A stretch of DNA of 64,000 nucleotides. It comes from Microcoleus sp. FACHB-1515. GTDB taxonomy: Bacteria > Cyanobacteriota > Cyanobacteriia > Elainellales > Elainellaceae. Under the pieces are notes generated by a model. It saw nothing but the letters and a program-made list of their open reading frames with translations, had not been told where the DNA came from and did no database searches. The translations under genes were made by a program, and so were the position numbers. The stretch spans positions 1-64,000 of the forward strand of contig NZ_JACJPO010000008.1 of NCBI RefSeq assembly GCF_014696105.1, in the 5' to 3' direction. Below are positions 1 through 64,000 of the stretch, piece by piece (within the stretch, counting starts at the first letter, position 1; each line of letters begins with the position of its first letter).

Positions 1-154
1 CGCAATGGCGATCGACACGGCTGTAGGTGTAGTCGTCTGCTCCGGCTGGCGGAATCGGGCTGATGGCATCGGCTGCGATGATCGCGCTGGCAACGGTGCA
101 AACGGCGATCGATCGCAGAATTGCCGGATTATCCGGCTTCAGAATTTGGTTCAC
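1..154 (-). CDS. Partial small exported or membrane-anchored protein (C-terminus outside window)
   Basis: The reading frame starts at a GTG (154) preceded by AGGAG nine bases upstream, a strong Shine-Dalgarno that decides the start. The visible 51 residues begin MNQILKPDNPAILRS, continue with an Ala/Ile-rich hydrophobic stretch (about residues 15-29) and end TYSRVDRHC at the window edge. The hydrophobic stretch could be a signal peptide or membrane anchor. It is the last visible gene of the minus-strand series running from the XRE regulator. No family is recognised. Confidence 0.5.
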   Translation of the reverse strand, partial: MNQILKPDNPAILRSIAVCTVASAIIAADAISPIPPAGADDYTYSRVDRHC

Positions 155-224
155 TTGAAGTAGCTCCTGTAGTGGAGTCACGGCTAGAGGTGTCCCTGCA
201 AGTTCCCCTCTAGCCGTAACGGGT

Positions 225-800
225 TTAGTAATCGCTGAGTTGACGCAGTTGATTGAGCGTGCGGGTTTTGGACTCTAGCTCAATCTCGAATTCATCCAGC
301 GCGGCGTTGATGCCTCGCTGCTCAGCGATTTCGCGACGCGACTGGCTGAGGTTGCCTTCAGCCGATCGATTTTGCTCAATCAGTTTGAGCAGTCGCGCTT
401 TTCGCTCTTCCCCGCGTTGGGTCAGAGTCGAAACTTGGACGCTTGCCAGTGCAAGCGTTCCGCCCACTTCGGGCGGCAAAACTTCGGCTTCAATCACGCC
501 CGCAGACTGCCACTCTTGGGAGTAGCGAGCTTTGGCGGATTCAACCCAGCTTATGGGTGCCATACCGTCGCGCTTGACGTGCTGTGCATAGTCGGCAAAC
601 AGCGATCGCGCCAATTCGGTGTAGCCATGCTCTGTCTTCAGCAGTGGTTCTGGGGCAACTTTGGCAACCCAGGGATACCAACGGGTGCGAATTGTTACCT
701 CTTTGGCGAGGTCTTCGTGCTCAGCGGCGATCGCTTGTGCGGTATATGTGCGGGCTTGTGCGCTCGATGTGCGCTCGATGTGCGCTTGGATGTGCTGCAT
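225..800 (-). CDS. Hypothetical protein of the integrative element, coiled-coil C-terminus
   Basis: 191 residues. The ATG at 800 follows GGAG at a spacing of eight. The first 20 residues (MQHIQAHIERTSSAQA...) are encoded by the TGTGCG repeat array, so this segment may reflect a DNA site more than protein function. Residues about 40-110 include Trp-rich WYPWVAKV and WVESAKARYSQEW. Residues about 125-190 are charged and helical (EERKARLLKLIEQNR, ELESKTRTLNQLRQL), probably a coiled coil. No domain is recognised. It belongs to the minus-strand cluster downstream of the XRE regulator and is most likely element-specific. Confidence 0.65.
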   Translation of the reverse strand: MQHIQAHIERTSSAQARTYTAQAIAAEHEDLAKEVTIRTRWYPWVAKVAPEPLLKTEHGYTELARSLFADYAQHVKRDGMAPISWVESAKARYSQEWQSAGVIEAEVLPPEVGGTLALASVQVSTLTQRGEERKARLLKLIEQNRSAEGNLSQSRREIAEQRGINAALDEFEIELESKTRTLNQLRQLSDY

Positions 801-907
801 TTGTGCGTCTCCGGTTTGTGAATTGGCTCAAACTCAGTCTGTGCAAGTGTGCGGACTTGTGCGTAGTCTGTGCGGACACTGTGCGATCGATGTGCGGTTC
901 GTGTGCG
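736..907. repeat. Helically phased TGTGCG repeat array
   Basis: Twelve exact TGTGCG hexamers start at 736, 747, 757, 768, 779, 802, 848, 858, 869, 880, 891 and 902, plus near-matches at 791 (TGTGCT) and 840 (TGTGCA). Within two clusters (736-807 and 848-907) the spacing is 10-12 bp, one DNA helical turn, so all sites face the same side of the helix. The first cluster lies in the 5' end of the 191-aa gene and the second in the intergenic region. The period is not a multiple of three, so codon repetition does not explain it. It may be an iteron-like or centromere-like protein binding array. Confidence 0.8.
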
Positions 908-908
908 G

Positions 909-1130
909 TTAGCGATCGCCTCGCAAATTCTCAACCATTGCAACAACCTCGTTGCGATGCTCTCGCACCTTCTTAAGAGCAGTTCGAGATAGTGAATAGG
1001 CATCCGCAGTTTCAACGACGGCAGAATGCAGAGCATTCACAGTTTGGTTGAGTTCCGCGACGATCGCATCAATGGCCTCAATCATCTGATTGACGCTGCG
1101 ATCGACTCCTTCTGGTGGATTCGTGGTCAT
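909..1130 (-). CDS. Small hypothetical helical protein of the integrative element
   Basis: 73 residues from ATG 1130; AAGGAG lies twelve bases upstream. The sequence is almost entirely amphipathic helix with regular Ile/Val/Leu/Ala spacing (NQMIEAIDAIVAELNQTV, ALKKVREHRNEVVAMVENL), so a helical-bundle or coiled-coil oligomer is likely. It has no cysteines, signal peptide or membrane segment. It sits between the XRE regulator and the 191-aa gene on the same strand; the gap downstream holds half of the TGTGCG array. No family is recognised. Confidence 0.6.
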   Translation of the reverse strand: MTTNPPEGVDRSVNQMIEAIDAIVAELNQTVNALHSAVVETADAYSLSRTALKKVREHRNEVVAMVENLRGDR

Positions 1131-1200
1131 GATGGACGGCAGCTCCTTCCTAACGGAGATAGGGATGGGGTTAGCGACTGGCGATCAGGGGGATAGATCG

Positions 1201-1497
1201 TCAGTTGCGATCAGCGGGGTCGCTGGAATGAAATTTACTCAAGTCGTCCGGCAAGTCTGCGATATCCATACCAATTGACTTAAGTTCGCGCTGAAGGGCT
1301 TTTGCTTGAGGCACGGTCAGAGTTGTAGGAGTAACGCCACGTTCCCACCTGCTGATGGTCACAACCGTTACTCCTAGCCTTCTAGCTAGGTCTTCCTGCG
1401 AAATACCTCCTAACAGATCTCGAAGTGTTGCCAAGGGGGACTTTCCCTCCTCGAATTGAAACTTGCTTGAATCTACCATATCATAATGACTAGTCAC
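1201..1497 (-). CDS. XRE-family helix-turn-helix repressor
   Basis: 98 residues. A typical XRE/Cro-CI helix-turn-helix lies at about residues 30-55 (QEDLARRLGVTV, then TISRWERG). The GTG start at 1497 overlaps a palindromic operator; an ATG at 1479 (MVDSSKF) is an equally plausible start and would leave the operator entirely upstream. Neither has a good Shine-Dalgarno. The gene is divergent from the plus-strand module that includes the primase-helicase, the position of the master repressor in phage satellites and temperate phages. I infer it represses itself and the divergent transcript by binding the twin palindromes at 1487-1512. Confidence 0.85.
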   Translation of the reverse strand: MTSHYDMVDSSKFQFEEGKSPLATLRDLLGGISQEDLARRLGVTVVTISRWERGVTPTTLTVPQAKALQRELKSIGMDIADLPDDLSKFHSSDPADRN

Positions 1498-1512
1498 CGT
1501 GATATGTCACGG
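1487..1512. promoter_or_regulatory. Twin palindromic operator between divergent transcripts
   Basis: Two abutting dyads: TGACTAGTCA (1487-1496, perfect 10-bp palindrome) and CCGTGATATGTCACGG (1497-1512, 6-bp arms CCGTGA/TCACGG). Both contain GTCA/TGAC half-sites. The position, at the start of the XRE gene and upstream of the plus-strand transcript, is that expected of its operator. Occupancy by the XRE protein is inferred. Confidence 0.6.
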
Positions 1513-1731
1513 AGATAAACAACGGGGCAAGTCGGCTCTGATGTCGTGGTCGGAATTCCGGCTTGCATTCCCCAATTCTCTGCTGAGCAGGGAAGACACA
1601 CTTTTCCCACATCGCTGGGAATCTCACAACCGCAAACCAACGGGCTGTCAAGCCGCAGGAGGGAAAGATGCTGAAGAGAAATTGAAACCAATAGAAAAGG
1701 CCACCAGCACGATGCCGCTGGTGGCCTTTTT
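1513..1731 (+). ncRNA. Candidate leader RNA or small RNA ending in a strong terminator
   Basis: Between the operator and the 148-aa gene lies about 220 bases closed by a strong intrinsic terminator 44 bases before the next start codon. Any plus-strand transcript from the divergent promoter would either stop here as a ~200-nt RNA or need antitermination to reach the replication genes. An open frame crosses the region (1499-1735), but it reads through the terminator stem and has no Shine-Dalgarno, so I treat the region as noncoding. Confidence 0.35.
1695..1731 (+). terminator. Strong intrinsic terminator upstream of the replication module
   Basis: Perfect 14-bp stem AAAAGGCCACCAGC / GCTGGTGGCCTTTT with an eight-base loop and a following T-run. 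The A/T symmetry means it can work in both directions. Confidence 0.85.
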
Positions 1732-1774
1732 GTGAGTTTGCGCTTCACCAAACCTAATCCAAGGATTCTAAACC

Positions 1775-2221
1775 ATGAGCACCTTCATTCGATTCGAGAA
1801 TAGGCTGATCAACCTCGCAGAAGTGTCCCACGTCCGGCTGGACGAATCACCTCGGCAAATTTGGGTCTGCTTTCCCTGTGGCGATGTCATTCAAGTTGAA
1901 GGCGATCGCGCTGAGCAACTGTGGAACGTGCTGCAACAGCACGCCACTGGAGCGATTGACGAAATCAGCATCATGGCCTCGCTCGATCGCGCACAAATGC
2001 TCGACACGATTGGAACTCAAATGAACGCGCTGCAATTGGCGGCAGAGGTGATCGTTGCTGCCGGAGCCAAGGTTGGCGACTGCGGCAGTCTCGACATCAG
2101 CACGCTGGTGGCCTACCTGCTCAGGGAAGGCAAACAGCGATACGAGAACGATGACCTTGAAACGGTCGAAGCAAATATCGATCGCCTCACGGATGCTTGG
2201 GAGGCTGCGACTCGTGATTAA
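1775..2221 (+). CDS. Hypothetical protein of the integrative element
   Basis: 148 residues from ATG 1775, with AAGGA nine bases upstream. The N-terminal ~55 residues (FENRLINLAEVSHVRLDE, then IWVCFPCGDVIQVEGDRAEQLW) read like a small beta-rich PH-like fold similar to short proteins that begin with an expression-of-a-residue-and-its-neighbours pattern in phages; this is only an impression. Residues 70-148 are helical and acidic. Its 3' end overlaps the start of the zinc-ribbon gene, so the two are translationally coupled. It is the first gene after the terminator at 1695-1731. Function unknown. Confidence 0.65.
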   Translation: MSTFIRFENRLINLAEVSHVRLDESPRQIWVCFPCGDVIQVEGDRAEQLWNVLQQHATGAIDEISIMASLDRAQMLDTIGTQMNALQLAAEVIVAAGAKVGDCGSLDISTLVAYLLREGKQRYENDDLETVEANIDRLTDAWEAATRD

Positions 2222-2357
2222 ACAGCGTCACCGTCCGGCCATCTCAGTCATCACCGAGCCACGCATCGTCATCTGTGAAAGCTGCGCTCAGCCTCGACTA
2301 GCAAGCCTCCGTCGTTGCTCAGCCTGTTCACTGCTCAGGCGCAACTACACTCGATAA
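2214..2357 (+). CDS. 47-residue zinc-ribbon microprotein
   Basis: Starts at a GTG (2214) inside the end of the preceding gene, preceded by GGAGG nine bases upstream. The product has two CxxC knuckles, CESC and CSAC, separated by twelve residues (AQPRLASLRRCS between them), the pattern of a zinc ribbon, and a basic C-terminus (LLRRNYTR). The stop is followed at once by an intrinsic terminator, so the two genes 1775-2357 form one transcription unit. It probably binds nucleic acid or a replication or transcription protein; this is inferred from the fold alone. Confidence 0.7.
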   Translation: MIKQRHRPAISVITEPRIVICESCAQPRLASLRRCSACSLLRRNYTR

Positions 2358-2360
2358 CCC

Positions 2361-2404
2361 AAAAGCCCGATCGCGACATTCTCAGGCGTGCGATCGGGCT
2401 TTTT
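2361..2404 (+). terminator. Intrinsic terminator after the zinc-ribbon gene
   Basis: Stem AAAAGCCCGATCGC / GCGATCGGGCTTTT with a 15-base loop and T-run, four bases after the zinc-ribbon stop codon. Confidence 0.85.
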
Positions 2405-2457
2405 CGTGTCAGTTGCCTCCACTGAGGCAGCCCAATTATAGATTTGGAGCGTTCCTG

Positions 2458-4848
2458 ATGAACTTCGACATCAAAAACTACATCGAATTTAATTCTAAGG
2501 GTAGGGGTGCTTGTCCCTGCTGTGCAGTCGATGGGAAAGCGAAAAACACGAATCTCTCTGTTCAAGAGAATGGGGCCTACAAGTGTTTTCGCGGTTGTTC
2601 CCCTGCTGATATTCGTGCTGCGTTGGGCACTCCCAAGCCTCAGCAAATTCCCGCTGCGCTGGCCGCGCCTTCCCCGGCTGCGAAATCTCTGACCATTTCA
2701 CCGCAGAAAATGCTGGCCTCCCATCAGGAATTGATGAAGTCGAACGGGCCAGCGAAGCAGTGGCTCCACCAGCGCGGCATTACGGACGAGATTATTGCCC
2801 GCTATCAGTTGGGCTTTGCCCGATCGAAAGTGGGCGATCGCCATCTGCCCAGCATCGCGATTCCCCTACCTGCGAATGACGACGGTACTGCCTATCACCA
2901 GAAGAAACGAGTCGCGCCCTGGCTCAGCGAGTCCGACCGTCCGCGCGACTATCGCGCTTGGTCACAAGCTGGCATTCCCGCGCGGGTCTGGTTCACTTGG
3001 CGTCCGGTTGAAGCAGAGCAGACCTTCCTCTGCGAAGGGGAATGGGATGCAATGCTGCTGGGTTGGCAGATGCGACACGCCGATCTACCGATCGCCGTCG
3101 CTTGCTTCACCTGCGGATGTGGCACAGTTCCGCCACTGGAGCAACTCGACAAGCTACCGGGAACGGTCAGCATCTTTTACGATCGCAACGACAAGCCCGA
3201 CAAGCACGGCAAGATTCCCGGTGAAGAGGGTGCCAAAAAAGTCGCAGAGGCATTGGGCGATCGCGCTCGCATCGCTGCCGTCCCCATGCCCGACAACTGC
3301 CAGAGTCACGGTTGGGACATCTCAGACGCGCTCAATGGCGGCTTCACCCTGCAAGACATCATTCACGCAGCCAACAGCGCTACAATCGCCGTCAAACCGC
3401 TTCAGAAGCCCAACAAGCTGCGCGATCGACTGAAGTGGAATGATGAATTACTAGATTCGGCTCCCGACTACACCGAATGGCTCGTCCCCGACTTATTGAC
3501 GGCGGACGAGCTTTTCTTGTTGGCAGCAGGCCCCAGAGCAGGTAAATCGCTGATGGCGATGACGCTGGCCCGCGCCGTTGCTGCTGGCGATACGTTTCTC
3601 GATCGACCTGTGACGCAGGGCACAGTCATGTATGTCCGCTGCGAAGACGGGGAAGCGAAGACGAAAGAGCGGGAACTAGCTCAAGGTTGGACTCGTGGCC
3701 TCCCCGTCGCGTGGTTCGACAAGTTCAAACTCTCCGAGATTGACCAGCTTCGAGAACTCGCCAAAGAACTCGATCCACGCCTAATCGTTCTCGACACCCT
3801 GAGCAGAATTCGCGACGGCAGTATTTCTGAATCGTCTGCTGAAATGAGTCAAGCGCTGGAGCCACTGCAAGAACTCGCGCAGGAAATCGGCTGCTGCGTC
3901 CTGCTGGTGCACCATACCAACAAAGTCTCAGCAGAAAATGCTGGGACGATCGACGTGTTCGACACGATTCGCGGCTCTAGTTCGATTCGCGCCGTGTGTC
4001 GTGGCTCGCTGATCATTGCCGCTGGCGAACGCAACTTCCGCCTCTGTGTGGAAAACGGTTGGGGGAAACATGACCTCAGCATTCTGCTCGATGCCAACAC
4101 GCTCACGTGGCGACTGCTCGGCCAGTGGCAGCCAGTGATCGTAGGTGATCAGAAAGAGCGAGTTGTTGAATATCTCAAGCAAGTTCAACGGTCATCACTC
4201 GATGACATTCACATTGCGACACAAATCCCTAAAAAGTCGCTCTATGAAGTTTTGGCGAGGCTGCAAACCGTTGATGCTGCTGACGATCGCGTCATCAAAG
4301 AAGGGACGCGGCGTAATTATACCTACCGTCTTGCGCTATTCAACACTATTCAACTGTTGAATACGCTGTTGAATAGCGCAAATCCAGACTCAGACAGCGA
4401 TACAGGCCACTATTCAACAAAAAATGATTTTTCCCTTAATACCCCAAAGGTGATCAGTGATCACATTGGCACATGTGACAGTTTGATCACCTTTGATCCC
4501 TTGCCAGAAAGAGAAATTGTTGAATATAGCCACGAACAAGCCTCAAACGCAGACACAGCAAGCATTTCGGCTTTTCAACAACAATTCAACTCTATTCAAC
4601 AAGAATCTCAGAACGCAGACACAGCAAGCCTTCCGCCTATTCAACAAAAGAACCAGGGTGATCACTCCGCTATTCAACAGGGTGATTGCGTTGAAATTCG
4701 ATCTGGCCAGTTCTGGGGAAAACTCGTCACGGTCGAATCGGTTGAAGGTGATTTGGTGAGGGTGAAAGGCGAGGGATGGCATATCACTCGCACGTATGCG
4801 ATCGCGCAGGTGAAGTTCGTGAGCAGGGGAGGCGATCGCGATGGTTAA
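2458..4848 (+). CDS. Primase-helicase replication protein (zinc finger, Toprim, RecA-like ATPase)
   Basis: 796 residues from ATG 2458, chosen because GGAG lies eight bases upstream; a TTG 45 bases earlier has no such site. N-terminal zinc-binding segment CPCC at residues 19-22 with CFRGC near 43-47 is typical of DnaG-like primases. A Toprim-type motif CEGEWDAMLL is near residue 191 and FYDRNDK near 240. A RecA-like ATPase follows: Walker A AAGPRAGKS (about 355), Walker B LIVLDTLSR (about 441) and CVLLVHHTNK (about 480), as in RepA/DnaB-like hexameric helicases. This is the replication protein of phage satellites and small plasmids. The C-terminal third is low-complexity (NADTAS repeats, Gln-rich) because the DNA there carries the TATTCAAC array. 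An 8-base overlap couples it to the next gene. Confidence 0.85.
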   Translation: MNFDIKNYIEFNSKGRGACPCCAVDGKAKNTNLSVQENGAYKCFRGCSPADIRAALGTPKPQQIPAALAAPSPAAKSLTISPQKMLASHQELMKSNGPAKQWLHQRGITDEIIARYQLGFARSKVGDRHLPSIAIPLPANDDGTAYHQKKRVAPWLSESDRPRDYRAWSQAGIPARVWFTWRPVEAEQTFLCEGEWDAMLLGWQMRHADLPIAVACFTCGCGTVPPLEQLDKLPGTVSIFYDRNDKPDKHGKIPGEEGAKKVAEALGDRARIAAVPMPDNCQSHGWDISDALNGGFTLQDIIHAANSATIAVKPLQKPNKLRDRLKWNDELLDSAPDYTEWLVPDLLTADELFLLAAGPRAGKSLMAMTLARAVAAGDTFLDRPVTQGTVMYVRCEDGEAKTKERELAQGWTRGLPVAWFDKFKLSEIDQLRELAKELDPRLIVLDTLSRIRDGSISESSAEMSQALEPLQELAQEIGCCVLLVHHTNKVSAENAGTIDVFDTIRGSSSIRAVCRGSLIIAAGERNFRLCVENGWGKHDLSILLDANTLTWRLLGQWQPVIVGDQKERVVEYLKQVQRSSLDDIHIATQIPKKSLYEVLARLQTVDAADDRVIKEGTRRNYTYRLALFNTIQLLNTLLNSANPDSDSDTGHYSTKNDFSLNTPKVISDHIGTCDSLITFDPLPEREIVEYSHEQASNADTASISAFQQQFNSIQQESQNADTASLPPIQQKNQGDHSAIQQGDCVEIRSGQFWGKLVTVESVEGDLVRVKGEGWHITRTYAIAQVKFVSRGGDRDG
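4165..4678. repeat. TATTCAAC octamer array with a 45-bp dyad (candidate replication origin)
   Basis: TATTCAAC or its complement occurs ten times: plus orientation at 4337, 4347, 4411, 4593, 4638 and 4671; minus at 4165, 4356, 4368 and 4519. Four copies form a head-to-head dyad at 4334-4378, with outer arms CGCTATTCAACA / TGTTGAATAGCG and inner arms TATTCAAC / GTTGAATA. Plus copies fall in all three codon frames, so the constraint is on DNA, not protein. Iterons inside or next to the replication gene are typical of plasmid and satellite origins. Confidence 0.7.
4445..4495. repeat. 12-bp perfect inverted repeat inside the candidate origin
   Basis: CAAAGGTGATCA (4445-4456) and TGATCACCTTTG (4484-4495) flank a 27-base centre. 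GGTGATCA recurs at 4657-4664. The repeat lies among the TATTCAAC iterons and could be a second protein binding site or strand-opening structure. Confidence 0.65.
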
Positions 4849-5059
4849 GAAAATCAGCAGCGCTTGGGTTGCCAGCGGTGAAGTCTGCAAATCCCTCGGC
4901 TTCAAACCAAAGCATCTCTGGAAGCTGCGTGACGACGGTTCGCTGAGGGAAGGGACGCACTGGAGAAATATCGCCAGTCCTCACGCAGCAAGGCCTACTT
5001 ACCGCTGGCATCTCGATCGCATCCGCAAACTACTCGAAACCCGGAAGGAGGAACGGTAA
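4841..5059 (+). CDS. Xis-like small DNA-binding protein
   Basis: 72 basic residues from ATG 4841, overlapping the end of the primase-helicase gene by eight bases, with GGAGGCGATCGCG upstream as Shine-Dalgarno. The body (SAWVASGEVCKSLGFKP, LWKLRDDG, then TYRWHLDRIRKLL) resembles winged-helix MerR/excisionase-type proteins in which a short helix-turn-helix is followed by a beta hairpin and a C-terminal helix ending in Arg/Lys. It lies tail-to-tail with the integrase gene, three bases apart. The most likely role is recombination directionality factor; a replication accessory protein is the alternative. Confidence 0.55.
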   Translation: MVKKISSAWVASGEVCKSLGFKPKHLWKLRDDGSLREGTHWRNIASPHAARPTYRWHLDRIRKLLETRKEER

Positions 5060-5061
5060 CT

Positions 5062-6156
5062 TCAACGGGGTGGAAGCGGGCGATCGCCTCGGTTCATCAT
5101 CACCTCATAGGCCCGCTGGTGAACCTCTTCACTAATCCATCGGTGATAGGTTTGCGTGTGAACGCCGATCGAGTGGCCCATCTGCTGAGCGGCCAGCTCG
5201 ATCGGCATTCCAAACTCCAGCGATCGGATGGCCCAACCATGCCGCAGATTGTAGGGAGGAAACGGAACGCCATAGCGCTTAAAAGCGTGAGTAATTCGAT
5301 TGCCTAAATCAGAATTATTTTTGCCTGAGCAATTTGGAATGAGTACCTTTTCGAGTTCCCAAACCTCTGCCCACTCTGGGTAGAGCGGATAGACACGATG
5401 AAAATTTGTTTTGGTGCCATCTAACACCATCAGCACGGGGAACTTAGAGAAATCAAGGTGAAAAACCTCATGATTCCTCAGTCCGTAGGTTGCCATCATG
5501 CCGAATACCCAGCGCCATGCCGCATTGGGAATGCGATCGAACCACTGTGCAATCAAGCGATCGGAAGGAATATCTCTTACCTCAGTCGAAGCGGCTGAAT
5601 AACTTCCACGCAGCGGCTTGAAATTCGCGTCTAGGCTCGCAAAGTCAGCCAATCGTGAGCAAACATCTACAAATCGCCTCCGCGTCCGGCTGTCGGCTTC
5701 TGTCGAGTCAATTGCTGACCTCAGCAGTTCAACCGTCAGCGGTTGCTCACTCGGCAGCGTTTTGAAGACTTTCAGATAGTCATCCTTCCAAGTCGTCTCA
5801 CTCTGCGGCGATCGCCGTCTTCGAGTGAAGTAGTCCGCCTCAAAACGTGTGATCCAATAAGCAACAGTCTGTATGTTATTTTCAACCTCACTTTTGACAT
5901 ACACGCTCCAATCGAACTCGCCACAGTCCAGCAGCGCTCCAACTTTCCGTGCTTCCTGCTCGGCCAGCTTCAAGCCAGCAGGATTTGCGTGATAGCCCAG
6001 CGAGATGCGCTGCTGAAAAGCACGAGTGCGATCGCTTCCCGGTCTCGGTGGCAGTGTCGCCCGCAGATAAAGATGATTCCCTTTTTGGGTAATCGTCACG
6101 CCAACATTTGCTGACCGTAGCCGTCCGTTTGCTTGCGCTAATTTTCCCTCAATCAT
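5062..6156 (-). CDS. int: Tyrosine recombinase / phage-type integrase
   Basis: 364 residues from ATG 6156. The open frame extends upstream through repeats, but the sequence MIEGKLAQANGRLRS gives a sensible N-terminal domain. The catalytic domain shows Arg in TYGLRNHEVFH, YNLRH where box II normally reads HxxR, the second histidine in QQMGHS and the nucleophile in TQTYHRW. Box II therefore has Tyr in place of the first His, a variant known from cyanobacterial excision recombinases of the XisA/XisC group. The N-terminal part looks like an arm-binding and SAM-like core-binding pair. It faces the tRNA across a terminator and short direct repeats, which may be its arm-type sites. Confidence 0.92.
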   Translation of the reverse strand: MIEGKLAQANGRLRSANVGVTITQKGNHLYLRATLPPRPGSDRTRAFQQRISLGYHANPAGLKLAEQEARKVGALLDCGEFDWSVYVKSEVENNIQTVAYWITRFEADYFTRRRRSPQSETTWKDDYLKVFKTLPSEQPLTVELLRSAIDSTEADSRTRRRFVDVCSRLADFASLDANFKPLRGSYSAASTEVRDIPSDRLIAQWFDRIPNAAWRWVFGMMATYGLRNHEVFHLDFSKFPVLMVLDGTKTNFHRVYPLYPEWAEVWELEKVLIPNCSGKNNSDLGNRITHAFKRYGVPFPPYNLRHGWAIRSLEFGMPIELAAQQMGHSIGVHTQTYHRWISEEVHQRAYEVMMNRGDRPLPPR

Positions 6157-6160
6157 GCCA

Positions 6161-6230
6161 GTGCCTAAATCGTGCCTAAAAAAGAGTGGAGTATTAGGGA
6201 TGGTTAGGGATGGTTGAGGATGGTTAGGAA
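6161..6230. repeat. Direct repeats between integrase and tRNA (candidate arm-type sites)
   Basis: GTGCCTAAA occurs at 6161-6169 and 6172-6180, 11 bp apart. A 10-bp tandem repeat follows at about 6194-6229 (units TAGGGATGGT, TAGGGATGGT, TGAGGATGGT, then TAGG). They lie between the integrase start and its attachment site, where arm-binding sites are expected. Confidence 0.55.
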
Positions 6231-6236
6231 AAAACA

Positions 6237-6278
6237 AAACTCTCGCAACCCTTGCTGTAATTGGGTTACGAGAGTTTT
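6237..6278 (-). terminator. Intrinsic terminator of the tRNA gene
   Basis: Stem AAAACTCTCG-AACCC / GGGTT-CGAGAGTTTT, with one mismatch and an eleven-base loop. On the minus strand it is followed by TTTTGTTTTTT, so it ends the tRNA transcript before the integrase gene. The stem can also stop plus-strand transcription. Confidence 0.75.
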
Positions 6279-6294
6279 ATAAACGCTGAAAAGA

Positions 6295-6367
6295 TGGCTC
6301 AGGCGAGATTTGAACTTGCGACCTTGGGCTTATGAGTCCCCTGCTCTAACCACTGAGCTACTGAGCC
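6295..6367 (-). tRNA. tRNA with CAU anticodon (elongator Met, or Ile2), integration site
   Basis: 73 nt without encoded CCA. The acceptor stem GGCTCAG/CTGAGCC pairs perfectly, the D-stem GCTC/GAGC is intact, and the anticodon loop is CTCATAA. The T-loop TTCAAAT is normal. Two positions of the anticodon stem (G27-A43 and A31-G39) and one of the T-stem (A51-C63) do not pair. All three involve the 3' half, the part replaced when an element integrates at a tRNA, so the gene may carry element-derived sequence. Met versus lysidine-modified Ile cannot be settled by eye. Confidence 0.88.
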
Positions 6368-6489
6368 ATATCCACTGGCAACGTGGTTTCAGTTAACTAA
6401 TCTAGCACATTACCAGAAGCAATCGCGAACTTCGTTTAAATTTTGTCAGCCGCAAGGTTGCTCGATCGAAGCTTGCGGCTGACGAAAGA

Positions 6490-8424
6490 CTAGTCGCGAG
6501 AGCGAGGCAGAAGGGCGATTGGATTGACCGCACCTCGATTCGGCGGATGCACCTCAAAATGCAAGTGTGGTCCGGTGCTGTTGCCTGTACTTCCGATCGC
6601 AGAAATCTGCTGGCCTTGCTCGACCTGCTGCCCGCGACGAACCAAGATGCGGCTGTTGTGGGCATAGCGTGTCAGGCTGCCATCTGGATGACGAATATCA
6701 ACCAGGTTGCCGAAGCCACCAGAGTTCCAGCCAGCGAAAACAACTTCGCCAGCAGCAGCAGCTACAACCGGAGTTCCAGTCGGAGCACCAATATCAATGC
6801 CACGATGCATTCTGCCCCAGCGCCAGCCATAGCCAGAGGTGAGAACGCCGCGTGCAGGCCAGCGATAGCCGTTGAATACAGGAGCACCTTGCGGCAGATA
6901 AGCTTCTGCACTTGGCAGCGGCGGCAAATCCGGTGAAACCAATCGTCCAGTGACAGGCGAGGTATAGTTTTGGGCACCCAGCGGAGCAACGGCAACAAGC
7001 TGTTCCGACGGTGATGTTGGGCTAGCTGCGGGCGAAACTGGCGGAGTTGCAGCGTTGGGTTGATCGATCGGCGCGGCGGGTGGACGAGCAATCGGCGCGG
7101 CAGCAACTTGAACTGGAGCAGGCACAGTCGGCACAACCACAGGCTGAGCAGCGGCACGCTCACCATTCCGGTAGCGTTCGCGCATCGTTACAATTTCAGC
7201 CATCAGCCGCTCGATGTACGGATTGGACGCTGCTTCTGAACTAGCCGTAGCAGGTTGAACAGGCACAACAGCGGGCGCAGCGCTGGGACTGGCAACTGCA
7301 ACCGTCGCTGTATCTGCTTCAGTCAGTTCGGCGGCAGGCGGCACAGCAGCGATCGCACCAGAGGGCGAGGCGGCTGGGCTGGGAGCATTCGGTACGGTCG
7401 GAACCGTGACCATCGGGTAATACTGGCTCGAATTGCCTGCAACGGCTGGATCGGGATCGAGCCTGCTGGTGCTAGCAGACTGAATTGTTTCGGGCGGCAG
7501 GGTGCTGGTCGGAATCGTAAGCACCTGATTGACCACAATGAGGTTGGGGTTGCTCAGGCCGTTTGCTTCTGCCAGGGTGCGCTGGGAAATATTGTAAAGA
7601 TCAGCAATTTTGCCGAGCGTATCACCCGGAGTTACACGATGGGAGATTGCCTGAGGCTGGCTGATCGGTTCTGGACGCAAAGCGGGCGCACGCGCGATCG
7701 ACGGCTCAATGGCCGCAGGGGATTCGACGGCGGCAGATGGCTCTACAGTCGCTTCTTCAACGGGCAAGCTGGCGCTGGACGCAACTTCACTAGGTGCAGC
7801 TTCACTGGAAATTGCTTCGTCTGCGGCGGGCGCAACTTCTGGAGGCGAAGATTCAACTTTGAACTCGGAAAGATTGGCCTCAAGGCGATCGCGCTCTTGA
7901 CGCATAGAGGCAAGAGCGCGGTCTTGCTCAAGCTTGAGATTGTCAGCAGCAGGTGCGCTGACGGGAACGATCGCAGCTTCCGGGGCAGCATCTGCGGGAA
8001 TTGTGAGCATCTGCCCGGAAGTCAAAGTGCTGTTGGGCGATAGGCCATTCGCAGTGGCGAGGGCTTGGAGATCCACTCGGTATTTGCGGGCAATTTGTCG
8101 GAGCGTTTGACCGCTACGCACTCGGTGAAGATTGGCCGATTCTGGCGCAGGCGCAGCTTCTGGGGGAGCAACGGCGGCTGGCGATTCGGCGGGTGCGATC
8201 GCTGCTTGTGGTTCTGCGGCCTGCGGTTCTGCGGCGATTGCCCCATCATTTTGACGTGGGAGCAGCAGACTGGCCGCACCCATCGACAGCGCAAGACCAA
8301 CCATTGCCGCAGAGGTACGAGACCTGCGGTGTGCTCCTAAAGCGATCGAACTGGCAGGCTCCGCCGCTTCTGGGCTACTGTGCGATGCAACAAGCTTTAT
8401 CTTCTGGGAAATTGCTCGTTTCAA
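6490..8424 (-). CDS. LysM-M23 murein endopeptidase-like protein (NlpD/EnvC type)
   Basis: About 644 residues. I chose the TTG at 8424 because ACCTCCT on the plus strand gives AGGAGGT six bases upstream; a TTG 39 bases further out lacks a site. After a basic N-terminus and one hydrophobic segment (MVGLALSMGAASLLL) come two LysM repeats (about residues 100-145 and 262-307) and a Pro/Ala-rich linker. The C-terminal M23 peptidase domain shows HRGID and HLHFE, the zinc-binding His/Asp motifs, so it should be active. Its role would be peptidoglycan cleavage or cell-separation control in the periplasm. It is monocistronic, with a long gap upstream. Confidence 0.9.
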   Translation of the reverse strand: MKRAISQKIKLVASHSSPEAAEPASSIALGAHRRSRTSAAMVGLALSMGAASLLLPRQNDGAIAAEPQAAEPQAAIAPAESPAAVAPPEAAPAPESANLHRVRSGQTLRQIARKYRVDLQALATANGLSPNSTLTSGQMLTIPADAAPEAAIVPVSAPAADNLKLEQDRALASMRQERDRLEANLSEFKVESSPPEVAPAADEAISSEAAPSEVASSASLPVEEATVEPSAAVESPAAIEPSIARAPALRPEPISQPQAISHRVTPGDTLGKIADLYNISQRTLAEANGLSNPNLIVVNQVLTIPTSTLPPETIQSASTSRLDPDPAVAGNSSQYYPMVTVPTVPNAPSPAASPSGAIAAVPPAAELTEADTATVAVASPSAAPAVVPVQPATASSEAASNPYIERLMAEIVTMRERYRNGERAAAQPVVVPTVPAPVQVAAAPIARPPAAPIDQPNAATPPVSPAASPTSPSEQLVAVAPLGAQNYTSPVTGRLVSPDLPPLPSAEAYLPQGAPVFNGYRWPARGVLTSGYGWRWGRMHRGIDIGAPTGTPVVAAAAGEVVFAGWNSGGFGNLVDIRHPDGSLTRYAHNSRILVRRGQQVEQGQQISAIGSTGNSTGPHLHFEVHPPNRGAVNPIALLPRSRD

Positions 8425-9263
8425 AGAACGACCTCCTAATGACCAGCGTTTAACTGTCCTCAAGCCACTGAACTCGAAGGACGTCAGTGATTCGTATCAC
8501 ACCATAGTCGAGAACGAAATCACTGTCTACCTCGTAACGTAGGTAAGATTACCCCGCTTTTTGAGTTTAGACAAGCCTACACCAGCTTTTGAAAAATTCA
8601 CCCCTTCGTAAATTGGGAGTTTAGCGGCGATCGATTTAGTTCATTCGATCGGTAGGTGCAGGCTCGGTGCGGCTTGAGTTATTGCCTAACCAATCGCTAA
8701 GTTTACCCCACTCTTTCAGAAATGCAATCCCCTTCTTGTGGAAGGAATAAATTTTTGTAGAAAAATATTGGCAACCTGCGCGATTTTTCAGAAGCCGCGA
8801 TCTTCTAAAGAAGCGCAAAGCCGCTGCACGAATCGGTTTCATCGATCGATTGCGTTAGCAAGATTTTTGCGGTTCGACGTGTTCAAAATAACGCCTCAGC
8901 GAGCGTTGCTATCGAAAACTTAAGGGCGATCGCAATCGGCGAAACTGCTGATGAATACGAAGTTTCAGATGCAAAGTTGCGAGAATTTTGGGTGGCCACA
9001 AAAAAATTAGCCTCTGACTCCAGACTGAGATGAGAAATGCTCAAGAATAGAAATTTCTTATCAAAAGAACGAGGATTTTGTATTGTAGCCGACTAAAGTA
9101 GAAATCAATTTTCTCAATTGCATTTTCTGCATACCTACGCGGATTGCACCGCTCAATCCAGCATCGATCGGTTGCAATTAGCCGCTCAAAGGCGCTTCAT
9201 CACTTTTGAGTAACAATTCAGCAACAATTCGAGCACAGGCACTAATGCAGAACAGCGATCGCC
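8425..9263. other. Long intergenic region, nothing recognised
   Basis: About 840 bases between the divergent-looking ends of the M23 and trmL genes. It is AT-richer than its surroundings, especially 8990-9150. Open frames inside (8636-8842 and 8738-8923) lack Shine-Dalgarno sites and sensible composition. The promoter of the M23 gene must lie at its start. I see no RNA gene or clear repeat. Confidence 0.4.
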
Positions 9264-9725
9264 CTATTCCAGCAATCCTAACTGCCGCCGCGCTTCAAAC
9301 AGACCGATCGCCGCACTGACGGAAAGATTGAGGCTGCGTACTCCCGACTGACTCATGGGAATGTAGACAGTTGCCTGACAAGCGGCGAGCACAGCAGGCG
9401 GCAGTCCCTTGGTTTCGCTACCAAACAGCAGCCAGTCTTGCGGCTGAAATTGATACTTTATATAGCTAGATGCGCCTGAAGTGCTAAAGCCGATCCAGCG
9501 ACCGCCTCGCGATCGATGATGCGCCTGAAAAGCATTTAAATCATCGTGAACATGTAGCTTCACATAAGGCCAGTAGTCCAGTCCGGCACGCTTTAGATAG
9601 CGATCGCTAATCTCAAATCCCAACGGCCCAACTAGATGTAGCTCTGTATCAGTTGCAGCGCAGGTACGAGCAATATTTCCGGTATTTGGCGGGATTAGCG
9701 GATTGACCAAAACAACTTGAGGCAT
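9264..9725 (-). CDS. trmL: tRNA (cytidine(34)-2'-O)-methyltransferase, SPOUT family
   Basis: 153 residues from ATG 9725 (MPQVVLVNP); the longer TTG frame adds only a Leu-rich stretch. The sequence is that of a minimal SPOUT methyltransferase: PLIPPNTGNIARTCAAT near residue 10, LHLVGPLGF, LLFGSETKGLP near 105, and the C-terminal knot VRSLNLSVSAAIGLFEA. Length matches TrmL, which methylates the wobble ribose of tRNA-Leu isoacceptors. It stands alone, followed on the same strand after a long gap by the M23 gene. Confidence 0.9.
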   Translation of the reverse strand: MPQVVLVNPLIPPNTGNIARTCAATDTELHLVGPLGFEISDRYLKRAGLDYWPYVKLHVHDDLNAFQAHHRSRGGRWIGFSTSGASSYIKYQFQPQDWLLFGSETKGLPPAVLAACQATVYIPMSQSGVRSLNLSVSAAIGLFEARRQLGLLE

Positions 9726-9876
9726 AAGCAACAGCAGCAAATTCCTTATGGTTCCCAAAAGCAGGGACGCGATCGACTCGTAATCGAATCGATCGATAGA
9801 GATCTTTTATCTGTAAAGTCTATCTGAAGGCAGACGATCGAAAAATTTGCTACGCACGATTGTTAAGCTGCCTGTG

Positions 9877-11013
9877 TTAGGCAGCTTGCTGGCAGAGGTC
9901 TTGCGCGAGAAGCTGTTCTTGCTGCTCAACCGCCGCGATCGCCTGCTGCAACACCGCTCGACTGTCTTGCCCTTGTTCGATCTGCCGCAGCCAGCGCTGA
10001 GCTTCATTGCCCTCGCGCAGAATTTTCTGAATCGGCAAGAGGAAGCAGCCAAAGCCATGTCGCTTGACGATCGGGCTGACTTCCTGATAGAGCGCGGCCA
10101 CCCAATCGCGAGCCAAAATTTCGCGGCCATCTTGCCAGTGTCGCAACGTTGCATCAAGGCTAGCTTTGGCAGCGGCAGTTTCATTGGCATCCGCGATCGC
10201 CACTAGTTCTTCGGGCGAAAGCGAACTGAGTTTGAGCGGATCGAGAGTTGGGGTTTCGATCAGTTGCAGCAGACGGGCTTCGAGCAGGGCGGTGATTGCC
10301 AGCAGTGCGATCGGGTCGCTGACCAAATCACAGATGCGAAGCTCTAGGCGGTTGAGATTGTAAGGGCGGCGATCGCCATTTGGCCGGACGGCTGACCAAA
10401 GATGCCGCACGTTTTGCATTGTTCCGGCTGCCAACTGCGCCTCTGTCCACTCGATGAAGTGTGCGTGGCTGCTGAACAGCGGCACATCAGCGGGCGTTTT
10501 GGGAAAGACGCCCCAGCGCGTCGAATGATAGCCCGTCGGTTTGCTGTCGATGAATGGTGAGGCGGCACTCAGCGCAAGATAGAGCGGAGCTTCCAGCCGC
10601 ACCAGCCGACAAGCCTGCATCAACACTTCTGGGTCGGATATGCCGACATTGATATGAATGCTGGCGGTAACAACCGTTGTGCCGTAGGTCTGTTCGATGT
10701 AGGCGTGATAGGGATTGTTGGGGTCAGAGCGATGGAAGCGATCGCTGCCGCCCAAGGCCAATGTGCTGCCTGGAATTAACGTATAGTCGCCAAACTGCCG
10801 CAGGTAGGCTCGCAGTCGCTGACGCGGTTCCACTAGATCGCACAGCAAGCGTTCATATCGGTAGCGTGGAGCCGTTGTGTATTCGACGTTGCGGCTGTCG
10901 GGTTCGCGCACAAAGCCATCAAGGTCAGCGACGATGCGATCGGCAAAGCCCACAATATCGCCCGCTGGCGTGCCCGTGTACATCTCGACTTCAAATCCTT
11001 TTGACAGCAGCAC
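9877..11013 (-). CDS. gshA: Glutamate-cysteine ligase, cyanobacterial type
   Basis: 378 residues, GTG start at 11013. It matches the cyanobacterial/plant-like GCS2 group: an N-terminal part with RYRYERLLCDL, a substrate-binding region with TASIHINVGI and the stretch NLNRLELRICDLVSDP. It makes gamma-glutamylcysteine, the first step of glutathione synthesis, in the cytoplasm. A glutathione peroxidase-like gene occurs further along (52316). No gshB is visible here. Length is normal. Confidence 0.88.
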   Translation of the reverse strand: MLLSKGFEVEMYTGTPAGDIVGFADRIVADLDGFVREPDSRNVEYTTAPRYRYERLLCDLVEPRQRLRAYLRQFGDYTLIPGSTLALGGSDRFHRSDPNNPYHAYIEQTYGTTVVTASIHINVGISDPEVLMQACRLVRLEAPLYLALSAASPFIDSKPTGYHSTRWGVFPKTPADVPLFSSHAHFIEWTEAQLAAGTMQNVRHLWSAVRPNGDRRPYNLNRLELRICDLVSDPIALLAITALLEARLLQLIETPTLDPLKLSSLSPEELVAIADANETAAAKASLDATLRHWQDGREILARDWVAALYQEVSPIVKRHGFGCFLLPIQKILREGNEAQRWLRQIEQGQDSRAVLQQAIAAVEQQEQLLAQDLCQQAA

Positions 11014-11109
11014 AGATACTTTCCTCGATCGCTTCTGTATTTAGTATCTGCGATTGCGGAACGCTCACATCTGCCGCAAGGTGTTGGCTGTCTCAGGGTG
11101 CTGACTGCC

Positions 11110-11784
11110 TCAAGGTGCTGGCGCGGGTGCGATCATTTCTTGCAGCCAGTCGAGCAGGCGGCGATCGGTAAAATCGTGAATCGCAAAGCTTGCGCCCAAG
11201 GCTGTCAGTTCAACAGGCGGATGCGTTGAAGCAACGCCGATCGTATAAATGCCTGCACTCACCGCCGATCGCACACCGGAATGCGAATCTTCAAACGCGA
11301 TCGCCTCCTCCGGTAAAATTTCTAGCTTGGCAACGGCAGTTGAATACGGCATGGCGGCGGGTTTGCCTTCCGAGAGTTCTTCACCTAGCACGACTAGCGG
11401 GAAGCGATCGCGCACGGCCAGCACGTCCAGCATAAAATCGGCGTTGGCGCGGGGTGCATTCGTCACGACGGCTCGCTTCAGGCCATGCTGATCGATCCAG
11501 TCCAGCAGTTCGAGCAGTCCGGGCATCGGCTGGAGGAGAGTGACGGCGGAATCGCGAAACATCGCTTCTTTGCGATCGGCGAGTTGATTGTTTTCTTCCT
11601 GCGTCAGCCAGGGCAGCAAATCCGCAATAATTTCTTCGTTGAGCCGTCCGCTAAATCGCGCCTGATAAAACACCGGATCGATCTCGCGGCCAAATTCGCG
11701 CATCACGGTTTGCCAAACTCGATAGTGGATCGGGTCGGTGTTTGCCATCGTGCCGTCGAGATCAAACAAAAGCGCACTCAGCAT
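11110..11784 (-). CDS. HAD-superfamily phosphatase, beta-phosphoglucomutase-like
   Basis: 224 residues from ATG 11784 (MLSALLFDLDGT); the frame is open further upstream but only from there does the family pattern start. Motif I is FDLDGT (nucleophile Asp8, acid/base Asp10), motif II VVTNAP, motif III Lys in SEGKPA, and motif IV FEDSHSG. The helical cap between motifs I and II puts it in the subfamily I phosphatases and phosphoglucomutases. The substrate cannot be told from sequence. AGGAGG lies 18 bases upstream of the ATG, which is unusually far. The next gene upstream is divergent. Confidence 0.85.
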   Translation of the reverse strand: MLSALLFDLDGTMANTDPIHYRVWQTVMREFGREIDPVFYQARFSGRLNEEIIADLLPWLTQEENNQLADRKEAMFRDSAVTLLQPMPGLLELLDWIDQHGLKRAVVTNAPRANADFMLDVLAVRDRFPLVVLGEELSEGKPAAMPYSTAVAKLEILPEEAIAFEDSHSGVRSAVSAGIYTIGVASTHPPVELTALGASFAIHDFTDRRLLDWLQEMIAPAPAP

Positions 11785-11916
11785 TCGTTCAAAGAAAGCA
11801 ACCTCCTCATTGTAGGTAGTTCCGTCTGCGGCACACCGCTGTCTGAAGCCCGATCGAACCAGGTAGGCGATCGGGCTGCGGTACGATCGATCCATCCTCG
11901 ATGCACCAATCACGTC

Positions 11917-12699
11917 ATGAGCCGTCAACCCGTCAAGCAGCCGCCCTGGTGGATTGCCGCCATTCTGCTCAGCGTTTTTCTGACGCTTGCCCTTCTATCT
12001 GTTTGGACGCTGACTGCTGCGGCAGACTCAACGGCAATTTACCAAACGCGATCGCCTCACCGTGACGGCATCGGCAAAATTTATCAAGGTCGCGAAATTG
12101 CTCGCGTTATGGGACATACGGGCGCAAGCTGGCTGGAACGCCCAAGCCGCAGTTGGGAAGAACAGCCGCAAAAGCTGATCGATGCGCTGGATTTGCAGCC
12201 GATCGATCGCGTTGCGGACATCGGAGCGGGAACAGGCTATTTCAGCTTTCGGATTGCGCCGCTTGTGCCGCAGGGCAAAGTCTTTGCTGTTGACATCCAG
12301 CCCGAAATGGTTGAAATTCTCAACTTCTTAAAAGCGGAAGATCACGTCGAAAACGTCGAGCCAATCCTGGCGACGCCTACCGATCCACATTTGCCCAACG
12401 GCATCGATCGCGTCCTGATCGTCGATGCCTATCACGAATTTGAGTATCCCTATGAAGTGATGACGGCAATCGTGCGATCGCTCAGTCCACACGGACAGGT
12501 GATTTTGGCTGAATATCGTGGCGAAAATCCGTTCATTCCCATCAAAGGACTGCACAAAATGACGCAGCGACAGGTACGCCGCGAAATGGCGGCGATCGGC
12601 TTGCGCTGGGTGAAAACGTTTGACGGCCTGCCGCAGCAGCATTTGATGGTGTTTGAAAAATCGATCGCCAGCGGCTCGATCGGGCATCGAGCGACCTAG
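11917..12699 (+). CDS. Membrane-anchored or exported SAM-dependent methyltransferase
   Basis: 260 residues from ATG 11917. A hydrophobic N-terminal segment (WWIAAILLSVFLTLALLSVW, residues 11-30) is a signal anchor or signal peptide. The Rossmann-type methyltransferase domain has motif I VADIGAGTGYFSF near residue 105 and an acidic VFAVDIQPEM at the end of strand 2. Homologues of this type occur as periplasmic or inner-membrane proteins in cyanobacteria; the substrate is unknown. Its stop overlaps the stop of the convergent DUF72 gene within CTAG (12696-12699). Confidence 0.8.
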   Translation: MSRQPVKQPPWWIAAILLSVFLTLALLSVWTLTAAADSTAIYQTRSPHRDGIGKIYQGREIARVMGHTGASWLERPSRSWEEQPQKLIDALDLQPIDRVADIGAGTGYFSFRIAPLVPQGKVFAVDIQPEMVEILNFLKAEDHVENVEPILATPTDPHLPNGIDRVLIVDAYHEFEYPYEVMTAIVRSLSPHGQVILAEYRGENPFIPIKGLHKMTQRQVRREMAAIGLRWVKTFDGLPQQHLMVFEKSIASGSIGHRAT

Positions 12700-13556
12700 A
12701 ACAAATCAAGCTGGGCGGTTTGTTCGATCGCATCCCAGGGCAAACGGGGCACGGAAACGCCTTGTTCCTCAAGCACTTGCTGGACGAAATGGGCATTCGT
12801 GGGGGACTGCACCTCGATCGGGCAGTGGACGCAGAAGTAAATTTGCGTACTGGGAAGCCAGGTTTGCAGATGCGTTGCCCATTCGGTGAGAAAGGCGGCG
12901 TTTTTGGCGCGATCGGGGTGGCTGACGTAGCGAATCAAGGTGAAATCAGCGGTCAAGCCAGGGAGCAGGGGCAGCTTGGGCTTACGGCGATCGCGAAGCG
13001 CTCCCGGAACGGTATCGAACTGAGTTTTGGCTTCTTGATAAATTGGGCGGCTGTCGAGCAGCACCCGACCCACGTTCAATTCACGCAAGAGGCGATCGAG
13101 CTTTTCGATTTGAGCAGCGGTGAACCAATCGGGATGACGCACTTCAACAGCCAGCTTGACGTTTGGTCGCCATGCCTGCAAAAACCGAGCGAGATCGTCA
13201 AATTGGGCGGGGCTGTAGTGGGGCGGCAGTTGCAAAAACAGCAATCCTAAGCGCGATTCGAGCAGAGAAACGCGATCGAAAAATTGCTGTGCAGCAGCCA
13301 GTTGTGGCATTAGCGATCGCTGATGCGAAATATCGCGGGGCAGCTTCAGGCAAAACTTAAATTCGTCCGGTGTTTCCGCCTTCCAGCGGCGAACCGTTGC
13401 CGCATCCGGCACGGCATAAAACGTTGTATTGCCCTCGACGGTTGTGAAGCGGCGGCTATAGAGCGAGAGAAAATCGCGGCTGCGACTGCCAGCGGGAAAT
13501 AGATCGCCCACCCAGTCTTTGTAGCTCCAGATGGCGCAGCCGAGATGAAAGGTCAT
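12696..13556 (-). CDS. DUF72 domain protein (YecE-like TIM barrel)
   Basis: 286 residues from ATG 13556, whose ATGA overlaps the stop of the upstream histidine kinase gene, so the two are translationally coupled. It begins MTFHLGCAIWSYKDWVG, the typical DUF72 opening, and continues with FTTVEGNTTFYAVP, KLPRDISH and LAVEVRHPDWF. DUF72 proteins are TIM barrels of unknown biochemical role. Residues near 190 ([12 protein letters not shown]) come from an inserted 30-bp dispersed repeat (12988-13017), apparently in a tolerated loop. Confidence 0.88.
   Translation of the reverse strand: MTFHLGCAIWSYKDWVGDLFPAGSRSRDFLSLYSRRFTTVEGNTTFYAVPDAATVRRWKAETPDEFKFCLKLPRDISHQRSLMPQLAAAQQFFDRVSLLESRLGLLFLQLPPHYSPAQFDDLARFLQAWRPNVKLAVEVRHPDWFTAAQIEKLDRLLRELNVGRVLLDSRPIYQEAKTQFDTVPGALRDRRKPKLPLLPGLTADFTLIRYVSHPDRAKNAAFLTEWATHLQTWLPSTQIYFCVHCPIEVQSPTNAHFVQQVLEEQGVSVPRLPWDAIEQTAQLDLF
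12988..13017. repeat. 30-bp in-frame dispersed repeat, copy A
   Basis: Begins CGATCGCGAAGCGC and ends CCGGAACGGTATCG. Near-identical copies lie at 35722-35751, 45155-45184 and, with a 3-bp deletion, 42005-42031. It lies inside the DUF72 gene and adds about ten residues without shifting the frame. Confidence 0.85.
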
Positions 13557-15235
13557 GGGTTGGGTGTCGAGTGTCGAGTGTCGGGTGTGGACGAATCCGA
13601 TCCGACACGCCACGATCGCGTCGTGTGATTGAGGTCGGCTGGATACGAATAGCTTGATGAAGTCTGGCGGTCGATCGCCTGCAAGCGATCAGCGAGCGGT
13701 GACTCCTCAACATCCAACACTTGACCTCCTCCTTCTGATTGCTGAATTGGAATTTCGATCGCAAACGTTGTTCCCTGCCCCACTTCCGAGATGCAGCGCA
13801 GTTCGCCACCGTGTCGATCGACAACAATTTGACGGGAGATTGAAAGGCCAAGTCCGGTGCCTTTGCCGAGCGGTTTCGTGGTGAAAAAGGTATTGAAGAG
13901 TTTGGGCATCAGGTGAGCGGGAATGCCAGGGCCATTGTCGGAAATTTCGATCGCAGCCATGTTGCCTGCTGGCCGCTCGATTAGGCGAGTGCGAATGGTG
14001 ATTTGGCAGTAGGGGCAGGAGTGAAGTGGCTGTGCCGCAATTTCGCTGAGGGCATCGATCGCATTGCTGATCAAGTTCATGAAGACTTGATTCAACTGAC
14101 TGGGATAGCACTCCACCAGGGGCAGGTTGCCATAGTCCGTGAGGATGCGAATTCCCGTTGTTCCGGCTTTGGCTTTGAGGCGATACTGCAAGATCAGCAA
14201 GGTGCTCTCGATGCCTTCGTGAATATCAACAGGCTTCACTTCGGCTTCGTCGAGGCGAGAGAAGTTACGCAGGCTGAGCACAATTTGGCGGATACGCTGA
14301 GCACCAATTTGCATGGAGCCGAGTAGCTGCGGAAAATCGCGCATCAAAAACGGCAGATCGATCGCTTCGGCGCAAGCGGCAATCTCGTCAGGCGAAGCCG
14401 ATTGCTGATAGAGCGCCAGCAGCTTGAGCAGATCGCTAGCGTACTGCGTAGCGTGATTGAGATTGCCGTAGATGAAATTGACGGGATTGTTGATTTCATG
14501 GGCGATGCCTGCCACCAGCTCGCCCAGACCAGACATTTTTTCGCTTTGAATTAGCTGCATCTGCGTATTTTGCAGCGTCGTGAGCGCTTCTGACAGTTCG
14601 TCGGCTTGCTGCTGAGATTGCTGCAAGAGTTCGGCTTGCTGAAGGGCAACGCCAAGCTCATCGGCAATTTGCATGGCAAATTTGATTTCGTTCGATCGCC
14701 AGCGGCGCGGTGCATGACACTGATGAACGCACAGCAAGCCCCACAGGTCGAATCCTTTGATCAGCGGCACCACCAAATTTGCTCGCACCTGAAACTGACC
14801 CAAAATTGCAATGTGGCAGTCGCTCAAATTGGCGGCGTAGATGTCTTCTACAATTTGTGCTCGACCGCGATGATAGTCGGCAGCAAATCGATCGCCAAAG
14901 CAGTAATCGCAAACTTGAGCAGCAAGCGCCGCGCTGAACTGCGGCAAGACCGCTTCGGAAACAAATTCGCCGCTGCTCCAGCCCGATTCAGGATCAAAGC
15001 GAAAGACCGCGACGCGATCGGCATCGAGCAACTGACGCACTTCGATCGCTGTTGTTTTGAAGATGGTTTCGAGGTCTAAGGAAGCGCGAATTTTGGCGAT
15101 GACATGAGAGAGCGCGTCTTGTTCGCGATGAAGCTGTTCAAATTTGGAATTTAGAATGGCCTGCATCTGCACGAATGCAGCTTCATCTCGGCACAAAGGG
15201 CGTAACTGCTCTAACAAGCTAGGCAACATAAGCAC
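13553..15235 (-). CDS. Cyanobacteriochrome-type GAF sensor histidine kinase
   Basis: 560 residues, GTG start at 15235. A GAF domain spans about residues 48-205. It has the second-cysteine motif DYCF (Asp110-Cys112-Phe113) and, 28 residues later, the bilin-binding dyad Cys140-His141 in LSDCHIAIL followed by FQVRANLVVPL and LWGLL, the signature of DXCF-type cyanobacteriochromes. The transmitter follows: H-box AHEINNPVNF (His246) and an HATPase with NLISNAIDAL, DNGPGIP and GKGTGLGLSI. It should be a soluble blue/green- or blue/teal-type light sensor; absorption is inferred. No response regulator is adjacent. The last ~60 residues after the ATPase are low-complexity and end on a 7-bp tandem repeat (13565-13585). 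Confidence 0.9.
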   Translation of the reverse strand: MLMLPSLLEQLRPLCRDEAAFVQMQAILNSKFEQLHREQDALSHVIAKIRASLDLETIFKTTAIEVRQLLDADRVAVFRFDPESGWSSGEFVSEAVLPQFSAALAAQVCDYCFGDRFAADYHRGRAQIVEDIYAANLSDCHIAILGQFQVRANLVVPLIKGFDLWGLLCVHQCHAPRRWRSNEIKFAMQIADELGVALQQAELLQQSQQQADELSEALTTLQNTQMQLIQSEKMSGLGELVAGIAHEINNPVNFIYGNLNHATQYASDLLKLLALYQQSASPDEIAACAEAIDLPFLMRDFPQLLGSMQIGAQRIRQIVLSLRNFSRLDEAEVKPVDIHEGIESTLLILQYRLKAKAGTTGIRILTDYGNLPLVECYPSQLNQVFMNLISNAIDALSEIAAQPLHSCPYCQITIRTRLIERPAGNMAAIEISDNGPGIPAHLMPKLFNTFFTTKPLGKGTGLGLSISRQIVVDRHGGELRCISEVGQGTTFAIEIPIQQSEGGGQVLDVEESPLADRLQAIDRQTSSSYSYPADLNHTTRSWRVGSDSSTPDTRHSTPNP

Positions 15236-15513
15236 AAGGTCGCAAGTAGGCGGAGCAACAAGGCACGAGATGCTACTGATTCATGAGGTCGATCGAATCT
15301 GTCCAACTGCAAAGGTTGGAAAAACGCTTGTTCTAGTATCAACCAATTTCTACCGCTGGTGACGCAATTGCCTAAGAATGGTCACAGGGAAGACCGTATT
15401 TGCTAGGGGTGGCAGTGCTGCCGGAGCGAGGGAACATCTGCTGCACCAGGTAGTCCCCTAATCGTACCCTGTTTATTTTGTGAAATTGCGATCGTGTAAT
15501 CGAGAATACCGCG

Positions 15514-16539
15514 ATGTCGAAACCATTATTGACGCTGTTCATGACAATGCTGCTTTCTGGAACGGTGGGGCTGGCTGTTCCCGCCTTTGCACAGCGTGTT
15601 GTTGATCCTAGCCCAGAACTCAACAGCCAAGTTGCCTCTCCCGATTCGATTTCGGCTCAGTTTGATGCGCCTGTTGATCCCGCTTCGGTGCGAGTTTTCG
15701 TCAACGATCAAGATGTCACCAGTCGCAGCACAATCACCCGCAACTTCTTTAGCTATCGTCCCGATCGCCCCTTTGCTCCCGGAACCGTGCGCGTCCGAGT
15801 TGACTATCGCGGCAGTGGCGGAGATGCCCGCAGCGCCACGTGGAATTTTACTGTTGCAGCCGCACCGACTGCCCAAATCACCAGCGTTACGCACAACGCC
15901 ACCGCCTCACTCAGCACCGGAGCAACGCTGATCGTTTCTTTCAACGGCACATCAGGCGCACAGGCTAGCGTTCTTTTGGTCGAAGGCGGCACGGTGCGCG
16001 AACTGCCTGCCCGTGAAATTACCAATGGCGTGTATGAAGCGCGACTTACCGTATCGAACCGCGATCGCGTCTTGGATGGCGTTGCGATCGCTCGTCTACG
16101 GCAAAACAACCAGTCCACCTATGCGGCAGCTTCGGCTCCCGTGCTTCTCAACGCTCCCATCACGGTTCCCACGCCGACGCCGACGCCCACCCCAACGCCG
16201 ACGCCGACGCCGACGCCCGACACTTCTACGCTGCAACCGACCTTTACGAGTCACCGCAACGGCGATCGCGTCCCAGCAGGATTTACGCTTGTTGGTCAAA
16301 CTCGTCCAAATGCCCGTGTTCGCGTGAATGTGACAGGTCGCGTTTCTGTTTTGGGAATTAATTTGGGGCAAACCTCAACGCTGGTCGATCGCGAAGTGAC
16401 TGCTGACAGCAGTGGACGCTTCCAGATCGATGTTCCCGCACCGCGTCTGCCCGTGCCAACGCAGTACACCGTGCGGGCAACGGCTCGCAGCGGCAACGAA
16501 ACCAGTCCGGAGACAACGCTGTCGCTTGCTTCGCAGTAG
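15514..16539 (+). CDS. Exported Ig-like domain protein with a Pro-Thr linker
   Basis: 341 residues. A signal peptide (MSKPLLTLFMTML... to PAFA-Q at 26) is clear. Two beta-rich Ig-like modules (about 35-115, where FDAPVDPASVRVFVND and TRNFFSYRPDRPF stand out, and 120-205) are followed by a (PT)n linker encoded by an ACGCCG-type repeat at 16169-16220, then a third module (about 235-341) with the phrase GFTLVGQTRPNARVRV. Probably a periplasmic or cell-surface structural protein; function unknown. It is monocistronic, with a shared terminator at 16561. Confidence 0.8.
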   Translation: MSKPLLTLFMTMLLSGTVGLAVPAFAQRVVDPSPELNSQVASPDSISAQFDAPVDPASVRVFVNDQDVTSRSTITRNFFSYRPDRPFAPGTVRVRVDYRGSGGDARSATWNFTVAAAPTAQITSVTHNATASLSTGATLIVSFNGTSGAQASVLLVEGGTVRELPAREITNGVYEARLTVSNRDRVLDGVAIARLRQNNQSTYAAASAPVLLNAPITVPTPTPTPTPTPTPTPTPDTSTLQPTFTSHRNGDRVPAGFTLVGQTRPNARVRVNVTGRVSVLGINLGQTSTLVDREVTADSSGRFQIDVPAPRLPVPTQYTVRATARSGNETSPETTLSLASQ

Positions 16540-16560
16540 GAAGTCAGATCGCGAGAAGTG

Positions 16561-16597
16561 ATCGATCGAGCCGCTCACCTCACAGCGCTCGATCGAT
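16561..16597. terminator. Bidirectional terminator between convergent genes
   Basis: Stem ATCGATCGAGC / GCTCGATCGAT (11 bp, perfect) with a 15-base loop. It reaches the stop codon of the iron-binding-protein gene. Confidence 0.6.
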
Positions 16598-17640
16598 TAT
16601 TTCCACTGTGCGCGATCGGCAATCTCGACGGCTGCGGGGTTGTTGCGTCCGAGGGCGGAAACGTTGACGGCATCCGCTTTGAAGTCGCCGAGTCCTTCGA
16701 CGATCGCATCTGTCTCCACGCCTTCGACAACCGGAAATTCATAGCTGCCCTTGGCAAAAACTTCCTGAGCTTCGGGGCTAGCAAGAAATTCGAGAAAGGC
16801 GATCGCATGTTCGCGATTGGGCGCATCGTAGACAACGCCCGCACCGCTGATATTAACGTGGGTGCCGCGATCGGTTTGATTTGGAAAAAACAGGCCAACT
16901 TTTTCAGCGACTTCTCGGTCTTCGGCATCGTCTGAAGCCATCATTCGCGCCCAGTAATAGTGATTGACGATCGCCACTTTGCATTCTCCTGCCGCGACCG
17001 CCTTGATTTGATCGACATCGCCGCCTTCCGGTTCGCGTGCCAAATTGTTCACCAAGCCTGTTGCCCACGCTTCAGCTTTGTCAGCGCCAACCGTTTCGAT
17101 TATCGAGCCAAGCAGCGATTGGTTGTAGATGTTTGTGGAGCTGCGGATGCACACTTGCCCTTGCCACTGCGGTTCTGCTAACGCTTCATAAGTCGAAAGT
17201 TCAGACGGTTGCACTTGGGCTTTGTTGTAGGCGATCACTCTTGCCCGCTGCGTCAGGCCAAACCAGAGATTATCAGGATGCTGAAAATTGTTGGGAATCG
17301 CGGCTTCCAGTGTTTCTGATTGCACAGGCTGCAACACTTTTGCTTGCTCTGCTCGCCATAAGCGTCCGGCATCAACGGTGATTAGCACGTCGGCAGGACT
17401 GTTCGTTCCTTCCGTTTGGATGCGCTCGATCAGTTCATCGTCTTTGCCTTCGATCAGGTTGACGCGAATGCCCGTTGACTCGGTAAATTCTTGATAAATT
17501 TCGTCATCGCTGTCATAGTGTCGCGACGAATAAACGTTGACTTCGCGGACATCGCTTTCACCTTCTGCATTTTGAGCGGTTTGACATCCCGTCGCGAGCA
17601 ACAGAGCAAATCCGATCGCAACCGCGCTAATTCGTTTCAT
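16597..17640 (-). CDS. futA: Iron(III) ABC transporter substrate-binding lipoprotein (FutA/IdiA-like)
   Basis: 347 residues from ATG 17640. A lipobox LATGC places the mature N-terminal Cys at residue 19, so it is a lipoprotein of the periplasmic face. The body matches the FutA/IdiA iron-binding family: VNVYSSRHYDSDDEIYQEF near the start, ADVLITVDAGRLWRAEQA, NIYNQSLLGSIIE and NHYYWARMM, which carries iron-liganding tyrosines. It would deliver ferric iron to the FutB/FutC permease, which is not in this window. Expression under Fur is expected from the family, but I did not identify a Fur box. Confidence 0.9.
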   Translation of the reverse strand: MKRISAVAIGFALLLATGCQTAQNAEGESDVREVNVYSSRHYDSDDEIYQEFTESTGIRVNLIEGKDDELIERIQTEGTNSPADVLITVDAGRLWRAEQAKVLQPVQSETLEAAIPNNFQHPDNLWFGLTQRARVIAYNKAQVQPSELSTYEALAEPQWQGQVCIRSSTNIYNQSLLGSIIETVGADKAEAWATGLVNNLAREPEGGDVDQIKAVAAGECKVAIVNHYYWARMMASDDAEDREVAEKVGLFFPNQTDRGTHVNISGAGVVYDAPNREHAIAFLEFLASPEAQEVFAKGSYEFPVVEGVETDAIVEGLGDFKADAVNVSALGRNNPAAVEIADRAQWK

Positions 17641-17925
17641 GATTCCAACTCAATCCCAAATTTTGAACAAGATTGATGGGTTGCTAAATTCGGCGCGATC
17701 GCTGCCAAGGCTGACGCGCTAATGCAACAGATTCCTAACAACTTCCAACCTTCTGACCGTAGCGGAGGCCAGATTGCTCAGTCAAGTTCTTGATGCTGCC
17801 AGAAATATTTTGCAACAGTTTAGGAAGGGCTAGCGCGATCGCGGCGATCGTTCCGCTAATCACGACACGCAATCAGAAGAAAATTCCCTCTACAATGAGT
17901 GGGATTTTAAATCTGTTGCCCTGCC

Positions 17926-20900
17926 ATGCCTCGCCGCGACGACCTTCACAAAATTCTGCTCATCGGTTCTGGCCCCATCGTGATCGGGCAGGCCAGCGAA
18001 TTCGACTACTCCGGGACGCAAGCTTGTAAAGCGCTGCGCGACGAAGGCTATGAAGTTGTGCTGATTAACTCGAATCCGGCGACGATCATGACCGACCCGG
18101 AAACTGCCGATCGCACCTACATCGAACCGCTGACGCCAGAAATCGTCGCCAAGGTAATCGAAAAAGAACGCCCGGACGCGCTGTTGCCAACGATGGGCGG
18201 ACAGACGGCGTTGAATTTGGCCGTTGCCCTTGCCAAGGACGGCACATTGGAAAAATTTGGCGTGGAGCTAATCGGCGCGAAGCTTCCGGCGATCGAAATG
18301 GCAGAAGACCGCAAGCTGTTCAAAGAAGCGATGGAGAAAATTGGCGTTGGCGTTTGTCCGTCCGGCTTGGCGGAAACGATGGACGAAGCCAAGGCGATCG
18401 CGCAGAAAATCGGCTCGTACCCGCTGATCATCCGTCCCGCGTTCACCCTGGGCGGATCGGGCGGCGGCATTGCCTACAACCAGGAAGAATACGAAGAGAT
18501 CGCGCAGTCTGGACTTGATGCCAGTCCCGTCTCACAGATTTTGGTCGAGCAGTCTTTGCTGGGCTGGAAGGAGTATGAGCTTGAGGTGATGCGCGATTTG
18601 GCCGATAACGTGGTGATCATCTGCTCGATCGAAAACCTCGATCCGATGGGCATCCATACGGGAGATTCGATCACGGTCGCGCCCGCCCAAACCCTGACCG
18701 ACAAGGAATATCAGCGCTTGCGGGACGCTTCGATCAAAATTATTCGGCAAATCGGCGTTGAGACGGGCGGATCGAACATTCAGTTTGCAATCAATCCCGA
18801 TACGGGCGATGTGATTGTGATCGAGATGAATCCGCGTGTGTCGCGTAGTTCCGCGCTCGCCTCGAAAGCAACCGGATTTCCGATCGCAAAAATGGCCGCA
18901 AAACTGGCAGTCGGCTACACATTGGACGAAATTCCCAACGACATCACGAAGAAAACTCCGGCCAGCTTTGAGCCGACGATCGATTATGTCGTCACCAAAA
19001 TTCCCCGGTTCGCCTTTGAGAAATTCCCAGGTTCCACGCCCACACTGACCACGCAAATGAAGTCGGTTGGCGAAACGATGGCGATCGGGCGGACGTTCCA
19101 AGAATCGTTTCAAAAAGCCTTACGCGGGCTGGAAATTAGCCGCGCCGGATGGGGCTGCGATAAAGCTGAGAAGCTGCCGAGCCTTGAACAGATTCGCGCT
19201 GGACTGAGAACGCCAAACCCCGATCGCATCTTCACCGTCCGTCACGCGATGCAGATGGGCATGAGCGTCGATGAAATTTACGAACTAACGGCGATCGATC
19301 CCTGGTTCCTCGATAAGCTGCAAGGCTTGCTGGAAACCGAGAAGTTTTTGAAGCGATCGGAACTCGGTAAGCTCAGCAAAGAAGAAATGCTGGCCGTCAA
19401 GCAGCAAGGCTTTAGCGATCGCCAAATCGCCTACGCCACGAAGACGACTGAGGATCAGGTACGCGATCGCCGCAAAGAACTTGGTGTGATTCCCGTTTAC
19501 AAAACCGTTGACACCTGCGCGGCAGAATTCGAGGCGTTCACGCCCTACTACTATTCAGCGTATGAGTCGGAAGCGATCGGACTCACCGAAGAAGTTGAAT
19601 CCGTGACGGAATCGGAAGTTTTGCCGTCCACCAAGCGCAAAGTGATGATTTTGGGCAGCGGCCCCAACCGGATCGGGCAGGGCATCGAGTTCGACTACTG
19701 CTGCTGTCACGCTTCCTACGCATTGCAGGCCGAAGGATTTGAGACGATCATGGTCAACTCAAATCCCGAAACGGTTTCGACTGATTACGACACAAGCGAT
19801 CGACTCTACTTCGAGCCGCTGACCAAAGAAGATGTCTTGAACATCCTTGAAGCCGAACAGCCCGAAGGCGTGATCATTCAATTTGGTGGACAAACGCCGC
19901 TGAAATTGGCTGTGCCGCTGCAAGACTATTTGGAGAGCGGCAAGCTGCCCAATACGAAGATTTGGGGTACTTCGCCTGACTCGATCGACATTGCCGAAGA
20001 CCGCGAACGCTTCGAGAAAATTTTGCGCGAATTGGACATCAAACAGCCGCCCAACGGCATTGCCCGCAGCTACGATGAAGCCGTCAAGGTCGCTCGTCAG
20101 GTGAACTATCCGGTCGTCGTCCGTCCGAGTTACGTTTTGGGTGGTCGAGCGATGGAAATCGTCTATGCCGATGAAGAACTCGATCGCTACATGACCTATG
20201 CTGTGCAGGTCGAGCCGGATCACCCAATTTTGATCGACAAGTTCCTGGAAAATGCGGTTGAAGTCGATGTGGACGCAATCGCAGACCACACCGGAAACGT
20301 GGTGATCGGCGGCATCATGGAACACATCGAACAGGCGGGCATTCACTCTGGCGATTCGGCCTGCTCGATTCCGACCGTTTCCCTGCCCGAACCGATTCTC
20401 GAAACGATTCGCACTTGGACAGTCCAGCTTGCCAAAGCCCTCAAGGTAATCGGCCTGATGAACATTCAGTTTGCCGTACAGGGCGATCGCGTTTACATCC
20501 TCGAAGCGAATCCCCGCGCCTCGCGCACCGTGCCGTTTGTGTCCAAGGCGATCGGCATTCCCCTCGCAAAAATGGCCGTCCGCGTCATGTCTGGCGAAAC
20601 TCTCGAATCTTTGGGCTTCACCTCAGAAGTGATCCCGCCGCATATTGCCGTCAAAGAAGCCGTCCTGCCGTTTGAGAAATTCGCCGGAACTGACACGATT
20701 TTGGGGCCAGAAATGCGATCGACCGGAGAAGTCATGGGCATCGACAGCGACTTTGGCAAAGCCTTCGCCAAAGCCGAACTCTCAGCCAGCCAGCGCTTAC
20801 CGATGCAGGGCGTGGTTTTTGTCTCGATGAACGATCGCGAAAAGCTCGCTGCCGTTCCGGTCGTCAAAGACCTGATCGATCTGGGCTTCAAAATCATCGC

Positions 20901-21201
20901 CACCGAGGGCACACGCCGGACGCTGAAAGAACACGGACTCGACGTAGAACTCGTGTTAAAAGTTCATGAAGGCCGCCCGCATATTCTCGACTCGATCAAA
21001 AACCAGCAGGTTCACCTCATCGTCAACACGCCGATCGGTCAAACGGCTCAGGTGGACGATCGCATCATCCGCCGCACCGCTTTGTCTTACAAAATCCCGA
21101 TTATTACAACCATTGCGGGTGCAAAGGCGACGGCTGCGGCAATTCGATCGCTCCAGTCCCAACCGCTCGAAGTCAAAGCAATTCAGGACTATGTCAGTTG
21201 A
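17926..21201 (+). CDS. carB: Carbamoyl-phosphate synthase large subunit
   Basis: 1091 residues from ATG 17926 ([20 protein letters not shown]). Two homologous ATP-grasp halves are present, each beginning with an IGSGP/LGSGP nucleotide-binding motif (residues about 14 and 575), with the second half opening [16 protein letters not shown]. The C-terminal allosteric MGS-like domain ([20 protein letters not shown]) is intact. The length is normal. It makes carbamoyl phosphate from glutamine-derived ammonia, bicarbonate and two ATP, feeding pyrimidine and arginine synthesis; carA is elsewhere. Confidence 0.97.
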
Positions 21202-21232
21202 TAGAATCTAAGCAAAAGATTCTGGAAATTAG

Positions 21233-21592
21233 ATGATGTTTAGACGATCGACTCGCAAACAAATTCTTCCGGTTTGGTTGCGAGTTGCGCCTGCCTTGGT
21301 CAATCTACTTATGATTGTTAGTGCGTTTGGAATTTCCAGCACAATCGAATTTTCAGAATCTTTTGCTTATTGCGCTCGACACACCACAGACTGTGATTTT
21401 GTACTCGATAGATTCTTCGTATTCTCTGTCTTTGGAATTTTATTTGCGTGGCTGTGGCATATCTGCCTCATGTTTTTTGGCAAGTCGAAATTATTTTACT
21501 TGTTTTATGGCTTGACGAATGGATTGTTTCTCGTCTGTGTGTTGATATTATGCTACCTATTCTTAGCAAATGAATTCCGAATGTTGGGTTGA
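21233..21592 (+). CDS. Small hypothetical membrane protein
   Basis: 119 residues with three hydrophobic segments (about 13-33, 60-83 and 88-111) and a Cys pair in CARHTTDC between the first and second, which would face the periplasm or lumen. It follows carB by 31 bases on the same strand and may be read from the same transcript. Base composition is clearly AT-richer than carB, as often seen in recently acquired or poorly conserved genes. No family is recognised. Confidence 0.6.
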   Translation: MMFRRSTRKQILPVWLRVAPALVNLLMIVSAFGISSTIEFSESFAYCARHTTDCDFVLDRFFVFSVFGILFAWLWHICLMFFGKSKLFYLFYGLTNGLFLVCVLILCYLFLANEFRMLG

Positions 21593-22010
21593 TTATGTGT
21601 TGCCTTCTTGCCATTGATTTAGCAGCCATGCACTTACTTTGCCGTGATTCGATCGCTCACACTCGACCAAAGCGAACTTGTGTTTCAGTAACGACAACGA
21701 AATTATCATGAGTTGATTGAGGTAGCGATCGAGCAATCGTTGCCATGTTGCGATTTTGTTAGTTGATCGCTCATTCTAGCGATCGTGCTGCAAACAATAA
21801 ACACGCTCGAATATCTGCTTCGCACAAGCCCTGATATTCTTCAATAATTGCCTGAGCAAATCGACCTTTCTTCAATTTTAGAATAGGAATCGATCGCCCC
21901 ACGAAAAAGCGATCGGCTCTTTCTTACTGCTTCATCGCCTCTGGTGAATCAAATGCGATTGCAAAACTTCCCCTCGGCATTTATTGATTTCGATCGCTTT
22001 TTAACATCTG
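21593..22010. other. Intergenic region, nothing recognised
   Basis: About 420 AT-rich bases between the small membrane protein gene and the convergent bioB end. It has several GCGATCG sites but no credible gene, RNA or terminator by eye. Short frames at 21944-22215 are shadows of the bioB end. Confidence 0.35.
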
Positions 22011-22958
22011 CTAAGCGCAAACTGCGCCGATCGAGTCGAGTAGCTGGCGATCGCGATCGCGTGCTGGATTGGCGGTTGTCAGCAGCGTTTCGCCGTAGAA
22101 AATTGAATTTGCGCCTGCCAAAAAGCAAAGAACTTGCGCTTCTGGTGTCAGGTTGTTGCGTCCGGCACTGAGGCGGACAAAAGATTTGGGCATCAAGATT
22201 CGGGCAGTGGCGCACATCCGGACAAGTTCAAACGGTTCGATTGGCGGTTGGTCTTGCAGCGGTGTTCCCTCAATCGCCACCAGCGCATTAATCGGCACGC
22301 TTTCAGGATGCGGATTGAGATTGGCGAGGACTTCCAGCAGGCGGGCGCGATCGTCCAGGCTTTCGCCCAAGCCGATGATGCCGCCGCAGCAAACGGTGAT
22401 GCCCGCCTGTCGGACATGGTGGAGCGTGGCGAGGCGATCGACATAGGTGCGCGTTGTGATGATGTCTCCGTAGAATTCCGGGCTGGTGTCGAGGTTGTGA
22501 TTGTAGGCGGTCAAGCCCGCTTCGGCCAGACGTTCTGCCTGCGAGGGATTGAGCATTCCGGCTGTGACGCAGGCTTCCAGGTCAAGCGATCGAACGCCGC
22601 GCACCATCGCCAGCATTTGCTCAAACGCTTCGCCCTCGCGAATTTCGCGCCATGCCCAGCCCATGCAAAAGCGGCTCGCTCCCAGTTCTTTCGCTCGTTC
22701 TGCCGCCGCCAGCACTTGGTCAACTGCAAGCGTTGGTTGTTTGCTGACGCTCGTTTCGTGGTGAGCAGACTGCGGACAGTAGGCGCAATTTTCCGCGCAG
22801 CCTCCGGTTTTGACGCTGAGCAGCGTGGCAAGCTGAATTTGGTTGGGCGTGTGGTGCTGACGGTGAACGGTTTGCGCCTGATAAACCAAATCGAGCAGGG
22901 GCAGTTTGAGGAGATCGAGAATTTCGGAGTGTGTCCAGTTGTGGCGATCGTTTGACAT
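22011..22958 (-). CDS. bioB: Biotin synthase
   Basis: 315 residues from ATG 22958 ([17 protein letters not shown]); an in-frame extension upstream overlaps the next gene and is not homologous. The radical-SAM motif CAENCAYC (CxxxCxxC) is near residue 53, followed by [16 protein letters not shown], and RLSAGRNNL, all BioB signatures. It converts dethiobiotin to biotin using a [4Fe-4S] and an auxiliary [2Fe-2S] cluster. It follows the SLH-protein gene by 38 bases on the same strand. Confidence 0.95.
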
Positions 22959-22996
22959 AGAGGAGTTGGGGATTAGGAATTGGGTCGATGTCGCTT

Positions 22997-24526
22997 CTAA
23001 GCTGACACGATGTAAGGCGAACTCACTGCCGGAGCTTGCTTCGCAGCGACCAAGCTTTGATAGAGAATGGCGGCGACTTCGGCGCGGGTGATGTCTACAA
23101 GCGGGCGGAGGCGATCGACCTGGGGAAAGTTCACGATCAGGCGTTGGGCAGTGGCAGCAGCAACCGCAGTTGTGGCGTAGCTGGGAATTTCGGCGCGATC
23201 GCGATATACGCTGAGGAGGTTGGGAGTGCCGCCTGTGAGCGCGAGGCCATTGACGATCGAGACGATCGCTTGGATGCGCGTTAGGTTGAGGCTGGGGCGA
23301 AACGTGCCGTCGGGAAATCCAGCGATGAAGCCCATCTGCTGAGCTTTGGCGATCGCATTTGCCGCCCAAAAATTCGGCGGGATATCGACAAAGCGGATGT
23401 CCGGTCGTTGGGCAGAGAGATTGTAGGTTTGCGCGATCGCAGCGGCATATTGAGCGCGAGTGATGTTGCGCTCAGGCTGAAACGTGCCGTCCGGAAATCC
23501 ACTCAAGATGTTGCGCGATACCAATCCATTGATGAAGCTCGCTGCCCAATGGCCGCTGATGTCCGGAAATTGGCCGGGGACGATCGGCGTGGGCGTTGGA
23601 GTAGGAGTGGGGGCAGGCGTGGGGGCAGGCATAGGAGCGGGAGCCGTCACCAAACTGACACCAAGCGTGACATTGCCGCTGATGCGCGTTGGATTGACTT
23701 GATTGCCAACTGAAACGATCGCCGCTGACGTACTGTTCCGCAGATCGATCGTTTGATTGTTGGCAAACACATTGCCACCTGGATCTTGCGTTTGCCCAAT
23801 ATCCGGCAGAGCCGTATTCAGCAAAACCAAGCCCTCCCCATTTCCGGTTAGCACATTGTTTCGCAGCACCGGACGCGCCAGATTTGCAATCACGATGCCC
23901 GCCCGATTGTCTGTCGCTCGATTATCTGCCACCAAGGGAGCAGCATTATCGTTAATTGCAATGCCGTAACCCGTCCGCTGAAAGGTATTGCGACGAATTT
24001 CGCCTTTAGCATTGCGAGCGATCGACATGCCACTCGCCGCATTTTGGCTAAACACACAGTCTCGAATGTCGGGATTTGCCGCCCCCGTCGCAAAAATTCC
24101 TTCGCGTCCGCAACCTGTAAACGTGCAGTTGGCGATCGTTGGTGCAGTCGATTCCAGCCAAACGCCCGTGCCGCGCTCTGCCCGATTGCTCACCGTCACA
24201 CCCCGCAGTTGCGCGTTTGATTCGAGCCGCACTGCGACATTTTGCTGCCCAAACGTGGGACTGGCAAATACCCCACTGCCGCTAATCACGATCGCGCTAC
24301 CCTTACTCGCCTCATCGCCAATTACACTGACACCAGCCGGAACCACGATCGGAAACACCTCGCCCGTCGCACTGCTGTAAGTTCCCGCACTCAGCCGCAC
24401 CGTTCCCCCCACGCCAGCTTGCCGCAATGCGCGAGTGAGCGATCGAAACGGACTTCCCTGCCCGCCCGCCGAGCCATCATTTCCCGTTTGCGGATTCACA
24501 TAATAGATCGCCGCCGACTGCACCAT
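22997..24526 (-). CDS. Surface protein with right-handed beta-helix and three SLH domains
   Basis: 509 residues. Residues about 5-60 are a DUF1565-type opening ([20 protein letters not shown]). Residues 60-300 are a parallel beta-helix with repeated asparagine-ladder turns ([39 protein letters not shown]). A Pro-Thr linker follows at about 302-320, then three SLH repeats ([54 protein letters not shown]). No signal peptide is visible at the annotated start, which is odd for an SLH protein. SLH domains would tether it to cell-wall polymer. A polysaccharide-binding or lyase-like role is possible. Confidence 0.85.
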
Positions 24527-24629
24527 GCTGATTAAGGTGATTGGGCGATGTCATTGTACCTTCAGAAGGGGTATCGGCAGAGAGGGAATAAAGCGAAAGC
24601 AAGCAACACGAAAGACGCGGACGACCCAC

Positions 24630-24785
24630 CGATGCGTAGCGCCACATTGACCTTGCGAGTAGCCCCTTGCGTAGGAGTGCAGAGGAGATGCAATCGTCCT
24701 CTGCTGGGGTTGGAGGTGTGGAGGAGGGGCAACGCCCCTAGCCTCCACTGGCTCGGAAACCAGAAGCAGTTTAAACCTCGATCGA
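24630..24785. repeat. ~150-bp dispersed intergenic repeat, copy 1
   Basis: Shares GCGCCACATTGA, TGCTGGGGTTGGAGGTGTG, the hairpin GGGGCAACGCCCC and CTAGCCTCCACTGGCTCGG with a copy at 30000-30146. Open frames across it are artefacts of the repeat. It fills most of the gap between the SLH gene and the 105-aa gene. Confidence 0.8.
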
Positions 24786-24887
24786 TTCTGTTGGAGTCTG
24801 TTGAGGCGATCGCTTCTGTAGGCATCAACAGAAGCGATCGATTCCCCAACCCCTCGATATCATGAAAACTAACGTTCCCTCCAAGTC

Positions 24888-25205
24888 ATGATTACCCTCG
24901 TCATTGTCCTCAACCTGCTGATCGCCCTGCTGTGTCTACTTGGCGCTTGGAGCTTTTTGCAACTCCGGCGATCGCTTGCCGACATCACCTTCACCCTGAC
25001 CGAAGCCGAACGCAACACCCACGAAGTTCTCTACGGTGCGCCTGAAAACATCCGCAACGGCCAGCTTGGACTTTATGAACTGCGGCAAGCCTACCAGCGA
25101 TCGGGACTGCAACTTCAGCGAATGCAGCGCGGACTGCTGCTGCTTGGCCTGAGTCGATCGATTTGGCGACCCAGACTGCGATCGCGAAAAAGACTGCGCC
25201 GCTAA
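24888..25205 (+). CDS. Small membrane protein, first gene of a three-gene operon
   Basis: 105 residues, one N-terminal membrane segment (MITLVIVLNLLIALLCLLGAW region, about 1-22), followed by a helical domain and a very basic C-terminus (RPRLRSRKRLRR). The next gene (YtxH-like) starts 54 bases on and the third overlaps the second, so they form one operon. Conserved small cyanobacterial membrane proteins of this style exist next to YtxH and DUF948 genes; function unknown. Confidence 0.7.
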   Translation: MITLVIVLNLLIALLCLLGAWSFLQLRRSLADITFTLTEAERNTHEVLYGAPENIRNGQLGLYELRQAYQRSGLQLQRMQRGLLLLGLSRSIWRPRLRSRKRLRR

Positions 25206-25259
25206 TTGCCCAAGCCTCTTATGATTGAAGCTAGCGATCGCGATTCTCAAGAAAAAACC

Positions 25260-25619
25260 ATGTCAGACAATCGAGGCTCATCCGGATTATTTGTCGGCGG
25301 AATGCTGGTCGGAGCCGTCATGGGAGCCGTCACTGGTCTGCTGATCGCTCCGCGCCCCGGTCGAGAAACGCGCCAACTGCTCAAAAAATCTGCCGACGCC
25401 CTGCCCGAACTCGCCGAAGATCTCTCAACTAGCGTGCAGCTTCAGGCCGATCGCCTTTCAGAATCCGCTTTGCGAAATTGGGACGGCACGCTGGCGCGAT
25501 TGAAAGAATCGATCGCAGCCGGAATCGAAGCTAGCCAGCGCGAACGGCAAGACGAAAGCCGCATAGAACCGCGCACCGCCGAAGCTCGTCCTGTTCGTGA
25601 TGCTCGATCGGAACCGTGA
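25260..25619 (+). CDS. YtxH-like small membrane protein
   Basis: 119 residues from ATG 25260 (MSDNRGSSGLFVGGMLVGA); upstream starts add a non-conserved 13-18 residues. A Gly-rich membrane segment (residues 8-30) is followed by APRPGRETRQLLKKSADALPE, the YtxH signature, and then amphipathic helices. YtxH proteins are general-stress membrane proteins of unclear function. The stop overlaps the GTG of the next gene (GTGA). Confidence 0.8.
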   Translation: MSDNRGSSGLFVGGMLVGAVMGAVTGLLIAPRPGRETRQLLKKSADALPELAEDLSTSVQLQADRLSESALRNWDGTLARLKESIAAGIEASQRERQDESRIEPRTAEARPVRDARSEP

Positions 25620-26176
25620 TTGATCCGCTCTTTTGGCTTGGCCTGTCAATTTTGCTGGTTGCCGTGAGTTTAACGGCAATGCTGTTTGCTGCCCTGCCCG
25701 CCTTTCGCGAACTGGCTCGCGCCGCCCGCAGTGCCGAAAAGCTGTTTGACACGCTCAATCGCGAACTGCCGCCGACGCTCGAATCGATTCGCCTGACCGG
25801 AATTGAAATCACTGACTTAACAGATGAAGTCAGCGAGGGCGTCCAGTCTGCCGGACAGGTCGTCAAGCAAGTTGATCAAAGCTTGCGCGGCGTACAGCGA
25901 CAGGCACAGCAAGCCCAAACCACCACTCGCAGCGTGTTTGCAGGCGTGAAAGCCGCCTGGAAAACCTTTCGCCGTCCCCCGCGCCGATCGCTCGATCGCG
26001 AACCGGAAGCCAATCGTTTGCCCGCCAGCACCCGCCAATCGATCGACTTTGACAATCGATCGCATCGATCGCACCGAGACGAATATCCGCCCGAATATCG
26101 TGACCCCTACGACCCCGAAGCGCCCGAATGGGACGATTCGACCGCCGAAGAATCCTACCCGATCGATCGTTCCTGA
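25616..26176 (+). CDS. DUF948-like membrane protein
   Basis: 186 residues, GTG start inside the GTGA overlap with the YtxH gene. One N-terminal membrane segment (FWLGLSILLVAVSLTAMLF) is followed by a long coiled coil (residues 30-100) as in DUF948 proteins, and a basic then acidic low-complexity tail rich in Arg-Ser and Pro-Glu. It completes the operon 24888-26176. The function is unknown; membrane-tethered partner of the YtxH protein is an inference. Confidence 0.75.
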   Translation: MIDPLFWLGLSILLVAVSLTAMLFAALPAFRELARAARSAEKLFDTLNRELPPTLESIRLTGIEITDLTDEVSEGVQSAGQVVKQVDQSLRGVQRQAQQAQTTTRSVFAGVKAAWKTFRRPPRRSLDREPEANRLPASTRQSIDFDNRSHRSHRDEYPPEYRDPYDPEAPEWDDSTAEESYPIDRS

Positions 26177-26197
26177 GCGATCGATTCATGCACCCCC

Positions 26198-27505
26198 TTA
26201 AATTCCCCAAGTCCGTCGCCGCCCAACATCGAGATGCACCACGTTGGGCAAATGGCTATAGATGCCAATGCCCCCCGGCCACCAGCTAATCACAGCATTC
26301 GCCACTCGCCGCCCGCTGAATCCGGGCACTTGAATGTCCGCTGCTCTGCCGTAGAGGTGCTGACTGTTGGAAACGCCGCCGACCGCTTGATTAATGCGAG
26401 GCGGACGATACCAGGAATTGATCAAAAACGGACGCCCGATTTGATTTCGGGCACGCTGAAGCTGGCGAGCAAGAGCAATGATGTTGTCCACAACGTCTTC
26501 GTTGGCGGGAATGCGCGTCGCATCCTTGGTCGCTTCGCCCCAGGTGAAACTGCCGCCCGGAACAATCGGCTGGTCGGTGTAGAACGTGCTGACGTTGCCC
26601 GGTAGCTTAAAAGCTTTGCCGCTGTAGAGGGGTGTGGGAGTTGGTGACGGCGAAGGCGTTGGGTTGGGCTGTGGATAGACGACTTTGCCTGCGCGTTCGA
26701 CACGAGCATGGCGATCGTACACATACCAGGTACTCAGGCCGCGAATGTAGTCCTTCTCATAGCGAAACGTGACTTTGATGTGATTGTTGAAGTCGCCGCT
26801 GGCATCGGCATAAGCGTAGGACAACAGCTTGTAGGTGCTGCCGTCTGAGGCGGGAGCGACTTCGTTGGCAGGCAGGCTGGACTGTGCGATCGGTCGCCGC
26901 TTAAACGCCGTATTTTCCGTGATTCGCAAAATCGGCATATCGGCAGGTTCAGGCGGATAAACGATCTCGCCGTCGAACTCGATGTAGATGTGCTGATCGT
27001 AGGCAAACCAGGTGTTTCGCCCGCGAATAAAGTCTTTTTGATCGCGCAGGGCAAACTTGACGTGATTGCTGAAATCACCCTGAGCATCTGCATAAGCATA
27101 CGAGTTGAGCCGGAAACTTTGGCCTCGCGTGACGGCGGCTTTTTCAGTTGCCGCAAGCTGGTCAGAATCAACAGGACGCTGTTTAAACAACGTGTTTTGA
27201 TTAATTCGCAAGATCGGCAGCGCTTCCTGGTCTTCTCGCGGGTAGACCACTTCGCCGTCAAACTCAACCTGAGCATCGAGCCGATAGACGTACCAGGTAT
27301 TCAGGCCGCGAATGGCCGTGTTTTTCAAGGCAAATTTGATGTGGCCGTTGAAGTCGCCATTCACGCCCGCATAGGCATAGTTGGCGATTTCATACGTTGC
27401 TCCAGCCTGAACCGTGTAGAGTTCTTCGGGCTGGAGGTCTGCTGCCAGTTCCGGTCGCAGCTTGAAAACCGTGTTGTTTAAGACCCTGAGAATTTGCTCA
27501 ACCAT
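26198..27505 (-). CDS. Peptidase M15-type protein with three tandem N-terminal repeats
   Basis: 435 residues. Three repeats of roughly 95 residues (about 3-97, 97-195, 195-290) share the plan ILR-x-N-T-x-FK-x-RP, then SYAYADA-GDF-NHVKFAL, and RGxNTWYVYDRH...FDGEVVYP. A PSPSPTPTP linker (about 300) leads to an M15A/D-Ala-D-Ala carboxypeptidase-like domain with SWYRPPRINQAVGGV, the zinc ligands HLYGRAADI and HLDVG. No signal peptide is seen, which is unusual for a murein-acting enzyme and hints at another export route or an intracellular target. The repeats may bind glycan; inferred. Confidence 0.85.
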   Translation of the reverse strand: MVEQILRVLNNTVFKLRPELAADLQPEELYTVQAGATYEIANYAYAGVNGDFNGHIKFALKNTAIRGLNTWYVYRLDAQVEFDGEVVYPREDQEALPILRINQNTLFKQRPVDSDQLAATEKAAVTRGQSFRLNSYAYADAQGDFSNHVKFALRDQKDFIRGRNTWFAYDQHIYIEFDGEIVYPPEPADMPILRITENTAFKRRPIAQSSLPANEVAPASDGSTYKLLSYAYADASGDFNNHIKVTFRYEKDYIRGLSTWYVYDRHARVERAGKVVYPQPNPTPSPSPTPTPLYSGKAFKLPGNVSTFYTDQPIVPGGSFTWGEATKDATRIPANEDVVDNIIALARQLQRARNQIGRPFLINSWYRPPRINQAVGGVSNSQHLYGRAADIQVPGFSGRRVANAVISWWPGGIGIYSHLPNVVHLDVGRRRTWGI

Positions 27506-27692
27506 GCGATCGCCTGCTCAAATACCGCAAATCGTAGCAAGATTTGGCCGAGGCGATCGCGCTTTTGCCCGAAGAAATCCGAAGCTGTAGCGAATATGAC
27601 AAAAAAATGAAGGATTTCTGCTGGGGTCAACGAAAATTCAACACTCGTTGGTAAGATCAAGTGGAATTGCCAAATTCTCAATCCAGCACTTT

Positions 27693-28445
27693 ATGCTAAC
27701 GCTAGAAGCATCGAAACCGCAGAACGATGTCAAATTGGGGCGAGTCCTTTTGGTTGAAGATGAAGCGTTAATTCGCGAAACCGTGACTCTGGCTTTGGCG
27801 GAAGAAGGCTACGAAGTGGTTCCGCTCGAAGATGGCCGCAGTGCGCTGGATTTGGTGTGCAAAACAGGCGAAAGCAGCTACCTCGATTTCGCCTCGTTCG
27901 ATCTGGTTATCCTTGACCTGATGCTGCCCTACGTGAACGGGCTGGATTTGTGCCGATTGATTCGTCATGCCGGAAGCAGCGTTCCGATCTTGATTCTAAG
28001 TGCCAAAGGCAGCGAAACCGATCGCGTTGTTGGTCTGGAAGTGGGCGCAGACGATTATCTCGCCAAGCCATTTGGAATGCGCGAACTGGTTGCTCGCTGT
28101 CGCGCCCTGCTGCGTCGTCATCGCCACCGCCAGCCGCCGCAATCTGATTCAACGCTGAAATATCAAGACATCCAGCTTTCCCCGCAGGAATGTCGCGTCA
28201 CCGTTCGCGGCGAAGAAATCGCCCTGTCGCCGAAAGAATTTCGGATTTTGGAATTGTTTATGAGCCATCCGCGCCGCGTTTGGTCGCGCGAGCAACTGAT
28301 CGAGCGCGTTTGGGGACCGGACTTTATGGGCGACAGCAAAACGGTTGACGTGCACATCCGCTGGCTGCGCGAAAAGCTCGAAGCCGATCCGAGCCATCCG
28401 CAATATCTCATGACTGTGCGCGGCTTTGGCTACCGCTTCGGCTGA
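27693..28445 (+). CDS. sphR: OmpR/PhoB-family response regulator (SphR-like)
   Basis: 250 residues from ATG 27693. The receiver domain has the acidic pair VEDE, phosphoacceptor Asp in LVILDLMLPYVNG and Lys in YLAKPFG. The C-terminal winged helix shows LSPKEFRILELFMSHP, SREQLIERVWG and DVHIRWLREKLE, as in PhoB/OmpR regulators. The next gene is a PhoR/SphS-like kinase, so the pair probably senses phosphate limitation, as SphR-SphS does in cyanobacteria. The specific assignment rests on the kinase architecture and genome neighbourhood. Confidence 0.85.
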   Translation: MLTLEASKPQNDVKLGRVLLVEDEALIRETVTLALAEEGYEVVPLEDGRSALDLVCKTGESSYLDFASFDLVILDLMLPYVNGLDLCRLIRHAGSSVPILILSAKGSETDRVVGLEVGADDYLAKPFGMRELVARCRALLRRHRHRQPPQSDSTLKYQDIQLSPQECRVTVRGEEIALSPKEFRILELFMSHPRRVWSREQLIERVWGPDFMGDSKTVDVHIRWLREKLEADPSHPQYLMTVRGFGYRFG

Positions 28446-28629
28446 TCGATAAGTAGGATCACGAATTCTTTAAAACTAGGTTTTTGTATTTAGTAAAGTG
28501 CGGCTTTGTTTCACTTTCTAGACACCAGTTTTGGATTTGATTCACGATCCACAGCAGACGATTTGGCAGGCCGAGGCGATCGCAATCCGCACCAGACTAA
28601 AATAACGGAAATGCTGCGATCGCTGTCGA

Positions 28630-29925
28630 ATGCAAATTTTATGGTTCTTCTTTGGCTTACTGCTTGGGCTGCTGCTGCTGTGGTGGCAACAGCGACGATC
28701 GCAAGCCAAGATGCGCTTTTTGCTACGCAAACTGCAAACAAGCGCTTATGAATCAGCGTTGCCCAGCGAGTCACAACTGTCTTTGGCGATCGCTGACCAG
28801 CAGCGCATTCAGCAAAAGCTAGAACAGCAGATCGACATCTATCAGCAAATTTTGCAGGTTGCGCCGACTGGCTATTTGCAGGTAGACGATGAAAACCGCC
28901 TCTTGTGGTGCAACGAACTGGCACAGCAGATTTTGCAAATTCCCCAAGAGCGCTATGTGCCGCCGCGCCTGCTGCTGGAACTGGTGCGATCGTATGAACT
29001 CGATCAGCTGATCGAGCAAACTCGGCAAACCGAAAAACGACGCGATCGCGACTGGACATTCTTTCCCGTTAGCCCCGACGCCAGCCAGCCCCAGGTCGAA
29101 TATCCGCTGCGCGGCTACGGCATTCCCCTCCCCGACGGGCAGGTGGGAATCTTCCTCGAAAATCGCCTCGAAGCCGCCACGCTGATGCAGCAGCGCGATC
29201 GCTGGGCATCCGACGTGGCGCACGAACTCAAAACGCCGCTCACCTCGATTCGCCTTGTAGCCGAAACCTTGCAAACGCGAGTACACCCTTCAATGCGCGG
29301 CTGGATCGATCGACTGGTCAACGAAACGATTCGGTTGGGAAACCTCGTCCAAGACCTGCTTGACCTCAGCCAGCTTGACCAAGGCTTGCCGCATCGCCTC
29401 AACCTCAAGCAGGTCGATCTGGTCGAACTGATTGAAGCCGCTTGGCTGAACCTAGAACCGCTTGCTAGCAAAAAGCATCTGCAACTCGCCTACTGCGGCG
29501 TTGATGCACTGGTGCTGGCGATCGACGAACCCCGCATGTTTCGCGTTTTGATTAACCTGCTCGACAACAGCATCAAATACAGCCCGCCCCGTCAAACCAT
29601 TCAGGTCAAGCTCAACCTTCAAACTGACAATCACCAAGCCTGCGCCCACCTCGAAGTAATCGACGCTGGCCTGGGCATCGCCGAAGCCGATCTCCCCCAT
29701 ATCTTTGAGCGCTTCTACCGAGCTGATCCGGCCAGAGCGCGATCGCCCGATTCCTCCAACGCCAGCACCGAACCGCAACACCGCAGCAGCAGCGGCCTTG
29801 GCTTAGCGATCGTCCAGCAAATCATCGAAGCTCACGCAGGCAAGGTCACAGCCGACAACCATCCAGAGACAGGCGGAGCTTGGCTGCAAGTTTGGCTGCC
29901 GATCGAGTCGGGGGTTAGGAGTTAG
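28630..29925 (+). CDS. sphS: Membrane sensor histidine kinase (SphS/PhoR-like)
   Basis: 431 residues from ATG 28630. One N-terminal membrane segment (FFFGLLLGLLLLWW, 6-19) without a periplasmic domain and a PAS domain (about 72-170) precede an HisKA with DVAHELKTPLTSIRL (His near 199) and an HATPase with NLLDNSIKYSPP and GLGLAIVQQII. This layout, N-terminal anchor, PAS and PhoR-type kinase, is that of SphS, the phosphate-sensing kinase of cyanobacteria. It sits 184 bases after its probable partner regulator. Medium confidence for the phosphate role. Confidence 0.85.
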   Translation: MQILWFFFGLLLGLLLLWWQQRRSQAKMRFLLRKLQTSAYESALPSESQLSLAIADQQRIQQKLEQQIDIYQQILQVAPTGYLQVDDENRLLWCNELAQQILQIPQERYVPPRLLLELVRSYELDQLIEQTRQTEKRRDRDWTFFPVSPDASQPQVEYPLRGYGIPLPDGQVGIFLENRLEAATLMQQRDRWASDVAHELKTPLTSIRLVAETLQTRVHPSMRGWIDRLVNETIRLGNLVQDLLDLSQLDQGLPHRLNLKQVDLVELIEAAWLNLEPLASKKHLQLAYCGVDALVLAIDEPRMFRVLINLLDNSIKYSPPRQTIQVKLNLQTDNHQACAHLEVIDAGLGIAEADLPHIFERFYRADPARARSPDSSNASTEPQHRSSSGLGLAIVQQIIEAHAGKVTADNHPETGGAWLQVWLPIESGVRS

Positions 29926-29999
29926 GGATTAAGTGTTGACAAAAGGCAGGTAAACAGAAGGCAGCGGTTCGGAAACGAGGGTCGCGGTCGGCACAGCCA

Positions 30000-30146
30000 A
30001 TGCGAAGCGCCACATTGACACCCACGAGTACGACCTTGCGTAGCAAAGGGAAATGCAATCTCCCTGCTGGGGTTGGAGGTGTGTGTGGGGGCAACGCCCC
30101 TAGCCTCCACTGGCTCGGAAACAAGAAGCAATCTCAACCTCGATCG
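30000..30146. repeat. ~150-bp dispersed intergenic repeat, copy 2
   Basis: Second copy of the element at 24630-24785, in the same orientation, with shared blocks GCGCCACATTGA, GCTGGGGTTGGAGGTGTG, GGGGCAACGCCCC and CTCGGAAAC. It lies in the 550-base gap between the kinase gene and psbV. The rest of that gap (30150-30475) should carry the psbV promoter, but I recognise no specific site. Confidence 0.8.
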
Positions 30147-30475
30147 CTCCCTCACAGAAAAAGCTTTTCTCTCTACCGCTAAGCTCCACAATCTGTATCT
30201 GAAATCACAGTAAGTAATTGTGCCGATCGCGCTAAACGCAATTGATCCCAACCGCATCAGCCTGGGGAAAGAGAGCGAATCGATGGCATGATATTGAAAG
30301 AAGCAACTCAATTTTGTGCCCCGTCCTTAATAACAATTTGGGTTTGGTCAGATCGATCCCGAACGAACTGACGATGCCCAGTCAGTCAATTCTCAGACTG
30401 GTTTCACCCATTCATAAGATTGAGTTTTGCTGAAGTTGAGTTGCTGCGAACAAAGCTACGTGTTGAAGGAGAACC

Positions 30476-30967
30476 ATGCTGAAGCGGTTTGTTTGGCTTG
30501 CTGTAGTCACGATTTGCTTGGCCTTGCAGCTTTTTGTGAATGGCGCGATCGCTGCTGAACTCGATGCGGCGACCCGCACCATTCCCCTAAACGAAGACGG
30601 TGACACAATCACCCTCTCGCAAGAACAAGTGGCAGAAGGCAAGCGCCTGTTTAACTATGCCTGCGGCCAATGTCACGTTGGCGGCGTCACCAAAACCGAC
30701 CCCAACGTCGGCCTCGACCCCGAAGCTCTCGCGCTCGCCTCGCCGCGTCGCGATAACGTCGAAGCGCTGGTCGATTACATGCACAACCCCACCACCTATG
30801 ATGGGCAAGATTCGATCGCTGAGCTGCACCCCAGCACGCAAAGCACCGACATCTTCCCCAAGATGCGAAACCTGACCGAAGACGACCTCGAAAGCATTGC
30901 AGGTCACATTCTGCTTCAGCCAAAAGTGCTGGGCGATCGCTGGGGCGGCGGCAAAATCTACTACTAA
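30476..30967 (+). CDS. psbV: Photosystem II extrinsic cytochrome c-550
   Basis: 163 residues from ATG 30476, with AAGGAG five bases upstream. A signal peptide ending ...NGAIAAE (about residue 26) sends it to the thylakoid lumen. The haem-binding motif CGQCH is followed by VGGVTKTDPN, and the C-terminus ends GGGKIYY, as in PsbV. It stabilises the oxygen-evolving complex on the lumenal side of photosystem II. Its paralogue psbV2 and petE follow on the same strand. Confidence 0.97.
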   Translation: MLKRFVWLAVVTICLALQLFVNGAIAAELDAATRTIPLNEDGDTITLSQEQVAEGKRLFNYACGQCHVGGVTKTDPNVGLDPEALALASPRRDNVEALVDYMHNPTTYDGQDSIAELHPSTQSTDIFPKMRNLTEDDLESIAGHILLQPKVLGDRWGGGKIYY

Positions 30968-31056
30968 ATTCGGCTAGCTTCGTTTAGCTGTTGGTTTACT
31001 GGGGCAGTGCATTTCGATCGCCTGCCCCTTTCTCATGCCTAAATCGGATGTGCAAT

Positions 31057-31545
31057 ATGTGGCGATCATTTTTCTCGATCAAGATTCGCTGTGCTGTTCT
31101 GCTGGCAATTCTATGGCTCGCGATTTGTCCGATGGCAGAGGCCGCGATCGATCCGTATGTTTCCCGCTATCTCGATGCGCGGGAACCCGTGGAATTGGCG
31201 ATCGATGGCGATCAAACTCGTACTTTCACGATCGAGGATCTTTCGGAAGGCAAACGGCTGTTTGAAGATAGCTGCCTCAATTGTCATGTCGGCGGCGCGA
31301 CTTTGCCAGAGCCGACCGTGACTTTGGCGATCGACGCGCTCAAGCAGGCCACCCCGCCTCGCGACACGATCAGCAGCTTGGTTGCTTTCCTGCGTCAGCC
31401 GATGACCTACGACGGCAGCGAAGAAACCTTTTGGTGTCGGCAAGTCCCAGAAAGCTGGATGTCGCAGGCGGAAGTCGAAAATCTTTCAGCGTTCATTTTG
31501 CGGGCGGCAGAGAAAGCGCCCGGCTGGGGTCAAGCAAAGTTCTAG
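31057..31545 (+). CDS. psbV2: Cytochrome c-550-like protein (PsbV2)
   Basis: 162 residues from ATG 31057 (MWRSFFSIKIRC); longer frames upstream are not conserved. Signal peptide ends PMAEAAID near residue 29. The haem motif is CLNCHVGGATLP and the downstream part follows PsbV closely (PPRDTISSLVAFLRQPMTYDG), but the sequence is shorter and diverged at the C-terminus, where PsbV's KIYY ending is replaced by WGQAKF. It lies 89 bases after psbV. The function is unsettled; a lumenal electron carrier with low potential is the family view. Confidence 0.9.
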   Translation: MWRSFFSIKIRCAVLLAILWLAICPMAEAAIDPYVSRYLDAREPVELAIDGDQTRTFTIEDLSEGKRLFEDSCLNCHVGGATLPEPTVTLAIDALKQATPPRDTISSLVAFLRQPMTYDGSEETFWCRQVPESWMSQAEVENLSAFILRAAEKAPGWGQAKF

Positions 31546-31683
31546 GAATAACTTTCGATCGCAAAAGTTCGGCTTCTACGACAGCCTGTCGAAATTCCCC
31601 GGCCAGCGTTTCAAAATCGTCATATTTCCAGGGTAAGATCGAGATAAAGCAACAAAATTCGCTTAAATCTCCTTGAGGTACAC

Positions 31684-32097
31684 ATGAAATTGACTGCTTT
31701 AGTCACACGGGGTTTAAGCCTAGTTGTTTGTACGGTGGTTGTGTTCGTCACCAGCTTTTTGCTGGTCGTTTCGCCAGCCTCGGCTGAAACCTACACCGTC
31801 AAACTAGGCGCTGACAATGGCATGTTGAAGTTTGACCCGCCCACCTTGACCATTTCGCAAGGTGACACCGTCAAATTCAGCAACAACAAATTGCCTCCGC
31901 ACAACGTCATCTTTGATGACAAATCGATTCCCGGCGGCGACAAAGCGCTGGCAACCAAGCTGTCGCACGATCAACTGATGTTCTCTCCGGGCGAATCATT
32001 TGACATCACCTTCTCGGATGTGCCCGCAGGAGACTACACCTACTACTGCGCTCCTCACCGAGGCGCAGGCATGGTTGGCAAAATCACCGTGCAGTAG
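31684..32097 (+). CDS. petE: Plastocyanin
   Basis: 137 residues from ATG 31684, with GAGG seven bases upstream. Signal peptide ends VSPASA-E (about 34). Type-1 copper ligands are in KLPPHNVIF (His) and [11 protein letters not shown] (Cys, His, Met). It carries electrons from cytochrome b6f to photosystem I in the thylakoid lumen. In cyanobacteria it alternates with cytochrome c6 according to copper; here it lies beside psbV and psbV2 and ends at a strong terminator. Confidence 0.97.
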
Positions 32098-32119
32098 AAC
32101 TCTCTAAGTTTTAATTTGC

Positions 32120-32164
32120 GAAGAAGGGGCGATCGCACAGTGTACGATCGCCCCTTCTTCTTAC
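32120..32164 (+). terminator. Strong terminator after petE
   Basis: Perfect 16-bp stem GAAGAAGGGGCGATCG / CGATCGCCCCTTCTTC (32120-32135 / 32145-32160), nine-base loop, 22 bases beyond the petE stop. It separates petE from the convergent BI-1 gene. Confidence 0.8.
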
Positions 32165-32200
32165 GATTTAAGCTGTTGGACGTTTAAGCTGTGTCCGAAT

Positions 32201-32926
32201 CTAATCGCGATTAAACGCAATCAGCAGCCGCAGAATAAAGACAAACAGATTCACGTAGGTCAGATACATCGACAAAGCAGCAGGCAGATACTGATCGTCG
32301 CGATAGCTGCGCGGCAGAATGAAGAAATCCACAACCGCAGCTCCGGCAAACAGGAAAACGCCCAGCGCAGAAATTCCGATTTCAAGCGCAGTCGGTGTAA
32401 AAATGCCAAAAAAGCTCAGGACAAGCTGAAGCAGAATCACGACAAATAGCGCGATCATGCCCAAGCTGACGGTTTGCGTTAGGGCTAGGCCATCGCGCTC
32501 TCCTAGATTTGAGCCGATTTGCCGAGCGATCGCAAACGTCACGCCGCAGCCCAAGGCCGCAAAGCCAACGCCCGCGATGCCGACGCCCGACGTTCCCAGC
32601 GCGACAAACACCAGTCCGCTGAGCGTGTAGCCCGTCAGCAAACTGTAGGTTGCCAGCAGCGGCAGGGCTGTGCTGTTGTTGCCTTTGTGAGCCACACTGC
32701 TGGCGACGAAGAACAACACGAGATTCAAAATAATTGCCACCCAGAAGGTTGTCATAAACAACCTTGGATTGCTCGCCAAAACGTTCAAACCGCCAAACGT
32801 TCCCACTGCCGTCAGCACCAAACCGCCGCCTAAGAAAGGCAGCGCTTTTTTGATGACGTTGGGGCCGACAAGTGCCTGAGTTTTCGCGTCTCGAATGGCG
32901 CTGCGGAAATTGCTGGTATTCGCCAC
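32201..32926 (-). CDS. Bax inhibitor-1 / YccA-family membrane protein
   Basis: 241 residues from GTG 32926, preceded by GGGAG nine bases upstream; the upstream ATG-like extension has none. Seven hydrophobic segments are visible (FLGGGLVLTAVGTFGG, FWVAIILNLVLFFVASSV, and later GMIALFVVILLQLVLSFFG). The C-terminal MYLTYVNLFVFILRLL matches the family ending. BI-1 proteins are pH-dependent calcium leak channels in bacteria; role in cyanobacteria is unknown. Confidence 0.85.
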   Translation of the reverse strand: MANTSNFRSAIRDAKTQALVGPNVIKKALPFLGGGLVLTAVGTFGGLNVLASNPRLFMTTFWVAIILNLVLFFVASSVAHKGNNSTALPLLATYSLLTGYTLSGLVFVALGTSGVGIAGVGFAALGCGVTFAIARQIGSNLGERDGLALTQTVSLGMIALFVVILLQLVLSFFGIFTPTALEIGISALGVFLFAGAAVVDFFILPRSYRDDQYLPAALSMYLTYVNLFVFILRLLIAFNRD

Positions 32927-33145
32927 AAGTATTTCTCCCAAAAATTTGGTCAAACTAAACTTGAGCCTATTTTGACGCACGAACCGATGAACCTGCTAGT
33001 CGGGCGTTCTTCTCTACCCAAAGGCAGATTGCGTGGTTACACGGGGCGCAGAGCGATCGCCTGACGAGATCACCGTGAATTAACGATGGTGTCTACCCAG
33101 AGGAATACGGACAATTGAGCCAAATCGGACGCAAGGTATCTTCAG

Positions 33146-33928
33146 ATGACGGCTCCCCATTCCCTTCGCTCGCACGCTCTCGATCTGCTGATTGAATATC
33201 AGCAAAATCCGTCAATCCAGCTTCGCAATCGACTGGTTAGCCTGAATGCGGGTTTAGTCCGCAAGCTGGCGCATCGCCTCAGCCACCAGTGCGCGGAGCC
33301 TTACGAAGACCTCGAACAGATTGGCTACCTCGGATTGATTCGGGCGATCGAGCGTTTCGATCCGGCTCAGGGCTGCGCCTTTAGCTCGTTTGCCGTTCCG
33401 TATATTCGCGGCGAGATTTTGCACTACTTACGCGATCGCAGCAGTGCCGTAAAACTGCCCCGTCGCTGGCAAGAACTTCACAAGGCCAGCGAAAAAGCCA
33501 GAGGCGAACTGGTAAAAACGCTGGGTCGCCCCCCCCAAGATGCGGAAATTGCCGCTGCGATCAATCTTTCCCCGCAGGAGTGGAGCCAACTGAAAATCGC
33601 GATGAAGAATCGATCGCCCCTCAGCCTGGATGCCACCGTCAGTCAGTCGATCGATTCTACCGTGACGCTCGGTGAAATTTTGCCCGACACGCACCACCAA
33701 GCTTTGCAGCGATTGGAAGAAGATTCGCAGCAGCTTCATCGCGCTCTGTCGCAGCTTGAAGACAAAACCAGAGCGGCGATCGAATTTGTTTTCTTCAGCG
33801 GCTTGACGCGCAAAGAAACTGCTGCCCGCATTGGTGTTAGTCCGATGACCGTGACGCGCCGAATTCAGCGCGGCCTCGATCAGATGATGGCGATGCTTCA
33901 GCCGCAGTCGGTGCAAACCGATCCCTAG
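33146..33928 (+). CDS. sigF: Group 3 RNA polymerase sigma factor (SigF-like)
   Basis: 260 residues. Regions 2, 3 and 4 are present: YEDLEQIGYLGLIRAIERFD (2.1-2.2), FSSFAVPYIRGEILHYLRDR (2.3-2.4), a region-3 helix with RGELVKTLGRPPQDAEI, and RKETAARIGVSPMTVTRRI (region 4.2). This is the SigF/SigB-like group, which in cyanobacteria controls motility, pilus and stress genes. It has no anti-sigma partner next to it. Stop is followed by a dispersed repeat (33943-33983). Confidence 0.9.
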   Translation: MTAPHSLRSHALDLLIEYQQNPSIQLRNRLVSLNAGLVRKLAHRLSHQCAEPYEDLEQIGYLGLIRAIERFDPAQGCAFSSFAVPYIRGEILHYLRDRSSAVKLPRRWQELHKASEKARGELVKTLGRPPQDAEIAAAINLSPQEWSQLKIAMKNRSPLSLDATVSQSIDSTVTLGEILPDTHHQALQRLEEDSQQLHRALSQLEDKTRAAIEFVFFSGLTRKETAARIGVSPMTVTRRIQRGLDQMMAMLQPQSVQTDP

Positions 33929-33942
33929 CAGCACAGATTGGA

Positions 33943-33983
33943 GCGCCCCCTAAATCCCCCGCGAGTAGGGGACTTTGAAGGGT
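33943..33983. repeat. CCCCTAAATCCCCC-type dispersed repeat
   Basis: GCGCCCCCTAAATCCCCC followed by AGTAGGGGACTTTGAAGG is the same family as the element at 45999-46033. It lies between sigF and the convergent chlD end and contributes a structured 3' end to one or both. Confidence 0.7.
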
Positions 33984-36011
33984 CTAGCGCTTTAAGTCTG
34001 CGATCGCGCCTTTTGTCATCGCGGCGATCGCCTGATCGTTCGCTTTCGGCAGATGGTAATACTTACCTGCGGCATGTTTGGCGAGTTCTTTGGCGAATCC
34101 GGTTGAGACGAATTTGTTTTCCGTGTCGATCACCAAAAGCTGAATGCCGCTGAGCCGCACTTTGGCCGCAATATCAAGCAGTTCCGCTTTGATGTCGGGC
34201 TTTTCATCGGGAGGAATCGTTTCACCGAGCGATCGCGCCAGTGGAATATTGCCGCGCCCATCCGTAATTGCCACGATCACCACTTGACCCACATCGCCGG
34301 ACTGCCGCGCATTCACCCCAACTCGTACCGCTTGCGTCAAACCGTGCGCGAGGGGAGAACCGCCGCCGCAAGGCATTCGTTCGAGGCGGCGACGAGCAGC
34401 GGCGATCGATCGCGTCGGTGGCAACAAAACTTCGGCCTGTTCACCCCGAAACGGAATTAGGGCAACCTGATCGCGATTTTGATACGCCTCCGTTAGCAGC
34501 CGCAAAACTGCACCTTTGGCCGACTGCATTCGATTTAGCGCCATCGAGCCGGACGCATCGACGACGAAAATAATCAGCGATCCGGCTTTGCGAGCGAGAC
34601 GCTTGGCGCGGATGTCCGTTTGTTCCACCACGACGCGACGATGCGGTTGCCGCTGCCGTCGCGCTTTTTGATAGGGAGCTGCTGCCCGCAATGTGGCATC
34701 GACTGCAACTCGGCGCACTTGACCTTTCGGCAGCATCGGCTTGATATAGCGGCCTCGATCTTCCGAGTAGATCAAGCTGTTGGAGCCAGATTTGCCTTGC
34801 CGATTCGCCATTTGAGCAAAGAATAAGACGGTCGGATCGAGAATCACGCCTTCCGGGTCAAAGATGAATTCTTCCGGAATGCTGGGTGGTTCCTGCTGCT
34901 GGTCGTCTTCGTCCTCTTCGTCTTTGTCGTCCTCGGTTTCGTCCGGCTGCTGATCTTGTGGAGGTGGTGGCGGCGGCGGAGGTGGTTGCGGAGCTTCTTC
35001 AGGGGGAGATTGGACAATGGTGGAGCGCGGCACGATCGCCAACTCCACCGCCCGCCGCAGATCATCCGCATTCACGACCGTCCGACCATCGAGCGCAGCA
35101 TGTGCCCTCGCAATTCTTACGGCAAACAGTTCAGCGCGATGTCCCTGCACACCACCGCGAATCGCTTCGTTGACGAGATAGGCGATTTGTTCCGGCTGAA
35201 TCTGCACGTCTTTGAGCCATTCGCGAGCCAGCACGATCTGCGTTTTCAGCCCGTCAATTTCTTCTTCATACTGAGCCAGAAAATCGGCAGGAGAGGCAGC
35301 GTAGGCGATCGACTGCTCCACCGCCATGACGCGCTCATCCAATCCCAAAGCGGCATCGGCAGACAGGGCGATCGCAATTCGATCGAGCAAATGCTGCCGC
35401 AGTTCGCCTTCTTCGGGATTGTATGTGGCGATCAGCAGCGGTTCGCAGGGATGGGAAAAGCTGATGCCTTCGCGCTCAATTTGGTTGCGGCGATCGGTCA
35501 ACACGCTCAGCAGCAAATTGGCGATCGAGTCATCCAGCAGATTAATCTCGTCAATATAAAGGACTCCGCGATGCGCTTCGGCCAGCAGTCCCGGCTGAAA
35601 TACGGTGTCTCCGGTCTTGATCGACTGCGCCACATCCACTGATCCCAACAGGCGATCTTCCGTTGCACCGAGCGGAATTTGGATGAATGGCGCGGGGATC
35701 ACGGTTGTCGGGATGTCGGTACGATCGCGTAGCGCTCCCGGAACGGTATCGTCCATCTGCAATTTCGTTTCATCGTCCCAGTTTTGCGGCTGCGTCGGAT
35801 CGGCGTTGCAGCGCGATCCCTGGACAATTTCGATCGGTGGCAGAAGCGCATGAAGGGCACGAGCCATTACAGATTTGGCGGTTCCGCGCCGTCCGGCAAT
35901 GACAACGCCGCCCAAAGCGGGATCGATCGCCACCAGCAAAAGCGCAAGTTTAATCGCGTCTTGGCCGACAACGGCAGTCAGCGGAAAAGCAGTTGGGACG
36001 GTTGCAGGCAT
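33984..36011 (-). CDS. chlD: Magnesium chelatase subunit D
   Basis: 675 residues from ATG 36011 ([20 protein letters not shown]); a TTG nine bases upstream is unlikely. The AAA+ half has the Walker-A-position sequence AGRRGTAKS and [11 protein letters not shown], a Pro-rich/acidic hinge (about 345-390), and a C-terminal integrin-I domain with the MIDAS-type [12 protein letters not shown]. It forms the ChlHID complex, inserting Mg into protoporphyrin IX at the first committed step of chlorophyll synthesis. Residues near 88-98 ([12 protein letters not shown]) come from an inserted 30-bp repeat (35722-35751) in a loop of the AAA+ half. Confidence 0.96.
35722..35751. repeat. 30-bp in-frame dispersed repeat, copy B
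   Basis: One substitution from copy A (CGATCGCGTAGCGC at the start). Located inside chlD and read in the same frame and orientation as copy A, giving the same peptide TVPGALRDR. Confidence 0.85.
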
Positions 36012-36044
36012 GTCAATCAAATGGGCGAATCGATCTTCAGCATA

Positions 36045-36833
36045 TCAAGATTGCGTGATTGCTTCGGCAAGATAAACGTTTGTCTGATAAACCAGCGTCA
36101 CGATCGAATTTTGATTCCAGCGATCGAACAAATCCCGCAAATCAACGAGTAGCTGTTCGTAAACTGCGCCAGATTTGGGAATGTAGGAAGCGCTGAGGGC
36201 AAGGCCGATCATCGCGTCGAGGCTAAGCGGTTGCTGGTTGGGGAAAGACTGCTTGCGGTAGTCGGTGAAGCGATCGCTCTCAGACAAAGGATCAGCCGAT
36301 TTGCGGCTAGGATGATCAAAAAAGTCAGTTGCCGCCGCTTTGCGAATCACAGCCGTATGCTCTGCCGTGAAGGGATCGGCCTGATCGCGTTCGTTCCACA
36401 TCAGGGCAACTCGCCCGCCCGATCGAAGGATGCGGTGAAATTCTTGTAAAGTGGCGATCGGCTCAAACCAGTGAAATGACTGACAGCACGTAATTAGATC
36501 TACGCAGTTTGCATCGAGTCCGGTTGCTTCTGCCGTGCCCGATCGAAACTCGACTCGCGGATGCGGTTCGGCTGCCGATCGCATTGTTTCATTCGGTTCG
36601 ATCGCCCAAACTGTTGCACCGCGATCGCCCAACAACCGCGAGGAAATTCCGGTTCCCGCCCCGATATCGGCAATCGTTAAAGTCGCGGGATCGCTCAGTC
36701 CATCTAGAGTCCAGTCGATCGCCTCAGTCGGATAAGTCGGACGATAGCGGCTGTAGTCTTCGGCACGGTTGGAAAAGCGATCGCGGGGATTTTGCGTATA
36801 CAGCGGCGGCAAATCAGAATTGGCAGCACTCAT
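36045..36833 (-). CDS. Class I SAM-dependent methyltransferase
   Basis: 262 residues. Motif I IADIGAGTGISSRLL is near residue 53, the acidic residue ending strand 2 lies in VWAIEPNETM, and CCQSFHWFEP plus LRSGGRVALMWNERD are typical of the UbiE/YcgJ-like group that acts on small molecules. It lies 33 bases upstream of chlD on the same strand and could be cotranscribed with it. The substrate is not evident. Confidence 0.85.
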   Translation of the reverse strand: MSAANSDLPPLYTQNPRDRFSNRAEDYSRYRPTYPTEAIDWTLDGLSDPATLTIADIGAGTGISSRLLGDRGATVWAIEPNETMRSAAEPHPRVEFRSGTAEATGLDANCVDLITCCQSFHWFEPIATLQEFHRILRSGGRVALMWNERDQADPFTAEHTAVIRKAAATDFFDHPSRKSADPLSESDRFTDYRKQSFPNQQPLSLDAMIGLALSASYIPKSGAVYEQLLVDLRDLFDRWNQNSIVTLVYQTNVYLAEAITQS

Positions 36834-36914
36834 AAAGCATCAACAACTTTTCGTGGTTCAGTGTAGCGATTTTGAGCAATCGGCAATAATGGCGATCGAA
36901 CTATTTATAAAGCA

Positions 36915-37739
36915 ATGATGTCTCGATCGTTTGTTTCTGGAGTTGCGCCGCCCGAAAAAGTGCAATCAAGCTTGTGGTTTGCGTTTGCGGGCAACAAACT
37001 TTTGGTGCGGCAAGTTGGGGAGCGCTACGAAATTCCCAGCGCGATCGATCTCGCACCGATTCGGACTCAGTACCTCGGACAGTTGGGCGATCGATCGTGC
37101 TTTTCGGCGGAACTGGCGAAAGATGCGATCGCGCCGGAAGGCTTTGCGCTGTTGGGACTACGAGAGCTTTACGGCAGTTTGACTGAGGAGGAGTTTGCGA
37201 TCGCGGGTCGCGCCGTCCAAATTATCGCGTGGGATCGGACGCATCAATTTTGTGGACACTGCGCCACGCCGATGACTCAGCTTCCGGATGAGCGAGCGAA
37301 GCGCTGTCCAAACTGCGGCTTGGTAAACTATCCGCGCCTCTCGCCTGCGATGATTGTGCTGGTGTCGCGCGGTGAAGAAATTTTGCTGGCTCGCGCTCAT
37401 CGATTTCCGACTGGAATGTACAGCCTCCTCGCTGGATTTGTGGAACCGGGAGAATCGCTAGAAGAAACAGTTGTGCGCGAAGTGCGTGAAGAAGTCGGCA
37501 TTGAGGTGAAAAATATTCGTTATTTCGGGTCGCAGCCTTGGCCGTTTCCAAACTCATTAATGATCGGATTTATGGCAGACTATGCGGGCGGTTCGATCGC
37601 TCTTGAAGAAAAAGAAATTGCCGATGCAAAATGGTTTCACAAACACAATTTGCCGCCGATTCCACCCAGAATTAGCATCGCTCGCAAGCTGATTGATGCG
37701 TTTGTGTTTGGGGCGATCGAAAGCGCCCTAAATCCTTAA
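36915..37739 (+). CDS. nudC: NAD(+) diphosphatase / NAD-capped RNA decapping hydrolase
   Basis: 274 residues. N-terminal variable domain, then a zinc ribbon with CGHCATPM and CPNCG (about residues 115-135) and a Nudix domain with GFVEPGESLEE...REVREEVGIE, followed by the NudC specificity motif SQPWPFPNSLMIGF. It hydrolyses NADH/NAD and removes NAD caps from RNA. It starts with ATG 36915 or the next ATG (36918). The stop is followed by a degenerate inverted repeat. Confidence 0.93.
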   Translation: MMSRSFVSGVAPPEKVQSSLWFAFAGNKLLVRQVGERYEIPSAIDLAPIRTQYLGQLGDRSCFSAELAKDAIAPEGFALLGLRELYGSLTEEEFAIAGRAVQIIAWDRTHQFCGHCATPMTQLPDERAKRCPNCGLVNYPRLSPAMIVLVSRGEEILLARAHRFPTGMYSLLAGFVEPGESLEETVVREVREEVGIEVKNIRYFGSQPWPFPNSLMIGFMADYAGGSIALEEKEIADAKWFHKHNLPPIPPRISIARKLIDAFVFGAIESALNP

Positions 37740-37775
37740 AGAAGGCTTTGAGGTCGATCGCCCGTGTGTCATCAA

Positions 37776-37991
37776 CTAGCGCAATCGGCGCGTGTAGGTG
37801 CGCGACACTTCATCTGTTTTGCTGCCGGAAACGGGAACGATCGGCCCCCATTCGCTCGGCGCAGAAAAGCGACACAGATAAAATTCGCGGATGATTTGCT
37901 CGGTTCCGTCTTGCGTTCCGTAAATCACGATTCGCACCATTTCGGCTTTGCGCTTTTTCGGTTTGGATTCGCCTGAATTCGAGTCTGTCAT
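37776..37991 (-). CDS. Small conserved-looking hypothetical protein
   Basis: 71 residues from ATG 37991, with AGGAG eight bases upstream. The N-terminus is hydrophilic and basic (SGESKPKKRKAEM), followed by a compact core (VRIVIYGTQDGTEQIIREFYLCRF) that reads like beta-alpha-beta. It lies 20-30 bases after the terminator-like end of the candidate RNA on the same strand, so that RNA could be its regulated leader. No family is recognised. Confidence 0.65.
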   Translation of the reverse strand: MTDSNSGESKPKKRKAEMVRIVIYGTQDGTEQIIREFYLCRFSAPSEWGPIVPVSGSKTDEVSRTYTRRLR

Positions 37992-38016
37992 TGGGTTTTC
38001 TCCTGGTTGAGTGGAT

Positions 38017-38224
38017 AGGAAAAACCCAAAAACCTAGCCGCCCCGTCTGGTGCTGCAAGCGCAGCAAGAAGTGAGGCGGCTAAGCAGGATGTTAAAATCC
38101 AACATTAGCCTCCGCACTGGCCTCTATCCAGTTTGGGGGTTAGCTGCTCAGGGGCTTTGCCGAGCTTACCTGGGCGGCGTGCTAAGTTTTTAGGTTCAGT
38201 GGCGTCGCCGGAAAGCAACGTTAA
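38017..38224 (-). ncRNA. Candidate structured noncoding RNA with a closing stem
   Basis: On the minus strand, 38182-38194 (RNA CCUAAAAACUUAG) pairs over 13 positions with 38025-38037 (CUAGGUUUUUGGG), and CCGCCC at 38172-38177 pairs with GGGCGG at 38038-38043. Two pairs are G-U only if the minus strand is transcribed, which fixes the strand. Inside are hairpins ACUGG/CCAGU, AUGUU/AACAU and UGCUGC/GCAGCA. The 3' stem is followed by two U5 tracts, and a sigma-70-type promoter precedes it. An open frame over it (38105-38467) lacks a start signal. Candidates are 6S-like, HEARO/omega-type or a leader of the 71-aa gene. Confidence 0.55.
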
Positions 38225-38230
38225 ATAGAG

Positions 38231-38259
38231 AAGGTAGAGGATTCGCGAGGCTTTGTCAA
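38231..38259 (-). promoter_or_regulatory. Sigma-70-type promoter of the candidate RNA
   Basis: Minus strand: TTGACA (38254-38259), 17-bp spacer, TACCTT (38231-38236). The predicted transcription start is near 38224, just before the first strand of the closing stem. Confidence 0.5.
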
Positions 38260-38440
38260 GCGATCGAGTTTGGGCTGAGCGGAAGTTGTCAAGGGAAATG
38301 ATCAGGAAATTGAATTGCTGGGACGATGAGGAGTGTATAAAGCTTCGGTAATCTTCCTGATGAATTGTTGATAAATCGAAGAAATAATCGATGTGAATTG
38401 CACACAATAGCATCAGGTATCGCTGAAGCCGCTTCCTCTC

Positions 38441-39778
38441 ATGAGCATGACAACCACACGCCTTCAATCTGCCCTACAAAGTCTTCCTGAAAACGCACCG
38501 GAAGCAGTTGTTGATTCAAATTTTTCAACTCAGCTACTCGAAGCTTTAGGTTTTCAATCACAAGAAATTCATCCTCAATTTCCAACAGGTGATGGAGCCG
38601 CTGACAAAGCTGCTCGAAAGACAGTTGGAGATGACATTTTTCTTTATACAAAATCAAATTCTTATCTTTTAGTGGAGCTAAAAGGCAGAGATATCAATTT
38701 ATCCAGTGAATCTGCTTATTACCAAAAAACTGTTAATCAGTTGAAGCGATACTTGCTTGCACCAAATTGTAAAACAGCACAGTGGGGCATCATCACAAAC
38801 TCATGTCATATTCAACTGTTTCGGAAGCATGGAAAGGTAGTTTTTCCAGCAACACAGTGTCTTGCTCTCAATGATGAGAACATTGATGAGATTGTTGCTT
38901 CGATTCGCAAAAAAATTGAAAATCCAGCTAAAGCGCTGACGATCGCCGTCTACAACAACAAAGGAGGAGTCGGGAAAACAACTACAACTGTCAACCTTGC
39001 AGCTATTCTGGCATTTTTGGGTAAGAAAGTTTTGGCGATCGACTTTGACCCCAACCAGCAAGATTTGACGAGTTCTCTGGGTCTTTCTTTAAGCGAAGAT
39101 CAAGTCTTTAAGGCTCTTACTGAAAAAGATATAGAGTTTCAAAGCACTGCACAGACCTTTTCTTTTCCAGTCAGACGAGCGAACACTGAATTGAAGTTTG
39201 ACATCATTCCTGCTGATCAAATGCTGGCTAGTAAATCAGAAGAATTTTTGGAGTCTTATTTCAAACCCAATACGCTTTATCGCAACTTAGCCCCCGCAAG
39301 GCAAGAGTATGATTACATTTTGATTGATGCGCCTCCAAATTGGCGACTGTTCAGCAAACAGGCTGTCTACGCTGCCGATGTTGTTTTCATTCCCACAAAG
39401 CATAACAACCTTTTCTCACTGGAAAATGCAGCGACAGCAATGAAGAAATTTATTCCTGAAATGCAAGCAGAAAAAGGTGATGGTAGTCCAGTTCCATTGC
39501 CAATCTTCTTTAATGGAGAAAAAATCACTGCGCCTCAGCTAGCAGTTGCCCAGCAAGAAATCACCAACATTCTCAAAACTGCTAAGAAGGAAGGATGTGA
39601 CTTGTTACCTTACTTCTATCCGAAGTACACCACTTCCCGAAAAGATTTACACATTCATCAACTACCGAGCTACGCGAACATTGCAAGTTCAGCTTTTTCT
39701 CGTGTTCCTGCGGTTTATCGAGACAGAGCAGCCCATGATTACTACAAAGACTTAGCAAAGGAGTACTTTTTACAATGA
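38441..39778 (+). CDS. Restriction-nuclease-like domain fused to a ParA ATPase
   Basis: 445 residues. Residues about 1-155 resemble the N-terminal domain of type I restriction HsdR subunits. Asp51 in TGDGAADKA and Glu79-Leu-Lys81 in LLVELKGRD make a PD-(D/E)xK-like set, and QLKRYLLAPNCKTAQWGIITN follows the usual helix-strand pattern. Residues about 165-445 are a ParA/Soj ATPase: deviant Walker A KGGVGKT (174-180), DFDPNQQD (201-208) and ILIDAPPNW. ATGA overlap couples it to the next gene. The locus is AT-richer than its neighbours, suggesting transfer. Role could be DNA partition, or recognition and restriction of invading DNA; neither is proved. Confidence 0.85.
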   Translation: MSMTTTRLQSALQSLPENAPEAVVDSNFSTQLLEALGFQSQEIHPQFPTGDGAADKAARKTVGDDIFLYTKSNSYLLVELKGRDINLSSESAYYQKTVNQLKRYLLAPNCKTAQWGIITNSCHIQLFRKHGKVVFPATQCLALNDENIDEIVASIRKKIENPAKALTIAVYNNKGGVGKTTTTVNLAAILAFLGKKVLAIDFDPNQQDLTSSLGLSLSEDQVFKALTEKDIEFQSTAQTFSFPVRRANTELKFDIIPADQMLASKSEEFLESYFKPNTLYRNLAPARQEYDYILIDAPPNWRLFSKQAVYAADVVFIPTKHNNLFSLENAATAMKKFIPEMQAEKGDGSPVPLPIFFNGEKITAPQLAVAQQEITNILKTAKKEGCDLLPYFYPKYTTSRKDLHIHQLPSYANIASSAFSRVPAVYRDRAAHDYYKDLAKEYFLQ

Positions 39779-40467
39779 GTAGCCTCAGCAGCATTGGAAA
39801 ATTGATGCATTTGTATCTGGATGAAATTGAACCAGGTGAAGAAACGGATGCGCCGGAATTTTTGATTCAAGCTTCTGCACATTTGCTGAATCAAAAAGGT
39901 GGACGCAATTGGATTCCCGTCATCGTTAAGGAAACAGGTGAAGATCAATATGAGGTGATTGGAAATTCATTCATCTATGCGATCGCAGAAGAAGCTGGAC
40001 TCGATCGAGTTTGGTGCATTGTTGCAGATGATAGCGAAGACACCGCTGAAATTACGAAAGTTTTGGCTGGCGAACAAACCCCAAAAATCAATCTTTCAAA
40101 AGCATCGCGAGATGAAATCATGGCCGCGCTGCAATTCTTGATCGAGCAGCCCGGAAGCCCTTTGAAATCAGTAAGATTGGCGGTCGCAACCAGCAGAATT
40201 GACGAAGCACCCCGCCAATACTGGAAAAACTTGGAGCCAATTACGACCCTGAAATGCGGCATTACAAAAGGCAAAAAACTCGATGCTCTAAAGCAAGTGT
40301 TTTACCTCACTCCTCAGCCGATGTCAGAGACAATTACTGACACCGCTATTCTCAAAACGCTATCAACAACCGATTTGAAAAACATGGCGAAGCAGCGAGG
40401 AATCTCTGGCATCAGCAAGATGAAGAAAAATGATTTTGTTGAAGCACTCAGCAAGCCTTCAAAGTAA
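39775..40467 (+). CDS. ParB-like protein with a Rho_N/SAP-type C-terminal domain
   Basis: 230 residues, ATG inside the ATGA overlap with the ParA-fusion gene. The N-terminal ~95 residues have the ParB/Srx-like look (FLIQASAHLLNQKGGRNW, then PVIVKETGEDQYEVIGNSFIY and AGLDRVWCIVAD), without the classic ParB GxRR arginine patch. The last ~35 residues (LKTLSTTDLKNMAKQRGI, SKMKKNDFVEAL) match a Rho_N or SAP-like nucleic-acid binding helix pair. It is the partner of the ParA fusion and probably targets it to DNA; no parS-like palindrome is obvious in the locus. Convergent with crtH. Confidence 0.75.
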   Translation: MSSLSSIGKLMHLYLDEIEPGEETDAPEFLIQASAHLLNQKGGRNWIPVIVKETGEDQYEVIGNSFIYAIAEEAGLDRVWCIVADDSEDTAEITKVLAGEQTPKINLSKASRDEIMAALQFLIEQPGSPLKSVRLAVATSRIDEAPRQYWKNLEPITTLKCGITKGKKLDALKQVFYLTPQPMSETITDTAILKTLSTTDLKNMAKQRGISGISKMKKNDFVEALSKPSK

Positions 40468-40493
40468 ATCAACTATCCGAAAAAGACGCAGTA

Positions 40494-42059
40494 TTACAAT
40501 CGCAAATCGATCGCAATCCGATGAGCGCAGGCAAAGCCGGAAAAGGCAACGGCGTTTAAGCCTTGACCGGGAAAGGTGCTGTCACCAACGCAGTAGAGTC
40601 CCGGTACGACTGTGCGGTTGAACGGCATTCCCAGCAGGCCGAGCAGCTTGCGGGACGGAATCGGGCCGTATGTGCCGTCATCGCGACCGAGGAAGCGGCG
40701 ATGGGTGCGCGGCGTGCCAACTTCCTGATAGTCGATCGCGGCTTCCAGATTGGGAAACAGGGCAGAGAGGCGATCGATCATCTGCGCGGCGACGGCTTCT
40801 TTTTTCTGCTGATAAGCTGTGGGCGAAAGGTTTTGCCAGTCTTCGATCCAGCTTGGCGTGAAGGTGTGGATGATGTGGTGTCCCGCAGGTGCAAGATCCG
40901 GGTCGAGCAGGGTAGGAATTGAAACAAAAATTGTGCCTTCGGCGGCTTCCATGCGGCTCCAGTCTTCCAGCAAAATGTGGTGACATTCGGTTCCCGCAGG
41001 CAGCACGTTTGCTTTGACGCCCAAGTGCAGACTGACGAAGCTGGGCGATTTTTGATAGCGCTGCTGCCAGCTTTGTTCGCGACGGGGCAGATCGGCAGCG
41101 GGCAACAGTTTCTCGAAGGTATCCCAGCGCGTGGCGTTGGAGACGATGCGTTTGGCGCGGTAGGTTTCGCCGCTCGCCAGCTTCACGCCCACCGCTTGAT
41201 TGCCCTCTCGCAAAATTTCCGTGACGCGCGATCGATACTGGATGTGGCTTCCAGCCTTTTCCAAGCCTTCCACCAGCTTTTGTGAAATCTGGCCGACGCC
41301 GCCTTTGGGATAGTTGATGCCACCATAGTGTCGATCGCTAAACACCATTCCCGCATTGATCATCGGGGTGCGATCGGCAGGCACAACCGACCAGATGTAG
41401 CACTCCATGTCGATGAACTTGAGCAGTGTCGGGTCTTGGATGTAGCGGCGGGCAAAATCTCCGACGTTTTGCGGCAGATATTTGACCAAGCCCAAACAGG
41501 AAAACGGACGCTGAAAGAATACGCGCGTCAGATAGCGCGGTTCTTCCAGTGAGAGCAGTTCCATCGAGTTGAGGCAGTTGAAGACTTGCCAGCATTCATC
41601 GTAGAACTTGCGGATGCCTTCGCGCTCGTGCGGAAAGCGATCGCCCAATTCTTGCAAAAATTTCTCATAGTCGCGATCGACTTTCACGTCCAGTCCATCG
41701 GGCAGATGATAGTGAACCTGCGTGGCATCGGGGATCGTCTCGATTTTGGCGTCAACGGCGGCAAGAGCGCGAGTCAAAAGGTTGGTCGTGCCGCGATCGC
41801 CAAAGCCAAAAATCATCGACGCGCCCACGTCAAACCGATAGCCTTCGCGCTCAAAATAGCCCGCACTGCCACCGGGAATGATGTAGCGCTCCAGCACCAA
41901 AACTCGTGCGCCCTTAGCTGAAAGCTGCGTTGCCGTCACCAAACCGCCCATGCCTGCGCCGATGACAATCACGTCAAACTCAGACCCGCTGGGAAAGCGC
42001 GGCTCGATCGTGGCGTCCCGGAACGGTATCGCATCTGGGGTAGGCAAAACGGCAGACAT
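40494..42059 (-). CDS. crtH: Carotenoid isomerase (prolycopene isomerase)
   Basis: 521 residues from ATG 42059. The N-terminal FAD-binding motif [17 protein letters not shown] is near residue 30, followed by [15 protein letters not shown] and the C-terminal FAD motif [17 protein letters not shown]. This is the CrtISO family, which turns tetra-cis prolycopene into all-trans lycopene, in a CrtI-like fold. The N-terminus carries [13 protein letters not shown] from an inserted 27-bp repeat copy (42005-42031), before the FAD domain. Confidence 0.95.
42005..42031. repeat. Dispersed repeat, copy D (27 bp, 3-bp deletion)
   Basis: Begins CGATCGTGGCG and ends TCCCGGAACGGTATCG; relative to copy A it lacks three bases in the middle, so the frame of crtH is kept. 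It lies in the N-terminal extension of the protein. Confidence 0.75.
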
Positions 42060-42130
42060 TACCAAGGCAAAAGAAACTTCATCTTTCAATCTATCAGGCT
42101 GTCTAGCCGCCTGTGCATTCCCTCAAAGCA

Positions 42131-42162
42131 AAAAAAAGCGGGATTAGTCCACGACCAATCCC
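42131..42162 (-). terminator. Terminator of the PP2C-GNAT operon
   Basis: On the minus strand GGGATTGGTC / GACTAATCCC (one G-U pair) is followed by GC and a run of nine T. It lies downstream of the GNAT gene and upstream of crtH on the same strand. Confidence 0.75.
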
Positions 42163-42270
42163 ACCTGCCGATCCTTTGAGAGGAGAACACTGAAATTAAT
42201 TTAGTCTTATTGAGAGTAATTGTCAATATTTGACGAAAAATAATTCTGAGAACGAGCAGGTCGATCAGAA

Positions 42271-42768
42271 TCACAGTCCGTCAAAGGCAGCGGGATAAGC
42301 GATCGCCCCCCATTCTCCTTTGTACGCAGGCAATCGCTTGATCCGAAAGGCAGGCGACGGCACAGAAAACGGAGCCGTGATTCCGAACGTTGCCGCTTCT
42401 GCAAATCCACAGCGGGCGTAGAAATCAGCGTGTCCCAGCACGACGATCAGCGGATAGTCGGTGGCAGTGGTTTGTTCGCTGGCCGCTGCGACCAATGCCG
42501 TCCCGATGCCCTGCCGCTGACAGTCAGGATGCACGGCGATCGGCGCGAGTGCCCAAACCGATCGCACCGATTCCCCGATTAAATCGACTTCGCTCAGCAG
42601 AACGTGACCGACGATCTGGTTGTTTTGTTCAGCGACAAGGCTCAGCCAAGCGCGATCGCTGTGGCGGATGCGATCGATCAGGTCGGCTTCGGCAGATCGA
42701 CCAAAGGCGGCAGTGACAAGGGTGGCGATGGCGGAGCGATCGGATGGCTGTTCCAGGCGAATTCGCAT
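42271..42768 (-). CDS. GNAT-family N-acetyltransferase
   Basis: 165 residues. The acetyl-CoA binding motif is IAVHPDCQRQGIGTALV (Q/RxxGxG/A at QRQGIG), and VVLGHADFYARCGFAEA is the usual motif-B region. It resembles small YhbS-like GNATs (single domain, HPDCQRQGIG and FYARCGF). The substrate is unknown. It starts three bases after the end of the PP2C gene on the same strand, so they form an operon ending at the terminator 42131-42162. Confidence 0.88.
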   Translation of the reverse strand: MRIRLEQPSDRSAIATLVTAAFGRSAEADLIDRIRHSDRAWLSLVAEQNNQIVGHVLLSEVDLIGESVRSVWALAPIAVHPDCQRQGIGTALVAAASEQTTATDYPLIVVLGHADFYARCGFAEAATFGITAPFSVPSPAFRIKRLPAYKGEWGAIAYPAAFDGL

Positions 42769-42771
42769 TCA

Positions 42772-44637
42772 TTACGGCTTGAGCGCGTCCAAATTCGGGC
42801 GGACTCTGGCGCGAATCAGAATGGCGGTGATGTTGTCGTGGCCGTTGTACTGATTGGCAAGATCGATTAGCTGATTGGCTCCTTGGTCGAGTGAATTTTG
42901 GAAATTCAGCAGCGGTTCAAGATGAGTGCGCCAGTGATTTTCGATCAGGTTGTTGTCCGTCAGTCCGTCCGAGCAGAGCAGCAGCAGCAAATCTTCATTG
43001 AGTTCCATGAACTGCACATCGGGGCTGATGAAATTTTCGTCGCGGGGGCCAAGCGCCTGCGTTAGCTGATAGGCATCCGGGCGGGCATAGGCAATTCCCG
43101 GTTCCACACCGCGCTGAATTTCGCGCTGGCCGACTTCGTGATCGATCGTGATTTGTTCGAGGCCGCGCCGCCGACTGAAGCGGTAGAGGCGGCTGTCTCC
43201 GACATGGGCGATCGCCGCTTCGGTACTGTGAATCAGCACCAGCACCAAGGTTGTGCCCATGCGACCGCTGCCGGACTGGTTGTTTTGCTGATTAAGGTCA
43301 TAGATCGCTTGATTGGCGAGCTGGATCGCCTCGCGAATTTGGGCTTCTTTGGGAAGCTGGTCTTGCCAGTGCGTCTCGAAATATTGGCGAATCGTGTCGG
43401 TTGCCAAAGCGCTTGCGACTTCTCCGGCAGCGTGGCCGCCCATTCCGTCGCACAAAATGTAGAGTCCTTTGGCCTGAAGCGATCGCCCGCTCGGACTTTC
43501 CAGCTTTTTCACTTCCGAGTGAACAGCAAAGTAATCTTCGTTGCGCTCGCGCTGGCGGCCAATGTCGGTGCGCCCGGCGTCTTCCAGATTGAGCAGCTTC
43601 ATCGGCAAAACAACAGTCGGCGCGTCGTCACCTTCATTGCTGACTTCTTCGATCGCGTTGCCCATTTCTAGCCGCATTGAACTGGACGCGATCGGCTCAG
43701 GCGCGGCGGCAAAATCGGTTTCCGGCAAATCCGGCAGGATAATCGGATCGGCAGTCGGCTGAAACTGATCGGCGATCGCTTCAAGCTGCTGGTGAATCGC
43801 ATCGATTCCGCTCAGTTCCCCAACCGCAACTTCCTGGCAAAGCTGCGCGATTGAGCCGATCTGCGTCCGCTGTGACTGGGCGAATAGCTGCTGCCAGAGC
43901 GTGCCGAGATCGCGCAGGTCGAGCGATCGATCGGTTCCATCCGCATGAAGCCGCTGCAAAGATAAAAGCTGGTCTTCGTCCACGCGCAAATTATCCAGCT
44001 TCAGCAAACTGTGGGCATAGCCGATCGGCTGCAAAATGCCCCAAAGTTCGACCATTTCGTGCATCCAGTGCAGCATTTGCAGCGGCAGCACTTCGTCACT
44101 GCTCCACATTTCCGTCAAGGGCGGCAGTTGCGATCGATCCTGCAAAATTACCACTGTGAATTCGGCCTGCTCGATCGCATCGTGAATTTGCGGCAGCGCG
44201 GGCGATTGCGATCGCACTTCCACGTAAGGCTGAGCAACAGCAGGAATCGCTTGGGTGGCAACGGCGGCCAACTGCGGCTCAGCTTCAAGCGGCTCGGCTT
44301 CGAGCAGTTCAATCAGCGACGCTTGAAACGGTTGGCAATCCCGCACCGTCATTTCAATTTCACTCGTCAACGGTGTGGGCAGCGGTGCTTGCAGACGATA
44401 GCGCTGTTGCTCATCTAGAAAATTGGGCGAGGCAGCAGGCCAATCGGCGAGCTTGGGCGTCAAAATTGCTCGCCACTCGATCGCCGTTTCTGCGCCGCAC
44501 TTGTGACACTGCTCCGCCACAAATTCAACAGCGGCTCCGCACGCTTGACAGGTAATCTCGGTCAAAGAAGTGCCGCAGCGCTGACAGAATTTGTGGTCGT
44601 CTGGGTTGCTGAACTGACAGTGAGGACAAACAAGCAT
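42772..44637 (-). CDS. Zinc-ribbon, pseudokinase-like and PP2C phosphatase protein
   Basis: 621 residues. Residues 4-50 hold a zinc-ribbon series: CPHC, CQRC, CQAC and CHKC. Residues about 130-300 look like a degenerate Ser/Thr kinase: the catalytic loop position reads YAHSLLKLDNLRVDED, with LLKL in place of the HRDLKP, and there is no DFG, so I expect a pseudokinase. The C-terminal PP2C domain (about 355-615) has all metal motifs: RNEDYF, CDGMGGH, GDSRLYRF, CSDGLTD and GHDNIT. It should be an active Mn/Mg-dependent protein phosphatase, with the N-terminal part tuning or localising it. The gene heads an operon with the GNAT gene. Confidence 0.87.
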   Translation of the reverse strand: MLVCPHCQFSNPDDHKFCQRCGTSLTEITCQACGAAVEFVAEQCHKCGAETAIEWRAILTPKLADWPAASPNFLDEQQRYRLQAPLPTPLTSEIEMTVRDCQPFQASLIELLEAEPLEAEPQLAAVATQAIPAVAQPYVEVRSQSPALPQIHDAIEQAEFTVVILQDRSQLPPLTEMWSSDEVLPLQMLHWMHEMVELWGILQPIGYAHSLLKLDNLRVDEDQLLSLQRLHADGTDRSLDLRDLGTLWQQLFAQSQRTQIGSIAQLCQEVAVGELSGIDAIHQQLEAIADQFQPTADPIILPDLPETDFAAAPEPIASSSMRLEMGNAIEEVSNEGDDAPTVVLPMKLLNLEDAGRTDIGRQRERNEDYFAVHSEVKKLESPSGRSLQAKGLYILCDGMGGHAAGEVASALATDTIRQYFETHWQDQLPKEAQIREAIQLANQAIYDLNQQNNQSGSGRMGTTLVLVLIHSTEAAIAHVGDSRLYRFSRRRGLEQITIDHEVGQREIQRGVEPGIAYARPDAYQLTQALGPRDENFISPDVQFMELNEDLLLLLCSDGLTDNNLIENHWRTHLEPLLNFQNSLDQGANQLIDLANQYNGHDNITAILIRARVRPNLDALKP

Positions 44638-44914
44638 GTTGAAGTTCTTCTTTCGTTAAACAGGCTGGAGACGGATCAAAACAAGCTGTCCCGCACCGCG
44701 TAACGCTCGTGTAAAAGTGCGATGTACACAAGTTATCATCATAGGCTTGAAACGGGATGTACAATGAAGCGCACTCTAGCACCATGAAGTTACCGTAAAG
44801 CACTTTTAACGATCGAGCGATCGCTCAGGCAGCGGTTGAACTCTCCCCACTTGTCTTCTACAGAAAGCGTGGCATAATGATCCGGCCAATGTCAGCCCAC
44901 TTGTCAGCATCCTC

Positions 44915-46006
44915 ATGGTTTCTGCTCCTCATCTCGACGGTTCCTATCCCGCCAGCCTCGCAACGGATATCGATCGCGCCGATCTCAGCTTTAATTTGCC
45001 AAATCCGCAAGACGATCGAATTTCGGAGTTTGAGTTTCAGCAGCAGATCGATCGCGCTTGGCAGGTGTGCGATCGCGTAGATTTACAGACGGAAATTTGG
45101 CGCGGACGAATTTTGCGGGCGGTGCGCGACCGCGAGCGGCGCGGCGGTGAGGGGCGATCGCGAAGCGCTTCCGGAACGGTATCGATTGGCTTTCTCAACT
45201 GGCTCAAAGACCGCGAAATCAGCAAAACGCAAGCCTACTCGCTGATCGAACTGGCAGACAGTGCTGACGCTTTGCTAGACGGCAATTTGCTGGAGCCAGA
45301 AGACGTGAATCAGTTCAGCAAGCGGGCGTTTGTGGAAACGGCGCAGGCTGAGGCGGAAGTGCAGCAGATTGTCAGTGAAGCCGTTCGGCGCGGCGACAAA
45401 ATCACTCGGCGCGAGGTAAAGCAAATTTCGGACGAGTGGACGGCGATGAGTTCGGATCTTTTGCCTGTTGAGGTGAAGGAAAAAGCCGCCAACAACACGA
45501 TTCCGATGCGATATGTGGCTCCGCTTGTGCGCGAATTGGAAAAGCTGCCTGCCGCTCACCAGAGCGCCCTGCAAGCCGAAGTTGCCGAAAATCCTGATGT
45601 GGAAACGCTGAAGCAGGCTACGGCTGAGGCAAAATATCTCGCGAAATATCTCAGCGCCGCCGCACAAGTACAAACGTTGAACCACGATGCGATCGACCTC
45701 GAATCCGCCCTCGAAGAAGCGCTTCGCATCGGCTGCCTGAATTCGACTGCCGATCTGGTCAATCAAGCCGCGCAGCTAGAGCAAGCGATCGCCAAACTCT
45801 ACACAAGCTGGAAGCGGCTGAACACGCTGGCCGAACGGGTTTATCTTGACAGCGGCGCAAGTACGCCAAATCTGCGATCGCTCCTGTCTGGACTCAACCC
45901 GCTCTCTGGTGAAATCTTGGAACTGCAACTTGGCGATGCTGATGGCAGCTTTTCGCGCACGGTGCGGCTCAAGGTGCTGGGAGAAACGATCGGGGAAGCC
46001 CCCTAA
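44915..46006 (+). CDS. Hypothetical protein with internal 30-bp repeat insertion
   Basis: 363 residues, mostly helical and charged. The N-terminal part (QQQIDRAWQVCDRVDLQT, WRGRILRAVRDRERRGG, then GFLNWLKDREISKTQAYSL) resembles conserved cyanobacterial proteins of unknown function and might include a helix-turn-helix near ISKTQAYSLIELA. RSRSASGTVSI between RRGGEG and GFLNWLK derives from the 30-bp repeat at 45155-45184. The stop codon and last residues (IGEAP) come from a MITE-like element (45987-46124). Function unknown. Confidence 0.8.
   Translation: MVSAPHLDGSYPASLATDIDRADLSFNLPNPQDDRISEFEFQQQIDRAWQVCDRVDLQTEIWRGRILRAVRDRERRGGEGRSRSASGTVSIGFLNWLKDREISKTQAYSLIELADSADALLDGNLLEPEDVNQFSKRAFVETAQAEAEVQQIVSEAVRRGDKITRREVKQISDEWTAMSSDLLPVEVKEKAANNTIPMRYVAPLVRELEKLPAAHQSALQAEVAENPDVETLKQATAEAKYLAKYLSAAAQVQTLNHDAIDLESALEEALRIGCLNSTADLVNQAAQLEQAIAKLYTSWKRLNTLAERVYLDSGASTPNLRSLLSGLNPLSGEILELQLGDADGSFSRTVRLKVLGETIGEAP
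45155..45184. repeat. 30-bp in-frame dispersed repeat, copy C
   Basis: One substitution from copy A (GCGCTTCCGG in the middle). It lies in the opposite orientation relative to its host gene's reading direction compared with copies A, B and D, so it is read as different residues. Confidence 0.85.
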
Positions 46007-46124
46007 ATCCCCCACTCGTAGGGGACTTTGAGGCTAGCCCGTCGATCCGCTCGATCACAGATGCACCCGCAAACCCTCCTCAAAGTTCCCCATGCATGGG
46101 GAACTTTGAGGGCTTCCCCGATCG
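45987..46124. repeat. MITE-like element with 15-bp terminal inverted repeats
   Basis: Ends CGATCGGGGAAGCCC (45987-46001) and GGGCTTCCCCGATCG (46110-46124) are perfect inverted repeats. Inside is CCCCTAAATCCCCC, GGGGACTTTGAGG (46021-46033) and the perfect 34-bp palindrome 46078-46111 with centre ATGCAT and arms CCTCAAAGTTCCCC. The element ends one base before the convergent protease stop and supplies the stop codon of the 363-aa gene. It also works as a bidirectional hairpin. Confidence 0.75.
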
Positions 46125-46125
46125 C

Positions 46126-47415
46126 TCACTGAGCCGCCTGCGTGGAATTTTGGCCGTTGGCGATTGCTTCGGTCAGCACACCCAGCGCCCGGACATACTG
46201 CGGATCGGCGGATGTTCCAATCTCGTCGTTGTTGCTGGCAAGCTCTTCGCGCTGCTCTTCCGTCAGTTCAATTACCACATCCGGCGCAATTCCGGACTGA
46301 TTGATGTCGCGACCGCTGGGCGTGAGATATTTGGCAACCGTGATCGCCAAGCCCGATCGCCCGTCGCTCAAGCCCCGCACCGACTGCACCAAACCTTTAC
46401 CAAAGGTTCCCGTGCCGACTAAAGTGCCGCGATCGTTATCTTGAATTGCACCCGAAAGAATTTCGCTGGCGCTGGCCGAACCTTTATCGACCAGAACGAC
46501 AAGCGGCTTATCGGTTAACGCCGAGTTGTCTGCGCTGTACTGCTGTGAAATGCCTTGGCGGTTGACCGTCGAGACAATCAAGCCGTCGTCGTACCACATG
46601 CGGGCGATATCGACGCTGGAATCGAGCAGGCCACCGGGATTCGATCGCAAATCGAGAATGTAGCCTGTCACGTTTTGGCGTTCGAGGTCTTCGATCGCCT
46701 TTTCCATTTCTTCAGCGGCGTTGTTGTTGAACTGCGTCAGGCGGATGTAGCCAATGTCGCCTTGCGGACTCGACTGCTTTTCGTAACGAACCGGATGCAG
46801 TTCAATGTTGGCGCGGGTGAGGGGAAACTCGATTTCGCGATCGCCCCGCTTGATCGTCAGCGTCACCTGCGTGCCTTCCTGACCGCGAATTCGCGAAACA
46901 GCATCGTTGATGTCCATGCCCTCAGTGCTTTCACCGTCAATTTTAACGATCACGTCACGGGCGACGATTCCCGCCTCGGCAGCGGGCGATCCTTCGATCG
47001 GGGAAACCACGACTAGCTCATTGGTTTCTTCATCTTGTGACAGCGTAATCCCAACGCCAGACAACTGCCCTTGCGTTTCGATCCGCATACTCTCGAACTC
47101 TTCTGGATCCATGAAGCGCGTATACGGATCGTCAAGCTTGGCAAGCATTTCGCGAATTGCTTCGTAGGCTTGTTCGTTGCTGGTGTAGTTGCGGTTGAGA
47201 TATTCCTGCCGGACGGCTCGCCAATCGACCTGATTAAACGTGGCATCGACATAGGTGCGATCGACCGCCTGCCACACTTCATCGACCAGCTCTTTCGGGC
47301 TTTCTTGAAAGAACGACTGCCCCTGCGACAGGTGAACTCCGGCTCCCATGACGGTGACGGCGGCGACCGCAACGGCGGTTGCGCCCAGAATCAGTCCGCG
47401 CTTAATCATGACCAT
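46126..47415 (-). CDS. Carboxyl-terminal processing protease (S41A, PDZ)
   Basis: 429 residues. An N-terminal hydrophobic segment (RGLILGATAVAVAAVTVMGA, about 5-24) is a signal peptide or anchor. A PDZ domain spans about 105-190 (GVGITLSQDEETNELVV). The catalytic core has RSNPGGLLDSSVDIA, Ser in GSASASEIL and Lys in TFGKGLVQS, the Ser/Lys dyad of the CtpA family. Cyanobacteria have several (CtpA processes the D1 C-terminus; CtpB and CtpC differ); which one this is cannot be told by eye. It follows ispG on the same strand. Confidence 0.93.
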   Translation of the reverse strand: MVMIKRGLILGATAVAVAAVTVMGAGVHLSQGQSFFQESPKELVDEVWQAVDRTYVDATFNQVDWRAVRQEYLNRNYTSNEQAYEAIREMLAKLDDPYTRFMDPEEFESMRIETQGQLSGVGITLSQDEETNELVVVSPIEGSPAAEAGIVARDVIVKIDGESTEGMDINDAVSRIRGQEGTQVTLTIKRGDREIEFPLTRANIELHPVRYEKQSSPQGDIGYIRLTQFNNNAAEEMEKAIEDLERQNVTGYILDLRSNPGGLLDSSVDIARMWYDDGLIVSTVNRQGISQQYSADNSALTDKPLVVLVDKGSASASEILSGAIQDNDRGTLVGTGTFGKGLVQSVRGLSDGRSGLAITVAKYLTPSGRDINQSGIAPDVVIELTEEQREELASNNDEIGTSADPQYVRALGVLTEAIANGQNSTQAAQ

Positions 47416-47521
47416 AGTTGCGATCGCGTCCCAAATAGCAAGAAGAGTACGCCCAATTTAGCACAGCCGAATCGGGAAGATCGGAGTGGGTTGGGAGTAG
47501 CAGATCGATCGATACAATCTC

Positions 47522-48739
47522 TTAAGGATCGACCCAGCGGCCATCTGCCTTAATCAAATTGATTAGCTCCTCCACGCCCTGCGTTTCCGGCACTTTTTTG
47601 ATTTCCTCGCGTCCGCGATACAGCGAAATGAATCCGGCCTGCTTGCCGACATAGCCATAATCGGCATCTGCCATTTCTCCCGGTCCATTCACGATGCAGC
47701 CCATCACGGCGATGTCGAGTCCGGTCAAATGCTTCGTCGCTTCGCGCACCTGATGCAGCACTTCTTCCAGGTTGAACAGCGTCCGGCCACAAGACGGACA
47801 GGCGACATATTCAACCATTGTTTTCCGCAAGCCCAACGCCTGCAAGATGCTGTAGCACACCGGAATTTCCTTTTCGGGGGCTTCGGTTAGCGAAACGCGA
47901 ATCGTGTCGCCAATGCCATCTGCCAGCAGGGTTCCAATTCCTGCCGTTGATTTAATTCGTCCATATTCGCCATCTCCGGCCTCGGTGACGCCCAGATGCA
48001 GCGGATAGTCCATGCCCAATTCGTCCATCCGCTTCACCATCAGGCGATTTGCGGCGATCATTACGGGCACTCTGGAAGCTTTGAGCGAAAGTTCAATGTT
48101 GTAGAAGTTGAGCGATTCGCAGATGCGGATGAATTCCAAGGCCGATTCGACCATGCCTTCGGGCGTGTCACCGTAAGTAAACAGCATCCGTTCCGCCAGC
48201 GACCCGTGATTGACGCCGATCCGCATCGATTTATTTTGATCGCGCAGCGAGACGACGAGCGGTTCGAGAGTTTCACGAATCTTGGAGCCGATCGCCTCAA
48301 ACTCCTCTTTCGTATATTCCGTCCGCTCTGCACTCGGCTTCTCAAACACATACAGGCCGGGATTAATCCGCACATTATCGACATGCTTTGCAACTTCCAG
48401 CGCAATCTTCATGCCGTTGTGATGCACGTCTGCCACGAGCGGAACAGGCTTGTATGTGGCATAGAGCTTGGCACGAATTTCTTCCATCGCTTTCGCATGG
48501 GCAAGGCTGGGAACCGTGACGCGCACGATTTCGCAGCCGATTTCATGCAGCCTGCGGATTGCTGCCACTGAGCCGTCTACATCCAGCGTGTCTTCATTAA
48601 TCATCGACTGGACGACAACCGGATTGCCGCCGCCGATCGTAATGCTGCCGACCGGAACAGGCCGAGTTTTGCGACGACGAATCGCGGTATCAACAGGAGT
48701 CGAAGCAGGCGCGGCAATCGGGCTAGGTAAAGTCTGCAT
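47522..48739 (-). CDS. ispG: 4-hydroxy-3-methylbut-2-enyl diphosphate synthase (GcpE)
   Basis: 405 residues from ATG 48739. The TIM-barrel half opens with [19 protein letters not shown] and includes [13 protein letters not shown] and [15 protein letters not shown]. The Fe-S half has [11 protein letters not shown] and [12 protein letters not shown], the [4Fe-4S] cysteines. It is the penultimate enzyme of the MEP isoprenoid pathway, feeding carotenoid and chlorophyll side-chain synthesis in plastid-like metabolism. Length is that of the bacterial, not plant, form. Confidence 0.97.
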
Positions 48740-48969
48740 AGCAGCAAGTTTTTGTCACAAAAACGTCAAAATCCTCTGTGCTTCCAGATTGCCATAGTCC
48801 GGTGTTGTTTGGTTGGTTTGAGCGACACAATCGCAGAATCGATCGCCGCCAGTTCTCACTCTCAAGAAAGGCCGGATATTCCCACCTTGGGCAGGACGAA
48901 AGCGGCGCGATCGACGCCGTATGATCAAATGTAAAGGCAATGCTAAGCCGACCCAATGGGGAAATTGAT

Positions 48970-49314
48970 ATGTACAACACTTACGACAACGACAAGCGCA
49001 AGATTCTTTCAATTTTGAGCCACGCCTCAATCTTTGGAAGTGCGCTGCTGATCTCGGCAGGTCTACCGCTGGCGATTTGGTTTGTTTCTGAAGATCCGGT
49101 GGTGAAAGAAAGTGCGAAAGAAGCGCTGAACTTTCACTTTAATGTTTGGCTGTATGGAATCATCTTCGGCATTTTGTGCTGGGTGCTGATTGGCTGGCCG
49201 CTGCTGGCGATTTTATTTGTTGCTCACTGGACGCTGCCGATTTTTGCAATTTTGCAGGCGCTCAGTACGCCAGAACAGCCATACCGCTATCCGTTCATTT
49301 TCCGTGTGTTCTAA
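48970..49314 (+). CDS. DUF4870-family small membrane protein
   Basis: 114 residues from ATG 48970 (MYNTYDNDKRKILSILSH), with GGGGA eight bases upstream; the longer frame is not conserved. Four hydrophobic segments (SIFGSALLISAGLPLAIW, then VWLYGIIFGILCWVL, and PLLAILFVAHWTLPIFA). The conserved core KESAKEALNFHFN is the DUF4870/Tic20-like signature. The function is unknown; the Tic20 link suggests protein translocation but is weak. It is followed by a terminator. Confidence 0.8.
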   Translation: MYNTYDNDKRKILSILSHASIFGSALLISAGLPLAIWFVSEDPVVKESAKEALNFHFNVWLYGIIFGILCWVLIGWPLLAILFVAHWTLPIFAILQALSTPEQPYRYPFIFRVF

Positions 49315-49337
49315 GAATTTTAATTTGACGTGAGTGA

Positions 49338-49369
49338 AGGCGATCGAAATCGATCGCCTCTATTTTTTT
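49338..49369 (+). terminator. Terminator after the DUF4870 gene
   Basis: AGGCGATCG / CGATCGCCT stem with a four-base loop, then a T-rich run ending with seven Ts (49363-49369). The stem is HIP1-based. Confidence 0.7.
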
Positions 49370-49487
49370 AGAACAGTAAAAAGATTTTTAACAAAACGGT
49401 ATCATTTGCGACAAACTGCGATTGCATTGAATCAGGAAAATTACTTTTCCAATTTCACTTTCGATCGATCTTAACTAATCTTTAAAC

Positions 49488-50234
49488 ATGGCAATTGTTT
49501 TTGGCACGTCCGGCGACGATACACTCTTTGGCACGCCTGAAAGCGACACTATCTTTGCAGGTGAAGGCAACAATATCATCGATGCATTCAGCGCTGGCAA
49601 AGATACGATTTTTGCTGGAGCAGGCGATGATCAAATTTTCGTTTTCTCTGGTGGCGACACGATTTTTGCGGGCGAGGGATCTAACCTGATCATCGCAGTT
49701 GGTAGAAGTGAGGGCATCACCACGATTTATACAGGTGCAGGAGATGATGAGTTTTTAACTGGCTTCGACACCGACAGCATCATCTTTGCAGGCGAAGGCA
49801 ACAACAGCGCCGATTTGGGTGTTGGCAACAACACTTTTTTTGCTGGAGCAGGAAACGACGCGATCCGCCTGAGAGGTGGAACCAATCTGATTTATGCAGG
49901 TGAAGGGGCAAACACGATCGAGATTGAAGCAGGCGACAATGTAATTTACACAGGTTCCGGCAATGATTTTATCGATTCAGGTGAAGGCAACAACACGCTG
50001 TTTCTAGGAGGTGGTGAAGATGTGATTACCTTAGCATCGGGAAGCGGTTTCAACACCATCAATAACTTCATTGTTGGACAAACCAAGCTTCAGCTTACGG
50101 AAGGATTGACCTTTGCAGATTTGACGATCGCTCAAGCCAACAATGCCACCCAAATTTCTTTTGGAACTGATCTATTAGCTTCGCTCACTTCAATTCAGGC
50201 AGGCAGCCTCACGAGCGATTCTTTCATTGCTTAA
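49488..50234 (+). CDS. RTX-like calcium-binding repeat protein
   Basis: 248 residues. It consists of variants of the nonapeptide GAGDDxIxA or GEGNNxIxA, repeated about 15 times (GTSGDDTLFGTPESD, IFAGEGNN, AGAGDD), which folds into a calcium-binding parallel beta-roll, ending with a capping domain (about 195-248, TINNFIVGQTKLQLTEG). It lacks a signal peptide; RTX proteins usually leave by type I secretion with a C-terminal signal. No transporter is adjacent. Probably a secreted surface or adhesion protein. Confidence 0.87.
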   Translation: MAIVFGTSGDDTLFGTPESDTIFAGEGNNIIDAFSAGKDTIFAGAGDDQIFVFSGGDTIFAGEGSNLIIAVGRSEGITTIYTGAGDDEFLTGFDTDSIIFAGEGNNSADLGVGNNTFFAGAGNDAIRLRGGTNLIYAGEGANTIEIEAGDNVIYTGSGNDFIDSGEGNNTLFLGGGEDVITLASGSGFNTINNFIVGQTKLQLTEGLTFADLTIAQANNATQISFGTDLLASLTSIQAGSLTSDSFIA

Positions 50235-50271
50235 GTAACGTTGTCTGGGTAACACTATCTAGGGAATTGCA

Positions 50272-50298
50272 GGGCGATCGCAATAGAATCGATCGCCC
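50272..50298. terminator. Terminator hairpin between convergent genes
   Basis: GGGCGATCG / CGATCGCCC, nine-base loop (50272-50298), between the RTX gene and the convergent 67-aa gene. The stem is HIP1-based and bidirectional. Confidence 0.6.
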
Positions 50299-50306
50299 AT
50301 TTCTGC

Positions 50307-50510
50307 TTAAATTTCGTCTGGAAGAATCCACTTGGGTGGAGCCGTTAACTTCTTGCGGCGAGCTTCTTCTGCGATCGCCAGCATATCGTCAAGCGACTTT
50401 TCTTGAATGAAGCTGGCAGCTTGAGAAACATATTCTTTGTTAGGACAGCGATCGCCTAACACACAACCGTTTTTGCAGGCTTCAGCACAGTTAATTTGAG
50501 TGGATTCCAT
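50307..50510 (-). CDS. Small Cys-rich hypothetical protein
   Basis: 67 residues from ATG 50510, with GAGGAG seven bases upstream; an extended frame upstream is unsupported. The N-terminus holds four cysteines as C-x3-C-x3-C-x5-C (INCAEACKNGCVLGDRC), a possible metal or Fe-S site, followed by a helical part (AASFIQEKSLDDMLAIAEE). Similar short proteins occur in cyanobacteria without known function. It is divergent from tgt. Confidence 0.7.
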   Translation of the reverse strand: MESTQINCAEACKNGCVLGDRCPNKEYVSQAASFIQEKSLDDMLAIAEEARRKKLTAPPKWILPDEI

Positions 50511-50718
50511 TGTGTTCTCCTCGTTTCGACTCGCGCGAGTTGCGGTTGGGCGCGAATCTTTGAACTCAATTTGTCTAGGCAAATCCTAGCGCACTGATGC
50601 AGCCTGAAATCTGACTCATGACGGAAGTTTGTTCGGCAGCAGGCGTGATCGAAGGGCGATCGCCTCGCGGCTGTCATCATACGGCTGTCATCATAGAAGA
50701 TGGCTTCACTTCTATTAG

Positions 50719-51903
<1,185 letters not shown>

Positions 51904-51969
51904 GGCGATCGCGCTGCTTCCTTACGATTGAGCTAACTGTGATGAATTTGACGAAAAGGAGCAAAACAA

Positions 51970-52212
51970 ATGGCTGAGCAAGCGATGGAACTGCCCGCTG
52001 ATCTGCAAGACAAGCTGCAAGATGGTGCTGCCAACATTTTCAAAGCCGCAATGCAAAGCGCGATGGACAACGGCATGAGCCAAGAAGGAGCGATGGAAGT
52101 CGCCTGGAACACCATCAAGAACGACTATCGCCAAGACGAAAGCGGCAACTGGAAGCGTAAGCCCGACGACACGCCTTGGACGGGTACGGGCGTTCAGGTC
52201 AGCGGCAACTAA
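51970..52212 (+). CDS. ChaB-like small protein
   Basis: 80 residues from ATG 51970. It matches the ChaB fold: LPADLQDKLQDGAANIFKAA, then SQEGAMEVAWNTIKNDYRQ and GNWKRKPD. ChaB was named as a regulator of the ChaA cation antiporter, but that role is weakly supported and no chaA lies nearby. Preceded by AAAAGGAG. It is 66 bases after tgt. Confidence 0.83.
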   Translation: MAEQAMELPADLQDKLQDGAANIFKAAMQSAMDNGMSQEGAMEVAWNTIKNDYRQDESGNWKRKPDDTPWTGTGVQVSGN

Positions 52213-52315
52213 GATTGCATCCTCAAAACTTCGCGACACAGGGCGTACCTCGGTGCGCCTTGGTTTGCTGTCCGATCGAAGGTACGATCGAAACTGATGT
52301 GCTTAACTTTTCTTC

Positions 52316-52798
52316 ATGAATTCGATCGCAGATATTTCGGTCAATACGGCCAGCGGACAGGCAAAATCTCTCAGTGAATATGCTGGACAGGTTTTGCTGA
52401 TTGTCAATGTCGCCTCTTACTGTGGCTACACGCCGCAATACAAAGGCTTGGAGCAGCTAAATCAGCAATATCGCGATCGCGGCCTACGCATCTTGGCGTT
52501 TCCCAGCAACGACTTTGGCGCACAAGAACCCGGAACGATCGCAGAAATTCAAGCGTTTTGCGACCGCAATTACGGTGTCACCTTCGAGATTTTCGATAAA
52601 GTTCGCGCCAAAGGATCGCAAAAGCATCCGCTCTATGCTCGTCTGACGGAAGCGATCGCGCCTTCCAGCGAAGTGTCATGGAATTTCGAGAAGTTTTTGG
52701 TGAGCAAATCGGGAGAAGTGGTTGGTCGCTATCGCAGCAGCGTGGCGCCCACTTCGCCAGAATTAGTTGAAGCGATCGAGCGGGAGTTGGCGAAATAG
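52316..52798 (+). CDS. Glutathione peroxidase family (Cys type)
   Basis: 160 residues. The peroxidatic cysteine is in NVASYCGYTPQYKGL, where selenoenzymes have Sec; the Gln and Trp partners are in FPSNDFGAQEPG and WNFEKF. Such Cys-GPX proteins generally use thioredoxin or reduce lipid hydroperoxides, as in cyanobacterial Gpx homologues that use NADPH-derived reductant. Together with gshA this gives thiol-based defence against peroxides. The start is ATG 52316; a bidirectional terminator follows. Confidence 0.9.
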   Translation: MNSIADISVNTASGQAKSLSEYAGQVLLIVNVASYCGYTPQYKGLEQLNQQYRDRGLRILAFPSNDFGAQEPGTIAEIQAFCDRNYGVTFEIFDKVRAKGSQKHPLYARLTEAIAPSSEVSWNFEKFLVSKSGEVVGRYRSSVAPTSPELVEAIERELAK

Positions 52799-52806
52799 AA
52801 ATCAAG

Positions 52807-52840
52807 AAAAGGGCAGAAGTGATAATGTCCTTTTGCCCTT
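52807..52840. terminator. Terminator between convergent genes
   Basis: AAGGGCA / TGCCCTT stem with flanking A and T runs, between the glutathione peroxidase gene and the convergent ABC binding-protein gene. Confidence 0.55.
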
Positions 52841-52860
52841 GCGATCGCACCGCTCAAACA

Positions 52861-53928
52861 CTATGCCACTGCTGCTTTTACAAAGGTCGGATCGATCAAA
52901 GCGCTTAGCTGATCGATCGTCATGGCTTGCGGAATTTGGCCTTGATCTTTGAGGAAGGTCGCCAGCGATTCCATATGCTTGCCAAGATACATATCGCTGC
53001 TTGTATCGGAGAGCAGTTTAACATTATCTTCAGGACTCGTAAGCTGCACTCCCTTCAATTCTTGTCCGACTTCTTCAGGTTTGAGTTCCAGCATTTTTCC
53101 AGCGATCGCATAAGCTTCATCCTGATTCGTTTGAAGGAATTCTTGAGCTTTGTAGATGCCGTTTACAAATGCCTGAACTGCCTGCGGATGATTTTGCACA
53201 AACGGCGTTGAAAACATATAAACGTCTAGAATTGCATTTGGCATTTTTGAGGAATCATAGATGATGCGGCCATCTTTTTGAGCTTGATTGGACTGCTGCA
53301 AAAAGGGCGAATAGGTGACGGCAATATCAACGCGGCCAGAGGAATAAGCTGCGGCGGCAGCATCCGGTGTAACGTTTGTAATCTTGACATCATCGCCCGA
53401 TAGTCCAGCTTCTTGCAGCACTTGCAGCAGGAAAAAATGGCTGACGCTGCCAATTTCAACGGCAACTTGACGACCTTTGAAATCGGCAATATCTTTGACG
53501 CTGTTGCGTGCCAAAATGCCATCGCCACCCATCGAATTATCGGCGACCTGCACAACCCGAAAATCTTGGCCTTTCGCGGCAAACGCAACCATTTCGGAAG
53601 TCACGTTGTTGATGCTGTCAATTCGACCTGCGGCCAGCGCCGCATTTCCTTCACCCGTTGAACTAAAAGCTTTGTGTTCTAGTTCCAAACCGCCTTCTTT
53701 GAAAAAGCCTTTTTCGATCGCAACATATAGCGGCGTGTAGCCAATCCAAAGCGTACTGCCGTTGGTTCCCTTGACAGGTTCAGCCGAGGCAGCCGGAGAC
53801 GCTTCATTTTGCGCTGGAGCAGACGTGTTCGTTTGTTGGGTGCAGGCGTGCAGCATCAGTCCGCCTGTTGCGCCAGCGATGATTTGAATGGCGTGTCGGC
53901 GAGTGACAAACCGAGGTGACTGACTCAT
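52861..53928 (-). CDS. ABC transporter substrate-binding protein, SsuA/TauA/NitT type
   Basis: 355 residues from ATG 53928 (MSQSPRFVTRRHAIQIIAG), with AAGGA upstream. The leader has a twin-arginine-like RRHAI followed by a lipobox LMLHAC, so it is likely a lipoprotein, possibly Tat-exported. The body fits the aliphatic-sulfonate/taurine/nitrate binding family: IGYTPLYVAIEKGFFKEGG near 62, AAGRIDSINNVTSEMV, and VYMFSTPFVQNHPQAVQAF. It follows the 2-hydroxyacid dehydrogenase gene by 92 bases on the same strand; permease and ATPase genes are not present. Confidence 0.87.
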   Translation of the reverse strand: MSQSPRFVTRRHAIQIIAGATGGLMLHACTQQTNTSAPAQNEASPAASAEPVKGTNGSTLWIGYTPLYVAIEKGFFKEGGLELEHKAFSSTGEGNAALAAGRIDSINNVTSEMVAFAAKGQDFRVVQVADNSMGGDGILARNSVKDIADFKGRQVAVEIGSVSHFFLLQVLQEAGLSGDDVKITNVTPDAAAAAYSSGRVDIAVTYSPFLQQSNQAQKDGRIIYDSSKMPNAILDVYMFSTPFVQNHPQAVQAFVNGIYKAQEFLQTNQDEAYAIAGKMLELKPEEVGQELKGVQLTSPEDNVKLLSDTSSDMYLGKHMESLATFLKDQGQIPQAMTIDQLSALIDPTFVKAAVA

Positions 53929-54020
53929 GAGAAAATTCCTTTGTGGGGCGAATGCTAAGGCAATCATTCCCGATCGCTTCTTCCAAGAAAGTAACCCAAG
54001 CTACCAAATCAAAGCGCTTC

Positions 54021-54947
54021 TCAATTCACTACATTGATTGGCGATCCGGAAATGCAGGCACGAACCACTGACAGCAATTCTTCACCTAAGTTCGCCGCAG
54101 TTTCCTCAGAATTGTAGGCGTTATGTGGCGTTGCAACTACATTTTCAAGCTGCACTAAAGCTTGAATTTCTGCATTGGGTGTTCCGGCGATCGGCTCATT
54201 TTCAAACACATCCAAAGCGGCTCCCGTAATGCGTTTTTGCTGAAGCAGTTTGAGCAAAGCAGCCTGATCGACGATCGCACCTCGCGCTGTATTAATTAAA
54301 TAAGCCGTTGGCTTCATCAAATTCAAACGTCGCTCATCAATCAAGTGACGACTTTGTGCGGTTGCCGGAAGATGTAAACTCAAAATATCGCAGGTAGCAA
54401 TGAGGCGATCGATTTCTGGCGCAGAACTACGAGAATTCACAAACTCAACTTGCATTCCGATCGCTTGGGCAAGTTTTGCAACTCTGCTGCCAATGCCGCC
54501 GTGCCCAACTAATCCGAGTTTTTTGCCGCGCAGTTCAATCCCTTTATGATCGCCTGGATTCCACTGATTGTTTCGTAGAGCAAAGTTTGCTGCGACAATT
54601 TGACGAGTGACGGCGAAAATAAGAGCGATCGTATACTCGGCAACCGCATTCAAATTGTGCTGAGGGCAATTGCAAACGATGATATTTGCGGCTGATGCTG
54701 CCTCGATATCTACGTTATTGTAACCAACGCCAGGAACAACAATATATTTTAAGTTGGGCACATGGTGCATCAGCGATCGACTGACTTGGAACCAGCCTGC
54801 TGTAATTATTTCTGCGTCTCGAATACGATCGAGAATCACCGCTTCATCGACGCAAATATCATCATAAATTTCAACTTCGCCAAGCTCTTTTAACGCTGTG
54901 CGATCGGAATCGGGAATATCAATTTGATCGGGAAGAACAATCTTCAT
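54021..54947 (-). CDS. D-isomer-specific 2-hydroxyacid dehydrogenase
   Basis: 308 residues. The NAD-binding motif is GLVGHGGIGSRVAK (about 150), and catalytic Arg, Glu and His lie in NTARGAIVD, LDVFENEP and TPHNAYNSE. The fold is that of the phosphoglycerate/erythronate dehydrogenase family, but the exact substrate is unknown. It lies 12 bases downstream of ppk on the same strand and upstream of the ABC binding protein, so the three may form one operon. Confidence 0.9.
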   Translation of the reverse strand: MKIVLPDQIDIPDSDRTALKELGEVEIYDDICVDEAVILDRIRDAEIITAGWFQVSRSLMHHVPNLKYIVVPGVGYNNVDIEAASAANIIVCNCPQHNLNAVAEYTIALIFAVTRQIVAANFALRNNQWNPGDHKGIELRGKKLGLVGHGGIGSRVAKLAQAIGMQVEFVNSRSSAPEIDRLIATCDILSLHLPATAQSRHLIDERRLNLMKPTAYLINTARGAIVDQAALLKLLQQKRITGAALDVFENEPIAGTPNAEIQALVQLENVVATPHNAYNSEETAANLGEELLSVVRACISGSPINVVN

Positions 54948-54959
54948 AGTGTGATTTAA

Positions 54960-57107
54960 TCACTGTGGTTGATTGCTCGATCGCAGTGCTGCTTCCATCA
55001 GCAGAGTTTGCGCGGCGCGATCGAGTTCATCTTTTGCCGGATGTCGCTGTTTGTAAGACCCATCTGGCTGCAATTCCCAAGCGTGGCGATTGTCTGCCAA
55101 CATCACATCTAATATTTCCTTGAGCCTTTGAGCAACCGTTGGATCTTCGATCGGCGTAATTGCCTCGACGCGGCGATCGAGGTTGCGCGGCATCCAGTCA
55201 GCACTGCCGATATAGAATTCTTCGGCTCCGCCATTGTGAAAGTAAAAAATGCGAGAATGTTCCAAAAATCGTCCAATAATACTGATAACGCGGATGTTCT
55301 CGCTAACGCCTTTAATTCCAGGCTTTAGGCAGCAAATTCCACGCACAATCAAATCGATTTTGACTCCAGCTTGTGACGTTTCATAGAGCGTTTTAATGAT
55401 TAGCGGATCGACCAGCGCATTCATTTTGGCAATGACGTATCCTGAACCAGTTTTTACGTGCTGATCAGCTTCGCGGCGAAGCATTGCAATCATGCGATCG
55501 CGCAAATTCACTGGAGCAACTAGCAGTTTGCGATAGCTATCTTGACGAGTATAGCCTGTCAGGTGGTTGAATAAGTCGGTTAAATCTGCACCCAAATCAT
55601 CGCGGCAGCTAATAATGCCCAAATCCGTGTAAAGCTGAGCAGTTTTGGGATTGTAATTTCCCGTGCCGATGTGAACATAGCGACGTAGTTCTTCGCCTTC
55701 TTGTCGCACAATCAAAATGATTTTTGTATGAGTTTTTAGACCAACTAAACCATAGACAACATGCACACCTGCTTTTTCCAGAAGCTGCGCCCAAGCGATG
55801 TTATTCTCTTCGTCAAATCGCGCTTTCAGTTCAACAAGCGCAACAACTTGCTTGCCATTATTGGCAGCCGCAATCAAGGCATTGACGATCGGATCTCCCG
55901 ATGTGCGATACAGCGTCATCTTAATCGTCAAAACTTTTGGATCATGTGCGGCTTCTGCGATGAATCGCTCAACCGAAGCGTTGAAAGATTCATACGGATG
56001 ATGCACTAGTAAATCGCCGCTGCGAATCATCGAAAAGAAGTCTTCGCCATCGCCTAATGTCGGAGAATCGTAGAGGGAATAGTATTCATCTAGCGATCGC
56101 AACCGCGCTGGAATCACCGGACTCCAAGGTGGGTCTTTCAGGTCAGGTAGAGGCAGCGAAAGCAAACTCATCAAGTCGCGCAGATTAAGCAACCCTTCAA
56201 TCTCATAAAGGTCTTGTTCGGTAAGCTCTAGTTCCTCCGTTAGCGTTTGCCGCGCTTTTTTTGGCATCGTTGATTGCACTTCCAGCCGAATCACAGAACC
56301 CGCTAGCCGAACAGTTCGTAGTTCTTGCTGAATGGCCGAAAGCAAATCGCCTGCTTCGTCTTCTTCAAGCTCCATATACATATCGCGAGTGACGCGAAAC
56401 AGCGAGTAAGATTCGATCGCCATGCCCTTAAATAGCAGCTTTAAGTTATGAGCAATGACCTGTTCGATTGGCACACCTGCCCACACGATCGATCGCTTTT
56501 CTTTCGGCTGAAAATCTGAGAGCGAAATGAATCTGGGTAGGCTGCTGGGAACCTTAACTCGCGCAAAATGAGATTTGCCAGTCGCCGGATCGCGCACGAC
56601 AACTGCTAGGTTCAAACTTAAGTTTGACATCTGCGGAAAGGGATGCCCCGGATCGACTGCCAGCGGTGTCAGAACCGGATAAATACGGCGTTCAAAATAA
56701 TCTTGAAGCGATCGCTGCTGCACCTCATTCAAATCAGCATAGTCAAGTAAATAAACGCCATGCTCAATCAGTTGCGGACGCAACGTTTGAAAATGGCGAT
56801 GCTGTTCGGCCACCATCGGGCGAAGCCGCTGCGCGATCGCCTCAAGCTGTGCCTGTGGCGACAGGCCATCGGGCGGAAATCGATCGATTCCGGCACGAAG
56901 TCGCTGTTTCAGTAAGGCGACGCGCACCATAAAAAATTCATCGAGATTTGAGCTAAAAATGGCGGCAAATTTTAAGCGCTCTAAAAGCGGAGTGCGTGAA
57001 TCGATCGCTTCATGCAAAACCCGCTGGTTAAACTCTAGCCAGCTTAATTCGCGATTGAAGTAATACTGCGGGTCGTTAAGAGCGATCGATTTGTCTTTGG
57101 GCGACAT
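54960..57107 (-). CDS. ppk: Polyphosphate kinase 1
   Basis: 715 residues from ATG 57107 (MSPKDKSIALNDPQYYFNREL), chosen because the 63 upstream residues of the longer frame are Cys-rich and unlike the family. Motifs: SNLDEFFMVRVA, HPYESFNASVERFI, and the autophosphorylated histidine in YVHIGTGNYN. It reversibly makes polyphosphate from ATP. Located upstream of 2-hydroxyacid dehydrogenase and an ABC binding protein on the same strand. Together with the SphS/SphR-like pair it points to active phosphate storage. Confidence 0.96.
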   Translation of the reverse strand: MSPKDKSIALNDPQYYFNRELSWLEFNQRVLHEAIDSRTPLLERLKFAAIFSSNLDEFFMVRVALLKQRLRAGIDRFPPDGLSPQAQLEAIAQRLRPMVAEQHRHFQTLRPQLIEHGVYLLDYADLNEVQQRSLQDYFERRIYPVLTPLAVDPGHPFPQMSNLSLNLAVVVRDPATGKSHFARVKVPSSLPRFISLSDFQPKEKRSIVWAGVPIEQVIAHNLKLLFKGMAIESYSLFRVTRDMYMELEEDEAGDLLSAIQQELRTVRLAGSVIRLEVQSTMPKKARQTLTEELELTEQDLYEIEGLLNLRDLMSLLSLPLPDLKDPPWSPVIPARLRSLDEYYSLYDSPTLGDGEDFFSMIRSGDLLVHHPYESFNASVERFIAEAAHDPKVLTIKMTLYRTSGDPIVNALIAAANNGKQVVALVELKARFDEENNIAWAQLLEKAGVHVVYGLVGLKTHTKIILIVRQEGEELRRYVHIGTGNYNPKTAQLYTDLGIISCRDDLGADLTDLFNHLTGYTRQDSYRKLLVAPVNLRDRMIAMLRREADQHVKTGSGYVIAKMNALVDPLIIKTLYETSQAGVKIDLIVRGICCLKPGIKGVSENIRVISIIGRFLEHSRIFYFHNGGAEEFYIGSADWMPRNLDRRVEAITPIEDPTVAQRLKEILDVMLADNRHAWELQPDGSYKQRHPAKDELDRAAQTLLMEAALRSSNQPQ

Positions 57108-57235
57108 TGGAGCTTCCACACACTGCTTCAGATGCTCGCAAAAAAGCAGCCGATCCGTCAGTTCACTGCAACACATCGACGTGTGACAGGTTTCCGAAAC
57201 GCTGCTTTTTTGCAATCTACTATTCAGTGTAGAAC

Positions 57236-58870
57236 TTAGATTGATTCGGCTCGAATATCGCGGGGTAGATAATCTGTGCCGCGCTTGTTGGCACAAAAGC
57301 CGATGTCAACGCTTTGATTGGGCGCGATCGATCGCGCCCAATCTGGCGGCGTAACGGTGTAGCGGCTTTCCTGCGGCGTAAAGCTGCCGTTCCAGCTTTG
57401 CGAAATGTCGGCCTGATTCATTGTGAAGCGCAATCGCCAGTTGTTGATCGATCGATTGCTGCCGTTCACCACACGAAAGCTGACGCAAAATCCAGCCTGC
57501 CAGTCAGACTGCACTTGAAATTCAGTTTGCAGCGAGGCCGAAGCTTCGATCGAACTGGGCTGAGCGATCGGGGTTGGCGTGGAAGTCGGCGTTGCAGCCG
57601 GAGTTGGACTTGGCGCTGTGACCGGAGTGGGAGTGGGTGATGCAATGGCGATCGGTGTTCCTCCCGGCAGTAGGGTACTCAGGAGGGCTTGCTTGGGAGC
57701 GTCAACCGTGTGCCAGTCGTCCATCAGAATGCCTCCTGTGTCGCGGCTGTTCGGATTCCAGCTCCAGTAGGCAAAGCTGAGGCGGTTTTGGCGAATGAAA
57801 TCAACGAGCTTCCGCTGCCAGCGACCTTCAGCCGACTGTTCATCGACCTGCCGCCCACCAAATTCACCGATTAAAACTGGGGCAATGCGATCGCGAGCAA
57901 TAAAGAAAAATCCGGTTTCCCAGCGCTGAAGCAAATTTCCGGGAAAATCCGGTTCGGAAAACCAAGGCTGCGGGAAAACACCGGGGCCGTATTCGTGCGG
58001 AGAGTATACGAGTTTTCCCGGTCGATCGAGCCGGACGGGAAATTGGCGCACGCCTTCTAGATTGCCGCCCATCCAGTGTGTCGCCAGTCGTTGACCGGGG
58101 ACGTTGTTCTCGACGCCTTCCACGACAATTAGCCAGTTCGGATTAACCTCTAGAATTGCGTTTCCGGCTCGTTCTGCGGCCAGTCGCCAATCGGTTGCCC
58201 GATCGCCCGTCCCCCAACTGGCTCGCCCGTGTGGTTCGTTTTTCAAGTCTGCACCGATTACGTTGTGATGGTTGCGGTAGCGATCGGCCAGCATTGTCCA
58301 GGTGTTAATCCAGTCTTCTTCGGTGAAGCCTTCGCCGTACCAAAGTTCCGGAATTTCGGCGTAGGTAATCTGGTGATTGTCCAGCAAGATCATCAAGCCT
58401 TGGCGATCGGCTTCTTCGATAATTAGATCCATCACTTCCAGCGGCGTTTTCCCTTGCAGATCGGCATTGCTGCCGATTGCAAAATCAACGCCGCGAATTG
58501 AATTCGATCGCAGCGTTTGCAGCGCGAACGGCAGGCGAATAAAGTTGTAGCCAAGCTGCTTAATTTGCGCCAGCATTTCCTTGTAGTCGCGCAGCCAAAG
58601 TCCGTGTGGCACATTCAAATCTGTTTCCATGCCAAACCAGTTGACGCCCTGCAACAAAACAGGACGACGATTGGCGTCGATGATATTCGCGTTTTGGGTC
58701 GAGAGCGGCAGCGGAATTGAAACGGCAGATTCAGCCAGCGTGAGATTGGATTGCCAAGCGAATCCAAGCATTAAGGCAAACGTCATTACACCGATCGAAA
58801 CTTGACGCTGCCAGCGAGTCAGCCGACGCTGCCAAATCTGCATGAATCTATTTTGAGCAGTTGATGACAT
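57236..58870 (-). CDS. Secreted GH5 cellulase-like enzyme with C-terminal CBM2
   Basis: 544 residues. The N-terminus is basic with a hydrophobic segment (VSIGVMTFALMLGFAWQSNL, 24-43), probably a signal peptide. The GH5 barrel (about 60-390) shows GVNWFGMET, LGYNFIRLPF, acid/base Glu in GADLKNEPHG and nucleophile Glu in VLIGEFGGRQ, so both catalytic residues are present. A Pro-Thr linker (about 405-440) leads to a CBM2-type domain (445-544) with SDWQAGFCVSFRVVN and FTPQESRYTVTPPDW. It would act on cellulose or similar beta-glucan outside the cell. It is monocistronic and lies upstream of ppk on the same strand. Confidence 0.9.
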   Translation of the reverse strand: MSSTAQNRFMQIWQRRLTRWQRQVSIGVMTFALMLGFAWQSNLTLAESAVSIPLPLSTQNANIIDANRRPVLLQGVNWFGMETDLNVPHGLWLRDYKEMLAQIKQLGYNFIRLPFALQTLRSNSIRGVDFAIGSNADLQGKTPLEVMDLIIEEADRQGLMILLDNHQITYAEIPELWYGEGFTEEDWINTWTMLADRYRNHHNVIGADLKNEPHGRASWGTGDRATDWRLAAERAGNAILEVNPNWLIVVEGVENNVPGQRLATHWMGGNLEGVRQFPVRLDRPGKLVYSPHEYGPGVFPQPWFSEPDFPGNLLQRWETGFFFIARDRIAPVLIGEFGGRQVDEQSAEGRWQRKLVDFIRQNRLSFAYWSWNPNSRDTGGILMDDWHTVDAPKQALLSTLLPGGTPIAIASPTPTPVTAPSPTPAATPTSTPTPIAQPSSIEASASLQTEFQVQSDWQAGFCVSFRVVNGSNRSINNWRLRFTMNQADISQSWNGSFTPQESRYTVTPPDWARSIAPNQSVDIGFCANKRGTDYLPRDIRAESI

Positions 58871-59523
58871 AGTTGCGATCGTCCATGTTGGGTTGAGTCT
58901 CGTAAGCAGTAACCGCCGATTGTGAAGCGCAATTCAATTGCAATTCAATTCATGTCGCAGCTTCACAGCGTTCTAATTGAAATGAGAAATTGCTGGGTTG
59001 ATGCAGAAGCGATCGCCATCGAGTCGAGCAGCCTCTAAATCCTTAATAGACAGATGGAGATGAAGTTTTATTGAAATCACCATAAAGAGGTGATGAATTT
59101 TACTGAATCTCCAAATGGATACTGCTTCAGTCTTCACAAGATCGATCGCCGCTTTCCTGGACGCTTGACGGCTTTAGAAGTGCCTGATATTTTATTTTTC
59201 CATCTAAAAAATAATCTCTTATTTTTTTCCACAACGCTGATGGTGTAAGACTTTGAGGCTGAGTTTCGGTTGCAAGCTTCAATCAATAAAAAACTTTATA
59301 CCCTCTTCAAGCTAAATCTTGGGTCTTCATTAAATCCATACGCTAAATCACGGAAGGGCAGATTAACTTGAATACAGGAAGTAAATCTACTGAGCACTTC
59401 AGTAGATCTCACGAAATGCTCGATCTCGCTGGGTTCGCTAGTGAAATAATCCATTCGCGATCGACCATTTGTTTCATCTACCCTTGCGAGTTTTCCTTGT
59501 CGTTCTTGAGTAAGAGAAGCATT
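58871..59523. other. AT-rich intergenic region, nothing recognised
   Basis: About 650 bases between the divergent GH5 gene and the 265-aa gene. The part 59190-59380 is notably AT-rich (runs of A and T) and must carry the promoters. A frame extending the downstream gene to 59368 exists, but it has no signal-peptide logic. I see no RNA, terminator or repeat. Confidence 0.35.
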
Positions 59524-60321
59524 ATGAGCCTTTCCCGTTGCTTGCTTTCATCCGCTGTTTTAGCTGGAACCGTTTTCTGCGGCATGACCCTTCCCCTGGC
59601 TGCTTTTGGCTCTAAGCCTGTGACGATTCAGCTTGAGGAAAAGCCTGTGTTTGTTGGACAAGTCGAAGAGTTTGCTGCTCCTTATATTGGCCTTGCTACT
59701 GCGATTAGCTTGGCTGCTGGCGCGGCCAGTCTTGCAACCTCTGGCTGGAGACAATCTTCGCGCAAGCTCAGCCAAACCGAAACGCAAATGTCCACGCTCA
59801 AGCAGCAATTGAGCGAAAAAGAAGCGCTGATTGAAGACATCAAGTTTTCACAGCAACGCCTCAGCACCTCAGGTCTAGAGTTGTTCTTGCAAGAAGATGA
59901 AAGCCCGTTGCCCACCGTGCTGCCCGTGAGCCAGTCGGCAACGCCTGTCGCAACCGCACAAGACGCTACCTCCTACATGGTGATCAATGCAGAGCAGCCC
60001 CAGCAAGCAGCAAATGCTGGCCTGCTGACGCTCAATGCAGAACCGCAATCGATCGACTCGGCTCCTGCCGTGAAGCAGCCTGCCATGAATGCGGCGCAGT
60101 TGCAGGCGATGAGCGCACTCGCCTCAGCCCAAGCCTTTGCAGGTTTTGCGCGATCGACCCAAACTGCTACTCCTGCGGTTCAACCGGAAGACACAGTCCA
60201 GCTTCAAGAGCTGATGGCGCATCTCAAGCAGGTGATGGCGCAGGTCGAGCGGATGCAGATCGGGTCGAGTGCTTCTCAGGCAAGCAGCCCTGCTTGGCAG
60301 CAGCAACGGCTCGCCTCCTAG
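59524..60321 (+). CDS. Exported coiled-coil protein of unknown function
   Basis: 265 residues from ATG 59524 (MSLSRCLLSSAVLAG); the longer frame is unlikely because only this start gives a signal peptide (cleaved around AAFG-SK). A Gly/Ala-rich membrane-like segment (YIGLATAISLAAGAASLA, about 53-70) is followed by a coiled coil (SQTETQMSTLKQQLSEKEA, 82-115) and an Ala/Gln/Pro-rich tail. A periplasmic or envelope role is likely; no family is recognised. It is convergent with the lipoprotein gene. Confidence 0.75.
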   Translation: MSLSRCLLSSAVLAGTVFCGMTLPLAAFGSKPVTIQLEEKPVFVGQVEEFAAPYIGLATAISLAAGAASLATSGWRQSSRKLSQTETQMSTLKQQLSEKEALIEDIKFSQQRLSTSGLELFLQEDESPLPTVLPVSQSATPVATAQDATSYMVINAEQPQQAANAGLLTLNAEPQSIDSAPAVKQPAMNAAQLQAMSALASAQAFAGFARSTQTATPAVQPEDTVQLQELMAHLKQVMAQVERMQIGSSASQASSPAWQQQRLAS

Positions 60322-60331
60322 TGACGGTGCT

Positions 60332-61024
60332 TCACTGTAACCGTTGGTCAGGGCGTAGTGGAGCATCCGTTTTGCTCCAAGGTTGGTCTCGATCGATCGT
60401 TTGCTCAACGGGTTTACCGCTGGTGCGCGGAGCAGCCGCAGGTGTCGGCGCAGGTGGAGCAGTGCGACCGCTCGGCAACGGCACGTTCACTTGTCTGCTG
60501 GCTTCGAGATACAGTTCACCGTCGGTTGTAAAGCGCACCAGCGATGCTTGTGTAGCGTCGTCTTCTGCTTCAACTTGGTCTCTCAATCCTGCTGGCTGAT
60601 TGGCCGGATCAAGCGTGGCGAGAAAGGTCACGGTTGCTGCCGGATCAGCAGGAGTAGACAGTCCGCTAAGCTGCCAGCTTTCCTGCAAGCGGCCATCCGG
60701 AGCAGGCTGCCACAAATTCAAATCCGCTTGCCAACTGCCCTGCTCAACAACCGCATATTGGCGATCGAGAATTGCATAAACAGGTGTTTCTGTCGACTCA
60801 AAGTCGCGAATTGCCGTTACCGTGATTCGCGTTTCGTTTGGCAAAGTTGTATTGCCGGAAACCACATACGCGCCTGGTCTGCCAGTGGCTTGCGCCTGCC
60901 GAATCGAAAGTTCTACCGAAGCTGTGTTCCGTTCGATCGCCGTACAGCTTGTGCAGAACACGATCGCCAGCAGCAATAAGAGCGAGGCAAGCTGACGGTA
61001 ACGTGAGCGAAGAGTTGTCTGCAT
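60332..61024 (-). CDS. Envelope lipoprotein of unknown function
   Basis: 230 residues. LLLLLAIVFCTSC provides a lipobox (Cys near 27), so it is a lipoprotein. The core (about 50-190) is beta-rich with GAYVVSGNTTLPNETRITV, a typical Ig-like opening, and the tail is Pro-rich and hydrophilic. The function is unknown. It is convergent with the coiled-coil protein and 267 bases from the next gene upstream. Confidence 0.75.
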   Translation of the reverse strand: MQTTLRSRYRQLASLLLLLAIVFCTSCTAIERNTASVELSIRQAQATGRPGAYVVSGNTTLPNETRITVTAIRDFESTETPVYAILDRQYAVVEQGSWQADLNLWQPAPDGRLQESWQLSGLSTPADPAATVTFLATLDPANQPAGLRDQVEAEDDATQASLVRFTTDGELYLEASRQVNVPLPSGRTAPPAPTPAAAPRTSGKPVEQTIDRDQPWSKTDAPLRPDQRLQ

Positions 61025-61291
61025 AACTAAGCAATTGTGGTAGGGTTTAATCGCTGAAATGGCCGCGATGGGTTTAGTCTAGCTGGATGATTCTAGCTCT
61101 AGCATCTCAGTATTCATCGCCTCATATTTAAATCAGGAAGATCACTGGGTGACCGTTGACGATCAAGGCGAAATCGTCTAGACAGGAAGCGGCGATTAAT
61201 TGCAGCGAACCGAATTGAGCGGATTGTTCCGCACAAAGCTTCTACCGAACGCGCCTGTATCGCATTGCACTTCATTCATCCATCGAGTTCC

Positions 61292-63469
61292 ATGATCGTG
61301 ACGCCCTCTAGTTCCTGGATCAGGACAATTGCTGCTGCGGCAGCTACAAGTCCTGCTTTCGTCTGCCTAGCACTCATCAGTGCAGCCTCAGCCAATCCGA
61401 CGATCGAGCCGGAGACTCAACCGAACGAGTCAGATGCAACAATTGCTGCTGAAGATACGATCGAGCCGAATGCAGTCGAGTTGAGTGCTGACGTTTCCAC
61501 TCCGGCTACACCGACTGCCGCGCCAGCCGATGCCCTCGCGTTCGCCCCACCGCCTGTTGCTGCACCTGCTTCTGAGCCGCAGCCTTTACCAATCGCTGCT
61601 GCTCCCAGTGCTGTTGCTCCCCAGATGCCCGCTGCGATCGCGCCTGCCGCTGCTAATCCCAGCGCCCAATTTCAGTTTCGACCGCCTGCCGCTGAGCAGT
61701 TTGTGCCACCTGTAAGCGGGTCGATCGGCGGAACAGCGATGAGCCAAGTGCTGCCTGTGCCCAACGTTGCACCAGCTCCGCTACCTGTTCCCCCCCTACC
61801 TGTTCCGAATGTACCTGCTGCTGGTGTTTCCACACCACTTCCACCTGCTCCCGTCAGCCAGTTCACTGCGCCGACGGCTTATCCATATCCTGGGGTTTAT
61901 CCATATCCGAATCCAGCAGGAGCGATCGCCTATCCTTATGCGCCACCTGCTGCGGCTCCCGCTCCATTCGCCTATCCGTATCCGCCGCAGGTAGCACCTC
62001 CGGCTGCGATCGCTTATCCCTATTCTTCACAGGCAGTCCCGATCGGCTATCCGCCGCAGATGATGGCTCCGATCGCCTATCCCTATTCATATCCGTCTGC
62101 ACCTGCTGCTTATCCCTATTCGATCGCTCCGATTCCAACCGCCTTTCCAACCGCGCCCTCTGCATCGCCCAGTTTTGTTCAGCCGCCTAGCTTTGCACAG
62201 CCTGTCGGTGGCCCAACGCTAACTGCACCCTTTGTGCAGACACCAGCACCCTTTGCTCAGTCGCCAGTTGTTCCACCTACTCCGGTTGCACCTTTTCCTC
62301 AAACTCCAATTGGTTCGTTTCCCCAGTTTCCTCAAGCACCTTTTCCTCAAGCTCCGACTGGTTCGTTTCCTCAAGCACCTTTTCCTCAAGCTCCAACACC
62401 CTTTCCCCAAGCTCCGACTGCGCCACCTGCTCCAGTTCCGATTGTTCAACAGCCGATCGCACCTTCTACGCAGCCGATCATCGACAGTTCTGCGGTAACA
62501 CCGCCTTCCCTGAGACTGCAAGGCGTGTATCTGTTGCAGGGCGATGAATCTTCGGCACGGGCAAGGCTGACTGCGGTGTATCCGCTCACGCCGAACTTGC
62601 TGTTTGGTGGGTCGGTCGATTTAACCGAGGGCGAGGCGTTTGCAGATTCGCAAACTGAAGGCCTGAGCTTGAATGAACTGTATCTTGCTGCCTCACTGCC
62701 AAACTTGCCGAATCTGCGGTTTGTGATTGGACAGCTTGATTTGACTTCTTATTTCGATCGCAACAGCTTTGCCAAAGACGGAGCCAGCCAGTTTTTCAAT
62801 CCGATCTTTCAAACCAATCCGGCGTTGAGCGCAGCGGCGATCGGGTCACGTCCCGGTGTGCTGGTTAACTGGAGCTTGAACGACAATCTTGAAGCTCGTG
62901 CTGCCGCTTTCTCATCAAGTCGCAGCATCGGGGATTTTCAGCTTGACGGCTTTGCAGGCGAAATTGGAGCGCGTTTTGGCAATGCAATTATTCGCGGCAC
63001 TTACACGTCGGGGCGCGATGCCGGGTCAGACAGCGGCTTCAACCAAATTTTTGGCCTCGATCGCGGTAACGGACAGTTTGGCATTGACGAAAACGATCGC
63101 GAAGAATCTTACGGCGTGAATGCGGAAGTCTTCATTCCCGAATTGAGTCTCGGCTTGTTTGGACGCTACGGCCACTATGAAAATCGCGATTTGGGCGAAG
63201 GCGGCGACACGTTCAGTGCAGGCTTAACCTTCCTGGATGTGTTCAGCCAAAACGATCGCCTCGGTCTCGCTTATGGACGTGCTTTGTCGAATGAGCAACT
63301 GCGCCGCGAGCAAGACGAGCGCACGCCCGATGTTTTAGAACTGTTCTACGATTTTCGCGCTTTACCGAATCTGAACTTGGGCTTCAGCGTTCAGCAGCGC
63401 GACGAATTTTCAGAAACCATTTTGGGAGTCCGGGTTCGATCGGAATTTGATGTCACTCCGGGGAGATAG
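61292..63469 (+). CDS. Outer-membrane porin-like protein with Tyr/Pro-rich N-terminal half
   Basis: 725 residues from ATG 61292. The signal peptide ends near SAASA-NP (about 36). Residues about 40-410 are low-complexity: Ala/Pro-rich, then a (A)YPYP repeat array (about 195-290) and FPQAP repeats (340-390). The C-terminal ~310 residues have the alternating pattern of an OprB-type beta-barrel (LRLQGVYLLQGDESSARARL, LRFVIGQLDLTSYFDRNSF, LGVRVRSEFDV at the end), like cyanobacterial SLH-less porin domains. The YPYP array might bind peptidoglycan or stack as a surface fibre. The next gene follows after five bases. Confidence 0.8.
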   Translation: MIVTPSSSWIRTIAAAAATSPAFVCLALISAASANPTIEPETQPNESDATIAAEDTIEPNAVELSADVSTPATPTAAPADALAFAPPPVAAPASEPQPLPIAAAPSAVAPQMPAAIAPAAANPSAQFQFRPPAAEQFVPPVSGSIGGTAMSQVLPVPNVAPAPLPVPPLPVPNVPAAGVSTPLPPAPVSQFTAPTAYPYPGVYPYPNPAGAIAYPYAPPAAAPAPFAYPYPPQVAPPAAIAYPYSSQAVPIGYPPQMMAPIAYPYSYPSAPAAYPYSIAPIPTAFPTAPSASPSFVQPPSFAQPVGGPTLTAPFVQTPAPFAQSPVVPPTPVAPFPQTPIGSFPQFPQAPFPQAPTGSFPQAPFPQAPTPFPQAPTAPPAPVPIVQQPIAPSTQPIIDSSAVTPPSLRLQGVYLLQGDESSARARLTAVYPLTPNLLFGGSVDLTEGEAFADSQTEGLSLNELYLAASLPNLPNLRFVIGQLDLTSYFDRNSFAKDGASQFFNPIFQTNPALSAAAIGSRPGVLVNWSLNDNLEARAAAFSSSRSIGDFQLDGFAGEIGARFGNAIIRGTYTSGRDAGSDSGFNQIFGLDRGNGQFGIDENDREESYGVNAEVFIPELSLGLFGRYGHYENRDLGEGGDTFSAGLTFLDVFSQNDRLGLAYGRALSNEQLRREQDERTPDVLELFYDFRALPNLNLGFSVQQRDEFSETILGVRVRSEFDVTPGR

Positions 63470-63474
63470 CCAAG

Positions 63475-64000
63475 ATGAAAAGATCTAGGCACATTTGGAG
63501 CAGTTTGATTGGCATCGCGCTATTGGGCACTCCGACGATCGCGCTGCTGCCGCTGCCTGCGATCGCGCAGACCGTCCCAACCGTGATTCGTCAAGCCTAC
63601 ACGCTGCTCGGTCAAGGCTTGGTGAACCAGGCGATCGGCATTTTCGAGCGAGCAGTTCGCCAATATCCGCAGTCCACTGAAGCCCGACTTGGCTTAGCAA
63701 TTTCATATCGTCGTGCCGGACGCGATGCCGATGCGTTTGCGGCCTATCAACGAGTCCTAGAAGTTGATCCGAACAATCGACTGGCACTATTAAGTATCGG
63801 TGTGTTGGGCGGATTTCGTGCGGAATGGCAAAATCGCGGCATTGAAGCGCTGAACGTGCTGCTGCGGCAGAATCCGAACGATACGGAAGCGCTGGCGCAA
63901 CGCGCGTTGCTGTTCGGCTATCAGGGTCGATTTGGGGAAGCGATCGCTGACTACCAAATCGTTCTGCAAAACAATCCGACGCCCGAAGCAATTTTAGGCG
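63475..64000 (+). CDS. Exported TPR-repeat protein (cut by the window end)
   Basis: At least 175 residues from ATG 63475, with GGGGAG ten bases upstream and only five bases after the porin gene, so they are one operon. Signal peptide MKRSRHIWSSLIGIALLG... to AIA-Q at about 32. Tetratricopeptide repeats follow (AYTLLGQGLVNQAIGIFERA, AYQRVLEVDPNNRLALLS, and ALLFGYQGRFGEAIADYQ). A periplasmic scaffold for the porin or assembly of a surface layer is an inference; the remainder lies beyond the window. Confidence 0.85.
   Translation, partial: MKRSRHIWSSLIGIALLGTPTIALLPLPAIAQTVPTVIRQAYTLLGQGLVNQAIGIFERAVRQYPQSTEARLGLAISYRRAGRDADAFAAYQRVLEVDPNNRLALLSIGVLGGFRAEWQNRGIEALNVLLRQNPNDTEALAQRALLFGYQGRFGEAIADYQIVLQNNPTPEAILG

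Follow-up and report, generated by a model that had tools for sequence, protein, structure and literature searches.

Background

The stbDRs of plasmid R388 consist of two sets of five 9-bp direct repeats with 2-nt spacers, giving an 11-bp period, and are located around the promoter of the operon of StbA itself (PMC3098194). In plasmid R1, parC contains ten direct repeats of 11 bp that flank the promoter and is centromere-like (PMC9426499). BldC, RdfS and Xis are winged helix-turn-helix (HTH) proteins that bind direct repeats cooperatively and, where the site is long, place roughly one unit on each helix turn (PMC5859096, PMC11963761).

The window studied here, a stretch of 64,000 nucleotides, begins at base 1 of a contig (C78) of a 5.8-Mb cyanobacterial genome and contains a helically phased array of TGTGCG hexamers at positions 736–907. 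By analogy, this array may work like StbA/stbDR of R388 or ParR/parC of R1, both systems of plasmid stability, the likeness drawn here being one of layout. Like the stbDRs, it forms two clusters of direct repeats with an 11-bp period at the gene start of its proposed binder, a 191-aa protein; however, the repeated word is different, half of the array is inside the gene, no StbB-like ATPase lies beside it in the window, the host element is integrated in the chromosome, and the 191-aa protein is without sequence match to solved structures or curated families. With ParMRC of R1 it shares an 11-bp direct-repeat series in a centromere-like layout, whereas ParR is a ribbon-helix-helix (RHH) protein working with the actin-like ParM and the prediction for the 191-aa protein is an HTH with a coiled coil; no match to ParR (RHH) or to an actin-like ParM was found among the genes neighbouring the array. 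BldC, RdfS and Xis, as winged HTH proteins on direct repeats, provide the precedent for a filament, but they are small, single-domain proteins with a loose sequence preference, and the short BldC site has 9-bp repeats, whereas the array is built on a strict hexamer. A short, single-domain, MerR-like winged HTH of the BldC type was rejected for the 191-aa protein, which has an 80-residue helix predicted to form a coiled coil.

The integrated element

The array sits within an integrated element beside a tRNA-Met gene, the left part of which has been lost at the contig end (Table 1). The genome holds another such element (L009, contig C73), located in tRNA-Phe, which has an array at the same place and a 130-aa protein as the counterpart of the 73-aa protein. 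It was also observed that the two contigs start with nearly identical 112 bp (window 1–112 and L009 1–112); this shared start is an assembly break within two related elements, the left parts being on other contigs.

Table 1. Features of the element in the window, and terminal repeat of a complete related element
Feature	Position	Strand	Remarks
191-aa protein, proposed array binder; prediction: winged HTH at N-terminus, coiled coil at C-terminus (residues 110–190)	225..800	-	
Cluster 1 of array	736..807	+	TGTGCG at 736, 747, 757, 768, 779, 802; near-match at 790
Core between clusters (~40 bp), leader of 191-aa gene	808..847		Nearly all positions as in L009
Cluster 2 of array	848..907	+	TGTGCG at 848, 858, 869, 880, 891, 902; near-match at about 841
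73-aa small protein	909..1130	-	No family match above cut-off; varies between elements
XRE/HTH_3 regulator	1201..1497	-	HTH_3, E 2.9e-11
148-aa accessory protein	1775..2221	+	Similar 144-aa protein at same place in L009
Primase-helicase	2413..4848	+	AAA_25, E 2.9e-33; weak DnaB_C and DnaG_N
TATTCAACA, nine copies inside helicase gene	4164..4679	both	Expected 0.25
72-aa HTH_17-like protein, probably excisionase	4841..5059	+	Weak match, E 0.033, below cut-off
Tyrosine integrase	5062..6237	-	Phage_integrase, E 5.5e-6
tRNA-Met, attachment gene, right end of element	6293..6368	-	
52-bp direct repeat, G027 element	L018 13775–13826 and L022 16718–16769		tRNA-Phe end

The phased TGTGCG array

The original prediction had counted clusters of seven and six hexamers, two of them near-matches, spaced by 11 bp on one side of the helix. 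This count was very nearly right: 12 exact copies are present, all in a single orientation, and the near-matches TGTGCT and TGTGCA bring the clusters to 7 + 6 or 7 + 7 sites. Spacing and helical face were as predicted, with intervals of 10–12 bp, mostly 11, a circular phase coherence for all 12 hexamers of 0.92–0.93 at 11.07–11.2 bp, and both clusters in phase with each other across the intervening gap. From the rate in the rest of the window, 0.035 plus-strand TGTGCG would be expected per 172 bp, against the 12 observed. The chain score for words phased at 10–12 bp was 69.5 for the array, the highest value among 141 Markov shuffles of this locus and related loci being 15.6. Since the linkers between hexamers are unlike from copy to copy, the array is not a simple tandem duplication. 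HIP1 or a dispersed heptamer repeat was rejected, in line with what had been proposed, because both the word and the 11-bp phasing differ from those of the GCGATCGC octamer or a heptamer, and triple TGTGCG runs in the genome are confined to the two elements.

Cluster 1 covers the opening ~65 bp (codons 1–22) of the 191-aa gene together with the bases immediately preceding it, and cluster 2 is intergenic, between this gene and that of the 73-aa protein. The view that the array is not a codon repeat held, since 11 is not a multiple of three and half of the array is non-coding. For the same arithmetical reason cluster 1 is read in shifting frames, and it encodes the first residues of the 191-aa protein, which are of very low confidence in the AlphaFold2 model; together, these features suggest that the DNA rather than the peptide is under selection there. 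Nearly all positions of the core are identical in both elements of the genome, and TTTGAGCCA(A)TTC (minus strand) is kept in a third element (L018) as well. A search of the core for a sigma-70-like promoter found none.

Conservation of the array in related elements

Alignment of the array of the window with that of L009, in which cluster 2 was aligned from the right end, somewhat favouring the hexamers, gave 66 identical and 6 different hexamer positions compared with 26 and 24 in the linkers (Fisher P = 7e-7). In L018, from another genus and with a protein 51% identical, the same TGTGCG word is found in the same two-cluster layout at the same place, and in L020 (pieces 41–54% identical) the layout is retained with another word, CGAAC(A/G) at 11 bp, upstream of and into the gene. 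Neither loss of the array nor loss of its phasing was seen in these three relatives. Their conservation supports, at the level of sequence, the earlier proposal that the array is bound cooperatively by one protein of the element with a partition, replication or regulatory function. Within the window's family, though in few elements only, the HTH sequence TIRTRW accompanies CGCACA and TIRIRW accompanies CGAACA.

A whole element of the window's type was found in genome G027, where some 17.1 kb are delimited by two perfect 52-bp copies of the tRNA-Phe end in direct orientation. Its 191-aa-type gene is followed by same-strand genes without family matches, including one for a protein of ~525 aa that was detected in 56 of the 388 genomes of the class and serves as the marker of a family of integrated elements widespread in cyanobacteria. 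The ~525-aa protein and its ~700-aa partner (L018 26–3720; L066–L105) are both without a family match, and the pair is possibly a virion or transfer module. Extrachromosomal forms are plausible, since a 20.7-kb circular Tolypothrix plasmid (L155, NZ_CP064893.1) carries the 525-aa marker and an integrase; this plasmid is probably an extrachromosomal form of such an element. The array was looked for in this circular record and was absent; it is not present in every element of the wider family.

Other repeats were of a different nature: those scoring high in L081 and L104 are either coding repeats or long tandem ones, and 12-bp tandem repeats account for the TGTGCG runs of genomes G014 and G019. 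A longer tandem repeat at L104 3078–3406, between the integrase and neighbouring genes, holds about 13 copies of CCATGAA, and an exact 11-bp tandem repeat, TGTGCGTTCTT, was noticed in another genus (G028:C121:11837–11886).

The 191-aa protein

AlphaFold2, run on an alignment of four sequences (mean pLDDT 68), predicted helices at residues 21–27 and 34–45, a short hairpin, two further helices and a single helix at 110–190, with low confidence for the first 35 residues. The model predicts an N-terminal HTH with a wing followed by a long coiled coil of 80 residues. Foldseek gave MerR family regulators as the best matches to this model, none being significant, and no match above cut-off was obtained in Pfam, NCBIfam or PDB. 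Scans of viral and genome contigs with the 191-aa protein also gave no match.

Phased arrays with other words, TGGAAC in L099 and CGGTTC in L103, were found beside 180–210-aa proteins with, by inspection, an N-terminal HTH and a C-terminal coiled coil; in both loci, two clusters of 4–5 repeats lie around a short core and adjoin the gene. An AlphaFold2 model of the L103 protein made without an alignment was discarded (pLDDT 44). Profile comparison of the 191-aa protein with the L099-type proteins did not establish homology (HMM E values of 1.7–4.8); the link between them consists of architecture, position and a shared P-E-x-G-G-like motif, and the two families are treated as analogous. Neither protein type had a relative in plasmid and phage collections.

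Phased repeats in the wider family

L099-type proteins are encoded in 26 of 63 genomes of one family and in 46 of 388 of the class. At 15 of their gene starts, picked solely by protein homology, lag-11 identity in the 130 bp upstream was 0.350, against 0.262 for a background of 545 other gene starts (z = 7.4; 0 of 20,000 draws), and the same starts gave z = 6.1 at lag 22. An independent set of 10 such starts reproduced the lag-11 signal (z = 7.1; 0 of 20,000 draws).

These results bear on whether the array could be a coding or mutational artefact, that is, a tandem or protein repeat that plays no part in binding. In favour of such an origin, cyanobacteria commonly contain tandem repeats; however, the layout recurs with other words and at gene starts chosen by homology, the period is no codon multiple, and the hexamers were kept while the linkers diverged. 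This explanation is already contradicted by the conservation data and is extremely improbable.

The repeated word in the L099-type family appears, from sequence comparison, to follow the recognition residue of the HTH: 1) H or Y is found in non-redundant genes with GAAC/GTTC words (17 of 18 with at least four), and 2) R is found with GTACC-type words in all four genes concerned (residue-word test P = 7e-4, with shared ancestry ignored).

Three candidate binders had been named, namely the XRE protein, the 73-aa protein and the 191-aa protein. The comparison favours the last, which is singled out as the sole constant neighbour of the array, the others varying by element (73 aa, 130 aa, DUF2283-like, or none). 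An alternative is that the array is an operator for the XRE protein, the 73-aa protein or the excisionase-like 72-aa winged HTH protein, by which the operon would be controlled with no involvement of the 191-aa protein. The XRE and 73-aa genes do adjoin the array, and phased filaments are known for small winged HTH proteins, among them BldC, Xis and RdfS, but this alternative seems rather unlikely given the variable neighbours and the way in which, across the wider family, the word changes with the recognition helix of the HTH/coiled-coil protein. XRE proteins, moreover, mostly prefer short palindromes, which they bind as dimers.

Repeats in the helicase gene and the position of a possible origin

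Another possibility is that the array is a replication origin of the kind known from staphylococcal islands or iteron plasmids, with iterons for the primase-helicase or another initiator and unwinding at the core. As in the iteron origins of plasmids and chromosomal islands, short direct repeats are grouped here on both sides of a core, and the element encodes a replication protein of its own, in this case a primase-helicase; iterons are commonly phased with the helix. Unlike such origins, the element has a different repeat set in its helicase gene, formed by the nine TATTCAACA copies, which are candidate replication origin iterons. Relatives have other words at the same place of the helicase gene: GGGACAACCT in L020, GGTGATCC in L080, CCGTCAC in L083, GTCAGC in L064 and TCTCCAA in L087. 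Because the helicase genes of the element and its relatives hold repeats of their own, an origin at 736–907 is less likely, and the replication part of the original prediction is weakened. In addition, the array tracks the HTH/coiled-coil gene even in elements with a different type of replication gene, and the core, as judged by eye, is not AT-rich. We therefore regard an origin within the array as improbable.

Proposed function of the array

The array is probably the cooperative cognate site of the element's own 191-aa HTH/coiled-coil protein, as judged from the sequence comparisons. One protein unit would bind per helix turn, cooperatively, on the start of the unit's own gene, and the bound units would form two clusters, one to each side of the ~40-bp core, all aligned along the same face of the DNA. 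The promoter or leader would in this way be folded into a nucleoprotein complex, by which the operon starting there would be repressed or tuned. Autoregulation by the 191-aa protein is probable, because binding would cover the leader and the start of its own gene. The complex may also tag the DNA of the element for handling, either for segregation of the excised circle or for transfer or packaging; such a centromere-like or packaging role is conceivable, at somewhat less than even chances.

A more specific form of this explanation is that the array is a packaging or transfer start site, at which the HTH/coiled-coil protein, like a small terminase or relaxosome protein, would load a P-loop ATPase. 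It has to be taken as a serious alternative because a P-loop ATPase with weak HerA/FtsK likeness is encoded downstream, 2–4 genes from the HTH/coiled-coil gene, in many L099-type relatives. The gene heads a run including such an ATPase of ~430–660 aa in about ten relatives (L140, L141, L143, L144, L145, L146, L148, L152, L153, L099 and L066); one of these ATPases gave weak HerA/FtsK/VirB4-like matches (E 3e-4 to 1e-3), and an ATPase profile matched FtsK chains among others (E 8e-5). StbA itself is known to influence transfer (PMC3098194). On the other hand, the protein is only weakly assigned as an ATPase, membrane anchoring was assessed by visual inspection alone, and no ATPase of this kind was seen in the G027 element, which is of the window's type. 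Overall, a dedicated packaging or transfer start site is unlikely, though less so than an origin or an operator for another regulator.

Returning to the array as the site of the 191-aa protein, a broader proposal can be made tentatively, namely that each element carries an HTH/coiled-coil protein and a matching phased array, the word switching with the recognition helix, and thereby has a DNA identity of its own, to be used for segregation, for transfer or for packaging by an ATPase that the element encodes. No earlier description of these elements was found in the literature searched outside subscription journals, and a recognition system of this sort in widespread, possibly viral cyanobacterial elements was not described there.

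Significance

Because many natural pairs of protein and phased array with different words are available, it becomes possible to test directly how recognition helix and repeat correspond and what rules cooperative assembly follows. The question of incompatibility is open to test as well, since a single genome harbours two elements that share a word. Beyond this, the finding draws attention to a common family of cyanobacterial elements integrated in tRNA genes, the products of which are mostly without annotated relatives.

Follow-up and report, generated by a model that had tools for sequence, protein, structure and literature searches.

The cargo positioned by ParA-family ATPases includes plasmids, chromosomes and carboxysomes. 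The type Ia members (P1 ParA, SopA) have an N-terminal DNA-binding domain, and in ParB the box II motif GERRxRA is engaged in CTP binding. VirC1, a ParA-like protein, brings the relaxosome to T-DNA borders. Osa is a DNase of the ParB/Srx superfamily that acts against the transfer of rival plasmid DNA (PMC5512222). VirC1 and Osa illustrate the use of such parts in DNA processing and in conflict. The locus described here is found in a 64,000-nucleotide stretch of DNA from Microcoleus sp. FACHB-1515 (the whole stretch analysed is named the window). Its first gene codes a ParA ATPase with an N-terminal domain of nuclease type and its second gene a protein with a ParB fold. No description of a ParA-nuclease fusion was found in the open-access literature and the pair as a unit is absent from the family libraries searched, PADLOC included. 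The unit is, as far as we found, undescribed. The pair is not rated as categorically new because each of its domains is already known.

Organization of the locus

The features of the pair are listed in Table 1. The stop codon of gene 1 and the initiation codon of gene 2 share a 4-nt overlap (ATGA). An earlier note, made from the letters of the window, had proposed translational coupling on this basis, and both ORFs are indeed present at these positions. The note also described the region as AT-rich: the G+C content of the pair is ~0.40-0.46 as compared to ~0.53-0.58 in its flanks in the window, which confirms this description. A leader of ~50 bases found 5′ of gene 1 (window positions 38380-38440) is seemingly conserved among the Nostoc copies (L084-L092) and in part in the window. 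It features a motif like CACTAGACTTAGACATTGCTGGAAG.

Table 1. Coordinates of the features of the two-gene locus in the window.
Feature	Position	Strand	Description and basis
Gene 1	38441-39778	+	445 aa ORF
HSDR_N_2 / PD-(D/E)XK-type domain	38441..38860	+	gene 1 residues 1-140; Pfam, model, conservation
D55 codon of gene 1	38603-38605	+	
Helix/linker, nuclease-type to ParA domain	38861..38929	+	gene 1 residues 141-163; poorly conserved
Complete ParA/Soj ATPase	38930..39775	+	gene 1 residues 164-445; KGGVGKT; AAA_31, Soj alignment
Fast-changing ParA segment	39206..39289	+	gene 1 residues 256-283; amino-acid versus silent changes
Gene 2	39775-40467	+	230 aa ORF; start codon overlaps gene 1 stop
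ParB_N/Srx fold without box-II arginines	39796..40080	+	gene 2 residues 8-102; model alignment with ParB
Helical domain	40081..40314	+	gene 2 residues 103-180; conservation
Rho_N/SAP-like helix pair	40342..40464	+	gene 2 residues 190-230; PF07498, Rho N-domain alignment

Protein 1

The N-terminal part of protein 1 (residues 1-156), when scanned alone, matches the HSDR_N_2 family (PF13588) over residues 23-129 with a score of 29.2 bits (cut-off 25), as expected from the PD-(D/E)xK-like N-terminus that had been read in the sequence. The same family is matched by 21 of 22 relatives at E ≤ 0.1. In the AlphaFold model of protein 1 (mean pLDDT 94; the alignments for the structure models cover loci other than those on plasmids) the elements of the N-domain follow each other as H21-35, E43-48, E53-58, E76-80, H92-105 and E115-119. 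This alpha-beta-beta-beta-alpha-beta order is the one of the PD-(D/E)XK core, with D55 placed by the model on the second strand and E79 and K81 at the end of the third one. The residues E21, E79 and Q100 are found in 89/89 relatives, K81 in 88/89 and D55 in 87/89, and those of the PD-(D/E)XK motif are retained even in relatives that are ~26% identical. Glu79 and Lys81 had been correctly pointed out by the earlier note; the conserved acidic residue that completes them is D55 and not Asp51. Profile, model and conservation identify the N-domain as an HSDR_N-type PD-(D/E)XK domain whose predicted triad is D55/E79/K81. The linker that follows it has a mean identity of 0.39, as compared to 0.52-0.57 for the domains on either side.

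The AAA_31/ParA profile matches protein 1 with 123 bits and the ParA half of the model aligns with Soj of H. pylori (Z 29.7, 2.5 Å over 252 residues, 28% identity). The score and the Soj fold, which extends over the whole ATPase, agree with the complete ParA ATPase claimed previously. The deviant Walker A motif KGGxGK[T/S] with its signature lysine and the aspartates of motifs A′ and B are all present: K174, K179, D203 and D296 are invariant in 89/89 relatives and T180 is found in 88/89. The Walker lysine is K179, which corrects the assignment to K180. The complete Soj-like ATPase and a partner with the ParB fold, whose gene stands in the canonical position, speak for an orphan ParAB-like module for partition or DNA positioning, in which the HsdR-type domain would be DNA-binding or regulatory and would replace the N-domain of type Ia ParA. 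We consider this main rival of the nuclease reading unlikely, although with a claim to attention. The invariant catalytic residues of the nuclease motif are unexpected for a pure DNA-binding domain.

Protein 2

The second protein was proposed to be ParB/Srx-like with a C-terminal Rho_N-like helix pair, and both assignments hold. Protein 2 itself scores 17.6 bits with the ParB_N profile, below the 26.3 cut-off, but ParB_N matches at E ≤ 0.1 are found in 35 of 38 of its relatives and its model (pLDDT 92) has the ParB_N fold, aligning with ParB of M. xanthus (Z 12.4, 2.2 Å over 90 residues). The C-terminal end is recognized by Rho_N (PF07498; 32.1 bits, cut-off 24.9), and this part of the model superposes with the Rho N-domain (Z 6.2, 1.5 Å over 43 residues). 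The helical domain that separates these two parts is the best-conserved stretch of the protein (residues 103-180, mean identity 0.63). CTPase ParB has a parS-binding HTH domain and a C-terminal dimerization domain; the corresponding part of protein 2 consists of this helical domain and the Rho_N/SAP-like end. In six loci (L056, L060, L062-L064, L067) the helical domain is duplicated, its second copy taking the place of the Rho_N/SAP end, and the protein is ~263-282 aa long. In the divergent plasmid branch (L038-L041) the end of protein 2 has neither the Rho_N/SAP pair nor a second helical copy.

The invariant residues of protein 2 are N45, P48, V51, N64, W80 and C81. The segment at the position of box II reads GNSFIYA, and none of 89 relatives has R or K at positions 64-68. 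Because the box-II arginines are missing, protein 2 is unlikely, as judged from its sequence, to form a ParB-type CTP clamp or to act as a reader in that manner. The loss of these arginines also counts against an orphan partition module.

Distribution of the pair

The search for the pair in other cyanobacteria, advised by the earlier note, uncovered a cyanobacterial family. Of 386 sampled cyanobacterial genomes, 50 (~13%) have the N-domain, a count that includes a small number of weak hits on other proteins. Among 60 host relatives it is present in 18. When 84,980 species genomes were scanned, 115 matching stretches were obtained; the best 80 loci are all cyanobacterial with the exception of one probable binning error. 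This is a 3.7 kb contig (L102) assigned to a Tatlockia (Legionellaceae) MAG that bears the pair together with cyanobacterial neighbours. It was rejected as a relative from outside the cyanobacteria: the contig groups inside the cyanobacteria and has neighbour genes in common with cyanobacterial loci, and is therefore probably misbinned. No N-domain match was found among 50,697 phage records. Spread by phages was likewise set aside as the neighbours of the single viral-contig match are, by eye, mobile-element-like and not phage genes.

Gene 2 directly follows gene 1 in most loci and this adjacency is kept in nearly all intact ones. The two-gene unit is old and real. Gene 1 is found without a detectable gene 2 in four genomes (G089, G247, G280, G306), while G179 has merely a weak gene 2 match located elsewhere in the genome (E 7e-4). 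In G089, G179 and G247, which belong to one genus, gene 1 occupies one syntenic place near rpsB/tsf. In a divergent branch (~26% identity), carried by plasmids of Nostoc, Leptolyngbya and Pseudanabaena, the PD...ExK residues are unchanged and gene 2 is shorter.

Genomic context

The pair is mostly chromosomal and stands alone between core genes, a location that the earlier note had recognized and that holds for most copies. No neighbour family recurs across lineages: synteny is limited to the genus or is local, and no conserved neighbour common to lineages provided a functional clue. A location in defence islands, raised by the earlier note as a point to check, was abandoned because PADLOC families show no excess in 150 near neighbours relative to 150 that lie beyond 5 kb, a coarse comparison in which PADLOC and Pfam tallies count models and not proteins. 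The Pfam tallies of the neighbours are those of housekeeping families. No HsdM or HsdS adjoins the pair in the window, whose ATPase is ParA and not an HsdR helicase.

The divergent plasmid branch is the context most favourable to an orphan partition module. It includes the 12.6 kb plasmid ABRG53g, where the family member is the only ParA-like ORF found. However, chromosomal loci predominate, so that the pair is not a constant neighbour of a plasmid origin, and no replication gene was found beside it. No conserved inverted repeat or parS-like motif is present in either 300-base flank, with the exception of HIP1, the octamer common in cyanobacteria, and the surroundings of the pair in the window likewise gave no parS-like repeat. 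An ordinary iteron-type plasmid partition system was discarded since these regions contain no repeat array. Moreover, the three plasmids of Nostoc sp. UHCC 0870 that carry family members each code another ParA, two of the three also ParM, and two of the three a ParB-family protein. The host genome likewise has further ParA and ParB_N genes besides the pair.

Two local arrangements were observed. The pair lies at most 9 kb from the ATP synthase operon in L044, L048, L049, L059, L060 and L066 (Microcystis and two other genera, g14 and g48), in different orientations and positions. This may reflect chance or a region that tolerates insertions. In two Microcystis genomes an RRXRR/IscB-like gene, as identified by eye, is found directly 5′ of the pair (L044, positions 8666-9763; L047, positions 10295-11440). 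One of these genomes has the gene broken into two ORFs.

Movement, loss and selection

In 96% of 80 loci the G+C content of the pair is lower than the median for the ORFs around it, and the difference averages -7.5 points. In the tree of protein 1, grouping by taxonomic order is far above that obtained with shuffled labels. This clustered inheritance fits an orphan partition module; it also indicates slower movement than that of many defence systems. The well-supported branches imply at least two changes for Nostocales and at least four for Oscillatoriales, which suggests, without proving, a few transfers. Some copies are carried by plasmids and one by a mobile-element-like contig. In Microcystis the pair occupies one site in most genomes, but it is absent from G435, where the flanking genes adjoin each other, and is reduced in G436 to the end of gene 2. 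Gene 1 is decayed or truncated in L043, L048 and L067, with a stop codon within the nuclease-type domain in some of them. These decayed copies suggest repeated loss. Its composition, its patchy distribution and these losses support the idea, put forward in the earlier note, that the pair was acquired.

The decayed remnants (L043, G436), the coupled operon and the existence of both plasmid and chromosomal copies would suit a selfish, addiction-like unit that stabilizes its own locus and whose nuclease is held in check by the partner. Against it, gene 1 is found without gene 2, and therefore gene 1 alone is not lethal in those genomes; the sizes and domains of the two proteins are also unlike those of known addiction pairs. 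We give such a unit only a slim chance.

The nuclease-type domain, ParA and protein 2 have dN/dS values of ~0.1-0.2 in Nostoc, Pleurocapsales and other Nostocales, and all parts are under purifying selection in most lineages. For the nuclease domain, three clades give values of 0.11-0.21 and Microcystis gives 0.47; protein 2 is strongly constrained in Microcystis (0.10). The strong purifying selection, the conservation of protein 2, the chromosomal position among core genes and the solo gene 1 that several genomes of a single genus keep in the same syntenic place would all be compatible with cellular DNA maintenance unconnected with conflict, in which ParA would position a nuclease for repair or recombination in polyploid cyanobacterial cells. 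A maintenance function is rather improbable, however: the pair is absent from most genomes, was lost in close relatives and has a foreign-like composition.

The N/S ratio of gene 1 in Microcystis is 1.95, as compared to 0.26-0.98 for three other ParA families of the same genomes. Changes accumulate in residues 256-283, where the ratio of amino-acid to silent changes is 20:2 versus 95:53 in Microcystis (Fisher one-sided p 0.008) and 35:17 versus 185:303 in Nostoc (p 4e-5). This segment was chosen from the same data, although it ranks first in both genera. A milder excess in the corresponding segment is also seen in one of the control ParA families of Microcystis (26:12), a point against the reading favoured below. 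The excess is a lead towards diversifying selection on residues 256-283, not a proof.

A possible mechanism

We tentatively favour, with confidence somewhat short of even, a DNA-cutting module in which a nuclease fused to a ParA ATPase, and thereby borne on the nucleoid, is gated by the ParA cycle and is probably directed against invading DNA. By analogy with Soj/ParA, ATP-bound protein 1 would dimerize and bind DNA non-specifically through its ParA half. The Rho_N/SAP end and the helical domain would hold protein 2 at a DNA feature, or at a complex of DNA and protein, and protein 2 would alter the ATPase state of protein 1 or the local concentration of protein 1. The PD-(D/E)XK domains might then cut or nick that DNA. 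The likeliest use of such a solitary accessory pair would be in conflict with incoming plasmid or phage DNA. The ATP-dependent DNA binding is inferred from the established biochemistry of ParA. Control of protein 1 by protein 2, DNA cleavage by the N-domain and the choice of invading DNA as target are more tentative proposals.

This reading is favoured by nuclease-motif residues invariant to the same degree as those of the ATPase, by the maintained adjacency of the two genes and by the low dN/dS of the nuclease domain. It is further favoured by the accessory behaviour of the pair (patchy presence, low G+C, loss in Microcystis, plasmid and mobile-element copies) and by the contrast in Microcystis between the raised N/S of gene 1 and the strong constraint on protein 2. 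Against it stand the ordinary core genes that surround the pair, devoid of PADLOC enrichment, and its order-clustered tree; moreover, the nuclease domain comes with neither a modification gene nor an immunity gene. The four genomes with gene 1 and no detectable gene 2 argue against the two-protein mechanism, which therefore cannot hold everywhere; protein 2 is not strictly required in all lineages. The earlier note had suggested a ParA-driven sensor that would gather a ParB-like DNA reader and then cut, in defence against plasmids or phages. The lack of defence-gene enrichment, the clustered inheritance and the solo gene 1 lineages likewise count against this suggestion.

A more specific possibility, which we regard as doubtful, is that the pair represents an undescribed class of immune effectors. 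A ParA-borne nuclease would patrol or coat DNA, and its trigger would be the partner, a degenerate ParB-like protein that has Rho_N/SAP as its reader. If true, DNA-segregation machinery would have been turned into a DNA-surveillance nuclease. More generally, a ParA with a near-invariant nuclease active site in many cyanobacterial orders would represent either a new mode of aiming a nuclease at DNA or the reuse of a nuclease fold in partition. The copies in Microcystis, Nostoc and Microcoleus make both ideas directly testable, and single-residue mutants would separate them.

Comparison with known systems

Among known defence families, only PDC-M28B (PADLOC candidate PDC-M28) was matched, through the P-loop ATPase region. 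PDC-M28 is a PADLOC-listed defence candidate that also has an ATPase of the ParA superfamily, but its motif is KGGVGR instead of KGGVGKT, no HSDR_N was seen in the members examined and the partner is different. PDC-M28B was rejected as a described relative since its true members have the KGGVGR ATPase, another N-terminus and another partner; because of these differences the match is to the ATPase region only. A gene whose 143-144 aa product is HEPN-like by eye lies ahead of the KGGVGR ParA-like ATPase genes (PDC-M28B) of L163-L165. These genes form a separate candidate conflict pair in cyanobacteria.

ParA/Soj (with Spo0J/ParB) is one of the closest known systems: the ATPase folds in the same way, none of the deviant Walker motifs (A, A′ and B) is incomplete, and here too a ParB-fold gene is found directly downstream. 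The pair differs by the N-terminal nuclease-type domain of its ATPase, by a partner that has a Rho_N/SAP end and is devoid of the CTPase arginines, and by surroundings in which no rep or parS context was found. With HsdR of type I restriction (HSDR_N / HSDR_N_2) it has in common the sequence family and the PD-(D/E)XK motif, but it has no helicase, HsdM or HsdS and the N-domain is joined to ParA. Osa, GmrS, DdrB and DndB of the ParB/Srx superfamily, which are found in settings of genomic conflict, have the same ParB/Srx fold as protein 2. Unlike in Osa and the other ParB/Srx conflict proteins, box II of the pair lacks the arginine of the superfamily and the nuclease motif resides in the ParA partner.
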